Made by a program: the position numbers and the translations under genes. A stretch of 32,721 nt of DNA from the NCBI GenBank assembly GCA_024697025.1, contig JAILGH010000051.1, positions 1 to 32,721 of the forward strand, read 5' to 3'. Of the stretch, positions 1 to 32,721 are shown in pieces (the first letter of the stretch is position 1; the number at the start of each line of letters is the position of its first letter). The stretch is from Pseudobutyrivibrio sp. Lineage in GTDB: Bacteria > Bacillota > Clostridia > Lachnospirales > Lachnospiraceae. The notes beneath the pieces are model-generated. The model was not told the DNA's origin and did not search any database. It saw only the letters and a list, made by a program, of their open reading frames with translations.

Positions 1-1645
1 CGGTGCAGCTGTTTGCATATTTAGACCAAGCAACTGTTATAGGGGATTTGCGTGATACATCGCCCCAGATGATTGGTGGCTTAACACAACGTGTTCCGTA
101 AGACTGAACCCAAGCTTTCTCCGTAAATACGTATCCATCCAGATGCTCGCCGAAATATTCAACCATGTCGTTTCTTTCGTATTCACCATGAACGATTACA
201 TCAAATCCAATCTCTTCCTGAAGCTTGATGCACTCAGCAATTTTTTTCTTGTTAAACTCTTTGTATTCCTCTAAAGAAATATTACCTTTTCTATACTCCT
301 GACGGTTTTTCCTAACATCAGCGGTTTGAGGGAATGAACCGATGGTTGTAGTAGGAAATAGAGGTAAACTAAGCTTTTCCTTTTGGATTGTCTCACGCGT
401 GTGGAAGTCAGGCAATCTTGCGTAATCTTCATCCTTGATTGCAGCCACACGCTTTTGAACAGATTCATCCTTGCTGTTTACACGGCTTGTAAATAGAGAC
501 TGATTATACTTGTAATCATCTAAAATATCTGGGTTAGAAGCAATTGAAAGAACAGCAATAGTCTTTAATTCATTAAGCTTTTCATATGCAAAGGCAAAGT
601 GTTTTGTATAATCCTTTGAAAGCTTGGTCTCGCTATCCAATGTATATGGAACATGAAGTAGAGAGCAAGAAGTAGAAAGGACTATATTATCGCCACCATT
701 TGTAGAAGCCTTAAGCTCTGCTAATGTCTCAAGAGTTGTCTTAAAGTTGTTAGCCCAAATATTTTTACCATTAACAAGACCGGCAAAGAGAAGTTTGTCT
801 TCAGGGAAACCATTTGTCTTAACAAGCTCAAGAGTTTTGCGTCCTTCCAAGAAATCTAATCCTATACCGTCAAAGTCAAGCTTTGTCACATTATTATAAA
901 TGTCTCTTATATCACCAAAATATGTCTGTAAAAGAATCTTCACCTGACCCTTCTTAGCAAGAAGTTTGCTATAGATATCTTCGAAAAGCTTGATGTCGTC
1001 TGTCGTCAAATCTTTTACAAGATATGGTTCTTCAAGCTGGACGAGGCTAGCTTTAGCATCAGCAAGATTTGAAATAAGCTTTATGTACTCATTTGTTAAA
1101 GCATAAGCAAAATCTTTTTCATTCTTTGAACCTGTATATCTTGCAAGTTTAAGAAGAGTAAAAGGTCCAATTAAGTTTACCTTGCAATCAATACCAAGAG
1201 ATTTTGCTTCTTTAAATTCAGCAACAGGCTTGTCGCCTACTAATCTGATATCAGCGTCATCATCAATCTCTGGAACAATGTAGTGATAGTTTGTATTGAA
1301 CCACTTTTTCATAGCTAAGGCTTTTACATTACCCTTGTCGCCCTGATAACCTCTGGCCATGGCAAAGTAAGTTTCAAGCTCAGAAAGACCAAGATTAGCG
1401 TAGCGACTAGGAATAATATTAAAAAGATATGCAACATCGAGAACATTGTCATAGAATGAAAAATCATTGGCTGAAATGTAGTCGATGCCAGCTTCCTTTT
1501 GTTTTGTCCAATTGTCTTTTCTAAGGTCTTTTGCAACATTAATAAGTTCTTCCTGGCTGATTTCTCCCTTGAAGAATTTTTCTGAAGCAAATTTTAATTC
1601 GCGGTTTGCACCAACACGTGGGAAACCAAGTACTGCGGTTTTCAT
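1..1645 (-). CDS. metE: Cobalamin-independent methionine synthase MetE (5-methyltetrahydropteroyltri-L-glutamate--homocysteine methyltransferase), 3' end outside the window
   Basis: MetE transfers the methyl group of 5-methyltetrahydropteroyl-polyglutamate to homocysteine, the last step of methionine synthesis, in the cytosol without B12. The reverse strand gives an open frame of 548 codons from ATG 1645-1643 to the window edge. It has the MetE start MKTAVLGFPRVGANRELKFA, the inner GPFTLLKL and DFDGIGLDFLEGR segments, the TTTIGSFPQT start of the catalytic barrel, and HGEYERNDMVEYFGEHLDGY followed by GTRCVKPPIIWGDV. MetE is usually about 750 residues, so roughly 200 are missing to the left, including the zinc-binding His/Cys/Glu/Cys ligands; this is a window cut, not a broken gene. 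An AGGAG ribosome site lies at about 1656-1662. I see no S-box, T-box or cobalamin riboswitch in the leader. It is divergent from cbiL. Confidence 0.95.
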   Translation of the reverse strand, partial: MKTAVLGFPRVGANRELKFASEKFFKGEISQEELINVAKDLRKDNWTKQKEAGIDYISANDFSFYDNVLDVAYLFNIIPSRYANLGLSELETYFAMARGYQGDKGNVKALAMKKWFNTNYHYIVPEIDDDADIRLVGDKPVAEFKEAKSLGIDCKVNLIGPFTLLKLARYTGSKNEKDFAYALTNEYIKLISNLADAKASLVQLEEPYLVKDLTTDDIKLFEDIYSKLLAKKGQVKILLQTYFGDIRDIYNNVTKLDFDGIGLDFLEGRKTLELVKTNGFPEDKLLFAGLVNGKNIWANNFKTTLETLAELKASTNGGDNIVLSTSCSLLHVPYTLDSETKLSKDYTKHFAFAYEKLNELKTIAVLSIASNPDILDDYKYNQSLFTSRVNSKDESVQKRVAAIKDEDYARLPDFHTRETIQKEKLSLPLFPTTTIGSFPQTADVRKNRQEYRKGNISLEEYKEFNKKKIAECIKLQEEIGFDVIVHGEYERNDMVEYFGEHLDGYVFTEKAWVQSYGTRCVKPPIIWGDVSRKSPITVAWSKYANSCT

Positions 1646-2066
1646 AAAACTTCTAATCTCCTCTCTAAAATAAAATTTTTTAGGAATCCAACCTGTGGAG
1701 GATGGAAGCAATAATCTTTAGCTTTTTGAAAAGTATATTATGTAAACACATGACTCGTATAATATTTAATTGATATTGGTTGCCATAGATTATATCTATA
1801 TATGGCTGTGATTTTAACTATAAAACTATGGCGATTAGAAAATAAAAGGTAATAGGAGTATGACTTTGAGCCATATATGAAACTCAAACTTTTACTAGAG
1901 TAAAAACTAGGACTTGGTGTATGATTTTTATAGAACCGAATATAAGTCAAACTTTTAATTAACAAAATGATTAAAAAATACTTGAAACAACGATAAAATA
2001 AGTATGACTTTGATATATAGCTCAAAGTCATACTTCTAAACAAATATAGAAAGTTGCGAGGTGGCT
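1646..2066. promoter_or_regulatory. Divergent metE/cbiL intergenic region with repeated palindromic motifs
   Basis: This 421-bp AT-rich region separates the leftward metE from the rightward cbiL and must hold both promoters. The 13-mer AGTATGACTTTGA occurs directly at 1857-1869 and 2001-2013 and inverted at 2022-2034. A second palindrome, TTTTACT-AG-AGTAAAA, is at 1890-1905. The core TCAAACTTTTA recurs near 1885 and 1949. I found no convincing gene here: the one longer open frame on the minus strand begins inside the palindrome and encodes a low-complexity Tyr/Ser/Phe-rich peptide. No promoter hexamers stand out clearly on either strand. Confidence 0.5.
2000..2035. repeat. Perfect 14-bp inverted repeat just upstream of cbiL
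   Basis: AAGTATGACTTTGA (2000-2013) is followed after 8 nt by its exact reverse complement (2022-2035). It ends 31 bp before the cbiL ATG. No T-run follows on the plus strand, and only a weak AT stretch follows on the minus strand, so an operator or leader hairpin is more likely than a terminator. A third copy of the arm is at 1857-1869. Confidence 0.7.
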
Positions 2067-2765
2067 ATGACAGGAATTCTTTATGGAATAGGCGTGGGGC
2101 CAGGAGATCCTGAGATGTTGACACTCAGGGCGGTGCGTGCAATAAAGGAGGCAGATGTAATTTGTCTGCCACGCCCAGAAAAGGAAAAATGTAGGGCGTA
2201 TCAAATTGCGTTGCCAGTAGTGCCAGAACTCAGATATAAAAAGATAATAAGCTATGATTTTGAAATGACTACAGATGAGGAAGTGCTAGCTGCTAAGCAT
2301 AAAGATTTTTATCAGAAATACAGACAGCTTTTACTTGATGGATATAATCTTGCTTTTCTTACAATAGGTGATTCAACTATATATTCAACCTTTGGATATA
2401 TTATGAAATTGGCAAAGGCTGATGGCATAGAGATAGAGATTATCAGTGGTATAACTTCTTTTTGCGGCACAGCAGCAGCCTGCGGATTAGTTATCAGCGA
2501 AAAGAATGAAAACATTCATATATTATCAGGTCAAGAAAAATTGGATGATGCTATGCTGCAGATGCCAGGAACCAAAATCATTATGAAAAGCGGCAAGAAT
2601 ATTTCGGAAATCAAGGAAAAGCTTATGGAGCTGGAAGCCCAGGGAAAAGTAACCGTAAATGCGGTAATAGATTGCGGCATGGAGACAGAGCAGATTTTTA
2701 CTAGTGCCATGACAATACCTGAGGATAGTAAATATATGCTTACTATTATAGTTAAGGAAAAATAG
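2067..2765 (+). CDS. cbiL: Precorrin-2 / cobalt-factor II C20-methyltransferase
   Basis: This cytosolic SAM-dependent enzyme of the tetrapyrrole methylase family methylates C20 of precorrin-2 (CobI) or cobalt-factor II (CbiL) in corrin ring synthesis. Visible motifs are GIGVGPGDPEMLTLRAV at residues 7-23, GDSTIYSTF near 104-112 (the family's GDPxxYSTF with Ser for Pro) and SGITSFCGTAAA near 129-140. Its 232 residues match the family size. ATG 2067 is preferred over an in-frame GTG at 2061 because GAGG at 2058-2061 gives a 5-nt spacing. The gene stands alone, with no other corrin-ring gene beside it, although two genes with possible B12 links lie at 4147-4999. The name cbiL assumes the anaerobic route usual in Clostridia; the sequence alone does not separate CbiL from CobI. 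Confidence 0.88.
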   Translation: MTGILYGIGVGPGDPEMLTLRAVRAIKEADVICLPRPEKEKCRAYQIALPVVPELRYKKIISYDFEMTTDEEVLAAKHKDFYQKYRQLLLDGYNLAFLTIGDSTIYSTFGYIMKLAKADGIEIEIISGITSFCGTAAACGLVISEKNENIHILSGQEKLDDAMLQMPGTKIIMKSGKNISEIKEKLMELEAQGKVTVNAVIDCGMETEQIFTSAMTIPEDSKYMLTIIVKEK

Positions 2766-2780
2766 AGGCATTATAGTATA

Positions 2781-2845
2781 TTGACAAAATTTAATAGCAC
2801 ACAATTAAAATATGTAATGACTTAATCATTTTTCTGTGCTATAGT
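2781..2845 (+). promoter_or_regulatory. Candidate promoters of the rubrerythrin gene
   Basis: Two overlapping candidates are visible. One is a perfect TTGACA at 2781-2786 with TAAAAT at 2806-2811, with a spacer of 19, which is long. The other is ATGACT (2817-2822), 17 nt, TATAGT (2840-2845), which has ideal spacing and would start transcription near 2852, about 28 nt before the ATG. No clear PerR-type operator was recognised. Confidence 0.4.
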
Positions 2846-2879
2846 TACCCTATAAACAAAAGTAAAAGGAGGTTTTATT

Positions 2880-3422
2880 ATGGCACAGAATAAATACGCA
2901 GGTACAAAAACAGAGAAGAACCTTTGGGAGGCATTTGCTGGAGAGTCAATGGCTCGCAATAAATATACATATTTTGCTTCAGTTGCAAAGAAGGCAGGAT
3001 ATGAGCAGATCGCAGCACTTTTCTTAAAGACTGCTGACAACGAGAAGGAGCATGCAAAGCTTTGGTTCAAGGCTCTTGGCGAGCTTGGTGATACACCAGA
3101 GAATCTTCTTCATGCAGCAGAGGGTGAGAACGCAGAGTGGACAGACATGTATGATCGCATGGCTAAGGAAGCTGACGAAGAGGGATTCCCTGAGTTGGCA
3201 GCTCAGTTTAGAGGCGTTGCAGCTATCGAAAAGCTTCACGAGGAGCGTTATCGCAAGCTTCTTCACAACGTAGAGGCTATGGAAGTATTCAAGAAGAGTG
3301 GAGTTACAATGTGGGAGTGCCGCAACTGTGGTCACGTGGTTGTTGGTCTTGAGGCTCCTCAGGTTTGCCCAGTCTGCAAGCATCCACAGAGCTTCTTCGA
3401 AGTACATGCTGAGAATTACTAA
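2880..3422 (+). CDS. rbr: Rubrerythrin
   Basis: Rubrerythrin is a cytosolic diiron protein that reduces hydrogen peroxide in anaerobes. The N-terminal ferritin-like four-helix domain shows the diiron ligands: Glu22 (GES), Glu55-x-x-His58, Glu83/Glu86, and Glu117-x-x-His120. A C-terminal rubredoxin domain has paired cysteines Cys147/Cys150 and Cys163/Cys166. The order (ferritin-like, then rubredoxin) and length (180 aa) are those of classical rubrerythrin, not the reversed form. The ATG follows AAAGGAGG at 2865-2872. Codon use is strongly biased, suggesting high expression. It is monocistronic, with its own terminator immediately downstream. Confidence 0.97.
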
Positions 3423-3457
3423 TAGACATTCTCATATTACAAACAAGACTTAATATT

Positions 3458-3492
3458 AGTGAGTTGCCGAAAATCCGGCAACTCACTTTTTC
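3458..3492 (+). terminator. Rho-independent terminator of rbr
   Basis: A 12-bp perfect stem AGTGAGTTGCCG (3458-3469) / CGGCAACTCACT (3476-3487), loop AAAATC, is followed by a run of T from 3487. Confidence 0.95.
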
Positions 3493-4087
3493 TATTCACA
3501 GTCATATACACAATGGGCCAGAAGCAGCTCTTGCTATAGTGGTATAGGTGAATTTGAACAGAATAATAGCTTTTCTTATTGCTGCAAATGTAGCTTTAAG
3601 TGGGCGTACTTTCATTGGTTTTGCACTTTTAAGCTACTGTATGTAGTGCTCAGACAATTGAGGATTATATTTATTCCCTGGAAGTTATATGCACCCAAGT
3701 TGCCTTCATGTTCCATTCATCAAGTGGATTTTAGGAAATGAGTTTTGTAGATATGGGCACCAGTCAAGATTCACATCCATGTTCAACTTTCCTTGACCTC
3801 GCCGTCCATGGCTCGGTCTGCCCATATCTATCAAAACTTATTTCCTAATCCACTAGATTCATTCCAAAATCAGGCAACCAGGTGCATATAACCTCCAGGG
3901 AATTATCTATAAATAGTGGTTGTCTGAGCAAAACATACTGTGGCGAAAAAAGTGCAAAGAATTGAAAGAACGTCCACAATAGAAAAAGCTACATGCAGCA
4001 ATTAGAAAATCATTATTCTGTGATTGAACCTATACCACTATAGCAAGAGCTGCTTCTGGATAATTCAGTCAAATAGACTGTGAATAG
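3492..4087. repeat. Giant imperfect inverted repeat (596-nt foldback); structured RNA or MITE-like element
   Basis: The whole gene-free stretch between rubrerythrin and the next gene folds back on itself. Perfect helices seen by direct comparison: base CTATTCACAGTC 3492-3503 with 4076-4087 (12 bp); 3518-3549 with 4028-4059 (32 bp); apical 3748-3759 with 3819-3830 (12 bp). Between them the arms stay largely complementary and in register (for example the GCTCAGACAA block, the ATTCCCTGGA-GTTATATGCACC block and the TAGGAAAT block), broken by small bulges. The 59-nt apical loop (3760-3818) itself holds GTCAAG/CTTGAC (3763-3768/3792-3797) and GCC/GGC (3801-3803/3810-3812). There is no credible ORF and no transposase. 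It could be a large noncoding RNA, a MITE-like element, or a decayed duplicated inverted segment. Confidence 0.85.
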
Positions 4088-4088
4088 T

Positions 4089-4110
4089 AATAGGGATTTT
4101 TCCTATTTTC
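4089..4110 (+). terminator. Weak terminator-like hairpin after the giant inverted repeat
   Basis: AATAGG (4089-4094) and CCTATT (4102-4107) form a 6-bp stem around GATTTTT, followed by TTC. It directly abuts the base of the 596-nt foldback. The stem is AU-rich, so termination would be inefficient; it could also be chance. Confidence 0.35.
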
Positions 4111-4140
4111 TTGCATGGACAGATATTATTAAACTATAAT
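4111..4140 (+). promoter_or_regulatory. Candidate sigma-A promoter giving a leaderless or near-leaderless mRNA
   Basis: TTGCAT (4111-4116), 18 nt, TATAAT (4135-4140). The expected start, about 7 nt beyond the perfect -10 box, coincides with the ATG at 4147. No Shine-Dalgarno sequence precedes that ATG. A second possible -10, TATTAT at 4124-4129, would give a leader of about 11 nt, also without a ribosome site. Confidence 0.5.
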
Positions 4141-4146
4141 AAACGA

Positions 4147-4425
4147 ATGGAACATTATAAATTTTTTCAGAATAGAGAATGTGAATATTTTCCATGTCAC
4201 AAGACAGACCATCCAGAGGATTTTAACTGTCTGTTTTGTTATTGTCCCCTTTATTGCCTTGGGGACAAGTGCGGGGGCAATTTTACTTATACAGAAAGCG
4301 GAATAAAATCCTGCGTTAATTGTCTGCGACCACATGTCAGGGATAACTACGATGACATTAACGCACAGTTTAGTAAGATAGTTGAGGTTATGAAAAGCAG
4401 TGAAACACAAGATAGTCAGAATTAG
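4147..4425 (+). CDS. Cys-rich small-domain protein (putative metal-binding, zf-like family)
   Basis: A 92-residue cytosolic protein with about ten cysteines, mostly in CxxC-like groups: ECEYFPCHK near the N terminus, NCLFCYCPLYCLGDKCGGNF in the middle and SCVNCLRPH after it. This arrangement matches the cysteine-rich small domain family, often found as a separate protein or fusion next to cobalamin genes in anaerobes and archaea; I recognise the pattern but its biochemical role is not established. ATG 4147 is chosen because the conserved part starts at once (MEHYKFFQNRECEYFPC). A TTG at 4111 would be in frame but lies on the promoter. The next gene starts inside its 3' end (26-nt overlap), so the two are probably translated together. 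The C-terminal 30 residues are polar and without cysteine. Confidence 0.7.
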   Translation: MEHYKFFQNRECEYFPCHKTDHPEDFNCLFCYCPLYCLGDKCGGNFTYTESGIKSCVNCLRPHVRDNYDDINAQFSKIVEVMKSSETQDSQN

Positions 4426-4999
4426 TCCCGAGTATTCTGATATAGATGACATAATTCATCGGTATCATTTTAGTGAAGATGACAGACCCCTGATAAAATC
4501 CCTTTATCAGAAGCATTTTTCTAGGCCACAGGTGCAGATAGCCTATGACATTAATCCTGAAATTGAGGGTATCGATTTAGATGATTTTGCAGTGGCAATA
4601 GTTACTTTGGGTGCTGAAATAGATGAGATTATAAATAGCTACGTGGCTAAAGAGCAGATTTTGGAGACATATATTCTAGATGCCATTGCAGTAAAGATTC
4701 TTTCCAGAGCCTACACTACCCTTGTGAAGGACGTAAATAGATTTAGTGGCAAGACCGTGTCATCGCTGGAGTTTATAGGCGATAGGTTTCCTATGGAATT
4801 GACTGAGGCTGTATTAGATTATCTAAAGCCTGATGGGGTGTCACTTAAAGAGGGCTATATGCTTTCTCCATTAAAAACCGTTTGCATGATTCTTCCTTTA
4901 AAGGAAGGCGGGGATAATGCTTCGGACAATGTGGAAAAGATATGCAATACCTGTAGCAAGTGTGGAAATCTTAAATGTATTATGAGAAATAGTACCTAA
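4400..4999 (+). CDS. Protein resembling the B12-dependent methionine synthase activation domain
   Basis: This 199-residue soluble protein resembles free-standing homologues of the MetH activation (AdoMet-binding) domain found in Clostridia. Supporting segments are the VTLGAEIDEIINSYVAKEQILETYILDAIAVKIL helix-rich core (compare LGxxVDxxI...xxxYVLDAIG in the family) and a C-terminal cysteine cluster CNTCSKCGNLKC. The AdoMet-binding Arg-x3-Gly-Tyr motif of MetH is not evident (FIGDRFPME stands in that region), so reactivation activity is uncertain. The start is GTG 4400, overlapping the Cys-rich gene; GAGG at 4384-4387 is 12 nt away, so translational coupling is likely. No other in-frame start occurs until far inside. 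Its neighbours (Cys-rich small domain, cbiL 1.6 kb upstream) suggest a corrinoid role. Confidence 0.6.
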   Translation: MKHKIVRISPEYSDIDDIIHRYHFSEDDRPLIKSLYQKHFSRPQVQIAYDINPEIEGIDLDDFAVAIVTLGAEIDEIINSYVAKEQILETYILDAIAVKILSRAYTTLVKDVNRFSGKTVSSLEFIGDRFPMELTEAVLDYLKPDGVSLKEGYMLSPLKTVCMILPLKEGGDNASDNVEKICNTCSKCGNLKCIMRNST

Positions 5000-5071
5000 A
5001 ATTCTATTTTATAGATTTGATTAGGATGGCCCTATTTTTTAGGGAGAAATATATTATTAAAGGGGTAAACC

Positions 5072-6211
5072 ATGAAAAACACTAACATGAATTTAACAAA
5101 CGCTATGGAAAACCGCGACAAAATTATCGTAAAGACAAGTATTGTCGGCATAGTGGCAAATATTTTTCTTGCCGGCTTCAAGGCTGCAGTGGGATTGTTA
5201 ACCAACTCAATTGCAATTGTTCTTGATGCGGTAAACAATTTATCTGATGCACTTTCATCCGTAATTACGATAATTGGCACCAAGCTTGCCAACAAGCTTC
5301 CGGATAAAAAGCATCCATTGGGACACGGCCGAATAGAATATTTAAGTGCCATGATTGTTGCAGCTATCGTATTATATGCAGGTGGAACTTCCCTTGTAGA
5401 GTCAATTAAAAAGATTATTCATCCAGAAAAGGCTGAGTATACCGTGACATCTCTTGTGATTATCGGAGTGGCTATTTTGGTAAAAATATTCCTTGGAAGA
5501 TACGTTAAAGCTAAAGGCGAAGCCGTTAATTCAGGTGCACTTATTGCTTCAGGAGCAGATGCCAGCTTTGATGCCATTCTTTCAGCTTCAGTACTTGCAT
5601 CAGCACTTATATTCATCTATACAGGGCTTTCTTTGGAAGCAATCGTAGGTGTAGTTATTTCTATATTTATCATTCGTTCCGGAATTGAAATGCTTCAGGA
5701 GACTTTAAATGATATTTTAGGTGCTAGAGCAGATAGAGAGATGACCGTTGGAATCAAGAGACTTATCTGCGAGGAGCCGGAGGTTAGAGGAGCCTATGAT
5801 TTAATAGTCAACAACTATGGTCCTAATCGCAACTACGCATCAGTTCATATTGAGGTGCCAGACACCATGACTGTGGATGAGCTAGATGTGCTTACTCGTC
5901 GAATCGAGGCAAAGGTTTTCCACGAGACAGGCGTTATCCTTACAGGTGTGGGCGTATATTCATACAACACTAAGGATGATGAGGCATCAAAGATGCGCAA
6001 CAAGGTTATTGAGACTGTAATTGCACACGATTGGGCATTGCAGATTCATGGATTTTACGTTGATATTCCAGCAAAACAGATGCGCTTTGATGTAGTGTTT
6101 TCATTTGATATTGACGCCAGCGAAGGTGTTGACATAATCACAGGAGAGCTATATCAGCTATATCCTGATTTTACAATTCAGATTGCTCCAGATGTTGATA
6201 TAACAGACTAA
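5072..6211 (+). CDS. Cation diffusion facilitator (CDF) efflux transporter, manganese-type signature
   Basis: This inner-membrane metal/proton antiporter has about six transmembrane helices in residues 20-215, then a long cytosolic region. Transport-site residues are Asn55-x3-Asp59 in TM2 (DAVNNLSDALSS) and Asp163-x3-Asp167 in TM5 (GADASFDA). Zinc CDFs usually have HxxxD there, whereas NxxxD/DxxxD is typical of the Mn exporters MntE/MneP, so manganese efflux is the best guess. HPLGHGRIEYL at 81-91 is the family loop. At 379 aa it is about 80 residues longer than a minimal CDF: a second ferredoxin-like unit (IHGFYVDIPAKQMRFDVVFSFDI) follows the usual dimerisation domain. AAAGGGG at 5060-5066 precedes the ATG. 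A small 5-bp hairpin (5030-5044) lacks a T-run. pncB follows closely. Confidence 0.9.
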   Translation: MKNTNMNLTNAMENRDKIIVKTSIVGIVANIFLAGFKAAVGLLTNSIAIVLDAVNNLSDALSSVITIIGTKLANKLPDKKHPLGHGRIEYLSAMIVAAIVLYAGGTSLVESIKKIIHPEKAEYTVTSLVIIGVAILVKIFLGRYVKAKGEAVNSGALIASGADASFDAILSASVLASALIFIYTGLSLEAIVGVVISIFIIRSGIEMLQETLNDILGARADREMTVGIKRLICEEPEVRGAYDLIVNNYGPNRNYASVHIEVPDTMTVDELDVLTRRIEAKVFHETGVILTGVGVYSYNTKDDEASKMRNKVIETVIAHDWALQIHGFYVDIPAKQMRFDVVFSFDIDASEGVDIITGELYQLYPDFTIQIAPDVDITD

Positions 6212-6228
6212 ATTTTATGGAGGGTAAG

Positions 6229-7731
6229 ATGAAACAGACTCAAGACAAAGCAAGAAACCTGACAATGATGATGGATGAGTATGAGCTTACAATGGCCAAT
6301 GCTTATTTCAATGATCCAACCATCGACAAAAATACTAAAGTCAGCTTTGATGTTTTTTATAGAGTAAATCCTGATGGGGGCGGATTTGCAATTTTCGCAG
6401 GTTTGCAGCAAATAAAGGACTACCTTTTAAACATGCATTTTTCTGATGATGATATTGCATATCTTAGAAGCGTAGGTCACTTTACAGAGGATTTCCTTGA
6501 TTATCTTAAGGACTTCAAGTTTACAGGAGATGTTGATGCTTTCCCAGAGGGTACAATTATGTATCCAAACGAGCCAATCATAACTGTGACAGCCCCAATT
6601 ATTGAGGCTCAGCTTGTGGAGACCGAGATTCTTGCTCAGGTTAATCATCAGTCGCTGATAGCTACCAAGGCAAGTCGAATTGTTAGAGCAGCAAATGGTC
6701 GTGCAGTATCAGACTTTGGTGCAAGACGAGCTCACAACAACGATGCGGCAATTTATGGCGCTAGAGCAGCATATATTGGTGGAGCTACTGGTACAGCAAC
6801 AGTTTCTGCGGGCCAATACTTTAACATTCCAATTGGTGGAACTATGGCTCACAGTTATGTAATGTATTTTACAAGCGATGACAATGATTATCGTAAATCC
6901 GAACTAACAGCTTTTAGAAGCTTTGCTAAGAGCTATCCAAATAACTGTATCCTTCTTGTGGACACTTACAATGTACTTAAATCTGGTGTACCTAATGCAA
7001 TCAAGGTGTTCCAGGAAATGAAGGATGATGGCATTAAGTCTAAAAGCTTTGGAATCAGAATTGACTCGGGTGACTTGGCATATCTTACCAAAAAGGCCCG
7101 CAAAATGATGGATGATGCAGGCTTTAAGGATGCCAAGATTATCGTTAGTAACTCTTTGGATGAATATACCATTACTTCCATTCTACAGCAGGGAGGACAG
7201 GTAGATTCCTTTGGTGTAGGTGAACGCCTTATTACAGCAAAGTCCGAGCCAGTTTTTGGTGCAGTATATAAGCTTTGTGCTGTTACAGATGGCAAGACTG
7301 GAGAGACAATTCCAAAGATTAAGATTTCTGAAACAGTTGAAAAGATTACCAATCCTGGTCTAAAGGATGTATATAGAATCAAGGATGAAAATGGCAGAGC
7401 CGTGGCTGATCTTTTGGCAATTAAGGGCGAAAAGGTTGATATGACAGTTTCGGGCGGATACAAATTTGTAGACCCTGAGCAGCCATGGAAGAGTACACAT
7501 ATCTTTGAAAATTGTACAGCGGAGCTTTTGCAGAAGCCTCTAATTATAAATGGAAAGGCGGCTGCTAAAGATGAAGATATGCAGACAATCCGTGACAGAG
7601 TAAAGCAGCAGTTGGAGACAAGTGTATGGCAGGAGGAGCAGCGATTTGAAAACCCTCACAAGCACTATCTTGATATGACTCCAAACTACTACAACATGAA
7701 GATGGATCTCTTACGCAAAGAGGACAAATAG
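6229..7731 (+). CDS. pncB: Nicotinate phosphoribosyltransferase
   Basis: PncB makes nicotinate mononucleotide from nicotinate and PRPP with ATP hydrolysis, the entry step of the NAD salvage (Preiss-Handler) pathway, in the cytosol. The 500-residue product has the N-terminal Tyr/Phe-rich start (MMMDEYELTMANAYF), the FDVFYRVNPDGGGFAIFAG segment, SDFGARRAHNNDAAIYGARAAYIGG, the phosphorylated-His motif GGTMAHSYVM with His208, then RIDSGDLAYL and VSNSLDEY of the PRPP-binding barrel. Length fits the longer NAPRTase group of Firmicutes. ATG 6229 is chosen over the in-frame ATG at 6217 because GGAGG at 6219-6223 lies 5 nt before it. It sits 17 nt after the CDF gene and 5 nt before rsmJ, so an operon is likely. 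Confidence 0.95.
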   Translation: MKQTQDKARNLTMMMDEYELTMANAYFNDPTIDKNTKVSFDVFYRVNPDGGGFAIFAGLQQIKDYLLNMHFSDDDIAYLRSVGHFTEDFLDYLKDFKFTGDVDAFPEGTIMYPNEPIITVTAPIIEAQLVETEILAQVNHQSLIATKASRIVRAANGRAVSDFGARRAHNNDAAIYGARAAYIGGATGTATVSAGQYFNIPIGGTMAHSYVMYFTSDDNDYRKSELTAFRSFAKSYPNNCILLVDTYNVLKSGVPNAIKVFQEMKDDGIKSKSFGIRIDSGDLAYLTKKARKMMDDAGFKDAKIIVSNSLDEYTITSILQQGGQVDSFGVGERLITAKSEPVFGAVYKLCAVTDGKTGETIPKIKISETVEKITNPGLKDVYRIKDENGRAVADLLAIKGEKVDMTVSGGYKFVDPEQPWKSTHIFENCTAELLQKPLIINGKAAAKDEDMQTIRDRVKQQLETSVWQEEQRFENPHKHYLDMTPNYYNMKMDLLRKEDK

Positions 7732-7736
7732 ATTTG

Positions 7737-8429
7737 ATGACTGAAGACATTTTAAAAGAACACAATAAAAGGCTCGCATCAATAGGGCTATCCCTTGTTC
7801 CAACTGACCAGGGGCTTAGCCTTACTGATGGCGAGCTTTCTATAATGGCGGATTTTAGGGAGATGCTCCCAAGGTTAAAGCAGAGCAACCTTCAAAAGGA
7901 AATGCTTGTAAAGGCTGCCCGAATAAAGGGAGAGCCTATGCCGCAAAAGCTTTTGGATGCAACAGCCGGCTTTGGTGAGGATTCTTTGATACTAGCAGCG
8001 GCAGGATTTGAAGTGGAGCTTTATGAGTTTGACGAAATAATTGCAGCCCTTCTTTCTGATGCCCTAGAGCGAGCCGCTCAGATTCCAGAGCTTTCTCAGG
8101 CAGTTTCTAGAATGACACTAAAGTGCCAGGATAGTATACAGGCAATGAACAACCTTGACTATCATCCTGACATTATACTTTTAGACCCGATGTTTCCTGC
8201 TAGAACTAAAAGTGCGTTAATCAAAAAGAAGTTTCAGCTTTTACAAAAATTAGAAAGCCCATGTTCTTCAGAGAAGGAGTTATTAGATGCAGCAAAGGCG
8301 GCAGGACCTAGAAGAATAGTGGTCAAGCGCCCACTTAAAGGGCCATTTCTAGCAGATGCTAAGCCAAGCTATAGTTTAAGTGGAAAGGCAATTCGTTACG
8401 ATTGTTTTGTACTAGTTTCACCAAATTAA
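7737..8429 (+). CDS. rsmJ: 16S rRNA (guanine1516-N2)-methyltransferase RsmJ-like
   Basis: This class I SAM-dependent methyltransferase is expected to methylate G1516 of 16S rRNA. Motif I is DATAGFGEDSLILAAAG at residues 74-90, with the acidic end of strand 2 in ELYEFDE. The RsmJ catalytic and substrate signature DPMFPxxxKSALIKK starts at Asp150, and VVKRPLKGP follows near the C terminus. Its 230 residues compare with about 250 in E. coli RsmJ; the N-terminal domain is shorter. ATG 7737 is preferred over the preceding in-frame TTG 7734. There is no good ribosome site (GAGG 7719-7722 is 14 nt away), so translation is probably coupled to pncB, which ends 5 nt upstream. Confidence 0.85.
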   Translation: MTEDILKEHNKRLASIGLSLVPTDQGLSLTDGELSIMADFREMLPRLKQSNLQKEMLVKAARIKGEPMPQKLLDATAGFGEDSLILAAAGFEVELYEFDEIIAALLSDALERAAQIPELSQAVSRMTLKCQDSIQAMNNLDYHPDIILLDPMFPARTKSALIKKKFQLLQKLESPCSSEKELLDAAKAAGPRRIVVKRPLKGPFLADAKPSYSLSGKAIRYDCFVLVSPN

Positions 8430-8521
8430 ATATTTTTTCACGAAATACCCTTATTTATGTATTAAAATGACCATGAGAAGTTATGGGGAAAACTAATCAG
8501 GTGATACTTTGGAGGGTTAAG

Positions 8522-9937
8522 ATGAGTAGAGCTAGTAAGAATACAGTACGTTCAAAAGTTGCACGACGTGTTGTGGTTGCAATTTTGATTACGGTGCTTG
8601 CAATTTCTACAGTTAACTTAATATATATGTCTCGGCAAATAATGAAAGAGCAGCATATAGAGCTTGGAATTGCTACTGATTTATGTGCCAGTAATATTGT
8701 AGGATGGCTTGGAGAAATGGAGGGGATTTGCGAGGGAATTGCAAATTCTTTAGAGGCTCTTGATACCATGGATGAGGAAACGACTCGTTCATTGATTGAT
8801 CAGGTTGCAAGAAATCATAGCGAGCTATTCTTTGTGTACGTAGCTACTGAAGAGGGAGATATGTACATGAGCCGAGGCGCCCAGTTTGTAAAAAATATGG
8901 ATGTTAGAGAGCGTGTATGGTACAAGACAGCAAAGAGTACGGGTCATACTATTGTTACGGATCCATACACTAGTGCAACAAGGCCAGATACCATGCTTAT
9001 TACAGTGGCTTCACCTGTATACCAAGGCTCTAAGCTATTGGGAGTAGTAGGTGTTGACGCATCAATTGATTCAGTTCGAGATTACATAAATTCAATTAAT
9101 TTTAAAGACGAAGCCTATGGATTTTTGGTAGACAGCGAAGGCAATATCATAGTTCACAAAAATGAAGAATACAATCCAAAGCCCGATGAAAAGGTAAAAG
9201 CCATTGATGTAATACCTGAGATTAACAAAATAATTAAGCATCCGGGAAGCGAGTATGTAGTGGCAAAGGATTATTCTGGACAAAGTATGGTTTACAGTAG
9301 TTCTCGGATTAAAGATAGTGGTTGGACTCTTGTGGTTGCATATCCAAGACAAAATATTATGGCATATGTTGATAGAGGAATTAGAATGAGCCTGTTTGTG
9401 GCTATTCTTTGTATTTTACTAGCAGCAGGTGGCATTACAAAGACTATCAAAAAAATGCTTCGTCCAATCGAAAAGATTAATCCAGTAATGGATAAAATAA
9501 TAGCTGGTGATTTTAGCGATAAGATTAATTTTGAAGCAGGGGAAGATGAAATCGGAGAGCTTCAAACCAAGATCAGCAAGATGCTTGATGAACTTTCTGC
9601 AACAATCGAGCAGCAAAAGTATGTCCTTGGAGAAATGGAAAAGGGTAATCTTATGGTTGAAGACATGGATGATATGCCAGGCGAACTCAACCAAATATCC
9701 AAGTCCGTTAATTCTATAAAGGAAAGCTTTAATGATATTATTTCTGATATCCAGTTTTCTGCAATCAATCTTCAAAGCTTTGCAGTGGGAGTTAATGAAG
9801 GCTGCGATTTGGAAGAAATGAAAATGGTATTTGAGGAACTTTCTGCTGAAGCTAATGCTCTTATGGAAAAGACATCCAAATTTAGAACAACTCTTAAGGC
9901 CACAGACGACAAAATTTTGTCAGAAACTATGCACTAA
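8522..9937 (+). CDS. Membrane sensor with extracellular dCache and HAMP domains, lacking a chemoreceptor signalling tip
   Basis: The 471-residue protein has TM1 (about residues 16-36), an extracytoplasmic dCache-type ligand-binding domain (about 40-280, with WYKTAKSTGHTIVTDPYTSATRPDTMLITVASPVYQ and LLGVVGVDASI typical of chemoreceptor Cache folds), TM2 (about 287-305) and a HAMP domain (about 306-358). A second HAMP-like or coiled-coil stretch follows (EMEKGNLMVEDMDDMPGELNQISKSVN) and ends in acidic helices. The conserved MCP hairpin tip, which would bind CheW/CheA, is absent, as is any kinase, GGDEF or other output domain. ATG 8522 follows GGAGGG (8511-8516); an upstream in-frame ATG at 8483 has no ribosome site. 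It may be a truncated chemoreceptor or a partner for another receptor. Confidence 0.75.
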   Translation: MSRASKNTVRSKVARRVVVAILITVLAISTVNLIYMSRQIMKEQHIELGIATDLCASNIVGWLGEMEGICEGIANSLEALDTMDEETTRSLIDQVARNHSELFFVYVATEEGDMYMSRGAQFVKNMDVRERVWYKTAKSTGHTIVTDPYTSATRPDTMLITVASPVYQGSKLLGVVGVDASIDSVRDYINSINFKDEAYGFLVDSEGNIIVHKNEEYNPKPDEKVKAIDVIPEINKIIKHPGSEYVVAKDYSGQSMVYSSSRIKDSGWTLVVAYPRQNIMAYVDRGIRMSLFVAILCILLAAGGITKTIKKMLRPIEKINPVMDKIIAGDFSDKINFEAGEDEIGELQTKISKMLDELSATIEQQKYVLGEMEKGNLMVEDMDDMPGELNQISKSVNSIKESFNDIISDIQFSAINLQSFAVGVNEGCDLEEMKMVFEELSAEANALMEKTSKFRTTLKATDDKILSETMH

Positions 9938-9979
9938 ATAATGGTCAAGAAGTCACATTTTGTGCTTAAACTCTACACA

Positions 9980-10008
9980 TTTATATTGTACAATGTTCAT
10001 TGTATAAA
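9980..10008 (+). promoter_or_regulatory. Candidate promoter with overlapping 16-bp palindromic operator
   Basis: TACAATG-TT-CATTGTA (9989-10004) is a perfect 7-bp inverted repeat. It fills the spacer and overlaps TATAAA (10003-10008), a possible -10; TTTATA (9980-9985) is a poor -35 at 17 nt. An operator in this place would repress the DUF1292 gene. Confidence 0.4.
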
Positions 10009-10039
10009 AGGGGGAGCCTAACAGAAGGAGGACACCCAA

Positions 10040-10300
10040 GTGAGTGAAGAGTTCAAAGAATTCATTACTTTCGTAGTGAAAGCCAAGGACGGTAAAGAAA
10101 TTGAAATGGCTGTTATCGACCAGTTTGAGTTCGAAAATAAGGGATATGTTGCAGCGGCTCTTGTAGATGGAGATACAGTCAGCAATGACGGATGTTACAT
10201 ATATCGCGTTAAGGTTGGAGAGGAAGATTTTAAAGTAGAAAAAATCACCAACCAAATCGACTACAATCGAATAGCCGAGGCCTATATGGAAATGAAATGA
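10040..10300 (+). CDS. DUF1292 domain protein (YrzB-like)
   Basis: An 86-residue acidic, soluble protein that is all DUF1292: ITFVVKAKDGKEIEMAVIDQFEFENKGYVAAALVDGD, then YIYRVKVGEEDFKVEKITNQIDYNRIAEAYMEM. The family is widespread in Firmicutes, often beside the Holliday-junction resolvase YrrK or alanyl-tRNA synthetase genes; its function is unknown. Neither neighbour is present here. The start is GTG 10040, with AAGGAGG at 10025-10031 spaced 8 nt. It has its own terminator, so it is probably monocistronic from the promoter near 9980-10008. Confidence 0.85.
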   Translation: MSEEFKEFITFVVKAKDGKEIEMAVIDQFEFENKGYVAAALVDGDTVSNDGCYIYRVKVGEEDFKVEKITNQIDYNRIAEAYMEMK

Positions 10301-10302
10301 TT

Positions 10303-10331
10303 TAAACCAGCCAAGTAGGCTGGTTTATTTA
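10303..10331 (+). terminator. Rho-independent terminator after the DUF1292 gene
   Basis: A 10-bp perfect stem TAAACCAGCC (10303-10312) / GGCTGGTTTA (10318-10327), loop AAGTA, is followed by a short TTTA tract. Confidence 0.85.
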
Positions 10332-10349
10332 CGCCATAACATTTGTTTA

Positions 10350-10358
10350 TGGTATACT
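10350..10358 (+). promoter_or_regulatory. Extended -10 promoter candidate for the CDP-polyol-type operon
   Basis: TGGTATACT fits the extended -10 pattern TGnTATAAT with one mismatch. No good -35 lies 17 nt upstream. It precedes the four-gene set beginning at 10415 and lies just after a terminator. Confidence 0.45.
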
Positions 10359-10414
10359 AAAAACAGAAATTAATTTTTGAAAGAATTAAAATAATAAATT
10401 AAACAGGCGGAATA

Positions 10415-11770
10415 ATGAGAAGGTTCAAATTAAAGCAGGTAGAAAATTATATCGCTCTTTTTAGAAAGATAACTGAGGCGGTTTTTATGGAGTTATCTGC
10501 CGATGGTATTGCCAAGGCTAATGAGTATTTGCAGACCTGTCAGCAAAAGGCAATCGAGCTAGGGGAGTTTATTGAAGGTGAGGAGGGCTTAGGCCATCCT
10601 ACTGTCACATGCCTAGAAGAATTTTGCGAGGCAATCTATCAAGTAAACGAAGGCATACTCGGCGAGGAGGGCCTAGCACCAGAGGTTGCTAAAGTCACCT
10701 TAGACAATGTTATCGATCGTATAGAGGCAAGCGCTGCTAGAGATATTGTCATAAACAAGGTGGTAATATTCCTGCCATACAAGGCATGTATGTGGGATTC
10801 CCTTGAAAGTGTTTGGCGAAAGAAAAAGGAAGAGGATAACACGGAGGCATTTGTAATTCCAATTCCATATTATGAAAAGAATCCTGACGGCTCCGTTAAG
10901 GAAGTAATCTATGAAGCAGACCAGTATCCTGAGGATGTGCCAGTTGTTTCTTTTGAGAAGTTTGATTTTGAGGCAGCTCAGCCAGATGAGATATATATCC
11001 ATAATCCTTATGACGATTTGAACTTTGTCACAAGCGTTCACCCATTTTTCTTTAGTGAAAATCTCAAGAAGTTTACGGATAAGCTTGTATATATCCCTTA
11101 TTTTGTTTTAGCAGAGCCAAATCCAGATGATCCAAACGTAGTTGAAAGTATCAAGCATTTTGCATTAACAAAAGGTGTTGTAAATGCCGATGAGGTAATT
11201 CTTCAGTCCGAGGCAATGAAGAAGGTATATGTTGAGGCCTTGGTAGGACATTTTGGGGAGGAGACACGCCCTGTTTGGGAAGCAAAAATCAAGGGTACGG
11301 GCTCACCAAAGTTTGACAAGATTCTTGCCATGAAGGATCAAGAGGTGGAGGTTCCAGAGGAATGGCTTAAGATAATTGAAAAGTCAGATGGCACCAGAAA
11401 AAAAGTGGTGTTCTACAACATTGGTGTAGTGCCTATGCTAAATGCAGAGGACAAAATGGTCGATAAAATTGAAGATGTCTTAAAGATTTTTAAGGAAAAT
11501 AAGGACGATGTGGCGCTGCTATGGAGACCGCATCCACTTATGGTATCTACAATGGAAAGCATGATGCCTGATTTGGCTAAGCGATACATTTCCATAGTAG
11601 AAAATTACAAGGCAGAGGGATGGGGCATTTATGATGACACCCCAGACATGGATAGGTCAATCATTATCAGTGATGCCTACTATGGGGACCAGAGCAGTAT
11701 CGTTCAGCTGTATGAGAAGCTAGAAAAGCCTATTATGATACAAAATCCAGAAATACTTAACGCTTTATAA
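10415..11770 (+). CDS. CDP-glycerol/CDP-ribitol phosphotransferase-like protein
   Basis: This 451-residue soluble protein, probably of GT-B fold, resembles the C-terminal half of CDP-glycerol glycerophosphotransferases (TagB/TagF/TarL type). Visible correspondences are KGTGSPKFDKIL (family GxPRxD), a beta-strand block KKVVFYNIGVVP (place of YAPTWR), LLWRPHPL with His373 (family RxHP) and DRSIIISDAYYGDQSSIVQLYEKLEKPIMI (family DxLITDYSSxxfDf...kP). The first 110 residues are helical and unassigned. No signal peptide or transmembrane helix is seen. Motifs are degenerate, so the substrate is uncertain. AGGCGG before the ATG is a modest ribosome site. The next three genes (epimerase, cytidylyltransferase, polyol-phosphate dehydrogenase) would supply a CDP-polyol donor. 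Confidence 0.65.
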   Translation: MRRFKLKQVENYIALFRKITEAVFMELSADGIAKANEYLQTCQQKAIELGEFIEGEEGLGHPTVTCLEEFCEAIYQVNEGILGEEGLAPEVAKVTLDNVIDRIEASAARDIVINKVVIFLPYKACMWDSLESVWRKKKEEDNTEAFVIPIPYYEKNPDGSVKEVIYEADQYPEDVPVVSFEKFDFEAAQPDEIYIHNPYDDLNFVTSVHPFFFSENLKKFTDKLVYIPYFVLAEPNPDDPNVVESIKHFALTKGVVNADEVILQSEAMKKVYVEALVGHFGEETRPVWEAKIKGTGSPKFDKILAMKDQEVEVPEEWLKIIEKSDGTRKKVVFYNIGVVPMLNAEDKMVDKIEDVLKIFKENKDDVALLWRPHPLMVSTMESMMPDLAKRYISIVENYKAEGWGIYDDTPDMDRSIIISDAYYGDQSSIVQLYEKLEKPIMIQNPEILNAL

Positions 11771-11786
11771 TAGAAAGGGGAAGCAG

Positions 11787-12446
11787 ATGTTTGAGTTAAA
11801 TGCATCTATGATGTGCGCTAATTTTGGTCACTTAGCTCGGGAGATTACAGATTTAGAAAATGCAGATATCGACTCATTTCATATTGATATTATGGATGGT
11901 CGTTATGTGCCTAACTATGCCATGTCCTTAAATGACATGAGATATATTGCGCGTTCTACCTTCAAGCCACTTGATGTACATTTGATGGTAGAGCACCCAA
12001 ATAACACCATAGAGCTTTTTATTCATAATCTTCGTAAAGGCGATACAATCTACATTCATCCAGAGGCAGAGTATCATCCATCTACCACATTACAAAAGAT
12101 AATAGATGCGGATATGATTCCTGGTATTGCAATCAATCCTGGTACAAGTGTGGAGACAATAATGGAGATGCTTCAGATTGTAGATAAGGTACTTGTTATG
12201 TCGGTAAATCCAGGTAATGCTGGTCAGATGTATCTGCCTTATGTAGGCCAGAAAATTGAGAAGCTTCTTAAAATGAAAGAGGAAATGGGCTTCAAGCTCT
12301 ACTGGGATGGAGCTTGCTCAGCGGACAAGATTTTGACTTACGCACCTATGGGCATGGATGGATTTGTACTTGGTACAACCTTGCTCTTTGGCCGTGGTCG
12401 CGCCTACGGAGATATCATAAAAGATATTAGAGGCATGAAATTATAA
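11787..12446 (+). CDS. Ribulose-phosphate 3-epimerase family protein
   Basis: This TIM-barrel metal-dependent epimerase interconverts ketose-5- or ketose-6-phosphates at C3. All four metal ligands of the Rpe family are present: His32 and Asp34 (HIDIMDG), His65 (DVHLMVEHP) and Asp174 (YWDGACS), with MSVNPGNAGQ as the phosphate/loop-6 motif. In housekeeping Rpe the segment around the last Asp is usually VDGGI, and NPGFGGQ is the norm. WDGACS and NPGNAGQ mark a divergent paralogue, perhaps with a different sugar phosphate. AAAGGGG at 11774-11780 precedes the ATG. It lies 16 nt after the transferase gene and 42 nt before the cytidylyltransferase gene, consistent with dedicated precursor supply for a CDP-polyol. 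Confidence 0.85.
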   Translation: MFELNASMMCANFGHLAREITDLENADIDSFHIDIMDGRYVPNYAMSLNDMRYIARSTFKPLDVHLMVEHPNNTIELFIHNLRKGDTIYIHPEAEYHPSTTLQKIIDADMIPGIAINPGTSVETIMEMLQIVDKVLVMSVNPGNAGQMYLPYVGQKIEKLLKMKEEMGFKLYWDGACSADKILTYAPMGMDGFVLGTTLLFGRGRAYGDIIKDIRGMKL

Positions 12447-12488
12447 TAAACGAAGTATGAAGGGGTCTAATAATTGGGAGGTACGCTT

Positions 12489-13181
12489 ATGAATGTTGCC
12501 ATAGTTTTAGCAGGTGGAATCGGAGCAAGGCTGGGGGCCGACGTGCCAAAGGCATTTGTTCCAGTAAAGCAAAAGCCACTTATTATTTATTGCCTTGAGG
12601 CTTTAAATTCCAACAGTCAGATAGATAAGATTCAGATTGTGGCAGCAGAGGACTGGATGGCACAGGTGGAGGAGTGGACCAAGGAATATGGCGTAGCCAA
12701 AAAGGTTATTGGCTATTCTGTGCCTGGTGCAAACAGACAGCTTTCCATTGTAAGTGCCTTAAATGATTTGCGAGAAGTGGCATCGCCAGGGGATTATATT
12801 TTGATTCACGATGCAGCACGACCACTTTTGACAGACCAAATTATAAATGACTGCTTCGCTGGAATGGATGGCTACGACGGAGTGTTGCCAGTACTTCCTA
12901 TGAAGGACACGGTCTACCTTAGCAAAGACGGTAAGCAGGTGGATGAGCTTTTAAATAGAGAGGAAATTTTTGCCGGCCAGGCACCGGAGGCTTTTGTTTA
13001 TGGCAAGTATTTGGCAGCCAACAACAGTCTTGTAGAATCTGGCAAGATAGGATCAATTAATGGCTCAACAGAGTCGGCAGTATTAGCAGGGATGAAGATA
13101 CACTTGATTCCTGGCGATGAAAACAACTTTAAGATCACGACTCAAGGCGATTTAGATAGATTCGCAGAGATTGTGAAGTGA
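12489..13181 (+). CDS. IspD/TarI-family CTP-dependent cytidylyltransferase (likely D-ribitol- or other polyol-5-phosphate cytidylyltransferase)
   Basis: This enzyme activates a sugar-alcohol phosphate with CTP. Of its 230 residues, the N-terminal nucleotide-binding motif is LAGGIGARLGADVPKAF (7-23, Lys21 for phosphate contact). HDAARPLL lies in the core, QAPEAF follows in the second half, and NFKITTQGDLDRF closes it (IspD has NxKxTxPxDL). IspD of the MEP isoprenoid pathway has the same signature, so sequence alone does not separate them. The neighbouring polyol-phosphate dehydrogenase and transferase argue for a TarI-like role. ATG 12489 is chosen over the in-frame TTG 12474 because GGGAGG (12476-12481) is spaced 7 nt. 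Confidence 0.8.
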   Translation: MNVAIVLAGGIGARLGADVPKAFVPVKQKPLIIYCLEALNSNSQIDKIQIVAAEDWMAQVEEWTKEYGVAKKVIGYSVPGANRQLSIVSALNDLREVASPGDYILIHDAARPLLTDQIINDCFAGMDGYDGVLPVLPMKDTVYLSKDGKQVDELLNREEIFAGQAPEAFVYGKYLAANNSLVESGKIGSINGSTESAVLAGMKIHLIPGDENNFKITTQGDLDRFAEIVK

Positions 13182-13238
13182 AGAGATTTTGAAATGCAAA
13201 TATCTTAAACAGGAGCTAAAAGCAAGTAATTGGAGAAT

Positions 13239-14360
13239 ATGAAGGCACTGGTATTAAAAAATGTTGGACAGCTAAATATCGAGGAAGTTAAAAAGCCAGA
13301 ACCAGCGAAAGGCGAAGTCCTTGTAAAAGTTGGCGCTTGTGGCATTTGTGGCTCTGATATTCCAAGAGCTTATAAGGATGGTGCCCACAACATGCCTTTG
13401 ATTATTGGTCATGAGTTTGCAGGCACTGTTGAAGCAGTGGGAGATGGTGTGGATAACTCTTGGCTAAAAAAGAAGGTTGGTGTATTTCCTCTGATTCCTT
13501 GCAACAAGTGCCAGTGTTGCCTAGATAAAAAATATGAGATGTGTTCATCCTACTCTTATCTTGGCAGTCGTCGAGATGGTGGATTTGCAGAATATGTTTC
13601 TGTTCCAGAGTGGAATTTAATAGAGTTGCCCGAGTCTATTACCGTGGAGCAGGCAGCTATGCTTGAGCCAATGGCTGTTGCAGTACACGCCATTAGACAA
13701 GCCCTTAAGGTAAAGGGTTATGATGTGTTAGGTAAGCTAGAGGAGCAAATTCTAGATAAAAGCGTAGTTGTAATGGGGCTTGGTACTATAGGTCTTTTAG
13801 TAACAATGTTTTTAAAAGACCTTGGTTTTAAAAACGTATACACGGTAGGAAATAAAGAGACTCAGTTAAAGATGGTAAAGGAACTGGGAATAAGTGAAGA
13901 AGACTACTGCGATATAAATGTCTGGGATGAAATAGATTGGATTCGCAGCAAAACTATGGTGGATGGAAATTGCCATGGGGCAGATTTCTTCTTCGAGTGC
14001 GTGGGCTCAAGTAGAAGTCTTGATGCAGGTATTTACAGTTGTGCTCCAAGCTCAGTGGTGTGTACAGTAGGCAATCCTCATGGGGATATGGATTTAAAGC
14101 GCCACACTTATTGGCAGATTCTTCGCAATCAGCTTACACTAGTGGGCACATGGAATTCTTCATTTACTCACGATAGTAGTGACGATTGGAACTATGTGGT
14201 TGATAGATTAAGTCAGGGTAAAATTAATCCCCAAAAGCTTATTAGTCATGAGTATGATTTAGACCATATCTGTGGCGGATTTGAAATAATGCGCGACAAG
14301 AGTCAAGAATACATAAAGATTATGATGAAGTTTATTGCAAACAAAGATGATTTATTATAA
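13239..14360 (+). CDS. Zinc-dependent polyol-phosphate dehydrogenase (GatD/TarJ type)
   Basis: This medium-chain dehydrogenase has a GroES-like N-terminal and a Rossmann C-terminal domain. Catalytic zinc ligands are Cys37 (CGICGSD), His58 and Glu59 (GHEF); structural zinc ligands are Cys88, Cys91, Cys94 and Cys102; the dinucleotide motif GLGTIG lies in VVVMGLGTIGLLV. The run CGSDIPRAYKDGAH, YLGSRRDGGFAEYV and LVGTWNS closely follows galactitol-1-phosphate 5-dehydrogenase (GatD); TarJ (ribulose-5-P reductase) is the same family. With the adjacent cytidylyltransferase, reduction of a ketose phosphate to a polyol phosphate is the likely job. ATG 13239 fits the family start (MKALVL); GGAG 3 nt upstream is close. 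An in-frame TTG at 13230 is the alternative. 374 residues. Confidence 0.85.
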   Translation: MKALVLKNVGQLNIEEVKKPEPAKGEVLVKVGACGICGSDIPRAYKDGAHNMPLIIGHEFAGTVEAVGDGVDNSWLKKKVGVFPLIPCNKCQCCLDKKYEMCSSYSYLGSRRDGGFAEYVSVPEWNLIELPESITVEQAAMLEPMAVAVHAIRQALKVKGYDVLGKLEEQILDKSVVVMGLGTIGLLVTMFLKDLGFKNVYTVGNKETQLKMVKELGISEEDYCDINVWDEIDWIRSKTMVDGNCHGADFFFECVGSSRSLDAGIYSCAPSSVVCTVGNPHGDMDLKRHTYWQILRNQLTLVGTWNSSFTHDSSDDWNYVVDRLSQGKINPQKLISHEYDLDHICGGFEIMRDKSQEYIKIMMKFIANKDDLL

Positions 14361-14369
14361 AATTTTCTC

Positions 14370-14423
14370 CGTAAACGTTTAAAATTATCTGTTTAACAGG
14401 GTGCGACAACCCTTCATTATATT
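14370..14423 (+). promoter_or_regulatory. pgi promoter region with a cre-like palindrome
   Basis: CGTAAACGTTTAAA (14370-14383) matches the CcpA cre consensus TGWAANCGNTNWCA except at positions 1 and 13, and contains the perfect palindrome TAAACGTTTA. Downstream, TTAACA (14393-14398) with CATTAT at 14415-14420 (16 nt) or TATATT at 14418-14423 (19 nt) could be the core promoter. The palindrome lies just upstream of the -35 box, a place where CcpA usually activates. Confidence 0.4.
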
Positions 14424-14456
14424 TATAAGGATTTATTTTTTAAAGGAGTTTTGAAA

Positions 14457-16040
14457 ATGGAAGAATGGAAGAATTTTGACCAGTTAGAGTCATACAAGGC
14501 TCTTCAAGGTCTCAAGAGTCAGGTTGAGCTCAAGTCTGTTATGGCAGGAGCAAACGGTGCAAAGCGCGTCGCAGAGTATTCTGTTCCTATGTCAAACGGC
14601 ATGGCATACAACTTTGCAGCAAAGCAGGTAGATGATACTGTTCTTGCTACACTTCAAAAGCTTGCAGATGAGGCGCAGCTTACAGACAAGTACGCAGCCC
14701 TCTACAACGGCGAAGTTATCAACACAGGTGAGAAGAGACTTGTTCTTCACCAGCTTACACGTGGCCAGCTTGGCAATGATGTTATGGCTGATGGCGTTAA
14801 CAAGAGAGAGTTTTATGTAGAGCAGCAGAACCGTATCGCTGAGTTTGCAAACAAGGTACATGCAGGTACAATCGCAAACGAAAAGGGTGAGAAGTTTACA
14901 ACTGTAGTTCAGATTGGTATAGGTGGTTCTGATCTTGGTCCTCGTGCTATGTATCTTGCACTTGAGAACTGGGCTAAGGTTACAGGCACATTCAAGATGG
15001 AAGCTCGTTTCATTTCAAACGTAGATCCAGACGATGCTGCATCAGTTCTTGCAGGTGTTGATGTTGCTCATTCAATCTTTATTTTGGTTTCAAAGTCAGG
15101 TACAACACTTGAGACACTTACTAACGAGTCATTTGTTAAGGATGCCCTTGCAAAGGCTGGTTTAGATGCATCTAAGCACATGATTGCTGTTACATCTGAT
15201 GCTTCTCCACTTGCAAAGTCATCTGATTACCTTAATGCATTCTTCATGGATGATTACATCGGCGGCCGTTACTCATCTACATCTTCAGTAGGTGGCGCAG
15301 TACTTTCACTTGCATTTGGTCCAGATGTATTTGCTAAATTCTTAAATGGTGCAGCAGCAGAAGACAAGCTTGCTTGCAACACAGACATTCGTAAGAACCC
15401 TGCTATGCTCGATGCCCTTATCGGTGTATACGAGAGAAACGTTCTTGGTTTCGAGACAACAGCAGTTCTTCCATATTCACAGGGACTTAGCCGTTTTCCA
15501 GCTCACTTACAGCAGCTCGACATGGAGTCAAACGGCAAGAGCGTTAACCGTTTCGGCGAAAAGATTAACTACGTTACAGGTCCAGTTATCTTTGGTGAGC
15601 CAGGTACTAACGGTCAGCACAGCTTCTATCAGCTCCTTCACCAGGGAACTAACATCATTCCACTTCAGTTTGTTGGTTTCAAGAATAGCCAGATGGCTAC
15701 AGATGTTGTTATTGAGGATAGCACATCTCAGCAGAAGCTTTGCGCTAACGTAGCAGCTCAGATTATGGCATTTGCTTGCGGTAAGGATGATGAGAATCCT
15801 AACAAGTACTTTGAGGGTAACCGTCCATCATCAATCATTGTTGGCGACAAGCTTACTCCAGAGACACTTGGTGCTCTTCTTGCTCACTTTGAGAACAAGG
15901 TTATGTTCCAGGGCTTTGTTTGGAACCTTAACTCATTTGACCAGGAAGGTGTTCAGCTTGGTAAGACTCTTGCAAAGAAGGTTCTTGCTGGCGATACATC
16001 AGATGCTCTTGCAGCTTACGCAAACTTGCTTAATATTTAA
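14457..16040 (+). CDS. pgi: Glucose-6-phosphate isomerase
   Basis: Pgi interconverts glucose-6-phosphate and fructose-6-phosphate in glycolysis and gluconeogenesis. The 527-residue product is of the long type. QIGIGGSDLGPRAMYLAL (about 150-167) is the first sugar-phosphate motif, VSKSGTTLETLTN the second (SIS), then FMDDYIGGRYSSTSSVG, GEPGTNGQHSFYQLLHQGT containing the catalytic His, and the Lys-bearing C-terminal segment FDQEGVQLGKTLAKKVL. ATG 14457 follows AAAGGAG (14442-14448) with an 8-nt spacing. Codon use is markedly biased to a small set of codons, unlike the preceding operon, which suggests high expression. It is flanked by its own promoter region and terminator, so it is probably monocistronic. 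Confidence 0.98.
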   Translation: MEEWKNFDQLESYKALQGLKSQVELKSVMAGANGAKRVAEYSVPMSNGMAYNFAAKQVDDTVLATLQKLADEAQLTDKYAALYNGEVINTGEKRLVLHQLTRGQLGNDVMADGVNKREFYVEQQNRIAEFANKVHAGTIANEKGEKFTTVVQIGIGGSDLGPRAMYLALENWAKVTGTFKMEARFISNVDPDDAASVLAGVDVAHSIFILVSKSGTTLETLTNESFVKDALAKAGLDASKHMIAVTSDASPLAKSSDYLNAFFMDDYIGGRYSSTSSVGGAVLSLAFGPDVFAKFLNGAAAEDKLACNTDIRKNPAMLDALIGVYERNVLGFETTAVLPYSQGLSRFPAHLQQLDMESNGKSVNRFGEKINYVTGPVIFGEPGTNGQHSFYQLLHQGTNIIPLQFVGFKNSQMATDVVIEDSTSQQKLCANVAAQIMAFACGKDDENPNKYFEGNRPSSIIVGDKLTPETLGALLAHFENKVMFQGFVWNLNSFDQEGVQLGKTLAKKVLAGDTSDALAAYANLLNI

Positions 16041-16052
16041 TTAAAAAATTAT

Positions 16053-16090
16053 AAAAAATAGCTATCCGTATTGCGATAGCTATTTTTTTT
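16053..16090 (+). terminator. Rho-independent terminator of pgi
   Basis: A 14-bp perfect stem (AAAAAATAGCTATC 16053-16066 with 16075-16088), loop CGTATTGC, runs into eight T residues. The A-rich left side means it could also act on the other strand. Confidence 0.93.
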
Positions 16091-16162
16091 AGTTACTATT
16101 ATTCAAGGTATATAAGAGCGGTTGATTTTAATCAATTAGATATAGGCTCGCAGGAGAAAGCA

Positions 16163-16825
16163 ATGGAAAATAAATACGAGGATGCAGAGCAAGAATCGGT
16201 TAAAAAGACATTTGCGGGAGAAAAGAACAAGCTTGCAAAGATGACTTTTAATGAAAAGGTTGAGTATATCTTTTCCTATTATAAGTTGCATATTTTTGCA
16301 ATCCTTTTAGCGGTTATAGCTTTGGTGTGGGGAATTCATCACGCACTTACTTACGTTAGATACGAATTCTACGGTTTGGTTGTCAATTCAAGTGAGGTTG
16401 ATAGCAGCCGCCAGCAGGATATACATGATTATCTAGGGATGGGAAAGCACGAGGGTGTTAGCATATCTTCAGATGTATATTCTGATGAGCGAGGTGACAT
16501 GGCCTACGGCAATCGACTAGATCTTTTGATAGCCACTGGGCAGATGGATTTTGCCTTCACAGATGAGGCAGGCCTTGAATATTTAGAGGATAACTTTTTT
16601 CACAGTAAAGAGGAATTGGATGTCAGTTTGGAGTTACTGAAAGAATATGGTACTATCACAGGGGATAAGCCGGCAAAGGATATTTCAGGTAGCCCAATTC
16701 AAGAGTATTTTGGCTTGGAAGATGATGTTCACTACCTGTTTTTCTATCCAGGGGAACTCAACAAGGATAAGTTAAAAGCATTTAAGAAAATGTTAGATGA
16801 AATAGAAGCTGGTACTATCAAATAA
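16163..16825 (+). CDS. Single-pass membrane protein of unknown function
   Basis: I do not recognise a named family. The 220 residues comprise a charged cytosolic N terminus (about 1-40, with MTFNEKVEYIFSYYKLH just before the membrane), one transmembrane helix (about 42-62, IFAILLAVIALVWGIHHAL) and an extracytoplasmic domain of about 155 residues, rich in acidic residues, without cysteines and without an obvious catalytic motif. The segment LLIATGQMDFAFTDEAGLEYL followed by YLFFYPGELNKDKLKAFKKML is loosely reminiscent of solute-binding folds, but that is only an impression. AGGAG at 16151-16155 precedes the ATG. The DUF624 gene starts 68 nt downstream without an intervening terminator, so the two may act together. 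Confidence 0.75.
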   Translation: MENKYEDAEQESVKKTFAGEKNKLAKMTFNEKVEYIFSYYKLHIFAILLAVIALVWGIHHALTYVRYEFYGLVVNSSEVDSSRQQDIHDYLGMGKHEGVSISSDVYSDERGDMAYGNRLDLLIATGQMDFAFTDEAGLEYLEDNFFHSKEELDVSLELLKEYGTITGDKPAKDISGSPIQEYFGLEDDVHYLFFYPGELNKDKLKAFKKMLDEIEAGTIK

Positions 16826-16893
16826 TGATAGAGACTCTTCTATTATATAAGAAATAGGACAAGACTAGTCCAATAGAAATAGGAGTATAGGTT

Positions 16894-17520
16894 TTGGGAA
16901 AGCTTTTTGACAACAAATTTATTGATGGAATTAACAAGATAGCAGATGTATTTATACTTTGCTTTTTCTTTTTAGTATGTTCCATTCCTGTATTTACAAT
17001 GGGAGCATCAATGACAGCCATGTACTATACAATGCACAAGTGTATTTTTAAGAACCGTGGCTACACAACAGATTTTTTCCGTTCATTCAAAGAGAACTTC
17101 AGACAGGCAACTGTATCGTGGGTAGTCTTTTTAGTTCTATTTACAATTCTCACTGGAGATATCTACATCATGCGCAACTTTGTAAAGCCAGATAGTCCAT
17201 TTGCGGCAGCAAGCATATTTTTTACAGTATTACTGGTGTTTACAATAGTTTGGATGACCTATCATTTTGCTTATATTGCGCGCTTTGAAAATGGCATCAA
17301 AGCGTCCTTTAAGATATCAGCTATATTTTTAGTAGCAAACATTGGCTGGTCGCTACTTATAGCTGTGATAATTGGAATAGTTCTGTACTTAACATACAGA
17401 TTTGTATTTTTAGTAATCTTCCTTCCGGTTATCTTGCCAGGGGTGCTACATCCAATTTTGGAGAAAGTATTCCGCAAGTATATGTCTCCGGAGGACCTAG
17501 CTAAGGAAGACGAACAATAA
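16894..17520 (+). CDS. DUF624 (YesL-like) integral membrane protein
   Basis: The 208-residue protein has about five hydrophobic segments (roughly 18-42, 74-94, 105-128, 139-165, 167-187) and the DUF624 pattern: an N-terminal GKLFDNKFIDGINKIADVFILCFFFLVCSIPVFTMGAS, then AMYYTMHKCIFKNRGY...FFRSFKENFRQA. DUF624 genes usually sit next to carbohydrate ABC transporters and sensor kinases; the molecular function is unknown. The start is TTG 16894, supported by AGGAG (16881-16885) at 8 nt and by the conserved N terminus. The cytosolic C-terminal tail is short and acidic. A terminator follows. Confidence 0.85.
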   Translation: MGKLFDNKFIDGINKIADVFILCFFFLVCSIPVFTMGASMTAMYYTMHKCIFKNRGYTTDFFRSFKENFRQATVSWVVFLVLFTILTGDIYIMRNFVKPDSPFAAASIFFTVLLVFTIVWMTYHFAYIARFENGIKASFKISAIFLVANIGWSLLIAVIIGIVLYLTYRFVFLVIFLPVILPGVLHPILEKVFRKYMSPEDLAKEDEQ

Positions 17521-17528
17521 TGTAATAC

Positions 17529-17556
17529 ACTCCAGGAATAAACCTGGAGTTGTTTT
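17529..17556 (+). terminator. Rho-independent terminator after the DUF624 gene
   Basis: An 8-bp perfect stem ACTCCAGG (17529-17536) / CCTGGAGT (17543-17550), loop AATAAA, is followed by TGTTTTG. Confidence 0.85.
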
Positions 17557-17614
17557 GCTATATAGGAGTACCTATAGGGTGAAAATATATTGAAAACGTG
17601 GGAAAAACTGGCTA

Positions 17615-17650
17615 TTGACAAAATATTACATGTGTGATACAACTGTACTA
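17615..17650 (+). promoter_or_regulatory. Promoter and possible operator of the YtrA-type operon
   Basis: A perfect TTGACA (17615-17620) is followed after 17 nt by TACAAC (17638-17643), a weak -10. TACA-AC-TGTA sits on the -10 and is a short palindrome where an autoregulating GntR/YtrA protein could bind; the match is too short to be firm. Confidence 0.45.
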
Positions 17651-17683
17651 GAACAGATAATACAGCCCACGGGGAGGAAATAA

Positions 17684-18067
17684 ATGATCCAACTTAATTA
17701 CAGGGATGCCAAACCGATATATGAGCAAATTAAAGATGGTTTAAGGCGTCTTGTTGTTTCCGGAGCCGTTAAAAAAGATGAGAAACTTCCTAGTGTACGT
17801 GAGCTTGCCACTAGTCTCTCGATAAACCCCAACACAATTCAGAAGGCTTATCGTGAGTTAGAGCAAGAAGGGTATATTTATACAATTGCGGGTAAAGGTA
17901 GTTATGCTGCTGAACGAGCGGATGTTGTATCAGGGAGGAATATGGAACTAATGAAAGAATTTGATGAAATAGTTAAAGAACTTTTGTATCTCTGTGATGA
18001 TAAGGAAATCCTTATTCAGCGAATAGAAGAACTGGCGAAGGGAGGTCCTAATCATGATAGAAGTTAA
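17684..18067 (+). CDS. GntR-family transcriptional regulator, YtrA subfamily
   Basis: This 127-residue cytosolic repressor-type protein has an N-terminal winged helix-turn-helix (PIYEQIKDGLRRLVVSGAVKKDEKLPSVRELATSLSINPNTIQKAYRELEQEGYIYTIAGKGSYAA, about residues 11-76) and the short C-terminal helical dimerisation tail that defines YtrA, rather than a ligand domain. YtrA proteins usually repress their own ABC transporter operon and respond to cell-envelope stress. The gene overlaps the ATPase gene by 14 nt, the arrangement expected for such an operon. GGGGAGG lies before the ATG. Confidence 0.93.
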   Translation: MIQLNYRDAKPIYEQIKDGLRRLVVSGAVKKDEKLPSVRELATSLSINPNTIQKAYRELEQEGYIYTIAGKGSYAAERADVVSGRNMELMKEFDEIVKELLYLCDDKEILIQRIEELAKGGPNHDRS

Positions 18068-18953
18068 GAACGTTACAAAGCGCTTTGGCGATTTTATTGC
18101 TCTTGACGATTTAAATATGCATGTAGAGCGTGGCGCTATTTATGGTCTTGTTGGTCCAAATGGTGCTGGTAAATCCACTATCATTAGACATATCTGCGGT
18201 GTTTATAAACAGGATTCGGGAGAAATCACAATAGATGGTGAAAAGGTTTTTGAGAATGAGAGCCTCAAAGGAAAGATGGCAGTCATTCCTGATGACATTT
18301 TCTTTTTCACTCAGGCAAATACTTTGGATATGATGAAGTTCTATAAGAACATGTATCCAAATTTTGATGAACAGCTTTTTCACAAGATAGCTGCTTGTTT
18401 TCCAGCAATCAATATGAAAAAGATGATACGTACTCTTTCAAAGGGTATGCAAAAGCAGGTTGCATTCATGCTTGCTGTTGCCTCTAAGCCAGAGCTTATG
18501 GTTTTAGACGAGCCAGTTGATGGCTTAGACCCAGTTATGCGACGTCAGATTTGGAGCCTTATTATGGCAGACGTAGCAGAGCATGGTCTTACAGTTCTTA
18601 TCAGTTCTCACAACCTTCGAGAACTTGAGGATGTCTGCGACCACGTAGGTATCATGAACAACGGTAAGATTCTTATTGAAAGATCACTTGATGATTTACA
18701 GACGTCCATCACCAAGATTCAGGTTGCCTTTGAGAATGAGATTCCAAAGTTCCCTGATAATATCGAGGTGCTTAAACAAATTACAAATGGACGTGTTCAT
18801 ACACTTATTGTAAAGGGAGAACCACATGCTGCGGAAACAGCTATTTCCCAACTCAATCCACTGCTTATGGATGTGCTTCCTCTTACACTTGAAGAAATAT
18901 TTATTTATGAGTTAGGAGGTGAGAACTATGCAGTCAAAGACTTCATTTTTTAA
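18054..18953 (+). CDS. ABC transporter ATP-binding protein (YtrB-like)
   Basis: This cytosolic nucleotide-binding subunit powers the permease encoded next. Walker A is GPNGAGKST (residues 34-42), the signature loop is LSKGMQKQ (128-135; LSKGM replaces LSGGQ, as is common in YtrB-like proteins), Walker B ends at Asp152-Glu153 (LMVLDEPVDGLDP) and the switch His is 186 (ISSHNLRELE). The 299 residues include a C-terminal accessory region of about 80. It starts inside the regulator gene, with GGAGG just upstream, and overlaps the permease gene by 26 nt, so all three genes are translationally linked. The substrate is unknown. Confidence 0.93.
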   Translation: MIEVKNVTKRFGDFIALDDLNMHVERGAIYGLVGPNGAGKSTIIRHICGVYKQDSGEITIDGEKVFENESLKGKMAVIPDDIFFFTQANTLDMMKFYKNMYPNFDEQLFHKIAACFPAINMKKMIRTLSKGMQKQVAFMLAVASKPELMVLDEPVDGLDPVMRRQIWSLIMADVAEHGLTVLISSHNLRELEDVCDHVGIMNNGKILIERSLDDLQTSITKIQVAFENEIPKFPDNIEVLKQITNGRVHTLIVKGEPHAAETAISQLNPLLMDVLPLTLEEIFIYELGGENYAVKDFIF

Positions 18954-20856
18954 TAAGGCTTTATTTAAAAAAAATCTTAGTCGAACATGGATTGTTGGCG
19001 TAGTATATTTCATCATCCTACTGATTATATTACCTATTTACTATGTACTTAATACAGGTAACGCGGATAACTACATAGTGCAGTACGGTTACAATAAGGA
19101 GATGGCTTTTCTATCTCAGATGGATGCCCTTCCAGCAGCAGAGTTTGGGTTTGCAGTTTCGATTGTAGTTATAGTTATCACCTTTTGGTATCTATTTAAT
19201 AGGCGAGACAGTTACATGATTCATTCATTCCCTGTTAGTCGTAAGACTCTGTTTTGCACAGGCTTGCTGTCATCGTTAATTATTAGTATTACACCAGTTG
19301 TACTTACAGCTATTATTATGACTTTACTTGCTGCATCTTCAGGTATTTATACCTTTGCGGCAATATGGTACTGGGTCTTTCATACTGTAGTATCTACCCT
19401 TATATGCACATCAATCGCATTGTTTGCAGTGATGTGCTCTGGTCAGTTAATCACAGCTATTTGCTTTTATGCCATCTTCAATTTCTTGTATTCGATGATG
19501 GAAACATCATTTAGGCTAGTAGCATCGAGACTTATGTTTGGTATGGCTTACATATCTCTATTTGAGTGTAGCCCTCTTTCTCCAGCTCTTTATTTGAGAG
19601 AGAAATGTGGTGTTGATACAAGTATAGAGTATGACAACTATGGAAATATTTCCAAGTTTACTACTAGTTATACAGGCGTAAAGTACCTAGTTATATATTT
19701 GATTGTTGCGGCAGTTATTGCTATTTTGGCCTTTTTACTTTACAAGACCAAAAAGAACGAGAGAGTTCATGATTTTATAACGGTATCAATTTTTAAGCCG
19801 GTATTTTGTGTGGGCGTGTCATTTTTTGTATCAATGGTACTTGGCACTATGGCAAGCTCTACGATAGCGTCCTTTGGCAAGTACTCATATGATACCAAGT
19901 ACATAATGGCTATATTGTTTGCACTAGTTATTGGAGTGATACTCTTCTATGCAACCAATATGATGATTGAAAAGACTCTTAGAGTTTTTGATATGAAGAG
20001 AGGATTTCACTGTGCATATTATTCAATTGCAGCTTTGGTGATTTTCCTTTGCTTAAGATTTGATGCTTTTGGTGTTGAGAGTAAAGTGCCAGATGTAAAG
20101 GACATTGAGTGGGTCGGCGTTCAGTCTGAGTACACCATGACATTTACTGACCCAAAAGAAATAGCAAAGATAGCAGAATTGCATAAGATTCTCATTGATG
20201 ACAAGAAGGAAATCCGTAATCTCGAGTATTTCCGTCAGAATGAGCAGGCCACTTTACTTACTATCAAGTATAAGCTTAAAAATGGTAAGACTGTATCTAG
20301 ATATTACAACATGATGGATATAGAATCACCATTTTCAACTGCTGATTACACGGCTGCAGCTCAGCCATTCTTGGATTACTTAAATAGTCCAGAGATAATC
20401 AAGGAGCATATATTAGGAAACATTTGGAACGATTGTGATGTTACAAATGTATATTTTGAAAAGATAATACAAACAGAAAACGGCAACTACGTTACCTACC
20501 CTGCTGAACTTGATGTCACAGAGTCGGAACGTTTAGCAAAAAATAAGCGTGTTTATAAAGCACTGCTTAAAGATATAGACAATGGAAGAGTTTTGAACAC
20601 AGAATTTGGACAAGTTGCATGGGACGATAGTAGTGCTCTTGCAAATCAGTTTGAAGTCACATTAGAAAATAAAAATGTTGAATACTTCTCTGATGAGCAG
20701 ACATTCGATGAGTGGGAGTACTATGTACCACTGTACAATCGGACCATTACTATATCGCTAAATCCAAAGTGTGAAAACACTATAAAGGCTCTTACGGATG
20801 AAGGCTATTTAGATGATGTATCAGAAATAGTTACTAGGGCCTATTACTACCAATAA
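18928..20856 (+). CDS. ABC transporter permease with large C-terminal soluble domain
   Basis: The 642-residue membrane protein starts with a short cytosolic segment and a first transmembrane helix (about 18-40). It continues with a cluster of helices to residue about 250 (WYLFNRRDSYMIHSFPVSRKTLF is a typical cytosolic loop of this permease group), and has further helices near 290-315, 325-345 and 360-375. The last 260 residues form a polar domain (from about VPDVKDIEWVGVQSEYTMTF) of unknown function that I take to lie outside the cell. Its partner is the ATPase upstream. ATG 18928 follows AGGAGG (18914-18919) at 8 nt; an in-frame GTG at 18919 would overlap the ribosome site. The substrate is unknown; envelope stress or antimicrobial-peptide response is typical of YtrA-linked systems. 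Confidence 0.85.
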   Translation: MQSKTSFFNKALFKKNLSRTWIVGVVYFIILLIILPIYYVLNTGNADNYIVQYGYNKEMAFLSQMDALPAAEFGFAVSIVVIVITFWYLFNRRDSYMIHSFPVSRKTLFCTGLLSSLIISITPVVLTAIIMTLLAASSGIYTFAAIWYWVFHTVVSTLICTSIALFAVMCSGQLITAICFYAIFNFLYSMMETSFRLVASRLMFGMAYISLFECSPLSPALYLREKCGVDTSIEYDNYGNISKFTTSYTGVKYLVIYLIVAAVIAILAFLLYKTKKNERVHDFITVSIFKPVFCVGVSFFVSMVLGTMASSTIASFGKYSYDTKYIMAILFALVIGVILFYATNMMIEKTLRVFDMKRGFHCAYYSIAALVIFLCLRFDAFGVESKVPDVKDIEWVGVQSEYTMTFTDPKEIAKIAELHKILIDDKKEIRNLEYFRQNEQATLLTIKYKLKNGKTVSRYYNMMDIESPFSTADYTAAAQPFLDYLNSPEIIKEHILGNIWNDCDVTNVYFEKIIQTENGNYVTYPAELDVTESERLAKNKRVYKALLKDIDNGRVLNTEFGQVAWDDSSALANQFEVTLENKNVEYFSDEQTFDEWEYYVPLYNRTITISLNPKCENTIKALTDEGYLDDVSEIVTRAYYYQ

Positions 20857-20910
20857 AATAATTTAGGTAGTAATCTTGAAATTGTTTACATCTTAATTCT
20901 CTATCCGATA

Positions 20911-20928
20911 GTAACTACTTGTAGTTAC
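20911..20928. repeat. 18-bp palindrome upstream of the flagellar region
   Basis: GTAACTAC-TT-GTAGTTAC is a perfect 8-bp inverted repeat with a 2-nt centre. It lies in the 3' region of the ABC operon, 15 bp before the terminator. It could be a protein-binding site; an RNA stem with a 2-nt loop is sterically poor. Confidence 0.5.
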
Positions 20929-20942
20929 AAATCTCTCTAACC

Positions 20943-20979
20943 ACCCCGGGGTCCTCTCAGCCCTGGGGTAAAGTTTTTT
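20943..20979 (+). terminator. Rho-independent terminator of the GntR-ABC operon
   Basis: ACCCCGGGG (20943-20951) pairs with CCCTGGGGT (20961-20969), 9 bp with one G-U, loop TCCTCTCAG, followed by AAAGTTTTTT. Confidence 0.9.
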
Positions 20980-21011
20980 GAAATTTTTGTTAAATTTTTT
21001 GAAAAAAGGTA

Positions 21012-21039
21012 TAAAGTTTTATTAAAGAGGTACCGATAA
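21012..21039 (+). promoter_or_regulatory. Sigma-28 (SigD/FliA) promoter of the flgM operon
   Basis: TAAA (21012-21015), 16 nt, ACCGATAA (21032-21039) matches the SigD consensus TAAA-N15-GCCGATAA except for one base. An A/T-rich tract lies just upstream. The expected start is near 21046, about 70 nt before the flgM ATG. This would make flgM a late gene under its own client sigma factor. Confidence 0.8.
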
Positions 21040-21118
21040 CAGTATTGTAAAGAAAAGATTACTTTGAGATGTTGGAACAAAATCCGCAGAATTCAAGGGA
21101 GGAAAGGAGTGTGTCGAT

Positions 21119-21400
21119 ATGCGTATAGAGGCTTATAATCAGGTAGCACAACTATATCAATCATCAAACACTAAAAGCGCATCACAGACTGCAAAAGCAA
21201 ATGGTATGGGCCGTGATGAAGTTCAAATCTCTTCAACTGGCAAGGATTACCAAGTAGCAAAAGCAGCAGTTTCTGAGGCAGCCGACATCAGGGAAGACTT
21301 AGTAGCAGACATTAAGGCAAGAATTAAAGACGGAACATATGAAGTCAGCACTGATGATTTCGCAGAGAAATTGTTATCTGAAGTTGGATCAATCTTTTAG
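21119..21400 (+). CDS. flgM: Anti-sigma-28 factor FlgM
   Basis: FlgM binds and inhibits sigma-28 until it is exported through the finished hook-basal body, so filament genes switch on only then. The 93-residue protein begins with MRIEAYNQVAQLYQ and has the FlgM-type serine-rich unfolded N-terminal half (DEVQISSTGKDYQVAKAAV), then a C-terminal sigma-binding helix region (IREDLVADIKARIKDGTYEVSTDDFAEKLL). AAAGGAG is spaced 9 nt from the ATG. It is first in the operon flgM-flgN-flgK, directly behind a sigma-28 promoter, giving a negative feedback loop. Confidence 0.95.
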   Translation: MRIEAYNQVAQLYQSSNTKSASQTAKANGMGRDEVQISSTGKDYQVAKAAVSEAADIREDLVADIKARIKDGTYEVSTDDFAEKLLSEVGSIF

Positions 21401-21418
21401 TTTTTGTGAGGTTATTGC

Positions 21419-21931
21419 GTGGCTAGTTTAATGGAAGAATTGCTCTTAACTATGGATGGTGAAACGGAGCAGTATGAAAAGTTAATTAATCTTAATGGAG
21501 AAAAGAAGGATTCTATTATCCATAAGAAACTTGACGTACTCGAGGCTATTACCGTTCAGGAGCAAGCCATCGCAGACGCCTTATTGGAGCTTGAAAAAAA
21601 GCGCCAAGATTTACTGTGCAGTATTGCAGCAGTAATGGGGCACGAGGGTGAGCCTATTACCGTATCATGGATGATCGATAATATGGCAGGCCAGCCTGTA
21701 GAAAGACAGCAGCTTATTGCAGCAAAGGATAAGCTCAAGGAAGCTGCGGCAAATGTGCAAGTGTTGAATTTTCAGACACAGAATTTGTTGCGTCAGGCAA
21801 TAGAGATGGTGGAGTTTGATATTACTCTTTTAAAGAGTGCAAAGCAGGCGCCACAGACATCTAACTATGGCAGAGATGCAGAGACTACAGGGAATCTTTT
21901 AGGTAAATCAGGATTTGATGCTAAGCAATAG
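21419..21931 (+). CDS. flgN: Flagellar export chaperone FlgN
   Basis: FlgN is a cytosolic helical chaperone that escorts the hook-filament junction proteins FlgK and FlgL to the export gate. The 170-residue product is nearly all coiled-coil helix (about residues 1-140: LLLTMDGETEQYEKLINLNGEKKDSIIHKKLDVLEAITVQEQAIADALLELEKKRQ...), with a polar, flexible tail. The start is GTG 21419, with GTGAGG about 7 nt upstream. It sits between flgM and flgK, the usual place for FlgN. Sequence similarity within the family is low, so the call rests on helix pattern plus position. Confidence 0.88.
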   Translation: MASLMEELLLTMDGETEQYEKLINLNGEKKDSIIHKKLDVLEAITVQEQAIADALLELEKKRQDLLCSIAAVMGHEGEPITVSWMIDNMAGQPVERQQLIAAKDKLKEAAANVQVLNFQTQNLLRQAIEMVEFDITLLKSAKQAPQTSNYGRDAETTGNLLGKSGFDAKQ

Positions 21932-21982
21932 GAAACGGATGTCCTTAAAGAAGTATCAGTTTACTTTTGGAGGGACACGACT

Positions 21983-23785
21983 ATGGCTAATAGCTTTGGA
22001 AGCTTATATGTTGGGGCATCTGGCCTTCAGTCAGCATCACATGGTTTAAATACAACAGCAAACAACCTTTCTAACGTAAATACCGAGGGGTACGTGCGTG
22101 AGCAGGTTGTTTACGAAGATAGAGATTATAGAAAAATAGGAAACGCATCGATCAGCACACAATATGCTGGTCTAGGTGTGCAAGTTGGAACTATCGTCCA
22201 TGCTCGCGATATCTTTTTAGACAAAGCTTATCGTTCAGAGAGTGGGCGACATTCTTTTTATGACGCTAGCTCAGAAGCAGTTCAGGAGGTTATTACTCAT
22301 CTGCAGGAGACTGATGGGCAGGCTTTCAAGGATGCCATTGACGATTTGTACAAGGCATTTGAGGAGTTTGCAAAGGATCCTTCAGATACAGTAAATCAAA
22401 ACCTGGTATTGCAGAAGGCTAGTCTTTTTTTGAGCCGTGCAAAGGCTGTTCAAACTGGATTTGAAGATTATCAGCGTATTATCAATTCCAAAATCATTGA
22501 GGATATAGACAGAGTCAATGCTATTGGAAAGGAAATGGTTGATTTAAATAAACGTATTCAGGCAATCGAAGCAGCACATGTGGAGAAGGCCATGAATTTA
22601 AGAGACCAGAGAGATTTATTGTTAGACGAGCTTTCAGGTCTTGTGAGAGTTACCAACTACGAGGAGGACGTTAATGGAGTTCTTCATATTGATATAGAGG
22701 GTGCCGAGTTTTTGGATGAGGTTACCTTCCACGAGATAGGTGCATTAGTTGATAAAAAGAACGAGTTTGTTACACCATATTGGACTCATCTTTCAGAGCC
22801 AAAGAAGGATTACTACTATCCAGTATTTGATTTGGAAGCAATCAGTGCTACAACAGGTTCTGATATTGGAGAGATTAAAGCACTTCTCCTTGCAAGAGGC
22901 GATGACTGGTGCGACTATCGTGACTTCTATGACGATGTAACAGGCAAGTACCTTTCTTCAGATAACTATGAGAAGGGTATTGCAAACTCAACAATGATGA
23001 ATTCAGAGGCGGAGTTAGATACTTTGATTCATCATCTAGCTGTTAATGTTAATAACATCCTAAGCCCAATAGCAGAGGTTGGGGAGATTTATACAAACAA
23101 TCAGACAATCAGCTATGTAGATGCAAATGGCAATACTGTCACAATCAACACAGCTGACGCAGACCAAAAGAAAATCAGAATTTTGGATGAGCGAAACGTA
23201 TCGGTTGGTAGCGACGGAGAGCTTCCACCAAGAGAATTGTTTGTACGAATTGGTTGTGATAGATATACAGCAGTTAATGCAACTATTACAGAAAACGGAC
23301 AGACAACCCAGAAGACAATTTATTTATACAACGAGGAAGATACAACTGATTCTTCAAAGTGCTATACATTAAAAGGTTTATATATAAACGAAGATTTGGT
23401 TAAGCAGGAATCTTACATTCCTCATTTAAAGATGCACGACAACAAGCTTGCAGTAGACTACGATATCGGAGCAGCTTTAAGTGAAATCTGGGATGCCCAG
23501 GAATTTAACCTTAATCCAAGTGATACAACACCATGCGGATACAAGGGATTTTATGTAAAGTGGATAGGTGAAATCGGAAATATTGGAACAGTTTACCAGT
23601 CCACAGCTGCTTCTTTGGAAGGAACCAAAGAGCAGATAGAATTTAGCCGACAGGGCGTTATCGGTGTAGCTTCTGACGAAGAACTTACAATAATGATTAA
23701 ATATCAGTCAGCTTATAACGCAGCTAGCCGATATATAAATGTAGTAAATGAAATGATTGAGCATTTGATAACAAGCTTGTTCTAG
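21983..23785 (+). CDS. flgK: Flagellar hook-associated protein 1, FlgK (first of two tandem paralogues)
   Basis: FlgK is the secreted junction protein joining hook and filament. The N-terminal rod/hook motif SLYVGASGLQSASHGLNTTANNLSNVNTEGYVREQVVYED is typical, as is the C-terminal coiled-coil IMIKYQSAYNAASRYINVVNEMIEHLITSLF, which packs with it. The 600 residues include a long central variable domain (about 190-500). The ATG follows GGAGGG (21969-21974) at 8 nt. A second, clearly different FlgK-type gene starts 22 nt downstream. Just before the gene, AGGA/TCCT (21930-21945) frames a loop containing CGGA, a weak hint of a CsrA site. Confidence 0.93.
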   Translation: MANSFGSLYVGASGLQSASHGLNTTANNLSNVNTEGYVREQVVYEDRDYRKIGNASISTQYAGLGVQVGTIVHARDIFLDKAYRSESGRHSFYDASSEAVQEVITHLQETDGQAFKDAIDDLYKAFEEFAKDPSDTVNQNLVLQKASLFLSRAKAVQTGFEDYQRIINSKIIEDIDRVNAIGKEMVDLNKRIQAIEAAHVEKAMNLRDQRDLLLDELSGLVRVTNYEEDVNGVLHIDIEGAEFLDEVTFHEIGALVDKKNEFVTPYWTHLSEPKKDYYYPVFDLEAISATTGSDIGEIKALLLARGDDWCDYRDFYDDVTGKYLSSDNYEKGIANSTMMNSEAELDTLIHHLAVNVNNILSPIAEVGEIYTNNQTISYVDANGNTVTINTADADQKKIRILDERNVSVGSDGELPPRELFVRIGCDRYTAVNATITENGQTTQKTIYLYNEEDTTDSSKCYTLKGLYINEDLVKQESYIPHLKMHDNKLAVDYDIGAALSEIWDAQEFNLNPSDTTPCGYKGFYVKWIGEIGNIGTVYQSTAASLEGTKEQIEFSRQGVIGVASDEELTIMIKYQSAYNAASRYINVVNEMIEHLITSLF

Positions 23786-23807
23786 AAGCTTGAAAGAGGG
23801 CTAACTT

Positions 23808-25712
23808 ATGTCATCAACATTTTTTGGATTAACAATCGCATATTCTGGTCTTAATACAGCACAGGCACAGATTAATACAACTGCCAACAATATTTCCAAT
23901 GTAAATACAGATGGATATAGCAAGCAGGTTGTAAATACTGTTGCAGCATCAGCACTTAGATGCTACCAGAGCTGGGGAACAACAGGTACTGGTGTAGAGG
24001 CCACATCTGTTACTCAGTGCAGAGATTTGTATTATGACGAGAAATATTGGAATAACGAATCTGCACTTGGATTCTACAAGAAAAAGCAGTATTACATGGA
24101 TCAGATTGAGGACTATTTCTCAGAGACCAATAACAACACAGGCTTTGCCACAATTTATGCAAAGATGTTCAATGCTATGAGCACATTGCAGGGAAGCCCT
24201 GGTGATGAAACAGTTAGAAAGCAGTTTATATCTAATGCAAAGCAGCTTACTGAGTACTTCAACCAGATGTCTACTCAGCTTCAGGACTTGCAGAACTCTA
24301 TTAACGATGAGATTAAGACTGCTATTGATTCTATCAACTCTATTGCCGAGAAAATCGCCATTTTGAATAAGCAGATTAACGTAATCGAGCAGGGCGGTGG
24401 ACGAGCAAACGAGCTTAGAGACCAAAGAGCTGTTCTTGTAGACGAGCTTTCTCAGATGGTTGACGTAAAGGTTACAGAAGAGCAGGTTATCAACTCAAAT
24501 GACCCTGAGCGATATACTGGTGCAACCTACTACAGAGTAAATATCAATGGGCAGAATCTTGTTGATACATATGAGTACAACACCCTTTCTGTTGTTTCAA
24601 GAAAGACTGAGGAAATGTACAACCAGTCAGATGTTGACGGTTTGTACAGCATTGTCTGGACAAGAGATGGAGACAAGTTTAATGCTACACCTTCTTCAAG
24701 CGGTGGTTCTTTAAAGGCTATGTTTGAAGTTAGAGATGGTAACAACAACGAAAATCTCCATGCTAAGGTAAAGTCAGCAACAAGAAATACAATCACAGTA
24801 ACAAACCTAAGCATTACAGATATCAACGAGTTTAACATGCCTCAAAAGGGCTTGATTAATACAAATGCTAGAGACTACACCTACAACAGCTTTTCATTTA
24901 ATACAGATGAGAATGGAAAGGTTGTCTCAATCACATTTAATTTGGACCAGAATTTGAGTGGTACTGAGGCAGATAATCTTGCTTCTCAGGAACTTCAGGT
25001 TGGAGACGATGTGGATTACATGGGAATCCCATACTATCAGAACCAGATGAATCTTTTCCTTAGAAGCTTCTGCGAAAAGTTCAACCAGATTGAGCAAAGC
25101 GGTGTGGATTTGGATAACAATCCAATGGGGGCATTCTTTGTTGCTAGGGATACAATAGATTCCCTTGTAGAGCATCAGATGAATGACGCTTTATTTACAG
25201 AGACAGACCTTGGTGGTGGCAATATTCAAAAAGAAGGCGTCACATTATATAGCACTAAGGACGCAAATGACGATACTAAAAAATACGAGACATACTATCA
25301 GCTTACAGCTGGCAATATTACAATAGCCAGAAAGTCTGATAAGGATTCAAGAGTTTTTGCTACAACTACAGCTGAAAATTATTATTCAGGTGTGGATGCA
25401 GCTGATATAGTTACACAGCTTCAGGATTTGCAGAGCAAGGTTAAGTTGTTTAGAGGTGGCGGAGGTAACGCATTCCTCCAGTGTATCTACGCAGATGTTA
25501 CTGTAGATACCCAGGAATGTAAAATCTTCACCAAGAACTTCACCAACATTCAGCAGGTTATTTCTCAGCAGAGAATGTCCATCGCCGGTGTCGATGAAGA
25601 TGAAGAAGCACTGGATTTAGTAAAATTCCAGAATGCATACAACCTTGCATCTAAATGTATTTCAGTTTTCTCCGAAATATATGATAGATTGATTTTACAG
25701 ACGGGTGTATAA
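23808..25712 (+). CDS. Second FlgK-type flagellar hook-associated protein
   Basis: The 634-residue secreted junction protein begins with SSTFFGLTIAYSGLNTAQAQINTTANNISNVNTDGYSKQVV and ends with the canonical FlgK C terminus RMSIAGVDEDEEALDLVKFQNAYNLASKCISVFSEIYDRLILQTGV. The central domain is unrelated in appearance to that of the upstream FlgK. In outline (GYSKQ, SIAGVDEDEEALDLVKFQNAY) this copy looks closer to classical FlgK than the first one. It contains several cysteines, unusual for an exported axial protein. GAGGG precedes the ATG. Both genes being intact suggests two junction proteins, not a decaying duplicate. Confidence 0.9.
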   Translation: MSSTFFGLTIAYSGLNTAQAQINTTANNISNVNTDGYSKQVVNTVAASALRCYQSWGTTGTGVEATSVTQCRDLYYDEKYWNNESALGFYKKKQYYMDQIEDYFSETNNNTGFATIYAKMFNAMSTLQGSPGDETVRKQFISNAKQLTEYFNQMSTQLQDLQNSINDEIKTAIDSINSIAEKIAILNKQINVIEQGGGRANELRDQRAVLVDELSQMVDVKVTEEQVINSNDPERYTGATYYRVNINGQNLVDTYEYNTLSVVSRKTEEMYNQSDVDGLYSIVWTRDGDKFNATPSSSGGSLKAMFEVRDGNNNENLHAKVKSATRNTITVTNLSITDINEFNMPQKGLINTNARDYTYNSFSFNTDENGKVVSITFNLDQNLSGTEADNLASQELQVGDDVDYMGIPYYQNQMNLFLRSFCEKFNQIEQSGVDLDNNPMGAFFVARDTIDSLVEHQMNDALFTETDLGGGNIQKEGVTLYSTKDANDDTKKYETYYQLTAGNITIARKSDKDSRVFATTTAENYYSGVDAADIVTQLQDLQSKVKLFRGGGGNAFLQCIYADVTVDTQECKIFTKNFTNIQQVISQQRMSIAGVDEDEEALDLVKFQNAYNLASKCISVFSEIYDRLILQTGV

Positions 25713-25723
25713 AGAGGAAATAA

Positions 25724-25798
25724 TTTTCAGATGAATATCTGAAAAGTGTTTCCCACGACACATCCTTATCACCGAAGGTGATTCTGGATGGATGTGTC
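25724..25798 (+). other. Two RNA hairpins in the flgK2-flgL gap
   Basis: Hairpin A: TTTTCAGAT (25724-25732) / ATCTGAAAA (25737-25745), 9 bp, loop GAAT. Hairpin B: GACACATCC (25757-25765) / GGATGTGTC (25790-25798), 9 bp, enclosing ATCACC-GAA-GGTGAT (25768-25782). No T-run follows hairpin A; TTTTTAAG comes 15 nt after hairpin B. They lie in the leader of flgL and may set the ratio of flgK2 to flgL expression by processing or partial termination. Confidence 0.65.
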
Positions 25799-25828
25799 TT
25801 CCCGCATGGCTTTTTAAGAGGTGAAATT

Positions 25829-27487
25829 ATGAGAGTTACAAACAAAATGATAATGAAAAACGCAGCTTCAAACATCAATACAACAAAGGAATTTGTTGAT
25901 AAGAGAAACAAGCAGATGACTAGCCAAAAGCAGATTGATCGCCCATCTGACGACCCTGTAATTGCAGTTCGTTCTCTTAGACTTGCTACAACATTATCTC
26001 AGGTAACTCAGTATCATACTAAGAATATTCCTGATGCAGCAAGCTGGCTTGATGTTACAGAGACATCACTTATCAACATCAGAGATATTATGAAAGACTG
26101 CCGTGAACTTTCAGTAATGAGTCCTAACGATACATACAACGAGCAGGATAGAAAGACTATGATTACTCAGTTTGAGTCTCTTCAAAAGCAGATGTTTGCT
26201 GAGGGAAATGCTGACTATGCCAACAGAACAGTATTTACAGGTTACAGAACTAACTGCAACCTTACTTTTACTGAAAATGAGGACGATACAAAGTATCGTG
26301 TAGACCAGAGCTTTAAAGTAGAAGATTATTTAGAGGAAAAGAGATATTATGCTGGCTCAGTAACTGTTCCAACAACAGAGGCTGAGGTTGGTGGAAATGC
26401 AATCTCAGATATTTCACTTCACAGCTATTATCGCATCAGAATAAATTATGACCAGTTAGAGTCATTTAATAAGCTTGAGATTAAGTCTGCTTCAGGTAAC
26501 ATCGATTCATTATTTACAATGTATGCAGATCCAGCTGACGAGACTCAGGGCGTTATTACTAATAATACAACTCCAATTACGGACTCAACTGGAAATGTCA
26601 ATGTTGCGGCATATTCAGTTACAGTCTATGAGAATGAAAAGGAATGGGCAGCTGCCGACACAACAGTTGATAACCCAATTATAGGTGGAGATAAGCTTGT
26701 TGGTGCTGACCAGATTATCGTTATCCGCGAGACTGGCGACATTATCTTTGGTGAGAATGTGGCCGCAAAGCTCAAGGAGGAAAAGGCTACAATCAATGTT
26801 CAGTACGACAAGATTGGCTTTGATAAGGGTGAGCTTCGTCCAGAGTATTACTACAACTGCAAAAAGATGCGTGACCCAAATATGGTAGGTGTTAACGACG
26901 CCAATCCTATTACATATACAAAGTTTGATGATGCAGGGGAACCAATATACTTTGATATCCAATACACAGTAGCAGCGAATCAGACAATATCAATTAATAC
27001 AGAGGCATCGCAGGTATTTGATAGCTCAATTCAAAGAGATATTACAGAGATGATTGACGCAGTTCAAAACACAATTTACGCTCACAACAAGATAGATACA
27101 ATTAAGAGTATGATGCGCGAGTCTCAGTACCAGTCTGACGAAAATCAGGAGTTCCTTAATAAGTGGTTAGATGCCGCAACAAAGGAAAAAGATTTCTTTG
27201 AAGATAATATGCAAAAACTTTTTGAAAGAGAATTAGGCAAAATTGATTCATATTATGCTAAAATAAATCTAGGAATCACTGATTTGGGTTGTAAGAAGGA
27301 TTCTCTTGATCTTACAGAGAATCGAGTTGGCGACCAGAGACAGACAGTTCAGAGTCTCCAGTCTAAAAATGATGATATAGAATTATCCCAGATTATCATT
27401 GATTACACAGCTGCTTACACCGCATATCAGGCTTCGCTTACAGCTGCAGGAAAGCTTAGCGAATCAACATTACTAAATTATATTTAA
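25829..27487 (+). CDS. flgL: Flagellar hook-associated protein 3, FlgL
   Basis: FlgL is the second junction protein, between FlgK and flagellin. The N terminus MRVTNKMIMKNAASNINTTKEFVDKRNKQMTSQKQIDRPSDDPVIAVRSLRL is flagellin-like as expected, and the C terminus SQIIIDYTAAYTAYQASLTAAGKLSESTLLNYI is the matching helix. At 552 residues it is much longer than the usual 300 or so; the extra length is a central surface-type domain (about 150-400). ATG 25829 with AAGAGGTG upstream is preferred; an in-frame ATG at 25778 lies inside the leader hairpin. fliW follows 19 nt later. Confidence 0.92.
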   Translation: MRVTNKMIMKNAASNINTTKEFVDKRNKQMTSQKQIDRPSDDPVIAVRSLRLATTLSQVTQYHTKNIPDAASWLDVTETSLINIRDIMKDCRELSVMSPNDTYNEQDRKTMITQFESLQKQMFAEGNADYANRTVFTGYRTNCNLTFTENEDDTKYRVDQSFKVEDYLEEKRYYAGSVTVPTTEAEVGGNAISDISLHSYYRIRINYDQLESFNKLEIKSASGNIDSLFTMYADPADETQGVITNNTTPITDSTGNVNVAAYSVTVYENEKEWAAADTTVDNPIIGGDKLVGADQIIVIRETGDIIFGENVAAKLKEEKATINVQYDKIGFDKGELRPEYYYNCKKMRDPNMVGVNDANPITYTKFDDAGEPIYFDIQYTVAANQTISINTEASQVFDSSIQRDITEMIDAVQNTIYAHNKIDTIKSMMRESQYQSDENQEFLNKWLDAATKEKDFFEDNMQKLFERELGKIDSYYAKINLGITDLGCKKDSLDLTENRVGDQRQTVQSLQSKNDDIELSQIIIDYTAAYTAYQASLTAAGKLSESTLLNYI

Positions 27488-27506
27488 CTCAGGAGGAGAA
27501 GGGATA

Positions 27507-27959
27507 ATGCGCGTAAAAACTAGACTATTCGGCGAAATAGAGATTTCCGATGAAAAAGTCATCAGCCTCGTGCATGGATTGATTGGTTTTCCAGACATGA
27601 AGCGCTATACACTCATTTTCGACGAAGAAAAGAAAGACAAAGGAAATATCATGTGGTTACAGTCTCTCGATGAGACAGATTTTGCAATGCCAGTTATGCT
27701 TCCTCATATTGTAAAGCCGGATTATTCACCAGCTTTTAACGTGGATTCTCTCGAGCAGTTAGGGGAGTTAACAGCAGAAAACACTTATGTACTGGTTACA
27801 GTTAGGGTACCAAAGAACCCTAAAGAAGCATCTGTCAATTTAAAGGCACCTATTGTTATCAACTCTGATACTAATGTTGGCGACCAGATAATTATCGAGG
27901 GCTCAGAGCCAGTTCGTTATCTGATTCATGATGCAATACATGGAAAGGATGGTGAGTAG
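27507..27959 (+). CDS. fliW: Flagellar assembly factor FliW
   Basis: FliW is a small beta-barrel protein that binds flagellin or CsrA in turn. When flagellin is exported, freed FliW blocks CsrA and so lifts repression of flagellin translation. The 150 residues show the family features: MRVKTRLFGEIEISDEKVISLVHGLIGFPDMKRYTLI, LQSLDETDFAMPV, and the C-terminal VNLKAPIVIN...QIIIEGSEPVRYLI. AGGAGG precedes the ATG. It lies 2 nt before csrA, the usual pair in flagellated Firmicutes and epsilonproteobacteria. Confidence 0.97.
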   Translation: MRVKTRLFGEIEISDEKVISLVHGLIGFPDMKRYTLIFDEEKKDKGNIMWLQSLDETDFAMPVMLPHIVKPDYSPAFNVDSLEQLGELTAENTYVLVTVRVPKNPKEASVNLKAPIVINSDTNVGDQIIIEGSEPVRYLIHDAIHGKDGE

Positions 27960-27961
27960 CG

Positions 27962-28183
27962 ATGTTGGCATTAACACGAAAAACAGGCGACGCAATTATG
28001 ATCAACAACAACATCGAGATTACAGTCCTTGAGGTTCGCGGTGATCAGGTCAAAATTGGAATTTCTGCTCCAAAAGAAGTTTCAATCTATCGTAAAGAGG
28101 TATACTTAGAGATTCAGAAAGAAAACGAAGAGGCTCAAGGCATCAGTATGGATGACGTTGAAGCTCTTAAAAATCTTTTGTAA
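27962..28183 (+). CDS. csrA: Translational regulator CsrA
   Basis: CsrA is a homodimeric RNA-binding protein that recognises GGA in hairpin loops and at ribosome sites and represses translation of flagellin. The 73-residue protein has MLALTRKTGDAIMINNNIEITVLEVRGDQVKIGISAPKEVSIYRKEVY: the N-terminal strand with Arg6 and the GVxAPxxVxIxRxE-type region that contacts RNA. The C-terminal extension (EEAQGISMDDVEALKNLL) is of the longer Firmicute type that FliW contacts. It is translated from GGTGAG overlapping the fliW end. Likely targets in this window are the flagellin and flaG leaders. Confidence 0.97.
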   Translation: MLALTRKTGDAIMINNNIEITVLEVRGDQVKIGISAPKEVSIYRKEVYLEIQKENEEAQGISMDDVEALKNLL

Positions 28184-28211
28184 TATAATACGTTTGTTAC
28201 GCTCTCAAGCT

Positions 28212-28244
28212 AAAATCCACTCCGGTAGAGGGGTGGATTTTTTT
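28212..28244 (+). terminator. Rho-independent terminator of the flgM-csrA operon
   Basis: AAAATCCACTCC (28212-28223) pairs with GGGGTGGATTTT (28230-28241), 12 bp with one G-U, loop GGTAGA, then TTT. The T-run overlaps the left arm of a second, longer hairpin. Confidence 0.93.
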
Positions 28245-28321
28245 ACTTTATAGGAAATTGCTTTGCAATCTCCTATAAAGTAAAAAACACACTTTGTGTG
28301 AAAGATGTGTCTCGTCGACAC
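28239..28321. repeat. Array of hairpins behind the csrA terminator
   Basis: A 17-bp perfect stem (28239-28255 with 28271-28287, core TTTACTTTATAGGA) is topped, after an A-C mismatch, by ATTGC-TTT-GCAAT. It is followed directly by CACAC-TTT-GTGTG (28288-28300) and GTGTC-TCGTC-GACAC (28307-28321). With the terminator this makes four adjacent hairpins before the flaG promoter. No gene is seen in it. It may be an intergenic palindromic element or an RNA processed from readthrough. Confidence 0.75.
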
Positions 28322-28360
28322 TTGACTCTGAATTATCACAAATTTTTTTTATAATTACTA

Positions 28361-28388
28361 TAAACTTTCGACCATTGTCAGTCGATAA
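28361..28388 (+). promoter_or_regulatory. Sigma-28 promoter of the flaG-fliD-fliS operon
   Basis: TAAA (28361-28364), 16 nt, GTCGATAA (28381-28388), one base from the SigD -10 consensus GCCGATAA. The expected start is near 28395, giving a leader of about 135 nt. Confidence 0.8.
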
Positions 28389-28458
28389 AGATTTTAGAAA
28401 ACTATAGATTTCTGTTTTTATGAAGGAAGAAGCAGAAAATAGATGTTTTAAATTTCCC

Positions 28459-28526
28459 ATATTACAAGGATGTATATAGTCCATAAGGATTGGAGAATGG
28501 GACTTTAATCCAAGTGGCGAAGGAGG
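28459..28526 (+). promoter_or_regulatory. CsrA-type hairpins in the flaG leader
   Basis: Hairpin 1: ATATTACA (28459-28466, one bulged T) / TGTATAT (28471-28477) with loop AGGA; its ACAAGGATGT core matches the CsrA consensus RUACARGGAUGU closely. Hairpin 2: AGTCC (28478-28482) / GGACT (28500-28504), extended by AT/AT, whose loop AAGGATTGGAGA holds two GGA triplets. A further GGA lies in the ribosome site AAGGAGGA (28520-28527). Confidence 0.6.
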
Positions 28527-28530
28527 AAAA

Positions 28531-28953
28531 ATGATGAAAATAGGCGAAGTAAGTAGCGCAGCAAGCAGCTACCAGGGACAGGGAAGTTCAGCAAAGACGG
28601 CGCCAGTACAGGCAACAACAGAAGGCAGACCAGTAGATTTTACTACAGCAGCAAAAGAAATTCGTGCCACAGAGGCTGAATATAAAAACCCTAATTTTGA
28701 GCAGGCTGAATCTGAAGAAAACTCAGCTGCTCAAGCTTCTAATTCTTTGAAGGAAGCTATTGAAAAGATTAATAAGGCACAAGGTAATGCTGAAGCAGTA
28801 TTTGGTATCCACGAGGGAACAAACCGTGTAATCATCAAGATGGTGGATAAAGAGACGAGAAAAGTCATCAAAGAGTTCCCAGCAGAGGAAACTCTTGATT
28901 TACTTGCAAAGGCATGGGAACTTGCAGGAATCATGGTTGATGAGAAGAGATAG
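28531..28953 (+). CDS. flaG: FlaG family flagellar protein
   Basis: FlaG proteins are small, probably cytosolic or secreted, and influence filament length or FliD function; the mechanism is unclear. The 140-residue product has a variable, Ala/Ser/Gln-rich N-terminal half and the conserved C-terminal domain FGIHEGTNRVIIKMVDKETRKVIKEFPAEETLDLLAKAWELAGIMVDEK (family core: FxxxxxxxxxxVxVxDxxTxEVIRxIPxExxLxL). Two start codons are adjacent: ATG 28531 (4 nt from AGGAGG) and ATG 28534 (7 nt, the better spacing). It is first in the sigma-28 operon and 21 nt before fliD. Confidence 0.92.
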   Translation: MMKIGEVSSAASSYQGQGSSAKTAPVQATTEGRPVDFTTAAKEIRATEAEYKNPNFEQAESEENSAAQASNSLKEAIEKINKAQGNAEAVFGIHEGTNRVIIKMVDKETRKVIKEFPAEETLDLLAKAWELAGIMVDEKR

Positions 28954-28974
28954 AACCCAATAGGAGGAGTCTTT

Positions 28975-31221
28975 ATGCCTATTAGACTTTCAGGTTTAGC
29001 TTCGGGCTTAGATACCGAGGCGATTGTAGGAGCTTTAGTATCATCCTACAGTTATAAAAAAGATAAATACGTAAAAGCTCAGACCAAGCTTTCCTGGAAG
29101 CAGGATGCGTGGAAAGAGCTCAATAGCAAGGTTTATAGCCTTTATACAGAAGTAGGTAACATGCGTTATTCTTCAAGTTATACCTACAAGAAGACCTCTG
29201 TTAGCGACAACACAAAAGCAAAGGCTACTGCTAGTGGTACGGCTATAAACGGCACCCAGAGTTTAGAGATTAAGCAACTTGCTAAGACTGCATATATAAC
29301 AGGCGGTAAACTGGCTGATAATATCACAAGTGAATCTTCACTTTCAGAGCTTGGTATTAGTACAGGTTCTGCTACAGGCAATGCTAAGATTCAGGTTAGA
29401 ACAGGTACTTCATCTAAGACAATTGAAATTGATTCTACTATGAATATCAGGCAGTTTGTTAGTAAGCTCAATGAGGCTGGCGTGCAGGCAAACTTTGATG
29501 AGAAGAATCACAGATTCTTTATTAGCTCATCACAGTCAGGTCTCGCGGGAGATTTTTCTATCTCAGCCAATAACTCACTTGGTTTGACAAGCTTGATGAA
29601 GCTTGGTCTGTTGACAGATTCAGAGCTTGCAGATATACAATCAACTGTAAATACCGATGAGAGCAATGCATCAGGATTTAAGACCAGTGATATGGTTAAG
29701 AAGCAGTTATCGTTTACTGCTAACAACGCAGTTTTGATTGCTGATGAAGCCGGAATGCTAAAAACTCTTGAGGATATCAAGACGAACATTGCAGAGGCAA
29801 GAGCAGCGAAGGAAGCTGGAACTGCTACATTAGAGCAGGATGACTGGGTTAGATTTGCTGATGCTCTTGAGAGCAAATATGCTAAGACTTTTGGCGTAGC
29901 TACAACAACAGGAGAAGGTGACGAGGCCGTTACTACTTACTCTATTGACTGGGAAAACATCAGTGAAGATCAGCTTAAGGAATTTGCAAAGCAGATGTAC
30001 ACAGATGCGGAGTATACAGAGGAAGCTCAGGATGCAACTCGCAAAGAAGTAACCTCAGCTATCAATGCGATCAGAGATAAGTACATGAACCTTGCTAAGG
30101 TTAAGGCTGAGAAGTATGATACTGATGCTGAAAAAGAAGCTGCAATAGCACAGGCGCAAAGTGAATTAGACGCAACTCTTTCTGATAGAGTAAATAAGAA
30201 ATGGGCAGACTACATTCAGGATACATTTGGTGCTCATAACTCCGAGACAGATGATGGTTATGACAATTTCTGGATTCAGAGTGATAACTTGGAGCTTTCA
30301 GAGAGTGTATTTTATAGGGTAGATTTGTCATCGAAGGTTGCACTTGGGCAGGAAGAAATAAAAGCATCTTCTACTGCAACCAAGATTAACGGTCAGGATG
30401 CTGTTATCAAGCTTAATGGTGTAGAGTTCACCTCAGATTCTAACTCTATCACAGTTAACGGCTTGACTATAGAGGCATTATCAGAAACAGCAGAAGGTGC
30501 ACCTATTAGCATTACTGTTTCCAACGATATTGATGGCATTTACGACAAGATTAAAGACTTCCTCACAAGTTATAACAACTTGATGAACGAAATGCAAAAG
30601 CTATATAATGCAGACTCTGCAAAGGACTATGAGCCACTTACTGACGATGAAAAGGCAGAGATGAATGAAGACCAGATTGAAAAGTGGGAGCAGAAGATTA
30701 AGGACTCACTTCTTCGTCGAGATAGTAGTTTGAGTAGCATTATATCAACAATGACAATGGCTATGATGAAGACCTACGAGGTTAACGGCAAGAAGGTTTC
30801 ATGGTCTACATATGGAATTCATACACTTGGAACCCTCAATTCTGAAAAGAATGAAGGATATGCTTATCATATTAATGGTGATTCAGAGGATAGCAAGACT
30901 TCTGGCGAAAAGGACAAGCTTAGAGTAGCTTTAGCAGAAGATCCAGATGCTGTCATTGATTTCTTAAAGCAGGTTACAACAGGTCTTTACAAAGATTTAG
31001 ATGAGAAGATGAAATCTACATCAGTTAAATCTGTTTACACTGTTTACAATGATAAGGAAATGGCTTCAGAGTACTCAGATTACAGCAAGTTAATCAAGAC
31101 TTGGCAGGATAGAGTTACTGAGATGGAAGATTCTTATTATAAGAAGTTCTCTCAGATGGAAGCAGCCCTTGCAAAATTACAAAGTAATTCATCTTCAATA
31201 ACTCAAATGTTGGGAGGATGA
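28975..31221 (+). CDS. fliD: Flagellar filament cap protein FliD (HAP2)
   Basis: FliD forms the cap under which flagellin subunits assemble. The N terminus RLSGLASGLDTEAIVGALVSSYSYKKDKYVKAQTKLSWKQDAWKELNSKVYSLYTEV is the conserved coiled-coil start. The C-terminal FliD domain runs from about IDGIYDKIKDFLTSYNNLMNEMQKLYNADSAKDYEPLTDDEKAEM, with DSSLSSIISTM and a final helix EMEDSYYKKFSQMEAALAKLQSNSSSITQML. At 748 residues it is well above the common 450-650; a large Glu/Lys/Ala-rich insert (about 230-420) in the middle accounts for this and would sit on the exposed cap face. GGAGG precedes the ATG. fliS follows 46 nt later. Confidence 0.96.
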   Translation: MPIRLSGLASGLDTEAIVGALVSSYSYKKDKYVKAQTKLSWKQDAWKELNSKVYSLYTEVGNMRYSSSYTYKKTSVSDNTKAKATASGTAINGTQSLEIKQLAKTAYITGGKLADNITSESSLSELGISTGSATGNAKIQVRTGTSSKTIEIDSTMNIRQFVSKLNEAGVQANFDEKNHRFFISSSQSGLAGDFSISANNSLGLTSLMKLGLLTDSELADIQSTVNTDESNASGFKTSDMVKKQLSFTANNAVLIADEAGMLKTLEDIKTNIAEARAAKEAGTATLEQDDWVRFADALESKYAKTFGVATTTGEGDEAVTTYSIDWENISEDQLKEFAKQMYTDAEYTEEAQDATRKEVTSAINAIRDKYMNLAKVKAEKYDTDAEKEAAIAQAQSELDATLSDRVNKKWADYIQDTFGAHNSETDDGYDNFWIQSDNLELSESVFYRVDLSSKVALGQEEIKASSTATKINGQDAVIKLNGVEFTSDSNSITVNGLTIEALSETAEGAPISITVSNDIDGIYDKIKDFLTSYNNLMNEMQKLYNADSAKDYEPLTDDEKAEMNEDQIEKWEQKIKDSLLRRDSSLSSIISTMTMAMMKTYEVNGKKVSWSTYGIHTLGTLNSEKNEGYAYHINGDSEDSKTSGEKDKLRVALAEDPDAVIDFLKQVTTGLYKDLDEKMKSTSVKSVYTVYNDKEMASEYSDYSKLIKTWQDRVTEMEDSYYKKFSQMEAALAKLQSNSSSITQMLGG

Positions 31222-31267
31222 AGAAAGTAAGTATTTGCGACGATATATATAGTAGGAGGCGGTTTAT

Positions 31268-31678
31268 ATGACACCAATGAACGGGTACGATGCATATGCA
31301 AAGAACAGAATACTTACAGCTTCTCCAGCAGAGCTGACACTTATGTTATATGAAGGTGCAATAAAGTTTTGCAATATCGCGATTGTTGCTTGCGAGAATC
31401 ATGATATCGAAAAGGCTCATATTAACATTCGTAAAACGGACCGTATTATAGAAGAGTTCGAAATTACACTTGATGAGAAATATCCTGTTGCTAAGGATTT
31501 CCACGCTGTATATTCTTATCTTAGAAGTTGCTTAAGACACGCTATGATAGATAAGAATCCAGAGACCTTACAGGAAGTGCTCAAGCACTTGCGCACAATG
31601 CGCGACACCTGGAAGGATGTCATGAGGCTTACAGCAAACGGCAAAAAGCTTGATGGGCAGGCAGATATAGCAGGTTAA
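31268..31678 (+). CDS. fliS: Flagellin export chaperone FliS
   Basis: FliS binds the C terminus of flagellin in the cytosol and stops early polymerisation. The 136-residue protein has the family start NGYDAYAKNRILTASPAELTLMLYEGAIKFCNIAI and the helical body IEKAHINIRKTDRIIEEFEITLDEKYPVAKDFHAVYSYLRSCLRHAMIDKNPETLQEVLKHLRTMRDTWKDVM. TAGGAGG at about 31253-31259 precedes the ATG. It is last in the flaG operon, with a terminator 20 nt after the stop. Confidence 0.96.
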   Translation: MTPMNGYDAYAKNRILTASPAELTLMLYEGAIKFCNIAIVACENHDIEKAHINIRKTDRIIEEFEITLDEKYPVAKDFHAVYSYLRSCLRHAMIDKNPETLQEVLKHLRTMRDTWKDVMRLTANGKKLDGQADIAG

Positions 31679-31697
31679 TTTAATCAATAATCACAAA

Positions 31698-31726
31698 GGC
31701 TACCTCAATATGAGGTAGTCTTTTTT
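31698..31726 (+). terminator. Rho-independent terminator after fliS
   Basis: GGCTACCTCA (31698-31707) pairs with TGAGGTAGTC (31711-31720), 10 bp with one G-U, loop ATA, followed by six T residues. Confidence 0.93.
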
Positions 31727-31774
31727 AGGCTTCATATGATAATATAAAAATAGAAAAATTTGGGAGGCAATCAC

Positions 31775-32257
31775 ATGGACAATATGGATTATGTAGTAAT
31801 GCTCAGGGAATCCCTAGAGAAAAAGGCAGATATCTTAAGAGTTCTTCAGATTAGAAACAAGGAGCAAGCTGCAATTCTGCAGGATCCTAATACATCTCCA
31901 GAAGACTTGGAGAAAAACATGGATATGAAGTCTGAGCTTATCGAGCGAATCATCATGCTTGATGAGGGCTTTGAGCAGCTTTTCAATAGAGTTAAGGCGA
32001 TAATTGATTCAGATAGAGAGACTTACGCTGATGAAATCCGCCTAATGCAGGATCTTATCAAGCAGGTAACGGCTCTTACTGCAGACGTGGAGGCCAGTGA
32101 ATACAAAAATAAGGAATACGCCAAGACCAGATTTGCCAACATCAAGAAGGACGTCCGTGAAATAAAGCGGTCTAATGAGGTGGTTTCCTCATATTATAAG
32201 AACATGATGGCCCACAACAAGGCTGATGATCCAGCCTTTTTGGACAAGAAAAAATAA
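31775..32257 (+). CDS. FlgN/FliT-like flagellar export chaperone (putative)
   Basis: The 160-residue, highly charged, all-helical cytosolic protein (LRESLEKKADILRVLQIRNKEQAAILQDPNTSPEDLEKNMDMKSELIERIIMLDEGFEQLFNRVKAII...) has the helix pattern of FlgN/FliT chaperones. Position supports this: FliT, the FliD chaperone, normally follows fliS. The family is poorly conserved, so the assignment is partly positional. ATG 31775 follows GGGAGG (31762-31767) at 7 nt; the in-frame TTG at 31760 overlaps the ribosome site. A terminator separates it from fliS; GATAAT at about 31737-31742 may be the -10 of its own promoter. Confidence 0.65.
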   Translation: MDNMDYVVMLRESLEKKADILRVLQIRNKEQAAILQDPNTSPEDLEKNMDMKSELIERIIMLDEGFEQLFNRVKAIIDSDRETYADEIRLMQDLIKQVTALTADVEASEYKNKEYAKTRFANIKKDVREIKRSNEVVSSYYKNMMAHNKADDPAFLDKKK

Positions 32258-32331
32258 GAATTTATATGCATTTTCATCTATTTTAATGAAAAAATAAGTG
32301 ATTTTTTATAACATTTTTTAACGTATTTACG

Positions 32332-32374
32332 AATCCCGTAAGCTCAGGAAAATCAAGGCTTGCGGGATTTTTTT
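32332..32374 (+). terminator. Rho-independent terminator before the flagellin gene
   Basis: AATCCCGTAAGC (32332-32343) pairs with GCTTGCGGGATT (32358-32369), 12 bp with one G-U, a 14-nt loop, then a run of T to 32374. Confidence 0.93.
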
Positions 32375-32430
32375 GAATTGACCTCAAAATGAGAAAATTG
32401 AAAAAAATAAAAAAAATTTTCAAGAAAGGG

Positions 32431-32457
32431 TAAAGTTTTCACAGGTAGACACGATAA
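32431..32457 (+). promoter_or_regulatory. Sigma-28 promoter of the flagellin gene
   Basis: TAAA (32431-32434), 15 nt, CACGATAA (32450-32457); the SigD consensus is TAAA-N15-GCCGATAA. A long A/T tract (32391-32421) just upstream resembles an UP element. The expected start near 32464 gives a leader of about 143 nt. Confidence 0.82.
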
Positions 32458-32524
32458 ATAAGGTGTAAGGAATAATCACCTTACAAAATCGAATTCGAAT
32501 CTTAATTTAAATTTAATAACCAAG

Positions 32525-32598
32525 GCCAGACACGGATGTTGGGCTATCACAAAAACGGATTTAAATGCTAAAAGGATTTAGCAGAATCTCATGGAGGA
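32525..32598 (+). promoter_or_regulatory. Flagellin leader with multiple CsrA-type GGA sites
   Basis: Hairpin 1: GCCAGACA (32525-32532) / TGTTGGGC (32537-32544), one mismatch and one G-U, loop CGGA; AGACACGGATGT matches RUACARGGAUGU at 10 of 12. Hairpin 2: TGCTAAA (32566-32572) / TTTAGCA (32577-32583), perfect, loop AGGA. Unpaired CGGA lies at 32556-32559, and the ribosome site TGGAGGA (32592-32598) holds two more GGA. A fourth possible hairpin (32459-32483, loop with AGGA) overlaps the expected transcription start and may not be fully transcribed. Confidence 0.72.
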
Positions 32599-32606
32599 AT
32601 TTTATT

Positions 32607-32721
32607 ATGGTAGTACAACACAACATGCAGGCAGCTAATGCTTCAAGAACTTTGAACATTACAACAGACTCTCAGTCAAAGTCTACAGAGAAGCTTTCAT
32701 CAGGTTATAAAATCAACAGAG
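32607..32721 (+). CDS. Flagellin, N-terminal part (runs off the window)
   Basis: Only the first 38 codons are present: VVQHNMQAANASRTLNITTDSQSKSTEKLSSGYKINR, the conserved flagellin D0 helix (QNLxAxNAxRxLxxxxxxxxKSxEKLSSGYRINR). It is the secreted filament subunit. The ATG follows GGAGG (32593-32597) at 9 nt. It has its own sigma-28 promoter and a long leader with CsrA-type sites. Confidence 0.95.
   Translation, partial: MVVQHNMQAANASRTLNITTDSQSKSTEKLSSGYKINR

Follow-up and report, generated by a model that had tools for sequence, protein, structure and literature searches.

A dispersed Pseudobutyrivibrio palindrome family with a predicted CsrA-binding RNA tip and arms probably renewed by DNA template switching

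A 596-nt foldback lies at positions 3492-4087 of the 32,721-nt stretch of DNA that we analysed (the window), between a rubrerythrin gene and a gene for a Cys-rich small-domain protein. We consider it probable that this foldback belongs to a dispersed family of Pseudobutyrivibrio palindromes, in which a predicted CsrA-binding RNA tip is carried on arms that DNA template switching has lengthened, kept matching and flipped. Transcription of the minus strand would expose the two ANGGAN loops of the tip, and these would bind a CsrA dimer, so that the RNA would titrate CsrA as a decoy. The arms would be made, lengthened, corrected and flipped through replication template switching or through recombination between the arms. 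If the arms are made by such copying or recombination, their length is an outcome at the DNA level, rather than a selected RNA duplex.

The foldback and its dispersed family

The coordinates of the foldback had been proposed from the letters of the DNA alone (the sequence-only reading), and they proved correct when both strands were folded. The plus strand pairs along its whole length, with a folding energy of -300.4 kcal/mol (z -25.1, shuffle mean -138.0), and the minus strand reaches -298.4 kcal/mol (z -24.3), with 0 of 100 shuffles as good in either case. Several further details of that reading were recovered, namely a base helix of 12 bp, a perfect helix of 32 bp, an apical loop of 59 nt (3760-3818) that bears two small hairpins of its own, and a strong intrinsic terminator ahead of the foldback at 3458-3487. 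As it had also stated, the foldback contains no open reading frame (0 ORFs of at least 80 aa overlap it) and no strong promoter; the sigma-70-like sites in 3380-4250 number 2 versus 3.5 expected, which is not above chance and counts against the preferred reading. The weak hairpin that it had placed after the foldback is readable by eye at about 4088-4110, but is missing from the terminator scan. The features are as follows.

2880..3422, plus strand: rubrerythrin gene (context)
3458..3487, plus strand: intrinsic terminator of rubrerythrin, abutting the element (terminator scan)
3488..3503, plus strand: left terminal inverted repeat, family form GTTACTATTCACAGTC, with 2 mismatches in the window copy
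3492..4087, no strand assigned: whole foldback element (fold of both strands and own-genome repeats)
3492..3759, plus strand: left arm of the palindrome (fold)
3709..3868, minus strand: TwoAYGGAY RNA (RF01731), apex and inner stem (cmscan 65.8 bits, gathering cut-off 43)
3772..3783, minus strand: second CsrA-like hairpin, AAC-AUGGAU-GUG, hexaloop 3775-3780
3801..3812, minus strand: first CsrA-like hairpin, GCC-AUGGAC-GGC, hexaloop 3804-3809
3819..4087, plus strand: right arm of the palindrome (fold)
4076..4091, minus strand: right terminal inverted repeat, 1 mismatch versus the family form
4111..4425, plus strand: Cys-rich small-domain protein gene, PF04071 (context)
27507..28183, plus strand: fliW and csrA, sharing a contig with the element, CsrA being the proposed protein partner

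Two further observations concern the surroundings. A 199-aa ORF at window positions 4400-4996 has no Pfam match and is present in just 3 of 29 genomes of the genus, and the fliW/csrA pair is flanked by ORFs that by eye have a flagellar look.

The element matches 18 distinct places in its own genome, counting the window copy, fragments and contig-end halves, and the better ones among these reach 82-90% identity with the copy in the window. Matches occur in 18 of 41 genomes (own genome included, 17 genera searched), every one of them Pseudobutyrivibrio. Neither the plasmid collection nor the phage collection holds a match, and carriage by plasmid or phage was rejected on this ground. A GTTACTATTCACAGTC-type sequence stands at both ends of five own-genome copies (L001-L005) and of the apex-deleted copy L044, and at one end of three partial copies (L006, L037, L038). 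The own-genome copies thus have terminal inverted repeats in common, as MITEs do, and the outer ends differ in other species. Element-like termini were also seen outside the element-matched places, once as a 194-nt inverted pair (G000:C77:274-467) and once alone (G000:C65:18742-18757).

Hairpins were measured where two ANGGA motifs and pairing were both present, which was the case in 60 of 106 loci (2 of the 60 rows are duplicates). The span is 572-845 nt in 32 of the 43 hairpins measured in the genus and 133-332 nt in the 15 measured from other genera. By simple ORF calls, the 40 genus placements with both neighbours divide into 13 convergent, 3 divergent, 14 ++ and 10 --, and the 12 placements from other genera include 7 -- and 3 ++. 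With tandem placements thus distributed over both orientations, cis-regulation by a fixed orientation is unsupported. Individual placements include one element (G022:C1:229880-230357) about 200 nt from the csrA of that genome (229517-229672), and two loci at which a pair of TwoAYGGAY-like hairpins lie near each other, about 300 nt apart at G264:C1:3031630-3032061 and about 250 nt apart at L085.

The TwoAYGGAY tip and its association with csrA

The minus strand of the apex and inner stem matches the Rfam family TwoAYGGAY over the full length of the model (1-168), above the gathering cut-off; this assignment requires a library, and the sequence-only reading had not made it. It is the only family that exceeds its cut-off over the window; the matches to RAGATH-12 (17.5 bits) and snoR113 (17.3 bits) are at chance level. 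The skipping-rope class, which the sequence-only reading had named as the first comparison, does not apply, since a search of 3400-4150 that admitted E values up to 1 gave no match to RF02924. The two loops, AUGGAC and AUGGAU, are AYGGAY loops, and both apex hairpins present the ANGGAN hexaloop of CsrA-binding RNAs, although in the second hairpin of the window copy just two Watson-Crick pairs adjoin the loop. PMC7652899 describes CsrA/RsmE sites as ANGGAN hexaloops. TwoAYGGAY has already been predicted as CsrA-binding in PMC4333381, so the idea is not new, and the family is also named in PMC11661157 and PMC7657543. Among the open-licence papers found by our literature searches, no title or abstract opening concerned TwoAYGGAY palindromes or a test of CsrA binding by TwoAYGGAY. 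Rfam clan CL00106 holds both TwoAYGGAY and CsrB.

Loop conservation was counted over loci gathered by BLAST with the window element, with no demand for the loop motif; after removal of 4 duplicates, 86 loci were used, of which 79 cover the apex and 7 do not (L024, L044, L055, L062, L063, L064, L068). Of the 79 copies, 78 retain GGA in loop 1, 66 retain it in loop 2 and 65 retain it in both, some of the misses being alignment gaps; the set leans to conserved tips, because loci were chosen for their similarity to the window copy and 14 loci of one genome (G004) entered through matches confined to the apex region. By column, the A and the GGA are 87-100% conserved, compared with 52% and 44% for the first N, and 80% and 54% for the last N, of loops 1 and 2, respectively.

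The distribution of csrA agrees with this assignment. The own genome carries csrA at window positions 27962-28183, beside fliW. Across the class, csrA is present in 125 of 391 genomes, and TwoAYGGAY was detected at E up to 0.001 in 36, with 27 of the 36 above the Rfam cut-off; the negatives may include misses, since just 7 candidates per genome were scored. Specifically, 31 of the 36 TwoAYGGAY genomes carry csrA, versus 94 of the 355 others (Fisher p = 2e-12, in a test that ignores phylogeny). The association is similar among good-quality genomes (26 of 28 versus 84 of 290) and among genera (22 of 23 versus 55 of 199), with p below 1e-9 in all three comparisons, and csrA is found in 23 of the 27 genomes whose match exceeds the Rfam cut-off. 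Five TwoAYGGAY genomes yielded no csrA; four of them (G220, G262, G301, G318) belong to one family (f37) and are fragmented assemblies, and the genus-mates of the fifth (G362), G235 and G295, have the gene. Together, csrA co-occurrence and loop conservation provide new genomic support for the published prediction of a CsrA-binding RNA in Clostridia. In our reading the tip is a small selected RNA module and most likely serves as a decoy that binds CsrA.

Occupied sites, mirrored flanks and inverted centres

The sequence-only reading had asked whether the foldback was a very large structured RNA or a MITE-like element, and each half of that alternative caught something: the tip is an RNA module, TwoAYGGAY, and the foldback is multi-copy, without the target-site duplication that such an element might show. 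The search for homologues in the own genome and in relatives yielded the multi-copy family and two sites with presence and absence. Inspection by eye of the own-genome flanks and of both sites revealed no target-site duplication.

Site 1 lies between conserved convergent genes, and both of its flanks were present in 15 of the 27 loci examined. It is filled in eight (G012, G020, G014, G009, G023, G005, G003, G011) and empty in seven, with a gap of about 65-223 nt (G022, G001, G017, G042, G010, G043, G000). In the six of the eight filled loci that were folded, the pairing spans most of the intergene interval, reaching -471.7 kcal/mol over 811 nt in G011. At several filled loci the sequence adjacent to one stop codon, including the terminator, recurs by eye in inverted form at the other stop. 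Site 2 is filled in G003, G009 and G023 and empty in G042, G010, G017 and G013 (4 of 7 empty), G014 being undecided. At site 1 of G014 (L290), we observed that the arms are kept and the TwoAYGGAY apex is gone, with a new near-perfect palindrome tip formed from stem sequence.

The comparison of rubrerythrin loci that had been suggested gave a mixed outcome. The element stands at this position in G011, where the outer stem differs and yet pairs (85 N inside), but no clean empty site was obtained, because the downstream genes differ in the six other genomes in which the element was not seen (by eye, up to 900 nt behind rbr). The eighth genome of this comparison, G021, gave no rbr match.

The flanks carry a second kind of evidence. 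The hairpin-to-stop distances are correlated over the 13 convergent placements (rho 0.91) versus -0.15 over the 24 tandem ones. When the two flanks of a convergent placement are aligned as inverted copies, the match beats all 200 shuffles in 9 of the 11 alignable pairs (two narrowly), and the other two pairs do not beat the shuffles. The window copy is itself a palindrome without clearly mirrored flanks, as judged by eye.

The third kind of evidence is inversion of the centre at orthologous sites. Between G023 and G009 (L016/L018), the element matches at 95.8% inverted versus 86.7% direct, while the flanks are 93-94% identical. The inverted orientation is likewise the better one for L281/L282 (88.0% versus 81.5%) and L019/L075 (80.9% versus 71.8%). 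The direct orientation is better for L020/L023 (95.9% versus 80.1%) and L032/L074 (98.7% versus 79.2%); L016/L067 looks direct (82.8 versus 76.4), and the two orientations are close for L041/L070 (71.7 versus 67.2). For L028/L053 and L017/L065, the reverse matches are confined to the inside of the element.

These data bear on the idea of a non-autonomous foldback of the MITE type, mobilised in trans by a transposase specific for its termini, with the RNA module as cargo. This explanation, which overlaps the preferred one, we consider unlikely. The multiple copies with GTTACTATTCACAGTC-type termini in the own genome and the orthologous sites found both filled and empty speak for it, as do nine copies in G004 with identical apices. 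Over about 100 nt at the apex those nine copies are identical, and along the arms they diverge outwards, unlike the product of whole-element transposition; this pattern fits selection on the tip, or its homogenisation, combined with locus-specific renewal of the arms. Outer ends that vary between species, a window copy with no open frame of at least 80 aa, and flanks in which no target duplication was seen by eye, in the own genome and at the two filled/empty sites, also weigh against transposition.

Arm pairing, its cause and comparison with known systems

Covariation in the arms was counted in an alignment of 35 of the 43 own-genus hairpins, those that were truncated, core-only or short being dropped (L006, L022, L039-L042, L046, L075). 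A pair counted as consensus if at least 8 copies formed it, a rule that favours pairing; shuffles and slid pairings served as controls. At least two Watson-Crick types occur at 141 of 230 consensus pairs, versus a mean of 89 and a maximum of 100 in 200 shuffles, and 50-74 in the slid pairings. Compensatory changes are thus abundant, and the earlier argument that the kept register speaks against simple decay stands.

Covariation of this kind would ordinarily be read as proof that an RNA is under selection, but the balance of wobble pairs points elsewhere. Over the consensus pairs, the non-Watson-Crick cells comprise 298 G-U and 299 A-C (loci without both ANGGA motifs are omitted from the wobble counts). 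Restricting the count to pairs with a Watson-Crick share of at least 50% leaves 178 G-U versus 182 A-C in the arms; the control, RNase P sampled in 27 genomes of the genus, has 63 versus 4. The ratio of G-U to A-C is 17:30 in the inner, 66:68 in the middle and 95:84 in the outer zone of the arms, and splitting the tandem loci by strand gives 101:106 for ++ (14 loci) and 73:75 for -- (10 loci), as summed by hand. Additionally, double changes over all sequence pairs comprise 10729 transitions and 10165 transversions (not independent events), a near equality that is not the pattern expected from G-U intermediates. Locally, G-U predominates over A-C in the stretch 30-89 pairs away from the apex (genus 78:19, other genera 24:9), and the reverse holds at 90-119 pairs (24:75 in the genus). 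Counted by columns, successive near-apex blocks give 3:6, 7:4 and 16:17, so most of the near-apex lead vanishes and is caused by a few shared columns; some RNA constraint on the inner stem, at 30-89 pairs from the apex, is possible. In the RF01731 stem of the 15 hairpins from other genera there is no overall wobble excess (G-U 32, A-C 28), and the structure in Rfam may therefore partly reflect DNA palindromes.

The near equality of G-U and A-C over the arms indicates that complementarity is kept strand-symmetrically, and on these sequence counts it is most simply held by a cause at the DNA level rather than as a selected RNA duplex. The same balance could also be expected from selection on a DNA hairpin or from transcripts of both strands. 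Selection on the pairing of a DNA hairpin or cruciform, which might for instance serve in binding or recombination or mark the boundary between convergent genes, is in our judgement rather improbable; like the other rivals, it overlaps the preferred reading. It would account for strand-symmetric pairing, for the mismatches conserved in the arms and for 13 convergent versus 3 divergent placements among 40 in the genus; it sits poorly with apex loops conserved as an RNA-binding motif and with empty orthologous sites as common as 7 of 15 (site 1) and 4 of 7 (site 2). The very large RNA of the sequence-only reading, with the whole 600-nt hairpin expressed as a transcript of one strand and kept as a duplex by selection, is very improbable: strong covariation across 35 copies, conserved internal mismatches, an apex from a known RNA family and the G-U excess by cells at 30-89 pairs from the apex are in its favour, but the arms as a whole lack an excess like that of RNase P, in all three zones and after the split by strand, and the centre flips between sister genomes.

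Template switching accounts for these features under the preferred reading. According to PMC8604942, template switching at inverted repeats homogenises the arms and inverts the spacers, and PMC8794818 describes it as creating, extending and maintaining hairpins, in which compensatory changes affect several bases and loops are inverted. Footprints of all the reported kinds are present in the family, at an unusual scale, and for this reason we read the element as an RNA module combined with a renewed DNA palindrome. The internal mismatches that persist as conserved positions within the arms count against it, since pure correction should erase them, and so do the uneven wobble balance along the arms, the lack of clear mirroring in the flanks of the window copy, the two-pair stem of its second loop and the five TwoAYGGAY genomes that yielded no csrA. 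More tentatively, we put forward a self-maintaining palindrome, which template switching would rebuild, lengthen and flip, with a selected CsrA decoy tip and with caps formed by inverted copies of local terminators; this fuller version is possible but somewhat doubtful. If it were true, the covariation of the stem would be mutational, and relying on covariation alone would lead to a 600-nt RNA being accepted in error. The family is a natural example of abundant base-pair covariation that is nevertheless wobble-symmetric overall, pointing to a DNA-level cause, and the comparison of G-U with A-C against an RNA control from the same genomes is applicable to other large-hairpin RNA candidates.

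The element resembles TwoAYGGAY (RF01731) in its full-length minus-strand match and its two hairpins with ANGGAN loops. It differs in that the module here tops a long palindrome, the hairpins of other genera having a far shorter span (133-332 nt), and in that Rfam files TwoAYGGAY as cis-regulatory, whereas the placements here have no clear orientation bias. With CsrB, CsrC and RsmZ it shares GGA loops, the clan (with CsrB) and a csrA gene in the genome. CsrB gathers many CsrA sites within one RNA; here two predicted sites are present per copy and the copies are many. MITEs and REP/BIME are dispersed, intergenic, palindromic extragenic elements. Our element is likewise dispersed, intergenic and palindromic, mostly 3' of at least one gene, but its arms are much longer, its outer ends vary between species, no target duplication was seen, and it has no known mobilising enzyme, the termini alone having been scanned. 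The hairpins attributed to template switching in PMC8794818 and PMC8604942 show the same multiple compensatory changes, stem extension and inverted loops or spacers. Those hairpins involve short repeats, the largest pattern named in the accessible part of PMC8794818 being 59 bp, whereas the mirrored stretch in the present family reaches hundreds of bp, with whole terminators included.
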